64,000 bases of DNA, from assembly GCF_026210795.1 (NCBI RefSeq), contig NC_089449.1:3162001-3226000 (forward strand). Direction: 5' to 3'. Under the pieces are notes generated by a model, which worked only from the letters and a program-made list of their open reading frames with translations, was not told the origin of the DNA and did no database searches. A program made the position numbers and the translations under genes. Within the stretch, counting starts at the first letter, position 1, and each line of letters begins with the position of its first letter. Below, in pieces: positions 1 through 64,000 of the stretch. The stretch comes from Rhizophagus irregularis. Taxonomy: Eukaryota; Glomeromycota; Glomeromycetes; Glomerales; Glomeraceae.

Positions 1-63
1 AAAAATAATAACACGTATTTATGTAAAGTGTAACAAACGTAATTTTGTCCACTAAAAATATTC

Positions 64-125
64 TAAATCATTTGCAGCATAACGGCTTTGTCGCTACGCT
101 ACAAATTTAGATTTAGTCGATATAA
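64..125 (+). repeat. Left copy of a ~62-bp inverted repeat
   Basis: This stretch matches the reverse complement of 7079-7140 at roughly 55 of 62 positions (hand alignment). The core GCTACGCTACAAATTTAGAT is identical in both. The copies face each other about 7 kb apart and enclose the DUF4419 gene, a small unknown gene and the eight-exon membrane gene. I see no target-site duplication outside them, so this may be either the ends of an element or two copies of a dispersed repeat. Confidence 0.6.
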
Positions 126-450
126 ACGTCTTTTTTCTAAGTTCTTATTAAAATTTTCTAAGCTAAAGAATATTATGTTATTGAACAGGCGTGCTTAATG
201 TTGGTATGATGCGGCAATCGCGACATGAATAACCGATTCATATCATGACCATTCATTGTTAAGTGTTAACAAAAACTTTTTGATAAAAATTACACACAAG
301 AGTTTTGTAGAAAAGATTGAAGTTTTTTTTAGTTATTTATAATAATTTATGTCACACCAAGAATTTAATGTATAGAAAAAAATAATTTCTTCATAGAATT
401 TACCACGTTAAATACCGACGCACGAAAAAAATATTTTTATTATAGAATTC

Positions 451-536
451 TGGTGATGTGCTCTTGGAAGATTGGAAGCACTATTTGGAAGCACCTTTGG
501 AAAGATTGGAAGCTTCCAACCATGCACATCACTGCA
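451..536. repeat. Hairpin with TTGGAAG direct repeats
   Basis: GTGATGTGC on the left pairs with GCACATCAC on the right, and TTGGAAGC pairs with GCTTCCAA, giving an imperfect stem. The loop contains further TTGGAAG copies. A 65-codon minus-strand ORF covers it but has no recognisable feature. Confidence 0.45.
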
Positions 537-1314
537 GGAATCATTTCTACGCTGATCTGATCCAAATAAGTTATTGCGGTTCATACAATACTTATCTATT
601 CTCACTTTTATACATAGAATAACAGATGGATAGAAAACTCATATTCAAAAATTTGACTCATTGTATTTATCAACATAATACCTATTAAGAAACGTCCGTC
701 AAAGATAGCACAAATAATCTTCAGAAAAAAAAATCACAAGTGGATTAAGCCTTCATCTGTTACCTAATGATCTATAAAATCTTCTAGCCAGGCAGAAGCT
801 ACGAGTGGATAAGACTAATCAGCAGATAAGAACGAGATTATAAATCTCCAAGAATCTATTCATAGAAGTATTAGAACTATCACGTAACAAAGAAAATCGA
901 TCGTCTCAAAAGGTTAAATGTTAGGGATTATTTTTTAGTCTTTTTAACGTGATTTGTTAACTCATCTCTTTTTTTCTTATTTATTTTGCTTAGTTAGAAT
1001 TAAAAATATTAATACACTGTGTATCATGGATGTTCTGCTTCGCGTGAGCCAGCGAGCTTTATTGCGTAATCAATGTTTTTTGTATATGCGATGCTAAATG
1101 TATTTGTTGCCAATAAATAGGTTTCAATTTGACGTAATGTTTACATATGGCGTTTGTAATGGCAAAAAAGGTTAGATTTTTATATCGATATGTGCAGATT
1201 TACAACGAAAATGAATATACAATAACCAAAAAAGATAGATTTTCATAGTTAAAAATCATTATTATAAAAAAAAAATTATAACTTCATTCAACTTATTCTC
1301 TTCATACAAACGAG
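537..1314. other. Intergenic, no gene seen
   Basis: AT-rich sequence upstream of the DUF4419 gene. I find no coding frame, RNA gene or clear repeat. An A/T-rich stretch just before position 1315 could hold the core promoter, but no specific element can be called. Confidence 0.5.
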
Positions 1315-2376
1315 ATGAGTACTCAAATCCTCACTAAAAAAATTAACCTTGAAAATGATCTTAAAGAACATATATCAATAAAAGATAGTATTTCTCAAAA
1401 TTTTCCCAATAGAATTGTTCATGCCATTTCGGTTGATTACGATGAAACTCCCACAAACAATCAATCCGTGTTGGAACGTACAATGACTTCTCATGGATTA
1501 GCTGCTGCAATTTATCATGCTTATAATAATCATCAACATTTGCTCTTAACACCTGATGATATTTGGTTAACTATAGCACAGGGAGTTAGTCAACATATTA
1601 ATTATAATGCAGAAAAATTTCGGTATCGTTTTGTTAAACATAAAGATAAAGAAGAGATAGCAATTTGTATTGATGGTATTTTATTTAGTAAAAATTCTCG
1701 TCTTGAAGGAGATTGGCCTGAAGCAATAAACAGATTGGTTGTAAAAACTGATGAAGCAGTAGAAAAAATTGATATTAAAACTCTTTTAGAATGTGATTTT
1801 TCTACAACAACAAAAAATTCTCTTACTGCTAGTAGAATAGTTCTTTTGGATATGCTTAAAGAGTATTTTACATATAAAGGTTATTCACGTTGTGGAATTC
1901 CTAAAGTTACTCTTGAAGGTACTTTAGAAGATTGGATAAAATTGCAAGAAAAAGTTATTCAATTACGTCAATTGGACTTAGATATGGATTTTTGGTTAGA
2001 TAGGTTGGACCCTGTTGTATGGAAATTAGTAGAAACTTATAAAGGCAACGTTGATGAAGAATTTTGGTCAAAAATAATTTCAAAAGATAGTTTTGGTTCA
2101 GGTCCTAGTTGGGTTACAGGGTGGACAACGGCCCTTTATCCATATAGAATGGATGGAGAAAAATTAGAGCGTGATACGATTAACCCAGATTATATTCCTG
2201 ATGGAAGAGTTGAAGTTCCATTTACGACTGATACTGGATTTTGTTTAAAATTAGTTTCAGGATTTTTAGGTGCGCAACAAAAATCACTTGAAGATTCTGA
2301 TGAATTAGTTGTTTCTCCAGTTATTGGTTGGTTTGTTATTGATGATGAAACCGCAAATAAAGACAAAACTAAATAA
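1315..2376 (+). CDS. DUF4419 domain protein
   Basis: Single-exon gene of 353 aa starting at ATG 1315. The central part reads as the DUF4419 family (PF14388): LLLTPDDIWLTIAQGVSQHI near residues 75-95, then DWPEAINRLV, a CDFSTTT...SRIVLLDMLKEYF block, CGIPKVTLEGTLEDW and, towards the C terminus, SGPSWVTGWTTALYPY. DUF4419 proteins are known from fungi and slime moulds and are often expanded in Glomeromycotina; their biochemical role is unknown. There is no signal peptide or membrane segment, so a cytosolic protein is likely (inference). Length and motif order look complete. The nearest neighbour is a minus-strand gene 0.85 kb downstream, so the two are convergent. Confidence 0.9.
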   Translation: MSTQILTKKINLENDLKEHISIKDSISQNFPNRIVHAISVDYDETPTNNQSVLERTMTSHGLAAAIYHAYNNHQHLLLTPDDIWLTIAQGVSQHINYNAEKFRYRFVKHKDKEEIAICIDGILFSKNSRLEGDWPEAINRLVVKTDEAVEKIDIKTLLECDFSTTTKNSLTASRIVLLDMLKEYFTYKGYSRCGIPKVTLEGTLEDWIKLQEKVIQLRQLDLDMDFWLDRLDPVVWKLVETYKGNVDEEFWSKIISKDSFGSGPSWVTGWTTALYPYRMDGEKLERDTINPDYIPDGRVEVPFTTDTGFCLKLVSGFLGAQQKSLEDSDELVVSPVIGWFVIDDETANKDKTK

Positions 2377-3230
2377 TTTAAATTGTTGTCCTGACGATGT
2401 TTCTTATTTTGAAAGATTAATAAACAATATTTATTATATTATGAAAACGTTACTCAGATACAATAGTACACAAGATAATAGAGATTCACGGCTAGACTTT
2501 ATTAAGGAAATAAAGGAACCGATCTTGACTATAAGAAAATGTTCCACGAGTTCCCAATTTTATGTAATTTTTGTAATTTTACTGTCGAAAGGGAAAGCCA
2601 ATTAAAGGCGTGTTTATTACGTTAGTATGATTAAGACATTTTAAATCATCGTGCAACAATTTATTTTAGGTGCAGTATTTTAGAAATCATAGAAATAGGA
2701 AACTAAAATAAAATTGCGTGAAAATGCATTATACACATGTAATAAAAAGTATCTATGAAATCCAAAAACTTTTGAAAAATTTAATTTATGCCATTCATGT
2801 TAGACGAAAAATAATAATTGATGATTTTCAGCAATAACCTACCTTTTTAAGCAAAATAATGGATAATGAGTACAGAAACGAACTGATTATAAGATTACCT
2901 TTCAAAGACTTTCTTTTCATAGTATGTGCCACAACGCCACCACAAAAGCGTAACCTGCAGATTGGGCGAAAATGCGCATTATTTTTCAATGAAATAAACA
3001 TTTTAAGTTTTTAAACTTTTTTTTTATAAAAAAAAAAAGGTTGTGGCACATTTTTGAAGATCATTTCAAAATATTTCAAATAATGGATTTATTAATTTAT
3101 TACATGTGAAAACTTATGCTAGAAAACATACAATATGTGAGACCAAAAATCCATACAGAAAAAACGTTTATTATACAACATTATACAACAATAATAGTAC
3201 ATGAATCCAATAAGGTAATATTAATTTAAT
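2377..3230. other. Convergent intergenic with a 12-bp inverted repeat
   Basis: No gene seen. ATGTGCCACAAC at about 2925-2936 is mirrored by GTTGTGGCACAT at about 3041-3052, with a T-run/A-run hairpin just inside the right arm. It may be a small decayed fold-back element. Confidence 0.4.
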
Positions 3231-3758
3231 TTAATAAAGAAGTGGCTTAAGATATTGTGTTAAATAAAATTTGAGATTTTCTTTTTGATTAAATGTAAAA
3301 AGTAAACGTTCATGCTCAAAATTCTGATAAATTTCAATGCCATAGATAACTCTATTTAAGATTAAAGAAGGTATTACTATTTCACAAAAAATCTGGTAAA
3401 TTTTACCATTACTTTGTTGATTATAGAAAAAAATATATTCGTATTGATTTGAGTTAATATTACCATCAGAGAATTCATTTAATAATTGAATAACTTTGTT
3501 AAGTGAAATTTCTTTACAACAAATATGATAGTTGCAATGATCATTTGGTGGTTGATAATAAAAGTAATAAAGATTTTGTTGATCTACGATAAAATTATTT
3601 TGACCGAATGTTAGTTGATGTTCGATTGTTACATTCTGAGCGGGAGCCATACAAGGAAGATTCACGTACGAAGCTTGTTCAGGAATCGATTGAAACGTGT
3701 AGTTATTAAAATTTGGTTGAGGATCTGAAAATTGATCTTTTAAATTATTTTGTTCCAT
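3231..3758 (-). CDS. Small protein of unknown family, paralogue of 9329-9880
   Basis: 175 aa from ATG at 3758; an upstream in-frame TTG at 3779 is not a credible fungal start. The first ~65 residues are N/Q/P-rich and low-complexity. The last ~115 residues form a conserved block shared with the plus-strand gene at 9329: PPND-CNYHI-C, QLLN..SDGNINSNQ, SNG-IYQI-CEIV, YGIEI-Q-F, NLK-YL-Q and a C-terminal LLY. I do not recognise the family and infer no function. There is no signal peptide or membrane segment. The two copies diverge from each other with the membrane/coiled-coil gene between them, which suggests an inverted local duplication. The protein differs from its relative at many sites but keeps an open frame, so both copies appear to be under constraint. 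Confidence 0.7.
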   Translation of the reverse strand: MEQNNLKDQFSDPQPNFNNYTFQSIPEQASYVNLPCMAPAQNVTIEHQLTFGQNNFIVDQQNLYYFYYQPPNDHCNYHICCKEISLNKVIQLLNEFSDGNINSNQYEYIFFYNQQSNGKIYQIFCEIVIPSLILNRVIYGIEIYQNFEHERLLFTFNQKENLKFYLTQYLKPLLY

Positions 3759-5354
3759 GATCAAACTGAAATCTTGCAATGATATATTATTTTAATTTTT
3801 TTTTTGGTTGAAAAAATAACTTCGCGTACATATATATATATATATATATAAGCCTTATACATATAAACCTTGATGATTATATAATCAATTACAATCAATT
3901 ACGTACGTAGCTTCGAAAAGAAAAAAAGGCGTAAGAAATACGCAATAATTTTCTTTGATCATTTAACAGAACCCATTTATGATACTTTTCACGAAAAATT
4001 TCACACAAAGCTCACAGGTTGTAAACCAGGTTTATTTTATTTATCATATATTACTTTAACTGGTTAATTACTAAGAAATGTTCATAAGGCGTATAATCAT
4101 TCATGATTAGCAGAGTGGGTACGGCAATTGGAATCCGGGTAAGGTTATTTTATAATTAATTTCTAAAAAAATGAAGGTTTTAGATTATTATTTTGTACGA
4201 CCAACATATATTTTATTTTTCGTGTAAAATAGAACAATTATGGAGGAGCATACTTTTGACAATCTTAGATCTTAATCGAATCCTCAATTGCTTCGATATG
4301 AACGATCCTCAATCCCTACGAAAGATGTTCATTATTTCACTCGGTACGATTTAGTATTTGGGTCACGTTCTTTTCCGGAAAAATTATAGGGAATTATATA
4401 ACGAGCCTTCAAATCCATATTAAGAACCAAATCCGAACTCACGTGTAGTAAAACCTGTTATTCTGGAAAAGTTAAATGATATGCTTATTTGTTATGTTTA
4501 AATATTACGTATTCATATATATAATTTCGGTACAAAATTTGTGAAAATCATTATTAATAATTTTTTACTTATCTCTTTTATCCATGTTTAACTCATTACA
4601 TGATATTTGCCCCAAAATTCAATTCAAATAATGCCAATAATAATTTTCTCTTTTAAATAATTTCCCCATAAGATATTTTTACGTTTACGCCATCCATAAT
4701 TGTTACCAAATTTACCAAGTTTCTACTTAGAATTCGGAGTATGACACACAGAGTTTATGTTACACAACAATTCAAATAAAAAGGCTTGCACGTTTTTACA
4801 TTTGTGTGATGTTGTTATACATGTTATACATGTTATACATTGTACATTGTTTATCAAGCACCGTGCAGTACTCGGGAAAATTCGCATAAATACTATGTCC
4901 GAAAAAAAAAAAACTTGAAACTTGATACTAAAGGGGTAAATCATTTGGGTAATTTACTATTTGTTTTATTTTTAACTTTTGACTGTTTTAGCAACTTATT
5001 TGTAAAATAAAAATTGTTTAATGAAAATCCCTTTTTTTTTTGAACCTCTAAAATTGGAAAATTTTCTTTTGGAATTAGCTATTTTAATATTTTGATTAGA
5101 GTTATTATGCGATAAGTTATGGTTTTTTTTTTTTTACAATCAGAATTTGCTTTTCATTTGGACTAATACATGCATATTATTCAAGGTTATTTTTAGTAAA
5201 TTATATATATGATCTACGTAAGAAGGAATTTCTATGCATGTATCATTCTAAGAATGATATTTTAGGATGTGATTATAATTTTGAGATAAATAAGAGTGAA
5301 ATTTTGATTAATTAATAATTATCCATTTCATCAACTCAGATTATAATAATAATA
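3759..5354. other. Intergenic, (TA)n tract, no gene seen
   Basis: Contains a short TA microsatellite near 3828-3850 and AT-rich filler. A 73-codon minus-strand ORF at 4723-4944 lacks any recognisable feature and crosses a short ATGTTATAC repeat, so I do not call it. Confidence 0.5.
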
Positions 5355-7034
5355 ATGGATAATGTAACTACTTCCACCGTTTTTGACGTCTTTTTTAATG
5401 GAGTGATCCCAATTATTTATGCTATAACATATCAACTAACCAGTCAAAAAGCAAAATGTCTAGTTGAAGATTTTACCTCATTTGGTCTAATTCCGCTCGT
5501 ACCAGTGTTATACGCAATTAGTCAAAATGAACAGACAGGAAGTTTGATATTTGTGGGTTTATATGTGTTTAATATTATTTTATTCTTAATATTTAGAATA
5601 ATTCTTCATAATTATAAGGGACATTTTAAATGTAATGAAACAAAACATATTATATTAACCATAATTTTCATTATCTACTTTGGAATTTATTATTATGTTC
5701 CTCTTCTTTCTGTGGAAAATATTGGTGAAATGATATATAATTTTAGTTATATCACATCTAATGCAACGTTTATTTTATTTTGGCCTATTGTTCTTTTGGT
5801 TTTATTAGAATCAATGGCTATTTTTCCTAATGAAAATATATCATTAATTAGTATTATTATATACATAATTTGGAATTTAAATTTTTATATATCAAGTTTC
5901 ATATATTTGATTTTAATTCCATCAAATAGTATTTTGATCAAAGTTGTATATAGCATTTTATTGATAGCAGGAATACATACTATATATTTGGTATCTGAAA
6001 TGAATATGGAAATGAAAGGTTTAGTAAGAATCATTCTTTTCGCGTTACCAAATGATGAATTAAAACTAGAAATTAAGCTCAATAAAATTATTGAGTATGA
6101 AATAAAACCTAGCTTGGAATCATTGTCAGGTAAGATGACCTTTTTTTTTCGTATGATATATTGAAATTTATTACTAATCTAATCACAAAATTTTCTAACC
6201 TTTTTTTTTTTCGTGTGATATACATATAGAACTCTTGAAATTACAAGGATGTAAGTATTAAATCTCTTTTTCGTATTACTACAAATTTTACAAATTTCTA
6301 GATTGATTAACTTTTTATTATTCATTTTTTTAGCTAAGCCAATGCAAATGGCTATATTTAAATATACTCTGGAAAAAATAGAACCTGAATTGAATTTATT
6401 GTCAGGTAAATAAAAAAATAAAAAATTTTTGCTTTTTTTGATTTTCAATTATTTAAATTTCGCCATCTTTTTTTTTCATGATGCAGAACTCTTGGAATTA
6501 CAAGGAAATGTAGAAAATGGGCTGAGTAAAGGTAGATAATCATTATTTTGCATATTATTCCTGAATTCTTTTAATCTCATTATCTTTCTAATATAGATAT
6601 AGAAAAACAAATGAAAAAATTAGAAGAAATGGTCGAGAAAATGAAAGAAGGTGAGTGATATAAATATATTATTTATTATAATTTTAATTCCTTATCAAAT
6701 AACGTATTATTTATATACTTTCTATGATGCAGGTCAAGTAGAATCAATATTACAACGTGAGTAATCTCTGCTTTTCGTAATTAATTTTTTTTTTTACGAT
6801 AGTCGCTTAATGAGTTTTTTTTTCGCTATCGTAGGATTTGGATCACTTGACACGGTTATAAAACGATGGAAAAATATAACAGTAAGTAAAATCATGTGAT
6901 TTATATTTACATTTATTTTTTTTTAATTCTATTCATATAACATAATCTTTATATTTGATTAGACAAATTCGGAAGAAAAATATGTTGTTACCGTGATTGA
7001 TAAAGCAGAAACATTAGAAAGGAGGATCGATTGA
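5355..7034 (+). CDS. Multi-pass membrane protein with exon-duplicated coiled-coil tail
   Basis: I model eight exons: 5355-6129, 6230-6250, 6334-6405, 6487-6531, 6597-6650, 6733-6756, 6835-6881 and 6963-7034, giving 369 aa. Every junction is GT-AG and the frame stays open to TGA at 7034. Exon 1 encodes about seven hydrophobic spans (roughly residues 9-30, 38-57, 62-84, 97-113, 127-150, 158-185, 190-208), followed by a charged helix. The six introns from exon 1 to exon 7 are all phase 1, so exons 2-6 (21, 72, 45, 54 and 24 nt) can each be skipped without a frameshift. Exons 2 and 4 encode near-identical ELLKLQG/ELLELQG, and exons 1 and 3 both end in ...L-SG, pointing to tandem duplication of an exon pair. 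Later exons encode E/K-rich coiled coil. No known family is recognised; a plasma- or endomembrane receptor-like protein is only inference. Confidence 0.7.
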
Positions 7035-7078
7035 TGGTTCCCCTCAAAGGATATATCATTCAAATACATTCCTTTTAT

Positions 7079-7140
7079 TACATCGATTAAATCTAAATTT
7101 GTAGCGTAGCAATAAAGTCGTTTTGCTGCAAACGATTTAA
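7079..7140 (-). repeat. Right copy of the ~62-bp inverted repeat
   Basis: Reverse complement of 64-125 with about seven mismatches. It starts only ~45 bp after the stop codon of the eight-exon gene and may lie in its 3' UTR. The shared core reads ATCTAAATTTGTAGCGTAGC on the plus strand. Confidence 0.6.
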
Positions 7141-9328
7141 TTTTTTATGATTTCTATGTCGATTAAATCAGAGAATAAATGTAAATAAAATGTGACAAAA
7201 AACAAAATATTTAAAAAAAGACTCAATTGTGAAAATTTATTTATTTGATTCTAATATTGGAAGTAATATTATTTAATACATATATATATATAAATTTTTG
7301 TGATATTTTTATTTTGTTAGCAAATATTTTTTTTAAAAAAAAAAGAAATTCATGCTTGTAAAAAATAAATAATATAATGATTTAAAATTGAAAATTACTT
7401 AATTTATTATAATCTATATCAATTCTAGATGTTTATTTTTCTTAACCTCCGAATTTTTTATGAACTTTTAACCATCGCAATCTTGATCAATCAGGGTGCA
7501 ATTACCGATATATATCTGATTGCTACTACGATTCACAATAACAAATTTTATTAAATTGAATATAAAAATTGATATATTATTTAACTTGAATACTACCCTA
7601 TAACTTTCAGCTATATATTTATAGCAACTTAAAAGAGAAATGTCTGATCTCATAAATTATAATCTGTCAAATTATTTGAATTATTAAAATTCTACAATTG
7701 CATAAATGCACAATTAATAAAGACGTTTTTACCATCAAATTGGCGGTCATCCTTAAAGCTAATTTATATTAGTACTATTAGTACTACTTCGACTCATGAT
7801 ACGAGCGACGGTCGAAATCAGACAAACGATTCAATCTAATATGTAGTCTTGGTAAAACAGTTTCGTGTTCGATATTGCCACATAGATGGCACTTTCATTT
7901 ATGATAATACCGCATTGAAGATGTGAATTATTGTCTAAACATTAATTATCTATTTTAAATGTAAGTAATACCAGCCGCGGTGTAAGCAACGATGACGTCA
8001 CATTAGACACGTAAGTTAATCACGTGATGAGAGCACAATCGATGCAAAGTATTATTTAAACTTCATGTTATCATACTCGCGTGATTTTAAATCAAACATT
8101 ACGTAGAATGATAGTTTCTGGCGTGTTCCTAATATATTCATTCATATAAAGTGAGTTCGAAGTAAATAAAATACCAAAAATAATCAATGAACAAAGAAAT
8201 TCAATTTTAAAAATTCGTCAATTAAGTTATAAAAGTCGAACTTAGCCTCATCTAATGTTTCGAATATAAGTTATTTTCAGGATAATGATTATTCTATTTT
8301 TAAAATATTAGAAAAATGATGGATAATATAATCTATAACACGTTTATTAGATAATGAATCGTTCTTGTAGTTATTGTTTGAAATCATTGACACCCACATA
8401 TTTCAAGTTTCATAAATTTTTTTTTTTTTTAAAACAAAGACCTGAAACCTTTATTATATGATCGTCATATCCATTATAATGACCTATATTCTGGTAAAAA
8501 AAACAAAAAAGCGGCTCACATGTGCTAAATAATAGGTATTGATATCATGATCTTCATAATGCATTTTTACCACAAAGAAATTCACCACATGATCATTGTA
8601 TTATGAATTATTAGGAAAATTAAATATTACGCTTAAAATATTTGCATTGTGTATAAAATCTTCCGATAATCACCTTTTAAGGTAAAAATAAAATAACAAA
8701 ACTATAACCCACGTTTATAACGTGAGTTTAATAAACTTAGTTTGCGCGTGGAATAAAAATGCACGCAGCAAAATTAATTAATTGTATTTATTTATACTCG
8801 TATATTAAAAAATATAAAGTATAAATAAAGTATAAATAAAGTATATTTATATAAAAAATTATACATTATTAGTTAGTTTTATCTTTTATTTTTAATTTCT
8901 AAACTTTATTATCATCACCTGTTTGATGCACATATAACTTTAAAGGATCTTAAATAGTATAATGAAAAAAGCCAAAAAGAAAATTTTATGAAATGAAAAA
9001 AAAGGTTAAATTAATTTTATAGAACCCAAATTAATATAAAAGCACTTAGATTCTGAACGCTTTTTTTTCTAACTTTTTTTTTTAAAAAAAAGCAAATATT
9101 TAGTGGATTTCCCTTTTTTTCAAAAAAAAAAACAATAATTCCCGTATATTTTCGTTACTTTGTTGCTCCCCTCTTTCTTTGATATAGATTCTTATTGGTC
9201 GCGTATTAATTAAACGTGAATTATAGAATTTAAAAATAAATTACTCGTTTACCAGACAAATTTCCTCTATTTCCTCTATTTACAAACGAAAAAAAAAAAT
9301 AACAATTTTATTTTGGCGCTTCTTAAAA
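7141..9328. other. Intergenic, no gene seen
   Basis: AT-rich. It contains a perfect TGACGTCA palindrome at about 7993-8000 and a CACGTG shortly after, but both lie over 1.3 kb from the next start codon, so no regulatory role is claimed. An A/T-rich repeat of AAGTATAAAT type lies near 8815-8845. Confidence 0.45.
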
Positions 9329-9880
9329 ATGAATCAAAATTTTCAATTTCCAAATTCCGGAAATTTTCCTCAACCTATTTATAATAATTTCATACCTCAA
9401 TCGAGTTTTGGACAAGCCTCAAATACTTCGCATATGAATAATAATTATTTGACTTCAAATCAGAATGTAATCCAACATCAACAGCCATTTCAACAAAACA
9501 ATTTTATCAATCAACAAATGCCAGTTCAATCCGAAACGTTTATGTTTTTTTGTAAACCGCCTAATGACCCTTGCAATTATCATATTACATGCATAGGAAT
9601 TCCATTTGATACACTTACAATTACTCAATTATTAAATGATTCTTCTGATGGTAACATTAATTCTAATCAAAATGAATATACTTTTTACTATCAACAAAAA
9701 AGTAATGGTCAAATTTATCAAATTATTTGTGAGATAGTCACTCCTTTTGGTTTAAATAAGACTGTTTATGGTATTGAGATTGCCCAGAGTTTTGGACAAG
9801 ACCAATCATCATTCACACTTGATCAAAAGCAGAATCTTAAATTGTATTTAATCCAATGCCTCAGTAATTTATTATATTAA
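9329..9880 (+). CDS. Small protein of unknown family, paralogue of 3231-3758
   Basis: 183 aa from ATG 9329, single exon. The first ~68 residues are N/Q/P-rich (NQNFQFPNSGNFPQP, repeated QQ and NN), which resembles a disordered or prion-like segment. The remaining ~115 residues carry the block shared with the minus-strand gene at 3231-3758, including CNYHITC, SDGNINSNQ, SNGQIYQIICEIV and a terminal LLY. No signal peptide or membrane span is seen. I cannot assign a family or a function. The long open frame and conservation against the diverged paralogue argue that it is real. Confidence 0.75.
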   Translation: MNQNFQFPNSGNFPQPIYNNFIPQSSFGQASNTSHMNNNYLTSNQNVIQHQQPFQQNNFINQQMPVQSETFMFFCKPPNDPCNYHITCIGIPFDTLTITQLLNDSSDGNINSNQNEYTFYYQQKSNGQIYQIICEIVTPFGLNKTVYGIEIAQSFGQDQSSFTLDQKQNLKLYLIQCLSNLLY

Positions 9881-12800
9881 TTGTTCGCATTTTATGATTT
9901 ATTTAAAGAATTTTTATTTATGCATATTCTATAATTAAGTCAATATAAGTTAATAAGTTTTTTTTTTGTATAATTAACTATATGATGCATATACTATATA
10001 GCTAGATACCTATGTTTGTATTATTTATTTTATTTTATTTTTTTAAGAATTATATGAGTTATATGATTATATTTAAATATGTAGAGGATTAACGTTAAGA
10101 TTAACATTAATTAAGTAAGGACTTTAATTATGAAAAATTTTTATTTTAATATTATGATAACTTATGTATATATAGAATATATGATAATGTATGTAAAGCA
10201 TGTATAATTTTATGTAGTTTTTAGAAAATAAGATTTATGAAATTATGGTAATGTTTATTATTTAATAAAGACTTATGCAATAACGTTATGTAAACCATTT
10301 TAACGTTAAGAATATTTGCTATAGAACCATAGCCGCAGTAGAAGGATTTCTACCGTATTTTGAAGTTGTAGAGTTTTAAAGTTCGGAATTATTACTCGTT
10401 AAAATAGAAAAGACACGCGTACTACTAATGAATAATACAATCATCGCTAAAAAATAAATTCTTATGAACGTCGAACACTTTAAGATTCTTTATTTCATTA
10501 ATTTTTGTCATTTATCATTACGAAAGAGAAAATTGGCACACTCATTTACATTGTAACTATAAAATATTATCGAGAAGTTTGAGAAGTGTAAAAAAGAAAA
10601 TTTATTATTTTGAAACAATAGCTCCGTGTTAAATTATTTCGAAGTTAAGGAATAGAATCAAAACTCGTGAAATATGACGATATTAATTAATATTGTGATA
10701 CTATGACGTGAGAAATATTTCAGATATGACGTTATAAAAAAACCGTTTTTTTATAATCAGGCGTGACGCGACGATAATTTCACAATTTCACGTGACAATT
10801 ATTTACGCTTTCCTGGACAAAAAATTTATGATGGTTAGAGAAACTCTTTTAGTAATCTCTTGTTTTCAATACTACTGGAAACTAGTTTTATTATATTGCA
10901 AATTTGTTTAAAAATTTTAGAATTCTAATGGTATTAAATATTTATACTATATAAATAATTATTACCTTTATTATTACTGTAAGCCATCGATTTATTTTAA
11001 TTTTTTTTAGGCTTCCTTTAATGTGACTTCCTATAATTATGCCTATATACTACTGTATTTTTCCAATCCATAAACTTCAGCAGAATTTTCTAAAGTCTAT
11101 CAATTTGGAGCTACAAATTCGTCCTTGTAACATTTTTTTCGCTGGCTTTCCTTGTTTCCTATTGATTCCTAGTATTTCAAGTATAAATTATAAACAATAT
11201 ATAATGTTTTTATTTACGTTTGACTTTGATCTTAAGAATAATTGATTTATTATTCATAGCTTTAACCTATTATATATTCTAAAATATTCTACTTTCTTAT
11301 TGGACTTGCCATATTGAGTACTTGGTTTCTCTTTATTTTCACAGGTGCATAGCGAAAGAAATATTTCTCCTAGCATGAATCTTTTTTGTGTATTTTTTTC
11401 TTAGAAAGAAATTTTATGGGGAAAAATTTTTTTACGTATTACTTGGATTTGTTATCCATATCTGACATACTCATTCAAAAACATATTTCTTAGATCGATT
11501 ATAGTTATGACTGAATAGACTTACTAAAATTATTTTTAATATACTGACATTTAATTCTTTATTTAACAATAAATAATCATTATTTTATTTGATTTAAGAG
11601 CTGAAGCGATGCAATTTGAACTTCCGTCAACGTCTTTCTTAAAATTGGCTGTATAATTTTTTTTTTTATTTGTATTCACATTGAAAGTTTATCTTTTAGT
11701 TGATCTTGAAGATTCACTACTTTCTCCTTTGATCCACAAGCTTTAAAGTGAATACTACAATAGTAATTAATATCGGGTTCAGGATATCAATATTGATATC
11801 ATTGCGGTCATGGACGCCACAGTTTAGAGATTATAGATTCTCGGTAGTCTCAAATAAGAATTTCCTTTGTAAGTATTAATAACATAAAATGAGCGATAAG
11901 AGTAGTAAGTAAATAGAATGCAAATGTTGATTTTTATGGAAAGGTGCAAAGATAGAGTATCATCATGGTAAAAAATATAGTATAGAACTTCTTTATTAGA
12001 ACGTTCAAATCATATTGAATTTTCTATCTCAATTATATATTCACAATATTAATCATAAAGAATTGTAGCACATTACTCCCACATACAGTCATACACGCAC
12101 ATATTACGCTACAATATCAATTCTTACAATATCTACAAAGCCTGATTTTACCTGAAACGATGGATCCACAATCCCGAAGTTTCAAAAGTAAAGCCCGTTA
12201 TTACTATTCGATTAATGGTTGCCCTAGAATACCTAGAATAGAAGATTTAGCTAATTAACATTATTCTCAACGAACCCATCACTTCTGATTATCGTCCCAC
12301 CAAATTATCTAGAAGCTTTTGAACGTCAGACACCTAGTGTGCTTCGTGGCAGTACGACCTAGAAGCCATTGCAACGCAACCAATTCTTTGCTTAATGACA
12401 ATATGTCTCAAATTTTAAATTCTAGTATAATAATTAATTTTGACTATTCATTCAAGTCTCAGATTAACAATTAATTAGGTGATTAAACATTGTCTACAAG
12501 GTTAACCTTATATTTGAAAAAAATGTTTATGATAAGAAATAATAAAACGAACTACTAAGAATTATGAACAATGTTTCACCTGCAACCTTACGAGAAATTT
12601 CATTTACTTTCGATAAAAGGGTTGATTGAAAGAGTAAGATATTAGTAGTTAAGAAATTAAAGTTGACGCCAGTAGTTTTAGGGCTAAAGGTTAACTATAA
12701 ATAACGTAAATTTGAATGTTTCTCCTCGCATAAGAGTAATTAATTATTAAAGAAATTCATATCTATCAATTCAATATTTTCTTCCTCATAGAAAAAATTT

Positions 12801-13105
12801 TTTTCAAATGTTTCCCAATCAATTCCTTGTTGTAATTACTGTTTCACACTAGGTTAATATCAGAAACATAGTGATATCACCATTTATAACAAAAAAAGAG
12901 ATAATCCGCAGTCGTCATGTGAACGAGCTAGTAATACTGTAACGTACAGGTATGACGAATTTTTTTTTTTTGAAAAAAAGGTTTTAGAATAACTTTCAAA
13001 GTTTTAATAACAAATAAATTTGTTCGAAATAATGTTTAATGATCATAAATTAGACAAACATATTTTGGTTATTTAAATAACGGTAAAATCTTTTTTTTAA
13101 AAAAA
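9881..13105. other. 3.2-kb intergenic region, no gene seen
   Basis: AT-rich throughout. The only plus-strand ORF of note (11039-11245, 68 codons) has no family signal and biased AT-rich codons. No repeats with clear ends were seen. Confidence 0.45.
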
Positions 13106-13145
13106 ATGATAGTAAAAAAATGATAGTACGTAAAAAAATGATAGT
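13106..13145 (+). promoter_or_regulatory. Triple ATGATAGT repeat at the F-box start; mini-uORF
   Basis: Three copies of A-run plus ATGATAGT lie at 13106, 13120 and 13138. The first ATG opens a five-codon frame that ends in TGA at 13121-13123, overlapping the second ATG (ATGA). The second and third ATGs are both in frame with the F-box protein. The duplication therefore created alternative starts and a minimal uORF. Any effect on translation is inference. Confidence 0.5.
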
Positions 13146-14529
13146 GCTTAACATAGACTGTCTTCTCTCAATTTTCAACAAACTTTTACTAACAGATGAA
13201 CGACGAACAAATAAAAAATCTTTACTTATCAATAAAATTTTACCACAACAAAAATCTTTACACAAATCCCTACATTCTTGTCTCTTAGTAAATAAAAAAT
13301 GGTGTCATTTAGTAGTTCCTATCCTATGGAAGTATTCATTTTATGAATATGATAAGAAATGTAATAATTTTGAAACGAAAAAAAAGCTTTTTAGCGTAAT
13401 ACTTTCTTGTCTCTCATCTTCTTCGAAACAACTCCTATTCGATAATGGCATTAAATTATCCTCAATGATTCTTTTAAAACCTTTATTATTTAATTATATC
13501 AATTTTTGTGAGTTTCCAAGTAATGAAATTGTAAATGATATTATAAAATCTGTAGAATGTAAGCATGATAAAAGAAATCTTTTGGAGCAAGAGGTTTATA
13601 AATTATTTATTAGTCAATGTAAAAATATTAAAGAATTACATTGGTGCACTTTACAACCTTTATTGTCATTTCCGGGAGCATTAACATGTTTCTCTCAGAT
13701 ACGTTCTTTATTTATTAATATTAATTTTGTAAATTCTAACGATCTTTATGAGATGGCAAGATTTTGTAAAAATTTGAATGTATTGTATATTGTCAATTAT
13801 TCACAAAATCATCCTGCTGGGTTGATATCTCTAATTGACTCTCAAAGAAATTTAAAAAGTATAATTCTTTATTATAATACAAATGTCAAGAAAAATCATA
13901 CAGAACTTGGAAAAGCATTACTAAGAAAGAATAATACACTAGAATATCTTGAGTTAGGATCGATTTGCCTTATTCCACCTTCGTTTTTAACATCATTCAA
14001 CAATTTAAAATCTATAACAATTTATAATTGTGAAAAAAGCAAGGATGAGATCAAAGAATTTCAACAATATCTTAACATTTCAGAATTTCCAGGACTTGAA
14101 TCTCTTAATATTCATGGATTATCATGTTTTAAAGAGTTGGCAACATTAATTGAAAAAACTAAAGGAAATATTTTACAAGTAATAATTGATGATGTTAAAA
14201 CTGTTGAAAATTCAGGAATGTTAATCAAATCAATTTCTAATAATTGTCCAAAAATTAAACGATTATTTACATATATTGAACCTAAAGATTTTATTTATAT
14301 AAAATCTTTATTGACAAATTGTAAAAATTTAAATGAAATTTACCTCAATAGTCTGAATACATTTTATGATAATGATGATAATATTGGGGATGAATTGTTA
14401 AATATTTTAATCGAATTTTCTCCAAAATCTTTAAATTATATAAAAATTGGTGAAGGATGGAAATATTCAATTGAAACTTACAAAAGATTTTTTGAAACGA
14501 ATTGTGATAAAAATTTAACTATATCTTAA
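13120..14529 (+). CDS. F-box protein with leucine-rich repeats
   Basis: 469 aa if started at ATG 13120, or 463 aa from the in-frame ATG at 13138; the latter puts the F-box at the very N terminus. An F-box-like segment spans about residues 8-70 (LNIDCLLSIFNKLL, then LHSCLLVNKKWCHLVVPILW), as in the very large F-box families of Glomeromycotina. Residues ~150-460 show irregular leucine-rich repeats such as LKSIILYYN, LEYLELGSI, LKSITIYNCE and LESLNIHGL. F-box proteins normally bind Skp1 in SCF ubiquitin ligases, with the LRR part choosing the substrate; that role is inferred from the family. Single exon, no disruption. I see no TIR-like element directly beside the gene. Confidence 0.85.
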   Translation: MIVRKKMIVLNIDCLLSIFNKLLLTDERRTNKKSLLINKILPQQKSLHKSLHSCLLVNKKWCHLVVPILWKYSFYEYDKKCNNFETKKKLFSVILSCLSSSSKQLLFDNGIKLSSMILLKPLLFNYINFCEFPSNEIVNDIIKSVECKHDKRNLLEQEVYKLFISQCKNIKELHWCTLQPLLSFPGALTCFSQIRSLFININFVNSNDLYEMARFCKNLNVLYIVNYSQNHPAGLISLIDSQRNLKSIILYYNTNVKKNHTELGKALLRKNNTLEYLELGSICLIPPSFLTSFNNLKSITIYNCEKSKDEIKEFQQYLNISEFPGLESLNIHGLSCFKELATLIEKTKGNILQVIIDDVKTVENSGMLIKSISNNCPKIKRLFTYIEPKDFIYIKSLLTNCKNLNEIYLNSLNTFYDNDDNIGDELLNILIEFSPKSLNYIKIGEGWKYSIETYKRFFETNCDKNLTIS

Positions 14530-17089
14530 CATATATTACATATTAATTATAATTTTATTTATTTTTTTAATTTTACATATATTTATTTATCGTACCTTAC
14601 TGTACATTTATTAGTATAATTTTTTTTATTACATAGCTTAATATTATTTTATTACGTATATTATATATTATCTACCATTAATATAATATTAATATTTTAC
14701 TGATGTGCAGTATAATTTAAATATAATTAGTTAATTACTCATAATTACTCATACGAAAAAAAAAAATTACTCATAGTTACTCATGACATGTCATATGTAA
14801 TATAAAAATATCATAAATAATATAACAAGTTGTATGACATTTTATTATATATAATTATTGTATATATATATGTATTTCTTTATTAGTATTTACAGTATAA
14901 ATATATAGTACATATATAGGATAACATTTATTGTTGAAGTTATAATATTCAAAACTTTGTACTTTGATCAGTATATGTAAAAAGGTCAAGTTTGAGTTTG
15001 CGTATTTTGAACTAAAAAAATCATGAAAATCTTTCCTTTTTTAGATAATTTTTGATAATGCTAGTCTGAAAAAATGCGTATTGCTAATTGTCTGCTATCT
15101 CTTCCTTTCTCCTTTTTTTTTACTAAATAATAAATTTCATTGATATAAAAATTTCATTCATTTAAAAAAATTTTTCATTATTTGCCACCTTTTTCTTGTT
15201 AAAACTTTATTATAATTAAAATACAGTATATTAAAAATTATTTAATGCTTATTAAAAATAATTTATTAATTGAACATTGTTATTATTTATTAAAATATTT
15301 GTTGGATAAAATTTAATTTTTCAATGTTATTAGAGTAAAATTAAATTCAATTCATTTGAAATAACGTGGCACCGTTAAATTGATTTAGGCGACAAATACG
15401 AAATGGCAATGTAATTAGTGCATTGTACTATATATGGTCAGTTTATGATTCATTTGAAACAATTTCGTTAAGCGTTTATTTTTTAATTTACGTGGAACGT
15501 AGTGTGTGTGAATAAATTTCTAGCTACAGCAGACGAATGACGATACACCTCCAGGACTCACAAGTTTATTAATAAAATTTACAAATAATTTGCGTTAATA
15601 CTAATCAAATTATTCAAATATTTTAATATACCCAACTCTGGCCCACATTATGATGGCTATTTTTGCCGGAATTATGGGGACTTTGGCCGGAATTAAGTTC
15701 AAAATTGTTGCTTAATTTGGAACTGTACTGAATTGATAAATTAAGACCCGTTACTGTGTCACAGCGTTTTTAAAATTTTATATGCTTAATTGTAAAATTT
15801 TTATTTTTTTAAACAAAATTTATGGATTTTGACTGTCAAGTTGTTAACTATCGAGATTTTGATTCAACCGGAATTTGTGTTAGTCTGAATCTTTGTGTCG
15901 AGATTATAGGCTTTCGATAGTATGATTATAGTTGTCAGGTTGAAATATCTTTAATGACTTCTTGAACACAGAAATTGCTTAACTCTTGTATTATAACCGG
16001 ACAATAAATTTTATTTATAAAATTCAATTCGTCAAGTGCGATCATCGAGAAGAATTTTCTGAGACATCAGGATAATCTCAAATTTCACTTGAAAAGACTT
16101 AATTCATGAATTATGCAAAAATTATTTATGAGGATAATTATAATGTACAGTACATAACAGATCCATTCAAGATTATCGTACTTATGAAAGTATAAACTTT
16201 AATACATACTGTATGTACCTAATCATTCTCAACAATATTATACAATTACTCCCCTTCCTTTTAATCAATCTTATACTATTAATAACAGTTAAGTAGCTAG
16301 CCCTCAAAATCATAGTTTATTTTAGCCTACTTTTTTCTCTTATTAAATCGGGATTTGGGTTGATTATTGGTGTGTAGCTTGATCAGTAATTGGTTATTTT
16401 TGCGATCAGCCGATCAGTGATCAATTCTGATTTTGATCACATGTTTGGATTTGTTATTATCAAAAATCCGAACAATAGTATGTTATTTATGCAATGACAA
16501 AATATTATGAATTTAAATAGATATAGATAGATCATCAACTTTTTACCTGGACCTGTCTAGTTAATTGTAATCCAAGTAATCATCATCGTGTTTTGTTGTT
16601 ATTTCAGAAGTGATAATAACAATTGCTTTGGCAATGACGTTGACGTTTGTTAGATTTCTTTTTAGTTAGCGTTTGGTTTTGTGTTTGAAAATTAATTTTT
16701 CTTTATAAATTGTTTAATATCGGTATATGAGACTGTGTCACCCACTTAGATCAGTAAATTTAAAAAGATTTTTTCCGAAATTTACTTATTTGGTTTTAAA
16801 GCATAAATGAAAGAAAAACTAACTTCAACACACGCGATGAATTTTTGACTACGGTGTGAGAATTTCGATTAATATTTCCATATTAGATAAAAGATTTCTA
16901 TTAACTATAAATACATTTTTTTAGTATAACATTAGAGCGTAACACTATGTTTGAGTCATAATTGGTTATATAGTTAATACGTATATAATATCATTAACCA
17001 TTACTTGTAATTAATAAGAATTTTCATATTTTTATTTAGTTTTTTTTTATTACTAATAATATTAGTCATATATGATTATAATGATTATA
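14530..17089. other. Intergenic with TACTCAT repeats and an element remnant
   Basis: No gene seen. TTACTCATA-type direct repeats occur at about 14735-14790. Near 15655-15710 the motif GGCCGGAATTAAG and a second GCCGGAATTA resemble the interior of the TIR elements at 35024-35436 and 59578-60076, so this may be a worn fragment of that family. Confidence 0.4.
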
Positions 17090-17090
17090 G

Positions 17091-17167
17091 GGAAGGGAGA
17101 GAGTAAGAACGGAGAGAGTAAGAACGGAAAGAGTAAGAGATGACAAGAGTGGAGAGGGAAAGAGTAA
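17091..17167 (+). repeat. Purine-rich minisatellite
   Basis: About three copies of a 15-bp unit close to GGAGAGAGTAAGAAC, then decaying GAGTAAGAG and GGAGAGGGAAAG copies. Almost no pyrimidines except T occur on the plus strand. Confidence 0.6.
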
Positions 17168-17199
17168 TGTGAAAAAATGGCTACAATTTTTTTTAGTAT

Positions 17200-18365
17200 T
17201 AATTCATTTACTATCTGACTTATTTTCATATTTTGAGTATCCTCAAATGAAAAAATAAAATTATCTGACGAACTGTAAAATTGATAACCAATAACATTTT
17301 CAGTATAATCATCTCCTAATGAACTAAATTTGATAGAATTGTATTCACCAAAAATTTTCTTTGTGATTTTACTAACCTTGATTAAGAATAAACTTGTTGC
17401 CCGACCGTTGTATTGTTTCCTAAATAATCCAGTACTTGTTCCATCCCGACTACCATCATTTTTGCAAGTTTTGATTTGATAATATTTGAATCAATTTTTC
17501 CTATTCTTGTTGAAAAACCAAGTACTAGGAGGTAAAGTTGTAGTTTTAGGTAGGACGTCTTTATAATGGAATTCTTCAATTTTTTCATAAATTTGATTAG
17601 GGATAATAATTTTACAAGAAATCAATTTATTCTTTTCGTTCTATTTGTGAAAATTTCCCGCATAGATTTTTTTGATAAAGTCTTCTTCAATGCTTCATAA
17701 TCTTTATTAATCCATTTCGCTCTATCACTATTCTTATTCCAAGACCAGGAGTTTATTCAATACCCTATTTAATTAAATAATCCAAATAATAACCTCTTCA
17801 ATTCGTTTTAAGCAAGCCAGAAGTATTTCCTTATTAATTGAGAGGAAAGTTTTTATTTAAGGAAAAAAGTTATAGTGGAACTTCGCAGATAGATTTAGGA
17901 CAATAATCTCGTAGTCTCTTAGAATTATCAAGTCTAAACACAGCATTAAGAACAAGAACAAAAATTTTGTGAACCCAACTGTTTGTTTTCCAATTAAATA
18001 ATCTTGAACATGTCTAACACTTTGAGAAGTAATTCATCATCAGATGTAACTAACAATTTCACCTGATTGTTTAGTTAAATCAAGTTATTCATTGATGTAA
18101 TTATATTAATAAACGATCATATCGATCATATTGCTTTTCTGGATTGAATTTATTTGCACTCAAATATAAACACGCGTTTTCCAAATAAACTGCCATATCA
18201 CTGCTTATTTATTCAAACCACGAATGAAGAAGTTCTTGTATCTCTTGATCTTTTATTCTATTCTTTGATTCCCGCTCCAATATCAACTTCTGAACAAATG
18301 ATACACAGTTTTAAGGTCGTCCTTTGAGGATATGTCCCAAGCAGTCACAAGTTTTAGGTGTAACG
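17200..18365 (-). pseudogene. Decayed gene of unknown family
   Basis: Read on the minus strand, many segments look coding but are broken by stops and frame changes. Examples, in minus-strand order: LERESKNRIKDQEIQELLHS and ENACLYLSANKFNPEKQYDR (about 18.1-18.3 kb), VLVLNAVFRLDNSKRLRDYC (about 17.9 kb), KDYEALKKTLSKKSMREIF (about 17.7 kb), ISCKIIIPNQIYEKIEEFHY with LPPSTWFFNKN (about 17.5-17.6 kb). The amino-acid composition is that of a soluble protein and unlike the filler around it. No family is recognised. The boundaries are approximate. Confidence 0.5.
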
Positions 18366-19650
18366 AATATAATATATACTAGAAAATAGAATATAATCTG
18401 TCAGGTCGATTACTGATACTGTTTCACTTCGAGATATATAAAAAAATGTGACCCAAATTACCAGTAAATTATCAAATTAATTGGATGTTATTTGCAATTT
18501 AGAGCGTGAATTCGTTAACCTGCCTGAAGGCGTTTTTTATTTGTTTGTAATGATTAAGATTTAGTATACTATCATTTATAAGAAATTATATTATAAACTA
18601 GCAATTTATTTTACTCATATTTTTGTGAATAATGAAACTCGACGTTATATATTATTTGCAATTATTTCTGGAAACAAACATATTTCACTTAATACTATCT
18701 GAGTTGGTTACGTTCTTATATATGAGTCACATTCTTAATAAACAATAAAATAATTAAAAAATGTAATATAGTACACTAGTAAATTCTAATATTTTTTGTT
18801 TGATATCAAATTTTGAGGATGGCATCAACCGTATGGGTTTCATAAAATCGTGATTAATTTTCAACCGTATAGGATTCATAAAATCGTAATTAATATTATC
18901 AACATGTTATTCTTTAAAATTATAGTAAGCAATTCACGAAAATTACTATTTGTTTTATATTTTAAGAAATATGGTCAATCCATTTCTGCTTCGTTTTATG
19001 AGATGAAATTTAAGCAGACAAATATACTGTTGTGTTTATAATATGTGTTGTGTCTCAGGTGTCTGTTCGTGTCAGGTGACAGCTGCTAAATTATTAATTA
19101 ATCAGTCGGAATTATTATGAAAATTTTATTTGATTTAAATGAAATTATATATTGTAAAATTTACTTGAAAAAACTTGAAATATTTTGGAATTACTATAAA
19201 TTGTCTTTCAATGAGTTTGATATTTTAGAATTACGTACTTTTTATTTTTAATGTGATAAATGTTATTTTACGATAAAAAAAAATAATCATTAAGTCTAGA
19301 AAATTTAATGTTTAATTCTAATAAATAATTATTTGATGAGGAAAAGAGATATTATCAAAGGTTGATATCCCCATCCAATAATTGAATTATAGTTCGGTCA
19401 TTAGAATTACTGCAATGACCAATAGGAATTATTGTTACTAATAACGATTTTAATATTGAATGTCTCATCATTAAAATCCCACATATTCAACAATAACTTA
19501 ATCTTATGTGATAAATGACGCGCGTCAGGTAGCAATCTACATCCGTCACACACCTAAGTCACATATGATAATTAAGTGATATGCAAAGTAATGTGTAGTA
19601 AACTAATAATTCTGAAATTACTGCTATCATGAATTTGCAAATAATAGTCT
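18366..19650. other. Intergenic, no gene seen
   Basis: AT-rich. Two related phrases (ACCGTATGGGTTTCATAAAA and ACCGTATAGGATTCATAAAA) sit about 35 bp apart near 18828-18880, a small local duplication. The 63-codon ORF over it has no coding character. Confidence 0.4.
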
Positions 19651-20004
19651 AGTGCCGATGGATGAAGCATCAGGATATGAACCAATAGATGAATCATCAG
19701 AAGATGGTCAATAGATAAATTATCAGAAGATGAACCAATGGACGAAACATCAGAAGATGGACCAATGGATGAATTATCAGAAGATGGACCAACGGGTGAA
19801 TTATCAGAAGATGAGCCAGTGGATAAAGCATCAGAAGATGGACCAATAGATGAAGTATCAGAATATGGGCTGATGGATGAAGTGCCAAGATATGATGAAC
19901 TAATGAATGAAGATATTGTGGAGAAGGTGATAGTGCTACAACATTCATTGAATAAAAAGATGTGTAGGTTTTATGAATTTGGGATGCAAAACGTATATTA
20001 TTGA
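19651..20004 (+). pseudogene. Acidic 27-bp repeat ORF, frame broken
   Basis: About nine tandem 27-bp units from ~19658 to ~19900 encode variants of M-D-E-x-S-E-D-G-P. The repeat frame is open from 19738 (88 codons to 20004) but earlier units are cut off by a 1-base deletion in the phrase GATGGTCAATAG, which creates a stop. After the repeats the frame continues for about 35 non-repetitive codons (including KKMCRFYEFGMQN). This may be a worn gene with an expanded acidic minisatellite, or a minisatellite that happens to be open. Around 20425-20595 a plus-strand stretch (VELTLCHIDKVLKVAR, then LEFKHLTVEANFFLRLC) also looks like old coding sequence and may belong to the same remnant. No family recognised. 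Confidence 0.45.
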
Positions 20005-20900
20005 TAAGGAATGTATAGAAGAATGGGATGACGATTAAGTAACAAAAATTGTATTTTTTTTGTATATTAATTGATTGTTAATATGATGATTTTGTTTATG
20101 ACTTTTTTTGTATATTTTTAAATGATTTTTGGAGGATATTTATATGCTTAAAATTTAACTAAAATTGCTTTTTTTTTAAATTCAGATGTTTATCGAATAA
20201 AATAGTACCAAATCGCATAAATATCATATGAATTAACACATTTTTTGAATATTTTTTTTTAAAGGGTATAAATAACAATAAATGCGAAGTTGAAAGCGGA
20301 AGAGAGCAGAGTAAATAATTCTGGTAGAGCATTTTCAGTAAAAACGTGTAAAAAGACATTGATTAAGTCCTTCAGGATGAAACTATATATAAGGTCGTGA
20401 GAGGTTAGCAAATGTGACAACGGAAAGGTGGAATTGACTTTATGCCATATTGATAAAGTGTTAAAAGTAGCCAGGATGGAAGAGTCGTTAGAGTTTAAAC
20501 ATTTAACAGTAGAAGCTAATTTTTTTCTAAGGTTATGTTTGAAGAAAAGGAGAAATTCTGAAAATGTGAAAAGTATACTAATGAGATAGTGTTTCTAGAG
20601 CAGATTGGCACATCAAACACCAAAGGTGATGTATGTAAAGATTAGGTGTGTGAATTTAATCTTTATATTGTTATAATTTTCAGCAGCTTATAATTTAATA
20701 TGTCATATTAATTTTTTTTATAGTATGTTAAAAAAGATATTTTAAATGATTTTTATTTTATATAACATATAAAAATAAAAACATTTGAATGGATTTTAAG
20801 GCACTAGCAAATGATACTTTTTTTTTATCATCACAAATAAAATTTGTTTAAAGTTTATGAAATCAAAAAATAAAGTCATTATAGAAATTTATATTTAAAT

Positions 20901-23835
20901 TTAAATTATACAATCCAAACACTCAGAATTATTTTGATATAAAATTTCAGTAAGCAAGCGGCTTGTATAATATGCTTGTGGATGAGTTTGTGAAACAGAA
21001 ATATTAGCTTGTTCTTGTGTCAAAACTCTATTTGCTTTTATAAATTCATGCATATCATTTTTTAATTGACTATCAATATTAGGAACTTCATATCTTGGTT
21101 CATCTTCACCATTTAATTTATAATATTCATTAATACATCTAAGCCATTCAGATATAGTATTTTCAATAATTACTATATTTGGTCTTTTGGAAGGATCTGA
21201 ATCCCAGCACTTTTTCATCAAATCTATATAACATTTTGGAGTATTTTTTATAATTCCAGGGCGATCTCCTTCACAAATACTTAAAATAAGTTCAACATCA
21301 TGTGCTTTATTATTAAATGGAGGAATACCTGATGTAAATTCCCACATCATCATTGAGAAACTATAGATATCACTTGCTGGAGTATAAGGGTTGTTTCTTA
21401 ATATTTCAGGTGCCATATAAGGTATAATTCCATAAACTTTATCAATTTTATCATCAGAATTTTGTATAGGTTTGCATAATCCTAAATCAATAATATATAT
21501 TTCATTATAATCATCTGATATTAAGATATTACCATCATGAAAATCACAATGAGTAAGTTCTGATTCATGTATTACTTTAAGTCCTAAAATAATTTTTTTC
21601 AATAATTGCAATTTAGTTTGCCATTTAAATTTAACTATATTAGATAAACATTTTTTCAAACTTCCATTTTTTGCATAACTCATTATTATCACATAATTTA
21701 AATTATTTAGATCTTGAGAAATTCCAAAGAATTGAATAAATTTTGAAAATGATTTTTTCTGACAATTATAATGATGTTTCCACTATATAGAGTAAATATT
21801 TAAAATCATTAATCTATAAGATAAAATAAAATATACAATTAGTACCTAATAAATAAAAATACTATACCTCATCTAAAAATTTATCACTTAAACTTGATGA
21901 AGTATTAAGATTTTTAAGAATAACCTCATATTCAGTCCATCTATTCCATTGTTGTTCATCAAAGTTCCAACTATCAATAGGTCCATCTAACCAGATAGCC
22001 CTATAAATTTCACTAAATCCTCCTTTATCATAATAATTAATATTATTCAATTTATTATAAGGTATCCATTCTAAAACTTCATAATTACTTTTAGCATTTA
22101 GTTGTGCTTCTTGAATAAATTTATCAATAAATTTATTTTTACTAGTCCATTTTGAAAAATCTTGCTGAAATTGATTAATATTACATTGTTGGCACCATTT
22201 GTGATCAATATATGGTTGATTGCATTCCTTACATAATAAGTTGTTAATTTTAAAAGTATCAGGAGTTATTTTGTGCCAATAAAAGGCTTTTTCCAAGTCC
22301 TTTGCTATTCCTTCACCATTTTCGTAACATAAGGCAAGACTGTGCATTGACCTTTCATAACCCTTCTCTGCCCCTTTCTGAAACCAGTGAAAGGCCATCC
22401 CCAAGTCCTTCGCTGTCCCTTTACCATTTTTGTAACATAAGGCAAGACTATGCATTGAACTTTCATGATCCTTCTCTGCCCCTTTCTGATACCAGTAAAA
22501 GGCCATTCCCAAGTCCTTTGCTATCCCTTTACCATTTTTGTAACATAAGGCAAGGTTGTGCATTGACCCTTCATAACCATTCTCTGCCCCTTTCTGATAC
22601 CAGTGAAAGGCCATTCCTAAGTCCTTTGCTATTCCATTACCATTATCATAACATAAGGCAAGGTTGTACATTGACCCTTCATGACCCTTCTCTGCCCCTT
22701 TCTGATACCAGTAAAAGGCCATTTCTGAGTCCTTTGCTGTCTCTTTACCATTGTGGTAATATAAGGCAAGACTGTACATTAACCTTTCATGACCCTTCTC
22801 TGCCCCTTTCTGAAACCAGTGAAAGGCCATCCCCAAATCCTTCGCTGTCCCTTCACCATTTTCATAACATAAGGCAAGGTTATGCATTGACCCTTCATGA
22901 CCCTTCTCTGCCCCTTTCTGATACCAGTGAAAAGCCATTCCCAAGTCCTTTGCTGTTCCTTCATTATTGTAGTAACATAAGGCAAGACCATGCATTGACT
23001 CTTCATGACCCTTCTCTGCCCCTTTCTGAAACCAGTGAAAGGCCATTTCCACGTCCTTTGCTATCCCTTCACCTTTATTGTAACAAAAGGCAAGACCGTA
23101 CATTGACTCTTCATGACCCTTATCTGCCCCTTTCTGATACCAGTGAAAGGCCATTCCCAAGTCCTTTGCTGTCCCTTCACCTTTGTAGTAACAAAAGGCA
23201 AGATCATGCATTGACCTTTCATGACCCTTATCTGCCCCTTTCTGATACCAGTGAAAGGCCATTCCCAAGTCCTTTGCTGTCCCTTCACCATTATAGTAAC
23301 GTAAGGCAAGACTGTGCATTGACCTTTCATGACCCTTTTCTGCTCCTTTCTGATACCAGTGAAAGGCCATTCCCAAGTCCTTCACTGTCCCTTCACCATT
23401 ATAGTAACATAAGGCAAGACTATGCATTGACCCTTCATAACCCTTTTCTGCCCCTTTCTGATACCAGTAAAAGGCCATTCCCAAGTCCTTCGCTGTCCCT
23501 TCACCATTATAGTAACGTAAAGCAAGACTGTGCATTGACCTTTCATGACCCTTTTCTGCCCCTTTCTGATACCAGTAAAAGGCCATTCCCAAGTCCTTCG
23601 CTGTCCCTTCACCTTTGTAGTAATGTAAGGCAAGATTGTGCATTGACCTTTCATGACCCTTCTCTGCCCCTTTCTGAAACCAGTGAAAGGCCATTCCCAA
23701 GTCCTTTACTGTTTCTTTGCCATTGTAGTAATGTAAGGCAAGATTGTGCATTGACCTTTTATCACCCTTCTCTGCTGATTTTTCTAACCAATTAATGTTA
23801 TTACTTGAATCTTTGATATTAGTAGAAATTGACAT
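20901..23835 (-). CDS. Sel1-repeat protein kinase (TKL-like)
   Basis: Two exons on the minus strand, 23835-21868 and 21782-20901, joined by an 85-bp GT-AG intron (phase 0), encode 949 aa. Residues 16-519 are 14 Sel1-like repeats of exactly 36 aa (W-Y/F-QKGAEKGHE..SMH.LAL.YY..G.G.AKDLGMAFH). A CxxC...CxxC segment follows (C535, C538, C548, C551), as seen ahead of many Glomeromycotina kinases. The kinase domain runs from about 600: glycine-loop DKGGFSEIYRA, VILK lysine at 641, HCDFHDGN catalytic loop (D736), DLG in place of DFG (D755), APE at 780-782. The HRD arginine is replaced by C, and the catalytic Asp and Asn are kept, so activity is plausible. The order, repeats first and kinase last, is notable because in related fungi I expect kinase-first arrangements (recollection). 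Sel1 repeats usually scaffold signalling complexes. Confidence 0.9.
22279..23790 (-). repeat. 108-bp tandem coding repeats (14 Sel1 units)
   Basis: Fourteen head-to-tail units of 108 bp lie inside exon 1 of the kinase gene. Many are nearly identical in DNA, including silent sites, which suggests recent expansion or gene conversion. Units differ mainly at the GHE-R/G/E-SM and Y-x-NG-x-G positions. Copy number is likely to vary between nuclei or strains (inference). Confidence 0.9.
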
Positions 23836-24265
23836 TATTAATAAATAGTTTTATTTGTCAACAATTTAAAAAATTTAAATTTCTAAATGGTGCATTTCAA
23901 AAAGAAAGGGTCCTTTTTTTAATACTGTATATTCTATGTTTCACTGCACTGTTGTACATTCACCGCATTTCACTGCATTGCAGTTCATTATAACAAAGTT
24001 ATATCCATTGCAAATCAATTTCTTATGAATAATGGTTGTTTATATAAAGATTTGGGAAAATTGGATGATAATTTATGCCGAATTGGCTGAAATTGCATAA
24101 TAAAAATTTCTAACTATAAATATATTAGCATTTTTATGCATACTTAAACAAAGTAGGATTTTAATAAATATAACTTCAAATCTTTTGGTTTAGGTAATAA
24201 TTTATACATATGGAAATCATACTAATTTAAGTATAATTTAATTACCAATCAATGAATAAGCCGAT

Positions 24266-25020
24266 TCTCAGCCAGAGCGACGGAACTGAAAAAGACATAA
24301 AAAATTTATTAATAACTTAATATTACTAATCCCGACGCCAAAGGAAACTGAAGCTATTTAACGTAATGCCACAGCAATAATCATAGCAACGAACCGATCC
24401 TAAAAAAAAAAATCCTGGAGCTGACCGAACCTACTAAAAGAAATCAACCTGACGCCAATAAAAATCATTACCAGCAGAGTCCAACTGAAATCTAAAAAAC
24501 AAATGAAAAGAAAATAATTTAATATTATAATCGCCTGATGCCAAAAGAAACTGAAGCCACTTACTATAATATCGCAGCAGCAATCAACCAATAAAGATTC
24601 CAAACCTAAAAGAAAAGAAAAAAAAAGTCAAAAAGTAATAGTAATAGTAATATTACAGCGTCAAAAAAAAAATCAGCCAATTACCATTGGACTGCAGTAC
24701 CGCAGCAGAATATCTAAAAAAAATGAAAAGAAAATGACAATTAGTAATAATTTTTAATATTACTAATCGCCTGACGCTAAAAGAAACTGAAGCTATTTAA
24801 TGTAATACTGTAGCAAGCTATCGCAGAACGAACTGATCCTAAAAAAAATCCCAGAACTGACTGAATCTAAAAGAAAAAGAAAAAAAAAAGTATTAATAAT
24901 AGTTAATATTAATAATTAACCCTACGCCAATAAAAAATCATTAGTTAGACTGCAGCGCTGCAACAGAATCTGATCCTCAGCAAGCAGAGACGGAACTGAA
25001 TCTGAAAGTAAAAAAAGGAA
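24266..25020 (+). repeat. Degenerate ~200-235-bp tandem array
   Basis: The phrase GAAACTGAAGC with a following TAT-TAATGTAAT...GCAGCA block recurs at about 24348, 24548 and 24781. A second module (ACGCCAATAAAAATCATT... GCAGCAGAATCTGA) alternates with it at about 24452, 24660 and 24922. AGA-CGACGGAACTGAA-like phrases occur near both ends (24285 and 24985). No ORF is maintained. It may be a worn satellite or the interior of an old element. Confidence 0.6.
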
Positions 25021-25409
25021 AGAATATTAGTAATGTATGGTCAACCAGCAGTTGAGTGGTGTATGCTATTAAAATTGTATTGAGTATAGAGTAGGTATGT
25101 AAGACGAAAACCAGTTGTGTAGGATCAACTACTTGTGTGATGTATGATGAAAAAATGACCCGTGTATAAAATACACCACAGCTTATCTTTGCTTATATAT
25201 AGGACGAAATTTCATAATTACATGATATAATATTATATATATATTTATATAGTCAGACTTAGTGATGCCGACTAACTGAATCCAAATGTTAAAATTGTTT
25301 TTACATTTATTATTTTAGTATTAGCTAATTATTACAATTATAAAAGCTATAATTTTTTTTAAGAAAAATTTTTTATATTTAATAAAAATGAACAAATCGG
25401 TACTATTCA

Positions 25410-25680
25410 TTGCTGACTTAGTCAAAAAACTTGTTGTCACCTGGCAACTTTGAAGTGCAGAAACATTGATCAGGAGGGGAAAGGGAAGGAAAAGCGATAG
25501 AGGGGAAAGGGAAAGGGAAAGGGAAAAGAATGAGGGAATTAAGAAAGGGAAAGGGGAATAAGGAAAGCGAATGAGAGAGAGAAGGGAAAAGAAGGTGAAA
25601 GGGAAAGGAAAGGAAAGGAAAAGAGGAAAGGGAAAAGAGGAAAGAATGAAGAATAAGGGAGAGAGGAAGGGGAAAGGAAG
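25410..25680 (+). mobile_element. Repeat family copy 1: conserved head plus purine tail
   Basis: A ~65-bp head (TTGCTGACTTAGTCAA, CTTGTTGTCACCTG, AGTGCAG, TTGATCAGGA) is shared with 28574-28650. It is followed by ~205 bp of nearly pure purine (GGGAAA-type repeats) and then an AT stretch. The shared order of head, microsatellite and AT end in two places suggests a short interspersed element with a simple-sequence tail. No target-site duplication was identified. Confidence 0.55.
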
Positions 25681-26814
25681 TATAAAAATTTATATTATGT
25701 AAATTTTTTATTACCATGCGGATTTTAAAATTGCATCAACGATCCGATTAAACCATCATGTAATACATGTAATATTGATCAAAATGTAACACTACATTTG
25801 AGTCATAGTTTCAAAATATCAAATTATTTTATTTATATAAATCTCATTTTTGAACATTTTTTTTTCTATGGTTCTGCAGTTTTTTTTAATAAACTGTTAA
25901 CCTTGATGAGGTATCTCTCTCGTATAAAAAGAGTTTGTTTTGCAGTTTTATTAGTAAAACCGCCCATTTACGATGTCTAGGTTTTACATCTGGTTACCAG
26001 TGTAATGAAAATGGTTGAATTTACTAGACTATATGTATAATATAATATACATAATGTGATTGTAGACGACCTTGGTTTATTGGAAACGTGATAAACCCAT
26101 AGCATATGCCCTCTGTCTCCCGGCTGGTCAGCCCTGTGTTTGCCGATTGGTGTTTGAAGTCACAGCTCTAGTTAGTTTCTTCCATATTATTAAGGTGTTT
26201 CTCTTCTTTTAACCTGTTTCTTTTCTTTCTCCTATGTGTTTAAAAGATTAAGAAAACAGATATCTAAGTTTTTTTTTAAATCTTATCCTAGTGAAGAGCA
26301 TAACTGTGCTTCGGCTAGTTCGATTCTAGTCTAAGATCACATTAAAATCTTTTTTTTTTGAACCATTTTAGGGCCCTTATCAAAATTTTTGAGTCGACTT
26401 TTGGTAAATGAAAAGGTGAACAAAAACAGGTCTTTATTTAAAATATCAAATCCTATAATTAAAATCTCATCTCCCCTTTTTTCACAAAATTTTTCCGGTA
26501 AAAATATATATATAATATATATATGTATATATTTTAAACAATTTGCTTGTAAATATTCTGCATCATATTATACAATGACTAATATATTAACAGACCAAGA
26601 AATAATTTTATTTCTACTACCTTTCCAATATCGTATCTATTGATATTTTAAGATTAAATACTTAAATCTATTAGCTAAAATTTATTTCAGAAATAAATTT
26701 ATTTTCATTTACTGTAAAAAAACTTACACCTGATTGACTTTATATAATCATCATAAATAGATTAGGGATCCTTACAAATTCTTTTAACTGTGGTCTCTTA
26801 GTCTTCTCTACTAT
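25681..26814. other. Intergenic; GC-richer patch near 26.1 kb
   Basis: No gene recognised. The stretch at about 26095-26180 is clearly less AT-rich than its surroundings (CCCTCTGTCTCCCGGCTGG) and may be part of an old element. ORFs at 25798-25980 and 26389-26643 lack coding character. Confidence 0.35.
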
Positions 26815-27096
26815 ATGAAATTTATTAAATTTGTTAAAGGTTATGGTGAACGTTACGCTGGTATTCTTTTCTGGACTGCTATGGTCGTGTGTTCGAATAT
26901 TGTTGCTTGAGGATTATTTGGACGAGAAGTCGAAAGTTGTGGCTTTTTTTTTACCTTGTTATCTTATTTTTATAATTGGTTTCTTTTTCTCCTAGATTCA
27001 TCAAATGAAACCACAACCTGTTATTTAGATACAATTTTTTTTTATTATATCATAGTTCGAATAATCATTCCGGATCAGTTTAATGTGAATGTTTGA
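26815..27096 (+). pseudogene. Possible remnant of a membrane protein frame
   Basis: A 94-codon frame from ATG 26815 to TGA 27096 has one internal TGA at 26908-26910. The text on both sides is of similar hydrophobic character (YAGILFWTAMVVCSNIVA, then GLFGREVESCGFFFTLL and FYNWFLFLLDSSNE). TGA in place of TGG would fit the context. No family identified; it may be chance. Confidence 0.25.
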
Positions 27097-27515
27097 AATA
27101 TATATATATATATAAATTCAGTATCGAATCATTGAAATAATCAAACATGCGGAACATAGTGGGTTCGTATTATCACTATTATATGGTTTGATGGAATAAG
27201 AAAAAAAATCAAGGGTAAGATACATACAGTGTATAACACAGGAATTTTTTCGTTAAAATATTGAAAGGAACGATTTACAAAAGTGAAGAGCATATTATTC
27301 TATGCGGTACGATTTCTCCAATAATTAAGGTACGTGTAGTATTGTAAATTCCGATTAATAATTCCAAATTTATTTTTCGGTTAAAAATCAGTGAAAAGAA
27401 AATCCGTGAGCGATCAATAAATCATTTGTTGTTTGTTGAGGAAGGGCTGCGGGTTTAGACAGTGTCCTACATGGAAATAAAAACCCATGAAAATGACGTG
27501 ATAATAATATGAACC

Positions 27516-27742
27516 CAAAATTTACTCGAAATTTTAAATGATGAAGAATATTATGATATTACTATTGAAGTTGGTAACGACCCTTATATAAAATTATTTC
27601 ATGCTCATATGGTTATTTTACATTATCGTTCTCCTTATTTACGAAGAATTTTATCAACAAATAATAAAAAGAAAAATGATGACATTTTATCACATATTAA
27701 ATTACCAAATATTTCGCCTGAAATTTTTCAGATTATCTTAAG
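27516..27742 (+). pseudogene. BTB-domain exon fragment
   Basis: From CAA 27516 the frame reads QNLLEILNDEEYYDITIEVG, then HAHMVILHYRSPYLRRIL and IKLPNISPEIFQIILR, the start of a BTB/POZ domain as found in the large BTB-TLDc and BTB-Kelch families of Glomeromycotina. A stop lies directly upstream in this frame and no start codon precedes it, so the 5' end is truncated. The fragment ends at a splice-donor-like AG/GTAAGG (27741-27748), the expected end of an exon. No YIYGG-type continuation appears in the following kilobase. BTB proteins usually act as Cul3 adaptors; this copy is not functional. Confidence 0.8.
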
Positions 27743-28573
27743 GTAAGGGAATTCATAACAGATAATACTTAATGATTGATACTTTTTAAATAAAAAATTT
27801 TTTTTTTATATATAAAATTAATTTCACTTTTAATTTTTAATGATGTTCTAAATATATAACTATCAACACTAACCCCAATGAATCCACTGAGGAGTCGTTC
27901 CTTTGACGTATGAAAAAATTAAGCTAAAAAAAATTATAATAATGTTTCAAAAGTTTGATGAAAAATCAAAATTTTATGTATAAAAAAAAATTTATTTAAA
28001 TAAGTTTCGAAGGTTCAAACCTCTTAAAAAAATCACTCGAAACTTTATGTATAATTTGAAACTTATCAAAAAAAGATGATTTTTAATAGTATATGATATC
28101 ATGAATATCGCGTAATACACGTGATTGGTACGCGAGATTGGAGTAGGCACATAATAAGAAAACAATGTAAACTATGTAAAATTTTGATTTTCTATGATGA
28201 TAATAGATATTTTAAACGCCTAAAATTTGTTTGTTCGATTTATTATGAATTCGCCTCGTAAAATCTCTAAAAAAAAAAATAAATAAATAAAATACTAATC
28301 AAATTAATCTCAAAATTCTTTCTAAAGTACACGACGATTGTAAAATCTATTTTTTTTTTTTTGAGCAAAAGAAATAATAATAAATAAAAGAAATATTGAT
28401 TTTATTGTTTACTTTATAAAAAAAAATACCAATTGAAACACCACTAAATAAATTTATCAAAAAATTTAAAAATTGAATGAGTTTTTAATAATCAGAATAA
28501 TGGTTATTAAATACATTGTTGGATTTTATTTATACAATATAAGAACAATTTAAAAATATGACGGTTTATATTG
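27743..28573. other. Intergenic, no gene seen
   Basis: AT-rich sequence after the BTB fragment with several A- and T-runs. I find no further BTB exon. Confidence 0.5.
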
Positions 28574-28975
28574 TTGCTGACTTAGCCAAGTCTTTAAAAA
28601 CTTGTTGTCACCTGATCACCAACGTTGAGGTGCAGCAACTTTGATCAGGACCTCGAAAAAAAGGGAAGAGAAAAAGACGAGAAAGGGAAAGGGAAAGGAG
28701 GAACGAGAGAGGGAAAAGGAAGGGGAAAGAGCGAGGGAAAACAAAACATATACCACACATACACCCACACACAACACATCCACGCACCCAAACACCCAAA
28801 CACCACACACACTCACGCCCACACCTACACACACAACACACCCACACACACCCACACACACCCACACACACCCACACACACCCCTCACACCCACACACCT
28901 AACACACCTAACACACCTCACACCACACACACACAAGAACGAAGGGAAAGTAAAGATATTTATATATATTTTTTT
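28574..28975 (+). mobile_element. Repeat family copy 2: head, purine tract and CA-rich tract
   Basis: The head at 28574-28650 matches 25410-25475 (TTGCTGACTTAG, AACTTGTTGTCACCTG, AGGTGCAG, TTGATCAGGA). It is followed by ~95 bp of purine-rich AAGGGAAAGGGAAAGG-like sequence, then ~190 bp of CACACCCACACA-type repeats (28745-28935), a short purine stretch and an AT tail. The minus strand of the CA part is G-rich and could form unusual structures. Overlapping ORFs on both strands here are simple-sequence artefacts. Confidence 0.6.
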
Positions 28976-28989
28976 TTTTAAGATAATAA

Positions 28990-29593
28990 ATTGATTAGTC
29001 ACAACTCCTTAATTGTCATACTGATGTTTGTCGGTCTAATCCACATTAAGATTATGTAATGGCATGAGTAAATTTTTTTGTATGATTAAATTTTTATTCA
29101 TATGACTGATATGACTATATGAGTAATAGTATATATCTCCGATAATTTATGACTATCAAATGAGTAATTTTTCATTTCTCATTACATTTAATAAGAACTA
29201 TTTCAATCAACGTTGGTCACACTACTTACTTTTATATTGTATGTGCTAAATATCACCATACGTCACTCAATGACCGATTTAAAAATATAACTTAAAATAC
29301 TTTTATCATTTATAACTCATTTAATAATGTACCATTAATATATATATTACATGTACTTTAAGTAGTGTAAAGTTCAAAAACTTTGAAATTTATATATCTA
29401 TATTTTATTATTAATGTTCATAACTTCTAAGTCGTATTAACATATTAATATAATAACTAATTTTTTTTAATAAAAAGCAGCGCTACAAATACGAACCGGT
29501 CGTAATTATAAATGTAACCCGTCTTTCTGCGTCACCTCTCACTTTAATTTACCAATAACTATTTTAAATAATAATATAATAATAATAAATTAA
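28990..29593. other. Intergenic, no gene seen
   Basis: AT-rich spacer downstream (3' side) of the permease pseudogene. ATGAGTAAT-type words recur but no structure is clear. Confidence 0.45.
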
Positions 29594-31106
29594 TTAATTA
29601 AAATCATAAGGTTTTTCATTTTCATCCGCTATTCTCATAATAGCAGCTTCTCTTTGATCTTTTATAGTACCCCACCAGTAATAAAAGGAATACCAACATG
29701 TTAAAGCAACAAAAAGAAATCCATAACTAATAAAGTATCGGAGCTAATTGTTGAGCCGTTTTTTCTCTAGATCGCAATTTGGTTTATCTTTAGGACATTC
29801 AACATTAACAACAAAAGAAAACACTAAAATGAATAAACCTGCTAATATAAAAATTATTGCAAAAGGTAATGGAACTTTATATTCTCGAGTTATATTTGAA
29901 AATAGGCTAGAATTTTCATTTAATTTTTTATCATTAATATCGAATTGTTTTTTCTTCAATTCATTTTTTTTATTACACCGAATTAACTATAATTTATAAA
30001 TTAAATTTTAGTTTTTTAATCTTTTAGATTATATAAAAATTATCAATGAAACACATACCAATAAACCTATACCAGTAGCGAAATAAAAAATCCAATAACT
30101 ATACATTGAAAAAGTTGAAATTAACGTAAAACTTGTAATAGTAAAACTACTTCCAACAAACAATATAATAAATGAACACCAAATAAACTGTAATAATAAA
30201 GCATTTATTGGTGTATTAAAATATTGATTCCGGGTTCTTAATTCTTTCGAGTATTTTGGGAAAAATCCGATGCTGCTACTGCGACAATAACTCTTGATTC
30301 ACTAAAATTTTTTTATTAAACACAAATTTGTTAGTATTATTATCAATATAAAGGAAAAATAATATTAATATTAATCATATAATTTTTACCTCCACACTCC
30401 TGCTGCTGCGGTACCTATTACAGAAAGTACAATCAGAGCGGTAAAAAGTCTTACGACTAGGTTTACCAAAAAATCTATAAAAGAATGTTGCGGCTATAGT
30501 TTCATCTATGTTATTATTATTTGATATAGATTCTTGTGGACAACTGAAATAAATGCATACGAGAAGATCTAAAACGGTTACGGTACATACATACTGTATA
30601 TGTATATAAATGAATTAGAAATTAGAATATTATTTACTGTACATACACATTAATGTAACAATTCCGACACTGATACTATTACTGAAAATAAGTTTTTTTT
30701 CCCGGTTTTCGGAATTCATTTAGCGAGTCTATAAAAATAAACAATTTCATTATTGATAACGAATACATTAATTAATTTTTTTTTAAAAAAAAATTTAAAT
30801 GACTTACAATTCAAAGTATTCCATCCATCATAACTAAACATAATCTATAAAATGAAATAATAATTAAATTTATTTACGAATAAAACCATAAAAATCACAA
30901 ACGTGTATACTTACTAATAAATTGGAAGAAGAATAAGCTGAAATATTCGTATCACCATTTATTGGATGTTCCGACTTACAGACCAATTCGATGCAGATCT
31001 ATAAATGACAGCTAGGGATTGATTTGTATAATTAGCCCATCTATTATTAATCATATGACAAATTGTTATAATAAGCACATATACGACTGCCAATATTTTT
31101 GTAAAC
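29594..31106 (-). pseudogene. Broken amino-acid permease (APC superfamily, LAT-like)
   Basis: Minus-strand exons are visible with GT-AG borders: 31106 onward (ILAVVYVLIITICHMINN, RWANYTNQSLAVIYR), then LFSYDGWNTLN near 30828-30862, ELR-PGKN near 30700, FFYRFFGKP and ALIVLSVIGTAAAGVW (30398-30530), SRVIVAVAASDFFPKYSKEL (30230-30305), FNTPINALLLQF, and MYSYWIFYFATGIGLL, KVPLPFAIIFILAGLFILVF and WYSFYYWWGTIKDQREAAIM to the stop at 29594. The SYDGW block and the order fit L-type amino-acid/methionine permeases. The copy is disabled: a 1-nt deletion after FGKP (about 30463), a short T-run in SDFFPK (about 30268), a frame change near NWSVSR (about 30970), further changes in the ELR-PGKN exon, and a TAG at 29744-29746 in the last exon (or two compensating indels around it). 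No 5' exons are visible upstream, where a MITE lies. Confidence 0.7.
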
Positions 31107-31301
31107 CTAATAAAATAAATAAAAATCTTGGATTAGTCCTTTTAACAGTTGATGTTACTTTAACGCGACAATAATTAAACATTCTTATTACCGATGATCT
31201 AAAAATCTCAGAAATCACAATAAAAAGGATTATGCGATATTTTCTTTTTAACGATTAATTTTATTTAAATATCCAAATTATTAAGAATTTTTAACCATAT
31301 A

Positions 31302-31974
31302 CAGTGGCGGTCAAAAGTATTGCATCACTTTTGACCTAAATTTACAACATGAATTACAATGATGATTATAATAAATTTATATTTATTTTAAAGCTTGAAT
31401 CTTAAAGAATATATTGCAATTATTTTTTCGTCCAATTCATAGTGAAATCTTATATAAATTACATAATTTACAAAAATGTGAATTTTTGACTTTTTATTGA
31501 GAATAGCTACGACAAAATAAATGCCAGAATTTGATTCCTTAAGTGATATATAGTTCATATTCCAATAATTGTAATGGTTGAGCCAGTAGTTATGGAGAAA
31601 TTAGCTTTAAAAATCGGTAAAAATTAAGGTTACACATATGTAAAATGGCGATTTTCAGTATTTTTCATGATTTTTAAAGGCCGATTTCTCCACAACTACT
31701 GATTCAATTGTTACAATTTTTGAAATACGAATTATAAATTACTTAAAGAATCATATTCGGGCATTTATTTTATCATAAATATTCCCAATAAAAAGTCGAA
31801 AATTTAAATTGTTGTAAATTATGTAATTTATACAAGATTTTACTATGAATTGAACAAAAAAATAATTGTAACATATCCTCTGAGATTCAAGGTATAAAAT
31901 AAATATAAATTTATTATAACTATCATTTGTAATTTATAGTGTAAAAGGCGATGCAATACTTTTGACCGCCACTG
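31302..31974. mobile_element. 673-bp fold-back MITE, Tc1/mariner type
   Basis: The element begins CAGTGGCGGTCAAAAGTATT and ends with its reverse complement; the perfect terminal match is about 25 bp (through GCATC). TA flanks both ends (31300-31301 and 31975-31976), the target duplication of Tc1/mariner elements. The arms continue to pair almost to the middle: for instance ATAAATGCC...TTGATTCCTTAAG and ...GGAGAAATTAGCT in the left arm mirror AGGCCGATTTCTCC...AAAGAATCA...GGGCATTTAT in the right arm. The transcript would fold into a ~300-bp stem. No ORF is present, so it is non-autonomous. It lies 195 bp upstream of the first visible exon of the permease pseudogene. Confidence 0.92.
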
Positions 31975-31976
31975 TA

Positions 31977-32387
31977 TCTGCATATGTAATTTATCTGAGG
32001 TTTTTATTTATTATTAAAGAGTTTTGATGAAACATTTTTTTAAAATCTTAAACCTAATTGATATCAAATAAAAAAAAAAGGAACAATTTTCTTTTTATCG
32101 TAATGGATAAATTTGGTAAATAGTATTACCAAAATAAATAAATAAATAAGTAAATAATAAGCAAATAAAACGCGATATTATTAAAATTAATATGTTACAC
32201 TCCCCCCTATAAAAAATTTTCAGAAAAATGATTACGTGTCTGAGTTTCTTCGGAATAAAAACTAAAAACATGATCATTTATCGGAGTTTTCCAGAATTTT
32301 TTTATAGGGGCCAAGGAAATCAAAGCTCGTGTAACTAAAATTTTCTCCGCCAATTGGGCCTTTATTTATTTTTTTTTTATCATTTAG
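31977..32387. other. Intergenic, no gene seen
   Basis: AT-rich with an AATAAATAAATA-type tract near 32130-32150. The 60-codon minus-strand ORF here has no coding character. Confidence 0.45.
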
Positions 32388-32462
32388 GCACTACCCCGTC
32401 ACTGCCCGTCACTGCACTGCACAGCCACTGCCCCGTCGCCTGGATGGTCCAGTTGGTCCACG
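32388..32462 (+). repeat. GC-rich CACTGCCCGTCA repeat patch
   Basis: A short island of CACTGC/CCCGTCACTGC words (for example ACTGCCCGTCACTGCACTGC) in otherwise AT-rich DNA. Similar CACTGCA words occur at about 23943-23985. Confidence 0.4.
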
Positions 32463-32690
32463 GTAGAGTGCAAAGTTTTTATTTTACAATTCAAGCAATT
32501 AACGATCTACTTTTATTCGTTAAAAAAAACAAAGAAATTTGTTAACCATAAATATTTTAATTGAAATTTTTTTTTAATACTTATCATAATTAAGATGTGA
32601 ATAATTATAAATATTGCTCATCATTATTAAAAAACAGACAACAAAAAAAAAAATTGATATAAATCAAATATATTTAATACCTTCGGTTTT

Positions 32691-35600
32691 ATGGTCACCA
32701 AGAAATTTAAAAATATGGCAATGATTGTATTATTTATACTATTACTCCAATACTTTTCAATAGCAATATTCCTTTGAAATTAATGTTCATTATGCAGAAG
32801 GTAATCCAGAACTACAAGCATTCCGTATCGAACCTTACATTGATGGCTCAGCTCTGGTTGTAGTTAAGAACCTTTATGGCAAAGATTGCTCTGAACCGAT
32901 ACTAAGATTTCGTATAATTCATTCAACAAATGGGACTATTATACCTATTGATATGTCTTTACCAGTACCAGATTTTAATTTTAATAGCTGTAAATATTTT
33001 AATAAAAGTGATGAAAACGTAGAATATGATATAGGAGTTGAAAGACAACCTGGATTACGTGTTTATTCTTTAACTCCAGGATACTTACTAGTAACTTATT
33101 TAAATACAACGGACGTTGCTGTATTTGGATTAATTATAAATTGGCAGGGTGAAATACTTTCGTAAGAATAAAATAAATAGCAATCTAATTATTATTATTA
33201 TTATTATTTTATTGAATACCATTTTAATTATTTTCAGGAATAATTAGCATATATTAATAACGAGGGTGTGCAATTTTCGAGTAAAATTAATTTTTTTGCT
33301 ATCGAACCAGAGTTAGGTTTCTTTGTTTCCGAATTTATTACTGGTTCATACAATATAAAATGGAAATTTTTTAGTCCTCCGTAAGTTTTTTCAATGTCTT
33401 GAATAAATTTAATTTTTAAATATATTAATAACGTAAAATAACTTCGCTATTACATAGTTACGAAAGAGGACAAATAACCTTTTAATTAATGAGAATACTA
33501 TTACATTTACACAAATACATTCCGAAACAAGATTCATTGCATTTCCAACAATGGGTTATGGATATTGCGTCATAACCTTTGGTTCTACATCATCTTTCAG
33601 ATCACCAGTCGATCCCCAGTTATGGGTTTATGCGACATTTGTTCAAGCTAAAACAAATAAAGTGTCAAAAACCGTTTTGATTTATCAAAATACTAATAAC
33701 CCACCATTAAAAATTGATGATATCACATGTGGAAATTCATTTATTATTGTTGGTTATTCTTGTTTTATCGAAGTATCTGAAATTAGTATTAATGGTGGAC
33801 GATATTTTGTACAAGTAGATTTTACATCCACTGGGTATAATTCTTTAAAAAGGATGCCGCGTGTTAATTGAATTTTGCTATTATTTGTAGTTCTGTAACG
33901 GATATTAAAGAAATTCGAGATTTAAACATAACTAATATTGACCATATTTTCATGTCAATGTCAATTTTATTTAATGGAGGTATGATACAAATTGTTTTGA
34001 ATATACTAGATAAACGCGTATAGATAATAATATTAACTTTGGTTTCATAGGATATTTACTTACCATACACACTAGAATAAATGAAAAAAATGATAATGTA
34101 TTAGGTTATCATGTACTTGACACAAATAAAACATTTCAAGGAAGTTGGAATCTTCCTGTTACCATTGAATTACCAAAGTTTGGTACTCGATACGCTCCAA
34201 TGCCTAATAATTCAGTTGTTGCAATTAAGCAAGAAGGTACAAGTGATATTTGGAATGTATATTATTCAGAATTACCTAGTTTCATAGAAGGTAATAATAA
34301 ATTTTGAGAATTAATTGCTAATACAAGATGGGAATGAATATAATATAACAATCTAATCATTTTATTTTTAATAGATGAGGGTTATTTTAATCCAATTATC
34401 GATGCCACAACTCCAAAAATTAATGATACTATTCCTATGCAAACTCCATCTTTGAGCATTACATACGAATCACCTGTAAAACTTTCTTCAGGAAACATTT
34501 CAATCTTTGAAGTAAATGGAAAAGAAAGTTATTTTCGACAAAGTTTTAATGGACAGACTATGGAATTTTTGTCAAGCGACAATAATAAAAAAATTACAAT
34601 AAATGTTTTTGAAAGTACATTTAATAAACCAAATCAACTTTACTGTGTAGTTATTGAAGATGGATTTGTGAATCATAAAAACACAGAAGAACCTCTTTTG
34701 GGTATCAAGAAAAATCAGTGGTATATTCTTACAGGTATGAATTAATTGCTAAATTTACTTTTAAAATAGGTGATTCGTATGGTTCAGTAAAACTTGACAT
34801 AAAAAGTTCAAAATCATTTTTAAACTTACAATCAGAACATGAAAAGAAGAAAATTAGAGATAATTTGGCTATTGAACTATCAGAAGCAGCTTCTGTAAGT
34901 CCAGATCGTATAAAGGCTACCGAAATATATCAAAATGATCAAGGACAAGTTGTACTCTTATTCTCAATAAGTGCAACTGATGATCCATTTAAATCCAGTG
35001 CGAACAATATTATGAAAGATTTACAGTCAAACCTCAATATAACGAAATCGCGGTTCAAGGGTAAAAGTTCGGTATATAGTAGAAGTTCGGTATGTAAATT
35101 TTTTTTGTGTATCGAACTCCATAAGTTTTACAGTAGCAGTTCGGTATATAAAGTTGTCACGTGATTAAGAAATATTAATTTTGGCCAGAAATTAAGATTT
35201 AACAGTATAAATTATGTGAAATTTCAACCACGTGATCAAGTTCGGTATATAAAGAATTTTTTTTATATGCTTTATTATAAACGGTAAATCATAAAAGTTC
35301 GGTATACGTTATATCGAGTTTATATGAAATTCGGTATATCGAGATTTTTTTAAATAATATGAACCCGGTTTTTAAAAAAAGTTCGGTAAGTCAAGAGTTC
35401 GTTATATCGTGGGTTCGTTATATCAAGGTCAGACTGTAAATACTTTAATAAAATTTAAATCTTACACACCAATATCCTTATATAATAATACTTATATGTT
35501 GGATAGTTTCAAGTAACTAGTAAGTTAAAATTGTTAAAATTGTTATTTATGTTCTTTTTTTTCTCTAAAATATACTAATAATATTTTTTCTTTTCTTTTT

Positions 35601-36414
35601 TTTAAAAAAAAAAGTTGATTTATACGATAAATATAAGGCCATATTTATTTCTAGTGTTATCATTACATCATTAATAATTGCGATGGTAATCTTTTGTAAA
35701 AATGAGCATCCAGAAAAATGGAAAAAATTTAGGGGAAAATTTTACTTTTTAAAGATTATACTAATTATTTCAGATTTCACAATGGATTTTTATTTTGCTA
35801 TTGTTGATAGTAAAAAATTTGATTTACAAATACCAAGGTATTGGAACATTTTAATTTATTTATTTAAATATTTTTTTTTGGTTTGATTTAATAATTAAAT
35901 TTAAAATTTTTTTTTAGTTTTATAATTTTAATAACCCCGGTAGTAATTAATTTAGTACTTATAGTAAAAACTACTTTTGGTGATGAAAATTTTCGAGATT
36001 GGTTTAAAAGAAGTAGACCAAAAGCTTTATTATTTACTACTGTATATGTGGTATAATTGAAATTGAAACTTTAAGTATATGTCCGCTTGGTTTATCTAAA
36101 GAAACTGGTTCATCTGAAGAACATGGGTCATCTGAAGAGGCTGGTTTATCTAAAGAAACCTTAAAATTGATTATATGGGCTGGATTTTTAATGTTTATTA
36201 TTGAAGACGTTCCTCAATTAATCATTCAAGTAAGTTAAGCATAATTTTTTGACATAATTTTGGTTAATTTTCAATTTTTTTTAACTTTTTTTTTTATTAG
36301 GTTATATATAAACTTAAAATTGTCAATTACAATATTATTCCATTTATAACACTTACTATAAGTTCTTTAATCATTATTAGTGGAGCTTTTAGTAAATTAA
36401 GTGCTTGTTGTTGA
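32691..36414 (+). pseudogene. Broken secreted/surface receptor-like membrane protein
   Basis: The start at ATG 32691 gives a signal-peptide-like stretch (MAMIVLFILLLQYFSIAI). A long extracellular-type region follows over several exons (for example PGYLLVTYLNTTDVAVFGLI, 33160 donor; 33891-33979; 34051-34290; 34375-34734), then a multi-pass membrane module (exons 35615-35837, 35918-36229, 36301-36414) with IIEDVPQLIIQ and a stop at 36414. Exon borders and phases of the membrane module match the minus-strand gene at 43053-44143. Damage: 1-nt change after the signal peptide (about 32770), frame change at the start of the second exon (about 33240), one T missing in a T-run at 33480-33483 giving TAA, a MITE in an exon (35024-35436), a mismatch at the junction before 35615, and a 1-nt deletion near 36052. 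The family seems Glomeromycotina-specific; function unknown. Confidence 0.65.
35024..35436. mobile_element. 413-bp MITE inserted in an exon
   Basis: The left end CAGTCAAACCTCAATATAAC and the reverse complement of the right end CAGTCTGACCTTGATATAAC are imperfect TIRs, flanked by TA (35022-35023 and 35437-35438). The body holds AGTTCGGTATAT repeats. If the element and one TA are left out, the host frame reads on in register from ...NNIMKDL to NTLIKFKSYT, so the insertion is exact. TIRs and TA duplication fit pogo/Tc1-mariner non-autonomous elements. The interior (GGCCAGAAATTAAGATTTA, CACGTGATCAAGTT) is shared with 59578-60076. Confidence 0.85.
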
Positions 36415-38195
36415 CATGTGTAGAGGGAGTGAGGTGACTCGGCCGATCGCTAAATCGTGACGAATTCAAAAATAACAATAAATAACTAGACTCATGTGTT
36501 TGGGCCTACCCCGGTCTAGAAGCATCATATAGATAGATCTTAATTTCCAAATTCAATAAAATATTATTTTATTATAATGTTATATGTGAAAAATGTTGTT
36601 TACAGAACTATAATATTACTATGCTTTTCAAGTGATCTTCAATTTGAGAAATTGCGGTACGGTGCCATCGTTAATGCCGATATTTAATATGAATTATGAA
36701 TTCATTTTTTTAAAATATTAATGTATACGGAATATATACGGGGAAAAGTGGAATGTGCACTTATTTATAGCATGATCACGTGATTGTTTACAAGCGTAGT
36801 TATCACGAATTACATGTACGTTCGAAAATGATCTTGACGATCATGCCATGCAATTCTAATACAATTCATGTTTCTGGACTATTCTCTATTAATAACTGAA
36901 CAATAAACTTCTGAATGATGCATCCCAATTTTAAATACAATTTCAGCTAGTGTGGATGTGTGATTAATTGGCGTTGAAATTAAAGAGAGTGATCAATTTA
37001 GCCATTAGAATCACGTACATTTGAAAATGATCTTAACGATACCACCCGATTCTAATACAATTCCAGTTAATTAAATATGTACTGAACAAAAAAATTTTTC
37101 TCAGTTATTTGGCGTTGGATTATTTTTCTATTTTAACAATTGAACAATAGAACTTTAAAAATACATAAATAATAAAAATTATGATAATACTATTTTTTTT
37201 TTACCAATTACCAAAAATATACAATAAACAATTTATTCCGGTTCCCAGATTTATTATTAATTTTTAAACACTCAAGAATTTTCAGATGACATAGCAAATC
37301 TCGCGCGCAAGGTATTAGTTATACAGTGTATACATGATAACTACTAGGTCATTATGTAAGAAATGCTAATGAGCATATTATTACTTAGAAATAAGCATAT
37401 GGCATTTGTCTTTATTCTGAAAGACACTCAATATATTTCAAATTAAAGATATCAATGTTAAATAGTACTTACATTTGTTTCTGTAGATTAAATTGCATAA
37501 AATATTCTTGAAGCTTTTTGAGAGTAAAGAAATTTAAAGGAAAAGTTTGAGAGAAATCTTGATATTTTTTAAGAAGTTATTAGTCATAAGAAATTAAGTT
37601 ATTTACTTTATTATATTAAAATTGATCATTCCAATTTGTTTAACATATTTTTATATTATGGAATATCTATAAATAGATAAATTTCCTGATCTGTTTAGTA
37701 ACCAAATATGATTTTGTGACTAAAACATTAGCCAATTATGAATATATTTGATCGTTAATTTACTTAATAATAATTATCATGTATAAATCTCAATTTTCTA
37801 TTCGCTATAATATTTTACAATATTAATTTCATACTTTAATCTATCTCATGATGTTCCTTAATTAATGAGTTCAATTAAATAATATATTCTATAAAGTTGA
37901 AAGGAAATAGATCCGATAATTGCCTTATAAGTAACGGAATGAAAGGGAGGCATTGATCGTCTTTAATTTACATTTCCAAAAAAAATCGTAAATGGTACTT
38001 TTTACATCTATAAGTTGCCTATCAATCGGGATTCAATACCCGAATAATTTTAATGATTACGGCATAGTTATTCTAATGAAGAACGCCACATAATAAGAAT
38101 GATGAAAATAGCAATAAATCAAAAAAATATTATAAAAGGAGTTGACATAACTTTAAATAATAAATTCAAAATATTTCTTTCTTTCGTTCTTGAAA
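36415..38195. other. Intergenic with a ~200-bp direct duplication
   Basis: No gene seen. About 36816-36870 (GTACGTTCGAAAATGATCTT and GCAATTCTAATACAATTC) recurs diverged at about 37015-37070 (GTACATTTGAAAATGATCTT and CGATTCTAATACAATTC), and GGCGTTGAA/GGCGTTGGA words recur at the same spacing, so a ~200-bp unit was duplicated in tandem. Confidence 0.5.
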
Positions 38196-38642
38196 ATGCC
38201 ACGTAATAAATCCCCAAAATCTATTAGAAAATCGGCACCCTATAAGAGATCTCGTTTTCCAAACGCCTGGATTCTATTTTCAAAAAAATTTTACAGTCAT
38301 AATTGTGAAACAAGAAAAATTAAACGTACAGAAGCTATGAAATCAGCTAGAATTGCATGGGAGAATATGTCAAGTTTACAAAAAAATAAATATTTTATAA
38401 ATGTATGGAACCACCAAAATCAATTAAAAGAAATCAAACAAACATTAACACATTTAGAGGAACTTACATATGATAAGCCATTTATCATCGAAGAGGTTAA
38501 TCAATTAAAAATGAATAAAGTAAATAAAGAGAAGGATGATGATGTGTTTATAAATCCAGAAATGCTTGAAAAAGAAATGGAAGAAGACTTTAGTTTAAAA
38601 GCGTTTAGTGAAAAGTTTGAAAACTTGAGTATTATGCATTAA
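38196..38642 (+). CDS. HMG-box protein (MATA-HMG type), copy 1
   Basis: 148 aa from ATG 38196; the in-frame TTG two codons upstream is not a likely start. Residues ~1-20 are basic (PRNKSPKSIRKSAPYKRSR). The HMG box follows at about 21-80: FPNAWILFSKKFY, then KRTEAMKSARIAWENMSSLQKNKYF with the usual W of the third helix region (NVWNHQNQLKE). The C-terminal half is acidic (EKDDDVF, EKEMEEDF). MATA-HMG genes are present in well over a hundred copies in Rhizophagus, most of unknown role; DNA binding in the nucleus is expected from the family. Single exon, as is usual for the short members. A 33-bp duplication lies just downstream. Confidence 0.8.
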   Translation: MPRNKSPKSIRKSAPYKRSRFPNAWILFSKKFYSHNCETRKIKRTEAMKSARIAWENMSSLQKNKYFINVWNHQNQLKEIKQTLTHLEELTYDKPFIIEEVNQLKMNKVNKEKDDDVFINPEMLEKEMEEDFSLKAFSEKFENLSIMH

Positions 38643-38686
38643 GATTTTATTATTACGCATTGAGTTATTTCTATTTTATATATTCT

Positions 38687-38753
38687 ACGGTCTAAGGAAC
38701 AAGTAAATATTATATTATTACGGTTTAAGGAACAAGTAAAATATTATATTATT
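38687..38753 (+). repeat. 33-bp tandem duplication
   Basis: Two adjacent copies of ACGGT-TAAGGAACAAGTAA followed by A-TATTATATTATT, differing at one or two bases. It lies 45 bp after the HMG-box stop codon, probably in the 3' UTR. Confidence 0.7.
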
Positions 38754-39673
38754 ACATATATGACTACCATCTATGCAATATTTAAACTTAAGCTTATAGT
38801 AACTATGTAATTTAGTATGATCAATTCTTTAATAAACAAATAATAATTATGTAGTATTTTTCATTGATTTTATGATATTTACTTATGCTTTCATTCACCT
38901 TTATAAAATTTCTTAATAAAGTTAAATGTTTGACCAGGGTTTGCTCAAAATTCTTAAAATTCTTCGTCTCAGTCTTATAACTATAAAACGGTACATATTT
39001 GAACGCGAAAATGTGACTTCTCAATATAATTGGTTCAAAGATTATCGGTGTGTCTTTTTCTCTGGGAAAAATATAATTAGAACACTGTATCAATATTCCG
39101 CATCATCATTGTCGGTGATCGTTGATGATAGATATGCAACCGAATTTTAATATGATCGCTCGTCCATCATCTATAACGAACAATGGGGTATTCTACTTTA
39201 AACCCGTCAAAAATTGAGTATCAGATTTTTTGAGATTCTCTTGGTATTATTATAGTAATTTTCGTGAAATAAATTATTTGTTTACTTGAAGAAAAATATT
39301 AAAAATGAAACCGTGCTATGTGATTAAAATCGTACGTTTGGACCATCAAGTTAAATGAATTTCAAATTTCATTTATAGATGTAAATATTTTCAATACTTA
39401 TTATTCAATAAAATATATTGATTGCTTATTGTAATTAATTTAAAAGAATAATTATACTAGGAAAAACGAGGAAAACGGAAACCGTTTACGTGATCTACGT
39501 GTCATTTATTTAGCATATTTCAGGGGTCGTTCAGTACGCTTCGGATATTCAAGAAAAATTTGTGGAACGGTCCCATAAATGCGTGAAACATGTATTACAC
39601 GTGGAACCATTAACCAACTTAAAAGGAATAAATCAATGAGAAAAAATTTTTAACCGGGTATCTTTAGCAAAAA
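38754..39673. other. Intergenic, no gene called
   Basis: Opposite-strand ORFs of 90 and 74 codons overlap at 38821-39150; neither has a recognisable motif. The remainder is AT-rich and probably contains the promoter of the coiled-coil gene. Confidence 0.4.
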
Positions 39674-40837
39674 ATGAATAAACTAAAAAGTAAGGAAGTT
39701 AATTTATCGATACAACGAGAAAATATCCTGAATAAATTGGAACAAACTAAAAATGAATGGACTGAAAGTAATTTTGCCAAATTTTCGTTAGAACAATTAC
39801 AAGTTCAAAATGAAGAGTTAAAAAAAGAAGTAGATTATTTAAAAAGACAATTAGTAGAAAATCAAGCAACCAGTGATAAATATTTACATGAAGAGCAAAA
39901 GAAACTTAAAGATGCGGAAGCCAAACTTACTCAACAGGTAGAAGCTAATAATAAAAAACAACGAGTTATTGAGAAATTACAAGCTCAAAATGAAGAATTA
40001 AAAAAACAACTGAAGGAAAGGAAGAAAAATAAAGAAGAGACTAATAGTCAGCAAAACAAAGAAACTGAACAAGACGAGAGTCTGAAAACTAAGACAGATG
40101 AAATACTTGCAAATTTTTTCCAAGACCTATTATCCAAAGAAAAGGAGATTAACATTCAACAAAATCAAGAAGAAGTTAAACAAGAGATGCAAAATAAAGA
40201 AGCCGAGATTGAACGAGAGGAAAACCAGAAAACTAAAACAGTTCAGGATCAGAATAAAAACGAAATACTTGCAAATTTTTTTCAAGACTTATTATCCAAA
40301 AAAAAGGAGATTAACGTTCAACAAAATCAAGAAGAAGTTAAACAAGAGATGCAAAATAAAGAAGCCGAGATTGAACGAAAGGAAAACCAGAAAACTAAAA
40401 CAGTTCAGGATCAGAATAAAAACGAAATACTTGCAAATTTTTTCCAAGACCTATTATCCAAAAAAAAGGAGATTAACATTCAACAAAATCAAGAAGTTAA
40501 ACAAGAGATGCAAAATAAAGAAACCGAGGTTGAACGAGAAGGAAACCAGAAAACTAAAACAGTTCAGGATCAGAATGAAAATGAAATACTTGCAAATTTT
40601 TTCCAAGACCTATTATCCAAAAAAAAGGAGATTAACGTTCAACAATATCAAATAGATGTTAAACAAGAGATGCAAAATAAAGAAACCGAGGTTGAACGAG
40701 AAGAAACCCAGAAAACTAAAACAGTTCAGGATCAGAATAAAAATGAAATACTTGCAAATTTTTTCCAAGACTTATTATCCAAAAAAAAGGAGAAGCTTGA
40801 ACGAAAGGAAAACCAGAATAAAATAGAATCAGAATGA
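39674..40837 (+). CDS. Coiled-coil protein with 54-aa tandem repeats
   Basis: 387 aa from ATG 39674. Residues ~1-140 are a long heptad-type coiled coil (LQVQNEELKKEVDYLKRQL, EKLQAQNEELKKQLKERKK). From residue ~142 there are four near-identical 54-aa units (one of 53) beginning N/D-EILANFFQDLLSK and rich in Q, E and K, then a shortened fifth unit that ends IESE-stop. Each unit pairs an amphipathic helix (EILANFFQDLLS) with charged linker. No known family is recognised and no membrane or signal segment is present. The stop at 40835 is caused by a frame change: the next bases resume the unit (AATGAAATACTTGCAAAT) one base out of register, so an older, longer protein is likely. A structural or scaffolding role is inference. 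Confidence 0.7.
   Translation: MNKLKSKEVNLSIQRENILNKLEQTKNEWTESNFAKFSLEQLQVQNEELKKEVDYLKRQLVENQATSDKYLHEEQKKLKDAEAKLTQQVEANNKKQRVIEKLQAQNEELKKQLKERKKNKEETNSQQNKETEQDESLKTKTDEILANFFQDLLSKEKEINIQQNQEEVKQEMQNKEAEIEREENQKTKTVQDQNKNEILANFFQDLLSKKKEINVQQNQEEVKQEMQNKEAEIERKENQKTKTVQDQNKNEILANFFQDLLSKKKEINIQQNQEVKQEMQNKETEVEREGNQKTKTVQDQNENEILANFFQDLLSKKKEINVQQYQIDVKQEMQNKETEVEREETQKTKTVQDQNKNEILANFFQDLLSKKKEKLERKENQNKIESE
40097..40837 (+). repeat. 162-bp coding tandem repeats
   Basis: Units at 40097-40258, 40259-40420, 40421-40579 (159 bp, one codon fewer), 40580-40741 and a partial one from 40742. They are almost identical in DNA, including silent positions, which indicates recent duplication. Confidence 0.9.
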
Positions 40838-41028
40838 AATACTTGCAAATTATTTCCGAAATCTATTATCAAGTGATTAACGATCTACAAAATCAAGTAG
40901 TAGTTAACGAGGACGAAAGAAAAATACTAATTTCGAGAAAGACGAGAGCCAAAAAAACTATGAAAAGAACGAAGTTCTTGCAAATTATTTCAAAATCTTT
41001 TATTCAAGAAAAAAATTAGTTATCAGCA
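40838..41028 (+). pseudogene. Worn extra repeat units beyond the current stop
   Basis: In the frame left by the frameshift, NEILANYFRNLLSSD-stop appears directly after the present stop, and at about 40955-41028 a further copy reads KNEVLANYFKIFYSRKKL before a stop. These are two degenerate relatives of the 54-aa unit, showing that the repeat domain once extended further. Confidence 0.6.
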
Positions 41029-43052
41029 AGACAAAAATTAACTAAAATCGACGAATGATAACCAAATTCATTGAAATATTATTTATAGATGTTGCCTGTG
41101 ATTGTATTCATATATTCAGGGTTTATAAAGATTCAATACATTGATTATACAAAATAAAGAAAATGTCTAGCAGAACCGAAAAGAGATGTTTGCCTTAAAA
41201 AATAATGCTCTCTTTTCAATCATACATATACACATATACTGTATATGATTGAATAGAGCTTTGCGCCTAATTCTAGAAATAATTATTTTAGAAACTGCAA
41301 AGAAAGGTGTAATAAATAATCTTTTTCAGAATAAATATTAAGATAGAAGCCATTTATTTATTTACTATAAGATAATGTAAATGATTGATTATATTCGCAA
41401 ATAATCTAATTTCTCAGTTATTCTTACAGATCTTCTGCTAGTGTAGATACTGTGTAGATGCTTCTCTTCACTAAGTTCCTATTTGGTTATCAGCACCGCA
41501 CTCCCAACGGCTCAACAAAGAATATCTTTTGGTGGCGGTACAATAATTTGAAAACCTGAACTTTAATTAATTCTCGAATTACTATGTATCGTGACATTTC
41601 GTTTCATTGAAACAGATGCCACGATCATCCGACATCCAAAAAAGACCATTCAGAATGATCAAAAAAAAAACACGGGATAAACTCCGGATCTAACAATAAC
41701 CTTTCGTCCGTAGCTTTTTGGGCAATTTAGTCGAGATGTCAAATAGGAAGATCGCCTGTTCAGATATGTAAATTTCATTGCTTTGTTTTTAGTAATAAAC
41801 ACTAAGATTATCTTGTCTTTCACTCCACTTATCTCTCTCTCGTAAGTCAACATAACAGAATAATTTCTCGTTTTTATTTTCCCGTTTTCACGGAGTAATT
41901 TTTTAAGAAACCGAATTCAAACTCAGGATAAACGTTGTTCCGCTATTTATTTCATGACAATTATGACAATTATTATTCAGGTTGAAAATTTTGGAACTTT
42001 GTCTTAAATATGTATTTTGGAGTCTATGACTTCATATTACGGGCACAACGGATAGAATTTTCAAAATGTTAGATAATTGATGATAAAAAGTTCTGGTGAA
42101 TCAATTGTGGGACTAAGGCATAGGAATCCTTTCTTCGGAAATTTCAAGATTTGGCCGAGATATTAGGATTCACATTTTTTAGTTCTGTGAATTTTGGATA
42201 CGAAAGATTAATGTATATTTTTATTTCTTCGAGACAAATTATAATTAAAGGCTTCGCTCACAATATATGATGATTCGACTATCTACCATTTTGTTGTTAT
42301 CATATACTTCAATATTGCGTGTTGGGGCGCGAATCTAACATACGGTATTATTAAAAAATCTGAATTTTACGAATTTACATAATTACCGAAATGTTCTGAC
42401 TCTGAAATGGATAGGTTTTTTCAACAAAAAAAAGGACAAGAGAAAAAGTATTTTAAGAATTGCTAACCATAATATTAAAAATGGATTTACCATAATTTTA
42501 AAACTGTATCACGCAAAGTTCACATAAATGCAATAAATTCTCTCCGGTATAGGAAGACAATTCTTATTAAAGAAGATATCAATTCATACATAACATTGCT
42601 ATTATGCATCCAGATCATAATAGCCTCGTTTTTCTCTGTCTCGTATTTTCTTTAAAGATCATGACACAAAGGTTATCAAAGTCATAATGAGAGGATACGA
42701 TTCAAAACATGAGAATTATGCGTGATTTATTAGGTGATGCTAATATAGTATATTCAATGAATTGGTGCGCTATATTATCATAAAAATAAATAAATATATG
42801 TAAATAGATTTCTACTATATATGTCTATTATAGTTACCCAGATACCAGCAATATTGTCGCCTCACTTATATAACTGTCCGCCCAAATATAATTATAAATT
42901 TTAAATACTTGAATAAAATATGTTCTATAACTGATCAGCACATTCTCCTCTATGTAAATAACGCAATATGCTACTCGTCCACCATAGACATATAATGAAA
43001 GATTATATTATAAAATTATTAAGTTCTATCTATGGAAAAAAAAATCGTTTTT
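41029..43052. other. Intergenic with one strong hairpin
   Basis: No gene seen. At 41207-41259 the arms GCTCT-TTCAATCATA-CATATAC and GTATATGATTGAATAGAGC pair with few mismatches around a short loop. The rest is AT-rich with no clear repeat ends. Confidence 0.45.
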
Positions 43053-44143
43053 TTAAGGAGCTCCAACTCGCATACTATATTGATAAGTGCTTTCACTTGA
43101 ACGATCATTCAAACGACGTGTTGTTCCATCATCATCATTTTGAATAATGATAGCATCAAAAATTCTTCCAAAGAAATCAATAAATAAAATTACAACATTG
43201 AATATCAGACTAATAAAAGGGAAAATCATATATCCTTCCGTTTTGGTCCAATAAATTACCTAATGAAAAAATGTGATTTTTTTTAAAAAAAAATTAATCG
43301 CACAATCAATATTTCAGTTTTATTGGTCAATAATCATATATAAGTAATTCTTTTATTACTTACTAAAATAACTAATTGAGGTATATCTTGAAAAGCAAGA
43401 TTTAAGACACCACCCCAAGCAATGGCTCTTTTTCCATTGGTAGAATATTTTGCTTGAAGGATGTTCATTCCTCCATAATTCGATGAAAATATCTTTAATG
43501 CTTGTATATTCGCTGCCGAAAATACTGTGATTAATGCGGCAAATCTATGATTTTCACTAAACCAATTTGAAAATGCTGGATTGTAAATTTTTTGATGTAC
43601 AATTATTGCAAAACTCATTAATAAGTTAAGTGATCCCGATGCTATTAAAATTATCAATCTAAATAAAAATATATCAAAAGTTAGTCAAAAAAAAAAAAAA
43701 AGATTAACCCGCTCAAATAGTAAATAAAGCTTATTAATATTTCTTACGTCAATCTGTATAATCCTGGAACATCATTCGCATTCTTTATAAAAAACGCTAA
43801 ATCAAATGCTATATCATAACATATAAGGAGAAAGTTGAACATTACAAAATTATTTCCCTAAAAAATAATAAAGAAGTTAGTATATTACACGAAATGAATG
43901 TATCAATAAATGTACAAGTTTTATATAGTACCTTTCTATTTCTACATCGTCCTATAAGGTAAACTAATATTGCAAATGCAACAAGCGAACCAACAACACT
44001 TAATACTATGTAATTCTTCTTCGCAAATACAACTAAAGAAATAATGAAATTAAATATTTTTGAATATTTTCCTAAAATATTATGATTTATTTATTTTACT
44101 TACTAAAATCTTCTTCCGCCCCAATTGGAACTATTTTAGCCAT
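43053..44143 (-). CDS. Multi-pass membrane protein, relative of the 35.6-36.4 kb module
   Basis: Five exons on the minus strand: 44143-44104, 44032-43932, 43857-43748, 43658-43364 and 43259-43053, all GT-AG, giving 250 aa from ATG 44143. Hydrophobic spans include YIVLSVVGSLVAFAILVYLI, FNFLLICYDIAFDLAFFI, LIILIASGSLNLLMSFAIIV, FAALITVFSAANIQALKIF and MIFPFISLIFNVVILFIDFF. The motif AFQDIPQLVILVIYW matches IIEDVPQLIIQVIYK in the plus-strand pseudogene, with introns at the same places and phases. The C terminus is hydrophilic (NDDDGTTRRLNDRSSEST). Just upstream, 44193-44259 encodes PILTKVLTFTTIKLRRE in a frame broken before the ATG, so the gene probably lost its N-terminal part and may itself be a fragment. 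Function unknown. Confidence 0.6.
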
Positions 44144-44192
44144 TATATGTTTATTTATGTATTCCCTTATTTTGATTTTGCGAAAATTTTTT

Positions 44193-44259
44193 ATTCTCTG
44201 CGCAGTTTAATAGTAGTAAATGTTAAAACTTTCGTTAATATAGGACTATAGACATCTCC
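44193..44259 (-). pseudogene. Detached upstream segment of the membrane gene
   Basis: Minus-strand text GDVYSPILTKVLTFTTIKLR-RE ends in TAA. It looks like cytoplasmic or linker sequence of the same family and stands ~50 bp before the present ATG, with stops in between. Confidence 0.4.
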
Positions 44260-44354
44260 GTGGAATACTGTGAATTATTAGTAAATTGGGGCAAAAAAAA
44301 ATTTTTTAAAAAAATACAAAGTGAAAAAAAAAATAAATTAAACTGATGAATTTA

Positions 44355-44830
44355 TAGATTTTTTTTGGTACAACTTGTCCTTTCTGCCGAAAATGTTTTG
44401 ATAAACAAGATCAACATATTGCGAAATGCTTTAATTGGTAATAAAGTTGGACGGTCAAATCGAATTGGAAAAAAAATAAAGAAATGTGGTTCAATGTTAC
44501 ACCCTTATCCCTTACTTTGTGACGTTCCACGATATATGTTTTGCAGAGAATTTGCCATTCAAATAACGGGCTAGTTTCGGTAATTCATTTAAATGGATAA
44601 GCAATAAGTTTTATTTAAATTCAAGGGATATTGATTACTAGGGCAAACTTGCTCAAACTGACTAAAAGATGGATGAGCTAAGATATAATTATTTGAAACA
44701 AACTTAGGAAATTGATATTTGATAGATTAAATGCAAAATTAAAAACAGGTCAGAAATATGTAGATGAACAAAGAAAATATTTATTAACATTAAACCGACC
44801 GAGAAAATAATTAAAATTCAAGAGAAAGAA
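44355..44830 (+). pseudogene. Zinc-finger-like coding remnant
   Basis: One frame reads GTTCPFCRKCFDKQDQHIAK-C then stops; Cys-x2-Cys and His-x3-Cys spacing suggests a zinc-binding finger. A second frame (44365-44574) runs for 69 codons, and at about 44707-44810 a third stretch reads LRKLIFDRLNAKLKTGQK, then YVDEQRKYLLTLNRPRK before a stop. Together these look like a decayed gene or element; no family is recognised. Confidence 0.35.
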
Positions 44831-46657
44831 ACGAAAATATATTCCTATAATCTTCAAGTAAATTAATCATTCCATTAGAAGAATAATTTTTCAATTTCCA
44901 ATAGAAAAGGTCATGGAACATACACAAAGAATTCTTATAGTTCTCTATTTTATGCTTTTACCATCGTTTCAAAAGATTTATTCTAATTTTTTTTTTTTGA
45001 TTTTTTCATGAATTCTATAAGAAATAAAAACATTACATCAAGATATTATTCAAATTGAAAAATAACTGAACTAGCAAAAAAGAAATTAAAACTGTGTCAG
45101 AGATCAAGAAAACCATATTGGTTTTGTTTACGGAATGAGTAAGTATTTTTTAATTTTATACGTTCTAAATTATTCAGTTTTCTATACTTAATATATTTTC
45201 TATTTCAATATAACTTGCAACTGTTCTATTATAGTTCGAAGAAACATACCATGCAGTCATGCTCACTTGTATAATACGACATTGTTGAGTTTTCTGACGA
45301 AAAATTATTAGATTGGCAGATTTATTTTCTCCGCCATTCGATAACATATACAAAAGAAACTTTGAAGGGGCAATTAGTAATCTTAATTAGTTATTCATCC
45401 AATACTTTTTTTGCTTGTTCTTGTTCACTTTTAATTTAGACAAGAAATAAAGCAAAAATTGATGGCAACGATTGACATCCAAAATAGAAGGAATTTTCTC
45501 GTTCAGATCGTGATTTGTGGATGACAAGTTGTTAAGAACTTAATTGAGGAATAATTTCTTTCCTTCACGTAAGCAAACATTGACTATTTTTTTTAAAAAT
45601 ATCATTTGATATTAATATTTATAAGTTTGTGGTATAAAATATTGTTTGATCTAGCGAAGTAAGCTTCTACGCTAAGGGCAATTTTATTTCAATAATACTA
45701 ATTAAACTATCTTAATTCTAAAATATATTTTCACAATAGTCTATGATTAATGAGTAATAAAAAAGAAACAATCAAATAAAAAAGTTCTGCACTTAATCCA
45801 AGTCCAGTGGATTCATTATACGAAAGATTATATATTAATTATTAAATCTTAGAAGTCTAACAAAATTTTAGGTAAGAACTGTTAACAATTCTTCACATAC
45901 CATCAAAGATTTTATTAGCAAAATTTAAAAGTATAATCTGGGTACATATCTGTAAGATTTGAAAAAAAATAAAATATAATAACGACATATTTTAGTACAA
46001 TAAATAAATTTTTAAAAAAAGAGAAAAATTCTTCGTATTAATAATTAATTCATTTCATTTAAAAAGAGGGAGGATTAGAACGGAGAGCATAACGATTTTG
46101 AGGGAGGTCGTTATATTCGCAGATTTTTAAACAGTCTTTAAAACAACTTAAATACACAATTGATCTTTCGCAAAACCTTGATTGAGCTGTGAAAATTTTC
46201 GCAAATTAATGATGCATAAAAGCAAGTATGATGCAAAACCAACCACATTAATCCTATGTTGATTATTTTCGAAGAATTTGCTGTATAACGTCATAACAAG
46301 CCATTCTCACATTGATAGGTACGTATTCAGAAAGGTTTTTAATGCGACGTGAACAAAAGCCGAATTGGTAATTACAGAAGAAAATCGAAGAACAAAGCCA
46401 ATCGCTATTCCCTAAAGATAAATATCTAAAACGTCATATATACTGTATATATATATATATTACCGTATAATTAAGAACTCCCACATTGATATTATTTGTT
46501 TTCGACATAATGAGTTAACTTAATTAACTGAAGGAGAGTTATTCCCTTAATTGACGTCATATTTACAATGTCATTGTTATATTCAAGAATAAAATAGTTT
46601 TAAAAAAATGAAATTATTAATGCTTTAGGAAACCTACTCATCCAAAGCTGGAGAATT
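44831..46657. other. Intergenic, no gene seen
   Basis: AT-rich. A (TA)n tract lies at about 46436-46462. No coding frame stands out. Confidence 0.45.
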
Positions 46658-47037
46658 AGTTTCTTCACAACCGTGTAAATCGAAATCTCCGAAAACTCCG
46701 ATACCTCCGAAATTTCCGTAACCTCCGTAATCAACCCGAAAAAGGAATTGATTGGCTGATTTAAATGCGCGTAATAAAATTTGGTTGTAGACCATAACCT
46801 CCATATGGCAATTTACGATACAAGCAAAGGTAAAAGAGTTTCAGATAGTAATTGTAATATTGAAGCTGTTTAGGTTGATGAAATAATTAATATTACGTAA
46901 ATTTTATAATAATGTACAACATTACAATAAAATAATTAACATCTCTATTTTTAAATACCGCATGTAAATTCGAACCGGCAAGTTTCGGTTACGGAGGCTT
47001 CGGAGGTTTTGAGCCGAATTTCGGAATTTTACATTAA
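46658..47037. repeat. Inverted CCTCCGAA / TTCGGAGG repeat pair
   Basis: At 46683-46740 CTCCGAAA, ACCTCCGAAATTTCCGTAAC and CTCCGTAATC follow each other; at 46975-47030 the complement appears (TTTCGGTTACGGAGGCTTCG, GAGGTTTTGAGCCG). The two clusters face each other ~230 bp apart across AT-rich DNA and may be ends of a small element. No target duplication identified. Confidence 0.45.
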
Positions 47038-47670
47038 TAGGTGAAGCGTTTCAAAAACGGGTTTACCCATTTGAATAACCATATGCTTCCTGCATTATTT
47101 GTGTTGGTTCCATTTCAGTTGACCTTGGTTCAGCTAGCTATGGATGAAATATCACCAAAATTGATAGTAAAGTTAAGAACAAACCTTTTATATGAAAGAA
47201 ATGAATATGACGTGAAAGATTTTAATAATCATTATATTATTATGACATCAGTATTTGTCTGGAGAGAAGCGTAGGACTTTATACTTTTAGGGTTTGTATG
47301 AAAATTGTGAAATTTCCGGTTGTCATGCCGTCACGTCTAACTATAAAAAGTTTTTTAAAAAACTTCATATCTAATTCGCTATTTTTGTTCTACAGATTTG
47401 AATTCACTTATATTTATGTACGACCTATCGATATCGGTAATTACATATAATTTAAGTATCAATATTGAAAATTAATAGAGAAGCCAGGAAAGAAACTAAT
47501 GAAAGAAGAAATTGCAAGGATTACTGTTATAATGAATAATTCAAGCCCTGAAAAAATCTAAAGTTCATATGCGTAAAAGCATCAATACTGACAACAAAAG
47601 AAGAGAGTTTTAGTATTGCAAAAGTGTTCATTAAAGAGAATATCAATATTAATCCATTATCATGATATAA
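47038..47670. other. Spacer, no recognised gene
   Basis: A 77-codon plus-strand ORF at 47041-47274 (its first codon is GTG) has no family signal and is not called. Confidence 0.35.
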
Positions 47671-47675
47671 AATTC

Positions 47676-47825
47676 ATGTGCACAATATGCACGTGTGCGT
47701 ATGTTTTTTTAGTGTGCAATTGTGCAAATTTAATGTGCACTTTTGTGCACAAAAATTTTTAATCAACATATAATTGTGCACAAATTTATATGTAAATGTG
47801 CACAAAAAAATTAACATGCACATAA
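47676..47825. repeat. Cluster of GTGCAC/TGTGCA palindromic words
   Basis: About ten TGTGCA or TGCACA words occur in 150 bp, several as the full palindrome GTGCAC (for instance GTGCACTTTTGTGCAC), separated by A/T spacers. The minus-strand ORF here is a by-product of the repeats. Confidence 0.6.
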
Positions 47826-50800
47826 AAATTTTTTCATATTTTATACATCGTTCATAAATGAGTGGCAATGTTGATAATAACAACTAATAAACAAATAGCA
47901 AAAGATGTGCGCTTAGATTTCTAATAAAAAATGAATATCTGATAAAGCCGACTCGAAAAGTTATAAATTCATGTGACAGTCTTTTATGTTTAATTTGAAA
48001 ATTTAAATCTCTTTCGTGAAAGATTGTTAATCATAAAGAATATTAAATATTATCCGAGAGAAAGCTATTAGTAAATGATGTTAGATCGATAATTAACTTA
48101 CTAATTGTTATAAACCCTAACGTTCTTGGCTCTTTTCACCATTTTTTTACTTTGAGCAGAGCAGGGCAATTCTTCATCTTCCTTTCTTTTCCTGAATAAT
48201 GAAGCTAATAAGGAATTAACTCATGAATATCATATAAACATAAACTAACAATTTACTCCTGTGGCTTATCATACTGTACCACACTGCACAAGATATCTCT
48301 CTTTAAGATTACCCACTTCTCAACATATGAGATTTGTAACATGTAGATTTATTATAGTACTCTCAGGTCATACCAAGTATTTTGTATTATTATACTAAGG
48401 GTATCTCGTGAATAATATGTAATTAAAAGATAGAACTTGTAAATAAAGCATTTTTTTTTCAAAATTTTTCTGCGCGAGATAGGAGAGATAGTAGGATAAA
48501 TATTGTTAATTCCGTCAATTTTACTGTTATGTTTCCATAAAGGTATCCGTAAAGTTATTCCGATAGATAATCAGATTTAGTTCAATAAACAATATTTATT
48601 TATCATAAATATGTTTGAAGTATTGTAGTTTCGTCACTTTTGATCTACAAAATTGTCACCAATTAAGGTTTGAATTATCGGACTTCTCTGAGCGGTCCGA
48701 CATTAGTACCATAGAATTATGTTACAAGTCATATTATGAAATATGGAGATATATCGGGAATTCCTTGTGCTTAAATGTTTATTTAATAATATTTTTTTTT
48801 TTAACAAAGAAATTAATATTTTTATAACTGCCACTTATAGTTAATAAAACCATTTTCGGATCACTATAAGACGTTAGTGAAACTAAAATAAATGGATCAT
48901 CACATGTGATTCCAATTCACGGACGTTTTTACAAGTTTACACACTATCTATTTACATTCAAGTCTTTTATTTTCTGATTTACGAACTTTTCCAGAAAGAA
49001 AATGTAAAATGTCGATCATCTCATGAGTTGATGAGCACGTCAAATGTCCAAATCTGACGATTCTTTTTTACAATATAAAAGCAAATTTTTTTTTTTAGAT
49101 GTATGCAAAAAAAAAATAATTATTGAACGACATTTAAGAATGAACTTTTATTTTTAAATTTTTTAAATGCATTTAATGAATGTTGTAGCACTGTAGTACT
49201 TGAAACAATATTTTTCAAAGAAAGTTGGAAATTAAATCTCCCACATGGGAATTTCGCTAAACAAATAAAGTAAGTTCATAATCTCTTAAATAAATTTTCA
49301 CCATAATTTTTTTTGATCAAAAATATTTCATATCCGGAATTTTCGAATAAACTGCATTTATGATAATGGCAAGTCTAGATAATAAGAGACGCGCTTTAAC
49401 CTTCTTTAATGCTTGAATTTTCGTTATTATATTTTATCATCTTTTCATTTAATATTTAATTACCGGGATTAAATATCCAGTACTCCATTAAGAATGACAT
49501 AAATAATTAATCAAACAGTTATTAGAAACGAGTATTTACTTGATCAACGTAAATGGAAATATAAACGAATTCGGCAAAATCAAATCAATGCATCAATGAA
49601 GGTAATTTAAATTGGAGTGTGGCGTTTCCCATTATTGTTATTATGATCATGTGGCGTGAATTCATCTCATAACTTTGGATATTAAAACAATAGCTCCATA
49701 TAGTAATAAAAATTTGGTTTGTTACACAATTCCGAGTAAAATACCCGTAAATTTTTAGATTGTCATCAATTGATTACCATTAGAATACTTAATATAGTAT
49801 TGAAAAAATAATATAAATGTAAATTCATTGTTTCTAGATTTGATATAGTGTTACATTAAGTGAGGCAAATTTCTAGGTAAAAAAGCGTCACTCACGTAAC
49901 TAACCAACCACGGTTAAATATAATTAACCCTAAAACGTTTCTCATACATTTATTTTATCAGGGTTTATTATATTAAATACTTGGAATACAAAATTTATTA
50001 ATAAATTTATCGTTATATTACATTAATAAATTTTATAACCTTTTAGGAATAGTATGGAATGGTATGGATGTCGATGGATGTAGCGAAATTAACTTATAAT
50101 TCGAACAATTCTCACTTCAATATACCCTAATTTCAATATATTTGTTCCATTATTTTATTCATACCGGGCTAATTTTCGATGCGCCACACTTTAAATTCGC
50201 AACAAAGACGTAAAATCTTTGTTTTTTTACTTTATTAAAATTTCTAAATTCGGTCATGTTGTCATAATGCTGAATTATGTTTTGGACATATTTAGCAAAA
50301 GAGTGTATATAATTTAACCAATAAAATGGATCTTGTTGTTCCTATTTATAGGGAACTGAGAATTTTTTTTCAAAACTATTTTCCTTTGATTAAAATACTG
50401 TCTAAAATATGTATGTAGACTGTCAAATATTATTTATTAGGTGCAATGCATAAAAGCAATTAAAATTTTAATTTTTTTCTTTTTTTAGAAAACTAAATAA
50501 AAATTTTTATGACTAATTTTTTTTATATCAATGAAATGTAGTTATGAATAAATCGGTGTGATATATTACACAATTCATTGTTCGTGTCATCAAATTCTTC
50601 AAAAATAAATTTTATAATGAATACAAAATTAGAGGTAATGATTATGTTATCATGTAATTTTTTTATATATATTTTCGTTTGATTTTATTTCACTTTTTTT
50701 TTTTTCTTAACGGATTTTCGTAATTTATTTTTCCCGTTGGATTTATTTATGAGAAGTTTGCGGTAAGTATGGAAGATTTCCGATAATAATAATCTTGGAG

Positions 50801-51122
50801 GAAATAAAAAGCAAAGAATCTGAATGATAAATATGCATCTTTGTCGTCATAATGTGTATTGGAGACGTATGCTTTGAAAATAAATTATTAATCTGATTTC
50901 TTTAATATTCATTTTTCTTTTGTCTAAATAAATGTTCTATAAATATGCGTTTTTTTAATTTACTAATAATCTTATTGATGTTCTTAATTAATAAGTTTCC
51001 TTTTCACCTTTTAGAATTTCGCTTAAATGATGAAAACGTAATGAATAAACGCGTCGGTTTTTTTGTGTCATGTTTTTCCACGAAAATTATTAACTACTAA
51101 CTATGAAAATTTTTCTATAAAA
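47826..51122. other. 3.3-kb intergenic region, no gene called
   Basis: AT-rich. The ORF at 48615-48827 begins at a TTG and has no family signal. Several CACGTG and TTTTTTTT tracts occur, without a clear structure. Confidence 0.4.
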
Positions 51123-51647
51123 ATGGAATCTTGTAGAAGTTTAATTCTTCGCCAGAGTGGTCAATATAAAAGAAAAAAAATAATTAAGAACATTATGCCA
51201 CCAACGTATATTTCTTCACGTATATTACTTCCGAGGAATGATCCTCCTCCACCAGAACAGAGGGTCCAAAAGCCTTCAAACGGCTACATTATCTTTTTCA
51301 AGTTTTATAAAAAAATTTTGGATAAAGAGTATCCAAAATTAACGTCGCAAGAAAAAGCAATAAAAGCGGGGGAGAAATGGAGACATTTACCCGTTGACCT
51401 CAAGAATTCATTTATTGAATTCGCAAACAACGAACGTTTACTCAAGAAAGGTCCCCCAAGAACAAAAATTGTACAACGTTCGGTAGAAAATCCTCAGCCT
51501 AAATCAGGTTTGAGAGTAATTTTCGATGATCGTTGTCATAAAGACGTACGTTTGAATGACGAAAGTTCAAATGAAATCCCTTCGGATGAATGTGATCATT
51601 ATGATAAAATCTTTGATCAATATATTGACAAAGATGCTTACATTTAA
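51123..51647 (+). CDS. HMG-box protein (MATA-HMG type), copy 2
   Basis: 174 aa from ATG 51123. The frame is open 20 codons further up but only a TTG is available there, so 51123 is chosen. Residues ~1-45 are basic and prolines precede the domain (LPRNDPPPPEQRVQ). The HMG box spans about 47-108: KPSNGYIIFFKFYKKILDKE, YPKLTSQEKAIKAGEKWRHL and VDLKNSFIEFANNERLLKK, with the W in helix 2 (GEKWRHL) in the expected place. The C terminus is acidic. Family knowledge suggests nuclear DNA binding. It is the same strand as the first HMG gene 12.5 kb away but clearly diverged from it, so they are not a recent tandem copy. Confidence 0.85.
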   Translation: MESCRSLILRQSGQYKRKKIIKNIMPPTYISSRILLPRNDPPPPEQRVQKPSNGYIIFFKFYKKILDKEYPKLTSQEKAIKAGEKWRHLPVDLKNSFIEFANNERLLKKGPPRTKIVQRSVENPQPKSGLRVIFDDRCHKDVRLNDESSNEIPSDECDHYDKIFDQYIDKDAYI

Positions 51648-54600
51648 GCAATATTCGTTTATTTTTTATTTTTTAATAATATTTAATTTTGTAGATTAAT
51701 TATGCTAATTAAGATTATAAAATTTTAAGATTTTTTCACATTTATGTTATTAATTAAACCTAAATTATTTATTTTCAAATTGTATTTTTAAGTTTTTAAA
51801 ACAATAACTTATTTATGTACAGCAGTACACTTATGTATTTAAAATTATAGATTTAGACGCTTTAAAATTAATTAGATAATTATATATATTTTTTATTTAT
51901 TTAAGCTTAATAAAATAAGCTATATCGTTTCGGGCAAATTAATTTGGTTCAGCGACTAATTACTTGACGGTTACCGGACAGATACTATATATATAATTTA
52001 TTACAAAAAAAAAGTCGATTTTTTAACGAAAAAATATAATTTTTTCATTTTCAAACCAGTGGAAATAATAATTGAAAATTTATGGAGGATCAAACAATAT
52101 ATGCACTAAGTAAATTTTTTTTAAGAATCAATAAGGTTTAAGATTTCTTATTAATGCGACAGTATTACGATATAGAACATATGTTTGGGTAGAATTCTTT
52201 GTGTGTTTTACATTTATTATGATTTTCTCGATAGATAACTTAACTATTATCACCTATATTAATTATATGCATGCAATATCCATAAATCGTTTACAATGTA
52301 AGATAAATTTTCTATAAGAATAAACTAGTTTAATAAAAAAATCCTTAAGATACTAATTTTAAAACTCGTTCAAATAAGAAAGAACATTGACGTGAAAAAA
52401 AAATATCTTACATCGAACGACTGAGAAACTGCATTGTTTAGATCTTCAACGCACAATCCTTTAATTTTTACATGACTTCAAGTTAATGTCATAACTCTGG
52501 CCAAAAGTCACATGAAATGTAATTTTAGGCAGTCATCACTCATCAGAGAAATCTCACGTGACGTGATTTTAAATATAACGGCGCAGTTTGTATCTTTTTT
52601 TTTTTATAGAAAAAAAAGATAAATCTAGATTTCTTTACTTTATTTGGAAATAGAATCTTCTTCAAAATATAAGATTACTAACTTTCAAATCATCATCCGA
52701 ATTTATGTTATGGGCTAGGGATGCTAGAAAACTTAAAGTTTATAGTCAAAGATTTGAATAAGATGAAGAAAACTCTCAATTTAGCATTCTGTAAATTGTT
52801 GACATCAATTTTCTGAATAAAATAATGTATCATTCAATAACTAAGGTCGATTAGTTCAACAATTGTTTGTAAGTTTTTGAGTAGAATTTCATTAATCGAA
52901 GATATAGTGAAATTACAATCGTCTATACGAAGGTAGCATTTCCGTTCTCAAAGAGATATTTTGGCACAGCTTGCATAATAAATATCCGGCTAAATCTGAT
53001 CGGTACACTGTTAATCAAATAAATGAATTGGGAACCATTATCAAGTTAACTCTAAATTAAAAGTAAAATAATTCGTAATTTTTTGTATTATTTAACAAAT
53101 TGAATAAAATTTATTACTTGAAATATAAATGTATTTACTAATAACTGAATATGGACAAAATGTTTCTTATTTAATTCGTGATCCGTAAAATTTTCATATA
53201 CGATCATTAGTAATCTTTTTCTGATACCTTTACCTTGTTTTATTCCTTAAGTAATGCTCTTTATGTAAACCCATGTAAACCCATTCAACTCTGGCATATT
53301 TAACACATAATATTTGTCCCAAAGTTTCAAATAATTTGTTTTTCAAAAAATTTCTCACATAATTTTTACTTTTATTTGACGCCACGCCAGATTCCCACTT
53401 TCTGCAGATCCTGCAGTTGACTCGAATTAAACATTTTCTATTAGATTTAATTAATGCGTCTGAAACTCATCTTAGTTCAACAGACTTTAGAATATAAAAC
53501 AGGAAAGCTGGACGGAAGAACTCAAGGTTAATAGTTATAAGACTGCAAGTTATTATACTTGCTTCGCAGCAAATCACGATTATATAATAACAGTCAAATC
53601 AACATTTTGTTTATTAGCGATTCGCGTGTGTTATAGATCGAATAATTTGCACAAAATTAATTTCGTATAAAATATCACATTATTGGTGGACATAAGTGCT
53701 GTGACGATATTGAAAGGGCGAACTTCATATTGGAAAGAAAGATAGATGCATGGACGGAAGAATTCAAGAAACTGGATGACCGGCGGGTTGAATTACATTA
53801 TTTTCGTAATGAATAACTCAATGTGTAGAGCTACTGGTAAAACTCTTTATGAAATTGCTTGGAATGAGAGTTACGTGCTTCCATTTGTCATTTTTTTATC
53901 ATAATTTTCAGAAACTCAGTAACACAGATATGGAAATAAATATTTGTTTTAGGAGGAACATTAAAAAATAAAAATTTCAATCGCCAAATTTTTAAATTTA
54001 ATTATTTCTACTGATTTATTTAAATAATACGCACATAATCGTTACAATTAACTTGCTTCTTTAATAAGCTGAATTAAAAAATATAATATGAAAGAGTATT
54101 GCTAACTGAATCTTAACTAGCAGGTCTTTAATAATAAAAAATTAGACCGAGCAAATAAAAAATTTGTGATATTTTTACATGCATCATAAGTCATGACGAT
54201 TCCTTTTTTCACATTCTAGCAATTAACGTAAATGTTGAATATCTTTCAGATATTATTTGGATGATAAGGACTAACAGTATAAGTAATCAAATGTACAGTA
54301 TTTATTACGATAAAAGATACTAGAGAATTATGGAAAAAAATTTTTAATGAATGGAAAGGAATCTAATCAAATTAAATAGTTATTGGTAAATTACAATTTA
54401 CTTACTAAACAAATTTATGTATCCTTTATATAAACTTAGAAAAACTTCACTCCCGTAACTGAAATTCGCATATAGTAGTTATACTCTACTTTACAAATCA
54501 TACTTTAAAGTAATCTAAAAATTTTATATTTTATTTAAAAAAAATTCAAGTGCGTTAATAGCTATATTTTGTTTATAGCGCTGTACGTTTGTTTCTTTCG

Positions 54601-55353
54601 ATGCTGTAGAGGAATCACCATGAACTTATAGTGTGTTATGATTTGATTTTGTCTTGCCATTTTTTCTCATATTCCATCTTTTATAACCTTATATCACAGA
54701 ATTTATCGAATTATTTACATTTTCCGTAAATGTCCGTGAAAAGATGATCATTTTTACGAGTTTTTACAGAAATAACGAATAAAATTTTTTACAGGGTCGG
54801 TTGACGTTGACAGCAGTTCATAGCCAAGATATTTATATTTTCTTATAACATAATACCGTTTGCGGCGTTTTGGGCAAAATTATAAAAAAAATGTAAAAAT
54901 TTGAAAGGTGGATGTGTCAAATTTTCATTTAATAATAAAGAGGGTGGGGCAATTTCTATTTGTACACGAGGTGTTCAAACGCGGGTTTCCAAAAAAAGGT
55001 AAATTTTTACATCAATTCATTTAATGTTGGCCGGGATTAAATTTACAAAAAACCAAAAGCTTCAAGTATACTTGCAGAACAGGCAATAATGTGCTTACCG
55101 TATAAAAGTTATTATAAATTTTTCTTTACAATTTTTTTTGTTTTAAGGCCGTGTGATACGTGTATCGGCCGAACACCTAGTCTTACTGTGCGGCAAAATG
55201 GTATGGCTATACGTGAGAAATTTTCTTTATTGGGGCAATTAGGAAATATGTAGCGTATAGAGACCCTTGTGTGTAGTGTATGGTGATCTTTAGCTATGTA
55301 CGTATGGTTGCACTGAGTGTACTGTACGTACATACGAGTATATAGTAAATTAG
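51648..55353. other. 3.7-kb intergenic region, no gene seen
   Basis: AT-rich. Immediately before the next element (55270-55350) the words GTACGTA and CATACGAG are frequent, probably part of the same repeat family. GGCCGGGATTAAATT at about 55029 recalls the GGCCGGAATTAAG word seen at 15.7 kb. Confidence 0.4.
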
Positions 55354-56038
55354 TACTGTACGGTAATACAAATTAGTACGGACGTTCAAAAAAAAACAAA
55401 ATTTTAATATTCCGTACTCAGACGGACCTTTAAAAATAAATTTTGATTTTTTCGTACTAATATTTTACATTGTAGCATCATGTGATCAAATTTTTGAGAT
55501 GAATATGTTGCACACAATATTTGAGTAATATAATCTGTCATCGTAAATATCTCTTTTAATTTTTTACTTCTTTGAAGAAGAAAAATAATTGGAAATATGG
55601 ATATTTATAATATATCCGATGTTAAAGAGTATCCATTTGAGCTATTAAATCCTGAATTTGAACAAATAAAATATAATAATGAATTGAAAAAATTAATAAA
55701 TAAACCAATAAAATTTAGTTATTATTTTAATGGTCAGTTTTATTATTGTGGAGCTGAATATGTTAAAGGAATGAAAATTTATTAGCTTATCTTCAAAGAA
55801 TTTTTTTAATTTTATAATTTAACATTTAATTTTATAATTAGTAAGATATTTTGTTGAAAACAATATTTGAAGTTGCACAAAAATACAAGAATGCAAAGTC
55901 GTACGATTGTACGAAAACTCAAATTAATACGAAAATTTTAAAACTTTCGTACGTACTAGTATTAAAAAATTGATTAGCTGTAAATGTACGTACGAACAAA
56001 AAAAACACAAGTACGTACTAATTTGCGTTAGCGTACTG
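55354..56038. mobile_element. ~685-bp TIR element with GTACG-rich ends
   Basis: The left end TACTGTACGGTAATACAAAT (then TAGTACG) and the reverse complement of the right end CAGTACGCTAACGCAAATTA (then GTACG) form ~25-bp imperfect TIRs. Inside, both ends continue with A-runs and further GTACG words. The middle holds a 62-codon ORF. I could not define a target-site duplication, so the superfamily is open (a hAT-like non-autonomous element is one possibility). Confidence 0.6.
55597..55785 (+). CDS. 62-aa hypothetical ORF inside the TIR element
   Basis: ATG at 55597, stop at 55783-55785. The protein is moderately acidic then aromatic (YPFELLNPEFEQIKYNNELK, FSYYFNGQFYYCG). It sits in the central part of the 55354-56038 element. 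No family recognised. It could be a captured exon fragment or a chance frame. Confidence 0.35.
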   Translation: MDIYNISDVKEYPFELLNPEFEQIKYNNELKKLINKPIKFSYYFNGQFYYCGAEYVKGMKIY

Positions 56039-56602
56039 TCCTATTTTACTCAATACCTCGTACATACATGGCAAATAAATGATACTAATTAAATCAAAAC
56101 GTACGTACGTATGAAAGAAATAAGAGACCAAACGCACATAAATACAAATGATAAGGCGCAGCCGCAGTAACTGCCACTAGCCGCACCGGCAAAAATTTAG
56201 CCATCACGTGACATACCTCTAAATCACATCCCACCAGGTTTGCGCTGTTTATATTTATCTGAGGGACTTTGTTTTTTGAGTAGGTAAAATCCTTATTTAT
56301 CACCACTGTTTACTTTCACGCGTTCGTGCATAATGCCGTAACGCTGGCCCTGTGCTACAATTTTTGCCGGTTCAACTGGTGGTTCGTGTCTATACATAAC
56401 ATCTTTCCTATATAATCTCTTTATTGATATATTCAAGGTACTGACTTTATTAAATCTGGGATTGGCACAGTTATACCACTTTCGCAAACTTTTTCTTACG
56501 AAATAAATGTATTTAATTTACCTGATGTATCACAATGAATTTTTGGATCTTTCTCATCCACGTGATTTTGAATAGTTATGATAATTAAATTATATAATTA
56601 GC
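56039..56602. other. GC-moderate spacer, no gene called
   Basis: The GC content rises at 56150-56490. Two overlapping minus-strand ORFs (56094-56306 and 56293-56487) have no recognised family. GTACGTACGTA occurs at ~56100. Confidence 0.35.
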
Positions 56603-56619
56603 ACCAAATAACTTTCCTC
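56603..56619 (+). repeat. Left 17-bp target-site duplication
   Basis: ACCAAATAACTTTCCTC, identical to 59157-59173. Flanking bases differ on the outside, as expected for a target duplication made on insertion. Confidence 0.85.
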
Positions 56620-56782
56620 GGGTATGGCGAAAAAAAAACTCTCTCCCCTTTCCGATTTTTTTGTTAACAAACCGCAGTAATATAAACTTTTTCACAAACA
56701 CTTATATTTTTGTAAGGAGCGAGGACCACTTGGTGGCCTCTACGGAAAGGTCTCCTTTTATTACCCTTGACCTTTGAGAGAG

Positions 56783-58156
56783 ATGGATACAGAAGATATA
56801 TCTGTTCCCGTTCAGCTGGTTCATACCGACCAGACTACTTTACCTTTACCTCTCCTTTCTCCCTCAAAAACGTTTAATAATACGTCCACTTTTCATAAAA
56901 ATACTTTCCTTGTCTCTGTGAAAAAATTTCACGTGATGACAAAACGCCGAACCGGTTATAACAAGATTTATGAATTTAGGCGCTCAAAAAGTTTCTTTTT
57001 TGAGCTTGCTGATCCCTTTTCAAACACCAATGATCTTCATTTATTTTTACACACCAATGATTATCACATGGATTCTACGCCTATTCGATACACATCCACG
57101 AGCTATTTGCCTAACACAAAATATCAAATTAGTAAAATGCTCACACACTTTTTTACCTTACAAAAAGTTTTACCCCAACGTATTCAACAAAAGTATTTTG
57201 ATTTGATTCGCCAAAAATTACTGGATCGAATCGACTTTATCAAGTCACGTGCTTCTAATAGAACTTTGAAGAACACTCATACAAAAACTTTCTTCTCGTT
57301 TTCTTATAAGCGCTATCGCTTCCACTTTGGTATTTACGTTCCTTGTGAACATGTTTACACACCCGCTTTATCTAATTCTCTTACCCGGTGTCATAGCCCG
57401 AGCCCTTTCGTCATGTCTTTAAATAGACGTGCTTGTGGTACTCATCAACCTGAATTTTCGAGAACAAAAATTAATCACCATCTGAAACCTGTGCCTGAAT
57501 TGGACCCAGGATATACGAATTCAAAATCTTCACACGCTAACCATGTATACGATCTTTGGCAACATCGATGGAAAAATGAGATCTTTTCCAACCGCCTTGG
57601 CATTCAGTACAATGTATGCTATGTGGCTAACAGTACTAATTTCGTGCGCAAACATCCAGGCGCCTATATTTACAGGAAACACCTTTCGAATTTCAAACTC
57701 AACCATAGCAGTAATCCTGCAACGAAGCGCAAACAGGAAACCCGCTTCAAAAGACGTTGTGCAAGGGTGCTTAAAACTATTGACCCTACCTCCCGCACTT
57801 TGAAAGATGACAAACTCTCAGCTGGAAGACGTTTTCGCTTCCTATTCGATGAATCACAACATATCTACTCACCTCTTCACCATTTGAAATTCAAAAAATT
57901 TTCAACGGAGAAATTATTACCTGATCCTGATGATTATACATTTAAAATACCTCATCACACGCTGCCGAATTGCAGCACTACGTCACAACCTTCGACCTTA
58001 TCTAGGCCTTCTGGCGTTAATACTATCCCTCATTATTTGAATGCCGCAGAAATCGAGGCTCTCATGGATTCGTTAGAACCACTTCCTCGTAGCACTATAT
58101 ACTATGGTCATAATCCCGTAGACCCGTCTAAAGTGAACAGTAGTTATTATTTATAA
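56783..58156 (+). CDS. Unknown 457-aa ORF of the retroposon
   Basis: The start is ATG 56783; an in-frame TTG three codons earlier is not used. The protein is basic, rich in H, R, S and T, with aromatic blocks such as FFSFSYKRYRFHFGIYVPCE, SRTKINHHLKPVPELDPGY, VYDLWQHRWKNEIFSNRLG and RRFRFLFDESQHIYSPLHH. No catalytic motif, zinc finger or coiled coil is evident, and I do not recognise the family. It ends in SSYYL and TAA (58154-58156), after which the same frame continues without another stop to 58654. A nucleic-acid-binding, Gag/ORF1-like role is only an inference from the basic composition and the retroposon context. The frame is long and intact apart from that stop, so this copy is young or the protein is still selected. 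Confidence 0.6.
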   Translation: MDTEDISVPVQLVHTDQTTLPLPLLSPSKTFNNTSTFHKNTFLVSVKKFHVMTKRRTGYNKIYEFRRSKSFFFELADPFSNTNDLHLFLHTNDYHMDSTPIRYTSTSYLPNTKYQISKMLTHFFTLQKVLPQRIQQKYFDLIRQKLLDRIDFIKSRASNRTLKNTHTKTFFSFSYKRYRFHFGIYVPCEHVYTPALSNSLTRCHSPSPFVMSLNRRACGTHQPEFSRTKINHHLKPVPELDPGYTNSKSSHANHVYDLWQHRWKNEIFSNRLGIQYNVCYVANSTNFVRKHPGAYIYRKHLSNFKLNHSSNPATKRKQETRFKRRCARVLKTIDPTSRTLKDDKLSAGRRFRFLFDESQHIYSPLHHLKFKKFSTEKLLPDPDDYTFKIPHHTLPNCSTTSQPSTLSRPSGVNTIPHYLNAAEIEALMDSLEPLPRSTIYYGHNPVDPSKVNSSYYL

Positions 58157-58654
58157 TACAACCCCTTTGAACCTGACTTACCCCCGACTACCCACATACG
58201 TCAGTCTAACCCTTTAGATTACGACTCATCCACCGCTAACGGTATGGGCACCACACTTAAACATTATTATCGTCGAGGAATATCAACTCGACAACTGACG
58301 GTTCATACTAATGGATTTCACGAGCAGATGAAACAACCCCCACCTCCTCCAATGCCTTGCAAAAAGAAACAACATCGCAAGTGGAAGAAATGGGTGGAAA
58401 AATATCAAGAATACTACGACTATACGTGCATACCGTACGCTCCTCGGCCTTGTCACCCGGCTGACTACCATCTAGATCTCTTCGGTTTACCCTCATACAC
58501 CTCAGACGAAACTAAATCGGTGAAATACCGACCTAACAAGAGGGACACTTTGTCCTATCCTTCCGCTTCGTCACAATCACATGACCACAAACGATCAAGA
58601 CCAGCGAATAGTTTCCCTACTGACTCCCTATTTTCTAGTCTTAATTCTAATTAA
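58157..58654 (+). CDS. Downstream half of the split retroposon ORF
   Basis: The same frame as the upstream ORF, open for 165 codons after the TAA and ending at TAA 58652-58654. The first ATG is at 58244 (GMGTTLKHYYRRGISTR). Features: a proline run (QPPPPPMPCKKKQHRKW, basic, then WVEKYQEYY) and an S/T-rich C terminus. It could be translated by readthrough, by reinitiation at 58244, or it could be dead because of a single nonsense change. I do not recognise a domain. Confidence 0.5.
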   Translation, partial: YNPFEPDLPPTTHIRQSNPLDYDSSTANGMGTTLKHYYRRGISTRQLTVHTNGFHEQMKQPPPPPMPCKKKQHRKWKKWVEKYQEYYDYTCIPYAPRPCHPADYHLDLFGLPSYTSDETKSVKYRPNKRDTLSYPSASSQSHDHKRSRPANSFPTDSLFSSLNSN

Positions 58655-58884
58655 TTTAGTTTTTCTTATTCTATATATGTATATTGTTCATGTAATGAGT
58701 CTTAAACACTTTTTCTTATTTTGCATTCTACATTTTGGCGTCTATGAATTACCCTTACGTCATCATGCACGTTTGTATATGTATCAAACAATTTAAAATA
58801 GTGTGAACCATTCCACTTATGACAGTATTGACAAGTGGCAGCCTTAGGGCTGAAAGCAAAATACGGGTTTTATTAATTTTTCTT

Positions 58885-58945
58885 GTTTTTTTTCTTGGGA
58901 TTTTGGTAAAATTGTGTTTTTTTTCTTGGGATTTTGGTAAAATTG
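58885..58945 (+). repeat. Tandem 31-bp duplication in the retroposon 3' region
   Basis: Two adjacent copies of a T-run followed by CTTGGGATTTTGGTAAAATT, nearly identical, lie in the untranslated part between the ORF and the tail. Confidence 0.75.
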
Positions 58946-59156
58946 TTTTTTTTTCTCTTATATATATATTTTAAGGCGGGTGTTCCTGGGAAAGTTCGTG
59001 GTTCTGACTCGCGTTCACCTATTCCATAAAGAACAGAAAGCGTCACGCCTTGGGGTGGCTTGCTTCGTAGTGATAGTATTATATATAGACTTTTTAGGTT
59101 CTCTGTATAATTGAATCTACGGGTTTGATTTTCTGTTTTCTAAAAATAAAAAAATA

Positions 59157-59173
59157 ACCAAATAACTTTCCTC
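59157..59173 (+). repeat. Right 17-bp target-site duplication
   Basis: ACCAAATAACTTTCCTC directly after the A-rich tail; identical to 56603-56619. Confidence 0.85.
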
Positions 59174-59577
59174 TCATGTTATCATTAACTCAAACAAATT
59201 ACTTATATCTTTATCTGAAATGTCATTCTCGTTTTTAACCATCAACAAAATCAAATCTTCAAATTTGGAGTCGCGCGCGAAATTAAATGTTTAGCCAGCT
59301 AGGCTGCGGCTGATATTATAATATAGTATTTTCAGTTCCACGAATCTTGATTATATAACGAAATTTTCTTGGCTACAAAACATTGAATTTATATTAAAAG
59401 AATTTCAAAATTCGGATACGAAAAAGTATTTGAATTCATGCATTTTAGGATATATGAATTATAAAATTTTACTTTTAATCCCAGCAAAGAAAAACATCCT
59501 TTCTTTAACCATATAAAAGCAACTACATTATTTTCAAATTTTTGATTTAAGTGCTTTTATGATAAATTTGATATACA

Positions 59578-60076
59578 CAGTGAAATTCGATAAACCGGAT
59601 CTATCGGTTCCACTAAAAATATCCGGTTTATCGGGATATCCGGTATAACGAAAAAATTTCAATCTATTATACTAAATTTTTTTAAAAAATTTCATGCTAA
59701 TAAACTAATATACACTATAATTTAATTTTTTCATCTTAATTTTAAGTCATAGAGGTCATGAAAATGAATATAAAATATTTTTAAATTGAATATATAAGTA
59801 ATACATAACTTCAGCCGGAATTAAGATTTTTATAATTCTGGCCAAAATTAAGATTTACCGCATCACGTTACTTAAATTTTATTGGTTAATGATCACGTGA
59901 TCAAGTTTATCGAATCATTTTTACTATAGCTGGTTAGAAAATTGATCTGTTATCGAGCTTTTACTAGTAAACTCCGGTATATCACAACTATTTTAATATA
60001 CGTGATTTGGTTCCAGAAAAAAAGTCTGGTTTAGGCCCAAATCCGGTTTATCGAAGATCCGGTTTGAATTTCACTG
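59578..60076. mobile_element. 499-bp TIR element (pogo-like MITE)
   Basis: The left end CAGTGAAATTCGATAAACCG and the reverse complement of the right end CAGTGAAATTCAAACCGGAT share the first 11 bp and AAACCGGATCT. Both sides are flanked by TATACA. Internal words (TGGCCAAAATTAAGATTTAC, CACGTGATCAAGTT) are shared with the exon-inserted MITE at 35024-35436, so the two are related despite different TIRs. No ORF. Confidence 0.75.
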
Positions 60077-60943
60077 TATACATAGTATTTATAGAGGTAC
60101 GAATTCTGAATTATAAGAATATCATCTAATTGGAAGTAACAAATACGAGGGATAATATTTGAATATGATACCTAATAGTCTGAAAAAATTTTATTTTTAC
60201 ACATCCTTTTCATTATTGAAATTGTCAAAAACACAATTCAATGTATCTTTGGTCAAATATTTAAGATTTGAAATATATGTAATCGGTTTTCGCCCATTAC
60301 GCTTGGTTGGGTCGACCGGAACTATTTTAATTTTGTCAAAAATTTTTTTGTTGTAGTCAAATATGTCCAATTAAAAAGTCAATGGACCAAATAATTTTCA
60401 CTACTAATAATTTATGTAATGTTAGATGTCAGTTCTTATATGCTTAAAAATAAGCTATACATTGAAAAATGTTTATTTTTAATAAAGCATAAGGTTAATT
60501 TTAAAGATCAACGTATATGTTAAAATCAATCCAATCAGATGTGAATAGAGTATCGCTTCACACTGGCACATACAATCAGACACAAATAAAGGAAAGCAGA
60601 TTAACCATATAAAACTAAATTTAAAATTAAGGTGTATATTAAAGGATAAACATTTTATTAATTAAATTCTTCACACACGTTCTATATTGTTCCTTCTCTG
60701 AATGCTCTTTATTACAGGTCTATATATACATAAACAATATGTTCTATATTTCCCATATATGCTACATGTTCTATATATTCTATCGAACATATTCGACATT
60801 TGTTACATTGATCGGCATCACGGGTCCCAGTTATATCACGTGATTGCTGCGTGACATTTTACTGCGTAACAGTAGGTATGATTAGCTTTTAATGTTAAAT
60901 AGAGAGTAACCGAAAAAAAAGATGGGGTAAAAGGATAGAGTTA

Positions 60944-61543
60944 CAGTGTGTTACAAAAATTATTCACGTGATAAAAATGCTCACAATTTATTATAATAGA
61001 CCAGTTAATAGACCCAAGGTTACATTTTGATATCTTTTGAAGTTATAAACATTTTATTATCTTTTGAAAAAATTATCAATAATTATTTACTTCAAAGCAA
61101 AAAATATATGCTAATAAATGATTCAAACTACAAAAATGTGTGTAATCTACTCAAAATCAATTTTTATCATTTAAAGTGTAGAATAAACTTGACACATTTT
61201 GACATCATTTAGGACTTTAGTGCTTTTTTACTTTTTGAGAAAATTAGAGAAAAATTTGACATGAAATTCATAAATTAAAAATAAATGCAAATTCACTAGA
61301 AATTTCTTAAATATTATCAAGATAAATGGGGAAAATGGGAATAAAAAAATTCTTTTAACAATATAAAGTATTTTATGCAAAAAAATATAAATTTGCTCTA
61401 AAAATAGTTATAAAAAATTTTTAAATAAAAAAAATATAACTATAAGCTTAATTATAGAAAAATTACTAAAAACAATTCCATATTAATTTATTATTGATGA
61501 AATCCATCTTTCAAATAATTCCGGTTTTTTTTGTAACACGTTG
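60944..61543. mobile_element. 600-bp TIR element with TA target
   Basis: The left end CAGTGTGTTACAAAAATTAT and the reverse complement of the right end CAACGTGTTACAAAAAAAAC form imperfect TIRs of about 15-18 bp, flanked by TA on both sides (60942-60943, 61544-61545). The interior is extremely AT-rich with no credible gene; a 61-codon ORF (61027-61212) is inside. Likely a Tc1/mariner-type MITE. Confidence 0.65.
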
Positions 61544-61545
61544 TA

Positions 61546-62690
61546 AATAAAAAAGATCAACACGCCACCACACCACCCTCGGATTCCATGCCAATTTGCT
61601 TACTATACATCACCTCGGATGCTCATCGCACGGATAGGCAATTAATGACAAACTTAAGAATTCTTTCGCATTCGACAAAGAAAATAAATATTCACTGACA
61701 GCGTTTAAGTTTATTGATATAAAGTGTGAATCACAGAACAATGATGTTTTCTAAGGGGACACATTCTTATAATTAATAATTACAGTACGCAATGAGATAA
61801 AATCAAAAAGTCTAAAACGAAAATTCAAAAGTCATGAAAAATGGTAATATGGGTAGTTAGTAAGTTACTTTTTTGATCATACAAGTTTATGCAGTTATTT
61901 TAGATCTTAAAAAAATAATTTTTCATTAATAAAAAATGTGTAATGATAAAGCTTTTTTTTAATTAATATTATCCCACGTATTGGTTACGTCCAACTAGAT
62001 ATTCTTTAAAAATTCAGAATTAGTATTTCTATAAATACTATACGTACTGTATATCAATTCTATCATAAAAGAAAGAATAAAAAATCAAATTGTTGGAAAT
62101 AATGTGGTAGTTTTTAAATGAATAAAAAAGCAATGTTTTGATTTTCTGGGTTTTAAAGTTAGTCATAAATAAAATTTTATAATTCATATAGCCTAAAATG
62201 TGTCATATAAGTAAACTTAAGTAAGTAATAAGTATAAAATCAATGTTGTCATAGTCAAAGAAAATTTGTCGCATAACCAAGTAGAAATAAATGTATAACG
62301 ATAAAATTTCTAAAGAAGCTTGTAAAATTTTTCTTAAATAATCTTGGAAGTAAATAAAAATTGGTCTAATAATTCGTAATATAAAATTAGAACCTGATGA
62401 TACGATAAATAAAAGTAAAAAAGCGTAAAAGCTGTGCTTTTGAAACTTGGAAATAAATAATAAATGTGTTTGTGTTTGTGTTTGAATTTGACTTCGTATA
62501 AAGAATATTACTTAATCGGGTCTGTTGACTAACGGATAACGAATTGAACCCTTATTTTCGAAATATTCGCGTTGATATAATAGCGTAAAATTTTTAACAT
62601 ACGAGTATACGAATCTCAATTGAACAACTTCTTCTATTAGATATCCATAATTTAATGTCTTATAACTTCTTCTATTGACTGAACTTATCG
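61546..62690. other. Intergenic, no gene seen
   Basis: AT-rich apart from a GC-moderate patch at 61560-61640. TGTGTTTGTGTTTG simple repeat at about 62466-62485. Confidence 0.4.
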
Positions 62691-63103
62691 CTAATTTTCA
62701 AATTCTTCATTATTGGTAATATTGGTTACATAGTCATTACTCATTAACGCCGCCATTAATTTACTATCAAGTAAATTTAATTTCTCATAAATTTCTTCCC
62801 ATGGCTGAAACTCATCGTTGGATTTTCTCCATGACTCGATTTGCTCTTCGGTTTCATTATTAGTACTGGTTTGGCGTTGACAGTCCTCTAAATGAATAAG
62901 ATATCCAGAGACTTCTATGCAATTGTTTTTATATGTTTTAATCCGCGCATGCGCAAGGCATCCAACAAACTTGTAAACTTGTCTTGATTTTCGAGCTTTT
63001 GAGTTACCATTTTTTGGTCTTAGGCTTGCATCACTTCCACAACAACATTGTAAAAGACAAATACCTTTAGCTTTATCACTATAACGCACCTTTGCAGAAA
63101 CCT
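62691..63103 (-). CDS. Zinc-finger-like protein, partial 5' end
   Basis: The minus-strand frame is open from about 63103 to the stop at 62691. It opens directly after an acceptor-like CAG and has no early ATG (the first codon offered is GTG), so a 5' exon is probably missing or unseen. The N-terminal part has Cys/His spacing of a zinc finger (GICLLQCCCGS, then KFVGCLAHARIK, then GYLIHLEDCQRQ). A similar Cys/His pattern occurs in the DNA-binding N-terminal domains of Mutator/FAR1-like transposases; in these fungi the domain also occurs alone (recollection). The C-terminal ~60 residues are acidic (NETEEQIESWRKSNDEFQ). Either a fragment of a transposase-derived gene or a small DNA-binding protein. 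Confidence 0.45.
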
Positions 63104-63129
63104 CTGATTTTCACAAAATATGTTAGACA

Positions 63130-63540
63130 TAATCACTACATGTTATTAACAGATGGTATATATATGTTCTACATATTTTAATATACGTAATATGTTTGTA
63201 ATATTAATAAAATAATGTTATAATATTTTTAATATATGTTGAAATTTAAACTAATGTAGTAAATAATTTTGTAATATGAATAAAATAATTTTACAATATT
63301 TTCAAAGTATGTTAAAATATGTACTCAAACTAATGATATAGTGAATATTTTGAATACATTGTTAATATATTTCAAATATGCTGTTGTTATATGAATAACA
63401 TATTTTGAATGCTTTTGTTGATATACGAATAATATATTTTTATTTTTATGTTTCAGAAAAACCAATTTGAAGTAAAAATACGAATAATATATTTTGAATA
63501 TGTTGTTGATATATGAATAACAACGCTTCTAGCATGTGAC
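63130..63540. repeat. Degenerate AT-rich array with GAATAA-ATATTTTGAATA words
   Basis: The phrase TTTTGAATATGTTGTTGATA, then TATGAATAAC, recurs with changes at about 63365-63400, 63405-63430 and 63485-63520; other words (AAACTAATG-TAGT-AATA) recur at 63249 and 63328. Simple-sequence-like satellite directly upstream of the zinc-finger ORF. Confidence 0.5.
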
Positions 63541-64000
63541 TATCATATGACTATAAGGTGATCGCTAGTGGCATTTTTTTTCGTCTCGGCTGTCCTATAT
63601 TGGCTATATGAAGGCAGTACTATGAAACCTTAATTTTTTTTAATTTTAAATAATACAATTATATTTTTTTTAAAAAAAAAATTTAAATTATAGATTTTAT
63701 CCTTTTTGTCCTTTCACTTCAACTCGGCAATAAGAATGTTAATACAACAATTTTTTTTATTAATCCATTAACGAAAATATTATCTGAAATAAAATTGTGT
63801 TCAAATTTACCTAATGTTAAAAAGTAATAGTTGTTAATTTATTGATATATAGCAAAAATGTATAATAACAAATTGTGACTTTTATACACATGTTAAATTT
63901 AAATGGTAGTCAATAAATTGTGTAATTAAACATAAGATATTTTGATATATATATATAGTTGGAGCTTACTTAAGAATCATAAACTTCGTAGCCACGCTCA
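63541..64000. other. Right edge, no gene seen
   Basis: AT-rich with a (TA)n tract near 63942-63957. Nothing that can be supported. Confidence 0.45.

Follow-up and report, generated by a model that had tools for sequence, protein, structure and literature searches.

An RT-less LINE family of Rhizophagus irregularis carries a selected reading frame and appears to insert at a near-fixed distance from an E-box

In a 64,000-nucleotide stretch of the Rhizophagus irregularis genome (the window) we find a 2.54-kb unit whose features support its identification as a non-autonomous LINE and a product of target-primed reverse transcription, and whose relatives, together with the autonomous LINEs that share their 3' tails, sit at insertion sites that look targeted, lying about 44 bp from an E-box. 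The best explanation, which we hold with good confidence, is a non-autonomous LINE whose copying would be supplied by autonomous drivers and whose E-box-spaced insertion would come about by tethering. We refer to the RT-less family as the cargo and to the autonomous LINEs as drivers; TSD denotes the target-site duplication. The features of the window element and its surroundings are as follows.

56559..56564, no strand: E-box CACGTG, the putative target motif, beginning 44 bp before the TSD
56603..56619, + strand: left copy of the 17-bp TSD
56630..56782, + strand: conserved 5' end (...ACTCTCTCCCCTTTCCG...) and 5' UTR, where similarity to other copies starts
56783..58153, + strand: cargo ORF of 457 codons, without known family, under purifying selection
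58154..58651, + strand: TAA stop followed by another 165 codons open in that frame, equivalent to the C-terminal part of the sister copies' frame
58787..58868, + strand: structured RNA module common to 15 aligned cargo rows
58884..58945, + strand: tandem pair of 31-bp units where the cargo body meets the shared tail
58943..59156, + strand: 3' tail in common with autonomous LINE A, with an A-rich tract at its end
59157..59173, + strand: right copy of the TSD
59735..60091, + strand: empty paralogue of the repeat that hosts copies L005 and L007

The left repeat, ACCAAATAACTTTCCTC (56603-56619), matches the right repeat (59157-59173) at 17/17 positions, and the unit that they bound (56620-59156) ends in CTAAAAATAAAAAAATA directly before the right-hand TSD copy, bearing out the identical repeats and A-rich end described in an earlier, sequence-only reading of this DNA. 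The same reading called the unit GC-richer, which holds against the whole window (38.5% versus 27.7%) and the right flank (26.3% over 400 bp); on the left, where the 400-bp flank reaches 34.3%, the contrast is weak.

The cargo ORF family occupies at least 93 places in the genome, 40 new ones of which had their 5' flanks taken. Three near copies of the window element, 96-97% identical to it, each have a different TSD of their own; similarity to them runs from 56630-56635 to 59157-59165, none of the three extends beyond 56603 or 59173, and the ten bases adjoining the left TSD (56620-56629) are absent from other copies. Because these copies share their ends and differ in their TSDs, the window unit is not a chance arrangement. 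Private TSDs range from 11 to 19 bp across 40 mapped insertions, 3' ends are A-rich or (TAAAA)n-like next to the right TSD in the copies read, and 5' ends are conserved in dozens of cargo copies; 5'-truncated copies were found among drivers (L014, L115, L116, L119, L122), none being established for the cargo. The many copies, private TSDs, A-rich end, shared LINE tail and missing RT thus support the first of two identities originally proposed for the unit, a large non-autonomous LINE parasite. The accompanying suggestion of recent activity survives for some sister copies, which, having tails 99-100% identical to a driver's, are the younger ones, and holds only in part for the window copy, whose nearest copies are 96-97% identical and whose frame contains a stop.

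Alignment of 3' ends joins the window element to autonomous LINE A, with which it has some 200 bp in common (98% identity over 204 bp; also 96% over 221 bp). Other cargo copies bear tails from four more LINE groups, of which two were assigned by proximity: the 55-group tail is found at 88-97% in five cargo copies and the 70-group tail at 94.6% over 186 bp in L047, while tails D and E are located 3.0-4.3 kb beyond the RTs of further groups, a comparison that covered 103 of 150 RT places. Driver ORF2 frames run to about 1930-2120 aa (1934-2119); that of L013 contains RVT_1 (1.9e-20) and RNase_H (6.9e-12) by Pfam, an Exo_endo_phos match of 20.5 bits, below the cut-off of 24.5, and large stretches without any Pfam match. 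On the strength of tail identity, we infer that drivers mobilise the cargo in trans. The cargo family suggests that a LINE lacking an RT may retain a gene under selection, of unknown function, through changes of driver.

The spacing to the E-box was read from 40 TSD-mapped insertions comprising cargo, drivers and 5'-truncated copies. A CANNTG starts 40-46 bp upstream of the TSD in 36/40, where about 1.5/40 would be expected for CANNTG at 40-48 bp from the rate further upstream, and the distance in those 36 is near constant, at 44.1 +/- 1.4 bp. The full CACGTG lies at 40-46 bp in 29/40 and at 41-45 bp in 23/40; removal of L005, which has the same flank as L007, and L006, with a low-complexity TSD, leaves 22/38 for the narrower CACGTG interval and 34/38 for CANNTG. 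The motif, of consensus RTCACGTGAY, stands on the 5' side of the element; on the 3' side, CACGTG occurs within 200 bp in 1/14. Apart from one alike pair, the flanks of the 40 insertions are otherwise unlike each other, and an E-box carried by the element itself was set aside as an explanation, since it lies outside the TSD in differing flanks. Targeting by the cargo protein was likewise set aside, since drivers, which do not have that protein, keep the same spacing. In a genome-wide scan from the 5' anchor, CACGTG was at the expected spacing at 9/28 sites, against 0 for the backward pattern and 1/28 for a shifted spacing. The window also holds an empty paralogue (59735..60091) that is 91% identical to the joined L007 flanks, with CACGTG at 59894, the insertion point at 59938, 44 bp on, and a 9-base gap after that point. 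The sequence-only reading had made no mention of a fixed-distance E-box.

Four of the 40 insertions depart from the pattern: L011 has no E-box at 40-48 bp, and L019, L066 and L069 have CACGTG at 34, 35 and 62 bp, which places three of the five full-length LINE A copies off the main distance. With TSD ends taken from exact matches, the TSD centre is the steadier reference (sd 0.94, versus 1.38 for the TSD start). Outside the 40 are L045, for which no TSD was found, and L095, L120, L121 and L123, whose 5' end or TSD was not fixed. L095 lacks a CANNTG between -120 and -40 relative to where its match starts; for L120, L121 and L123, in which driver-tail similarity begins inside the piece, neither a TSD nor a CANNTG at -120 to -40 was found. 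These three may be counterexamples, or else further tail-sharing elements whose 5' end lies farther off. L117 and L118 belong to the cargo but start outside the piece, and L086-L089 and L092-L094 are likewise without a resolved 5' end; L090 and L091 have one common flank and no TSD found; for L083-L085 a 5' end could not be defined; and L124 and L126 have CACGTG and no definable boundary. Of the more distant LINEs, four allowed a 5' end to be defined, and 0/4 had CANNTG at -120 to -40.

How might such a spacing arise? The RT of a driver would recognise the shared tail in trans and copy the cargo RNA by target-primed reverse transcription, within a complex that would be tethered by a DNA-bound protein and would nick some 38 bp past the E-box motif. 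RTCACGTGAY, with its symmetric flanks, resembles a classical bHLH dimer site, and the tether would most likely be a host bHLH protein of the Cbf1/USF type; an excerpt of PMC9895418 reports an R. irregularis bHLH activator that binds CACGTG/T. As a side effect of such insertion, the typical full-length copy comes to have an E-box some 50-100 bp ahead of its 5' end, a possible promoter element. The resulting proposal, that a LINE group and an RT-less family parasitising five of its lineages insert 44 bp from an occupied RTCACGTGAY, with a bHLH protein as the ruler, is one we advance tentatively, as slightly less than an even bet. If true, it would find open promoters for the element and place every new full-length copy downstream of an E-box. 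Were the tethering factor nutrient-responsive, as reported for RiPho4, retrotransposition would be steered towards a regulon relevant to symbiosis.

A DNA-binding domain encoded by the driver, in ORF1p or ORF2p, could instead read RTCACGTGAY itself with no host bHLH involved, a possible arrangement that we consider somewhat improbable. R2-type LINEs bind their target themselves, and the length of driver ORF2, the Pfam-free stretches of L013 and, by eye, a CCHC-like knuckle in driver ORF1 leave room for such a domain; yet neither a bHLH nor another sequence-specific DNA-binding family was detected in the ORF2 scanned, that of L013, or in the stretches scanned of L018 and L071 ORF1, and the likeness of the motif to a bHLH site speaks for a host factor.

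The host-tethering proposal concerns the drivers; the cargo adds a protein of its own. Its frame runs from the ATG at 56783 to 58153 (457 codons), meets a TAA at 58154-58156 and continues for 165 further open codons to 58651, so that the near-intact frame of about 620 codons and no RT first described was correct save for this one in-frame stop; L003 and L004 are open for 623 codons from the ATG. Across copies, the ORF is under purifying selection (dN/dS 0.22-0.54 in the 16 unsaturated pairs of 28). Its description as belonging to no known family also holds, with no Pfam match for the window ORF at E<=10 and no relative in a PDB search (best E 0.46). Pattern matches in IMG/VR (66) and GTDB genomes (360) yielded none confirmed, these being viral and prokaryote collections that are silent on other fungi, and an AlphaFold model of the window ORF alone (pLDDT 35.7, pTM 0.21) was of no use for assigning a role. 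As a guess, the protein may be an RNA-binding, ORF1-like helper acting in cis. The ORF's position, basic composition and a Cys/His-rich patch are, by eye, reminiscent of ORF1.

That resemblance is what would speak for the cargo ORF being the ORF1 of an autonomous LINE, with the window element a defective derivative, a reading we regard as very improbable. Comparison of the 93 ORF places with 90 of 150 RT places gave one ORF-RT pair within 15 kb, with the RT upstream; hhalign found no match between the cargo ORF and driver ORF1 (probability 0.1%), a weak test with profiles of three sequences each; and the frames of L016 and L017 remain open for 715-716 codons, in 6-7 kb pieces where no long RT frame is listed. 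The ORF list and Pfam show no RT in the window copy either.

Upstream of the tail lies a covarying RNA module of about 80 nt, with three hairpins, two of which show compensatory changes, and a possible pseudoknot. In the alignment of 15 cargo rows, from which other near copies were left out, 99% of cells are paired and 23 are double-change cells, versus 7.8 in shuffles; two of five covariation measures are not above shuffles. A test of three driver 3' ends did not find the module, which also has no match in Rfam release 15, where a search at E<=5 gave one sub-threshold match only (STnc250, E 0.98).

Insertion could also be random, with E-box-adjacent copies persisting as the E-box serves them as a promoter, and in 33/50 cargo copies CACGTG does lie 50-100 bp ahead of the 5' boundary (a count that scores L028, L030, L040 and L054, with probably misplaced boundaries, as misses, and in which L043 and L046 are too near the piece end for the bin). 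We reject such selection of expressed copies, to which we give hardly any credence, because 5'-truncated driver copies, to which a promoter should be useless, have the same spacing (43-46 bp in 5/5 with a resolved TSD), and the overall sd is 1.4 bp. The second identity originally proposed, a retrocopied host gene, here with a borrowed tail as a processed pseudogene family, would fit the lack of introns, the A-rich end and the single stop but is opposed by conserved 5' ends in dozens of copies, the conserved 3' RNA module, the selected ORF and LINE tails of several types, and, no intron-bearing parent having been noticed incidentally, without a dedicated search, it is scarcely credible.

Among known elements, the cargo is close in kind to HAL1 (half-L1) of mammals. 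Both lack an RT, retain a coding frame and depend for movement on an autonomous LINE, in the cargo's case one suggested by tail identity; they differ in that HAL1 keeps its own LINE's ORF1, whereas the cargo ORF has no match to driver ORF1 by the weak test above, and in that the cargo family bears the tails of several drivers. SINEs of the UnaSINE1 type have a 3' end in common with a partner LINE and so share tails as the cargo does, but the cargo is coding, about 2.5 kb long and equipped with its own structured RNA module; its 457-codon selected ORF, with only the sub-threshold STnc250 match (E 0.98) in Rfam at E<=5, excludes a SINE. The family adds a structured RNA without a match in Rfam release 15.

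I-group LINEs have the order APE-RT-RNase H, and driver A may have it too, its APE match being the one below the Pfam cut-off. The R. irregularis LINE/I and LINE/L1-R1 elements would share that domain order with driver A, and the excerpts of PMC11075540 that describe them name no target motif or non-autonomous partner for them; 'CACGTG', 'target site', 'insertion site' and 'motif' are absent from the main text of PMC8647823 and PMC11075540. Titles and abstract openings in the open-access literature yielded no description of an E-box-targeted LINE.

Targeting by LINEs is known for rDNA, telomeres, snRNA genes and tRNA genes. An ARAGORN scan (bacterial code) found tRNA genes in 0 of 16 insertion loci. 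According to passages of PMC5006619, TRE5 of Dictyostelium inserts some 50 bp away from where a transcription complex is bound, possibly through binding of ORF1p to TFIIIB subunits; it is alike in inserting at a near-fixed distance from a landmark, which for TRE5 is a tRNA gene and here a palindromic E-box. For R2, Utopia and other target-specific LINEs the targets are rRNA genes, snRNA genes or different repeats (abstract openings of PMC4640811 and PMC5035012), a similarly sequence-directed choice, whereas here the target would be a short dispersed motif in mostly dissimilar flanks. Beside these systems, an offset kept almost to the base pair from a short regulatory motif of Pol II type would be new as a way for a LINE to choose its target. 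It would supply proteins with short-motif targeting for research and, in a plant symbiont, connect transposition with gene regulation in a manner open to test.

Inspection of the sequence bore out the flanking repeats, A-rich tail and reading frame that the sequence-only reading had described for the unit at 56603-59173. Its GC content is 38.5%, against 34.3% and 26.3% in the adjoining 400 bp on the left and right, and its frame opens with an ATG at 56783, runs for 457 codons to a TAA and stays open for another 165, with no match in Pfam or PDB. A DNA search of the genome (146,748,485 bases in 32 contigs; all copy counts are lower bounds) recovered three near copies at 96-97% over almost the full length, six further copies at 83-85% whose match stops near base 2300, together with solo 3' ends matching at 89-98%; a protein search placed the ORF of this RT-less cargo family at 93 or more sites, with frames of up to 835 codons and distant relatives at 42-62% identity. 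The target-site duplications (TSDs) of the four closest copies differ (ACCAAATAACTTTCCTC, ATAGTTAAATTGATTTAAA, TTACTCAAAGTCTCAA and TTGAAAGACAATTTTCA). The unit is thus a member of a family, not a single retrocopy, a retrocopied host gene having been one of the two alternatives entertained at first. Of 28 pairs of cargo frames, taken as they stand, the 16 with unsaturated dS gave dN/dS of 0.22-0.54, and the upper value comes from the closest pair of loci, L002 and L003 (dS 0.011); among the remaining 12, seven lay at 0.16-0.21 with saturated dS above 2.5 and five were not computable. These values indicate that the cargo protein is maintained, and our guess is that it acts as an ORF1-like helper.

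Several of the solo 3' ends proved to be part of an autonomous LINE, LINE A, whose frame spans 1934-2029 aa. In one copy of it (L013) RT and RNase H domains were recognised, along with an endonuclease match below threshold. Over 204 bp the window copy's tail agrees with LINE A at 98% identity (96% over 221 bp in another comparison). Other cargo copies carry the tails of two related drivers, the 55-group (RT 55% identical to that of A; L005, L007, L010, L016 and L017) and the 70-group (RT 70% identical to that of A; L047); the L012 tail is 73% like the 55-group tail, and that of L011 is unassigned. For tails D and E a putative driver was assigned purely by proximity: three of the 40 D places follow RTs, at contig positions C14:811955, C16:4477171 and C9:758605, at a distance of 3.0-4.3 kb, and one of the 40 E places follows the RT at C5:3740941 at 3.0 kb. 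A same-strand cargo ORF lies within 3.5 kb at 4 of 11 tail places for A, 8 of 25 for the 55-group and 18 of 30 for the 70-group, these three lists being hand-picked from search results with most full drivers left out, and at 15 of 40 for D and 18 of 40 for E. Several cargo-borne 70-group tails are 99-100% identical to the driver tail, which marks those copies as young. The cargo ORF shows no match to driver ORF1, and a cargo ORF and an RT come within 15 kb of each other in only one pair of the 93 x 90 places, with the RT upstream.

Where cargo body meets shared tail, at 58884-58945, stand two identical tandem copies of a 31-bp unit, possibly a trace of template switching. At L088 (reverse complement of 933-1240) a tail-A 3' end is followed within 20 bp by another cargo 5' end, head to tail, and on the minus strand of L018 (2050-3039), directly upstream of the LINE A copy, a frame of 329 aa resembles, by eye, a Tc1/mariner-type transposase.

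Directly upstream of the tail, a module at 58787-58868 is conserved in all 15 aligned cargo rows, which cover all five tail types; it was not found in three driver 3' ends (L013, L096 and L100), which gave short T-rich matches only, and it has no Rfam match. The proposed structure comprises three hairpins, two with compensatory changes, and a possible 5-bp pseudoknot in which two single-side changes both leave a wobble pair. Paired cells (99% of 300, against 93.6% in shuffles), cells changed on both sides (23 against 7.8) and the covariation score (0.279 against 0.163) were each reached by 0 of 500 shuffles; two other measures did not rise above the shuffles, since doubly changed pairs numbered 5 against 3.9 (reached by 100 of 500) and additional pair types 13 against 15.3 (reached by 499 of 500). 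Slid along the alignment, the structure is 35-47% paired, a control that favours the proposed structure because this was partly derived from the same alignment. The module is most likely an RNA-level signal, for packaging, translation or nuclear entry.

Outside the window copy, an E-box (CANNTG) of the form CACGTG occupies 56559-56564, 44 bp upstream of the TSD, counted from motif start to TSD start. The TSD could be resolved at 40 insertions, made up of 22 cargo copies, 13 full-length drivers and 5 truncated drivers. In 23 of them CACGTG begins 41-45 bp upstream; all other 5-bp bins from 6 to about 200 bp hold 0 to 5, the maximum being the adjoining bin 46-50. The window density (17 per 64 kb) predicts 0.05 loci in the 41-45 bin (binomial P ~6e-56; without L005 and L006, 22 of 38, P 1e-53). 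CANNTG lies at 40-46 bp in 36 of the 40, at exactly 44 in 16 of those 36 (mean 44.1, sd 1.4), where the background rate of 0.0042 per position seen farther upstream predicts about 1.5 of 40 at 40-48. The exceptions are L011, with no E-box, and three LINE A copies, L019, L066 and L069, at 34, 35 and 62 bp; two of these fall about one helical turn short, as might be expected if a protein sat on a single face of the DNA. Alignment of 29 sequences on CACGTG yields the consensus (A/G)TCACGTGA(T/C), and the spacer between motif and TSD shows weak preferences only (at most 0.4 bits). The 64-kb window has 10 occurrences of TCACGTGA and 17 of CACGTG, where dinucleotide shuffles predict 0.41 and 3.09; the target motif may be abundant in this genome, in part via repeats carrying it.

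A site of the same kind without an insert lies in the window itself. L005 and L007 are inserted at the same point of the same repeat, an uninterrupted copy of which, at 59735-60091, matches the joined flanks of L007 at 91% identity and those of L005 at 90%; there CACGTG at 59894 precedes the insertion point, 59938, by 44 bp. A 9-base gap after the site means that the empty repeat is not the letter-perfect ancestor; L007 and the window repeat are a filled/empty pair, of paralogues rather than strains.

Several controls address the association of insertions with the E-box. All-against-all BLAST gave 5' boundaries for 52 cargo copies, a set that overlaps in several members with the 40 insertions. 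Of the 50 eligible copies, 34 have CACGTG in the 80-bp bin from -120 to -40, and the four bins next upstream contain it in 5/50, 4/50, 2/48 and 3/48; on the 3' side it occurs within 200 bp in 1 of 14 insertions (one flank being just 107 bp). CACGTG and CANNTG are both absent from -120 to -40 in L079-L082, four LINEs that are more distant and whose 5' end can be defined; two 50%-group LINEs have CACGTG at -81 and -69. The 5' anchor CTCTCCCCTTTCC has 28 sites genome-wide, some of which need not be element starts since the read-backwards control gives 8; CACGTG stands at the expected spacing from 9 of the 28 (11 pattern matches; 7 of the 9 already in the insertion set) and from none in the backward control. 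A shifted spacing of equal width gave 1; this is L005, in which a long T tract separates the TSD from the element and the E-box precedes the TSD by 44 bp. In truncated driver copies the distance is 43 (L014), 46 (L115), 46 (L116), 44 (L119) and 45 bp (L122, CATGTG); three further pieces, L120, L121 and L123, yielded neither TSD nor nearby E-box. On the resolved copies, the E-box marks the target and is not a surviving promoter.

Two CACGTG motifs also lie within the cargo body, at 56930-56935 and 57246-57251 in the window (+287 and +603 relative to the 5' anchor), and recur at +271 to +293 and at +568 to +609, each in 12 of 14 copies; in the A, 70-group and 55-group drivers that were read, one lies at a distance of about 390 bp from the 5' end. 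These internal motifs are possible regulatory sites. The hexamer lies 60 bp upstream of both L090 and L091, LINE A derivatives with an internal deletion (two short blocks left) and one common flank.

Target-primed reverse transcription involves a bottom-strand nick at the left TSD edge. An endonuclease tethered relative to the E-box would insert at a fixed distance, and with the nick at the TSD start the motif-to-TSD-start distance should therefore be constant. The sd of the E-box distance is 1.38 to the TSD start, 0.94 to its centre and 1.49 to its end, singling out no edge, and the distance correlates with TSD length at -0.73. A second DNA-bound component would be needed, because an endonuclease domain alone could hardly read a motif 38 bp away; the driver proteins scanned contain no bHLH match. 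The flanking T...A of the consensus fits Cbf1/USF-like proteins better than Pho4. RiPho4, a bHLH activator of R. irregularis, is reported to bind CACGTG/T of phosphate-transporter promoters in yeast one-hybrid (PMC9895418).

Judged by titles and abstract starts, the open-access literature yielded no E-box-targeted LINE. Unlike the targets of the Dictyostelium element TRE5, the 16 loci scanned here contained no tRNA gene; in working mode, TRE5 is the best parallel, lying ~50 bp from tRNA genes and perhaps targeted through contact of ORF1p with TFIIIB (PMC5006619).
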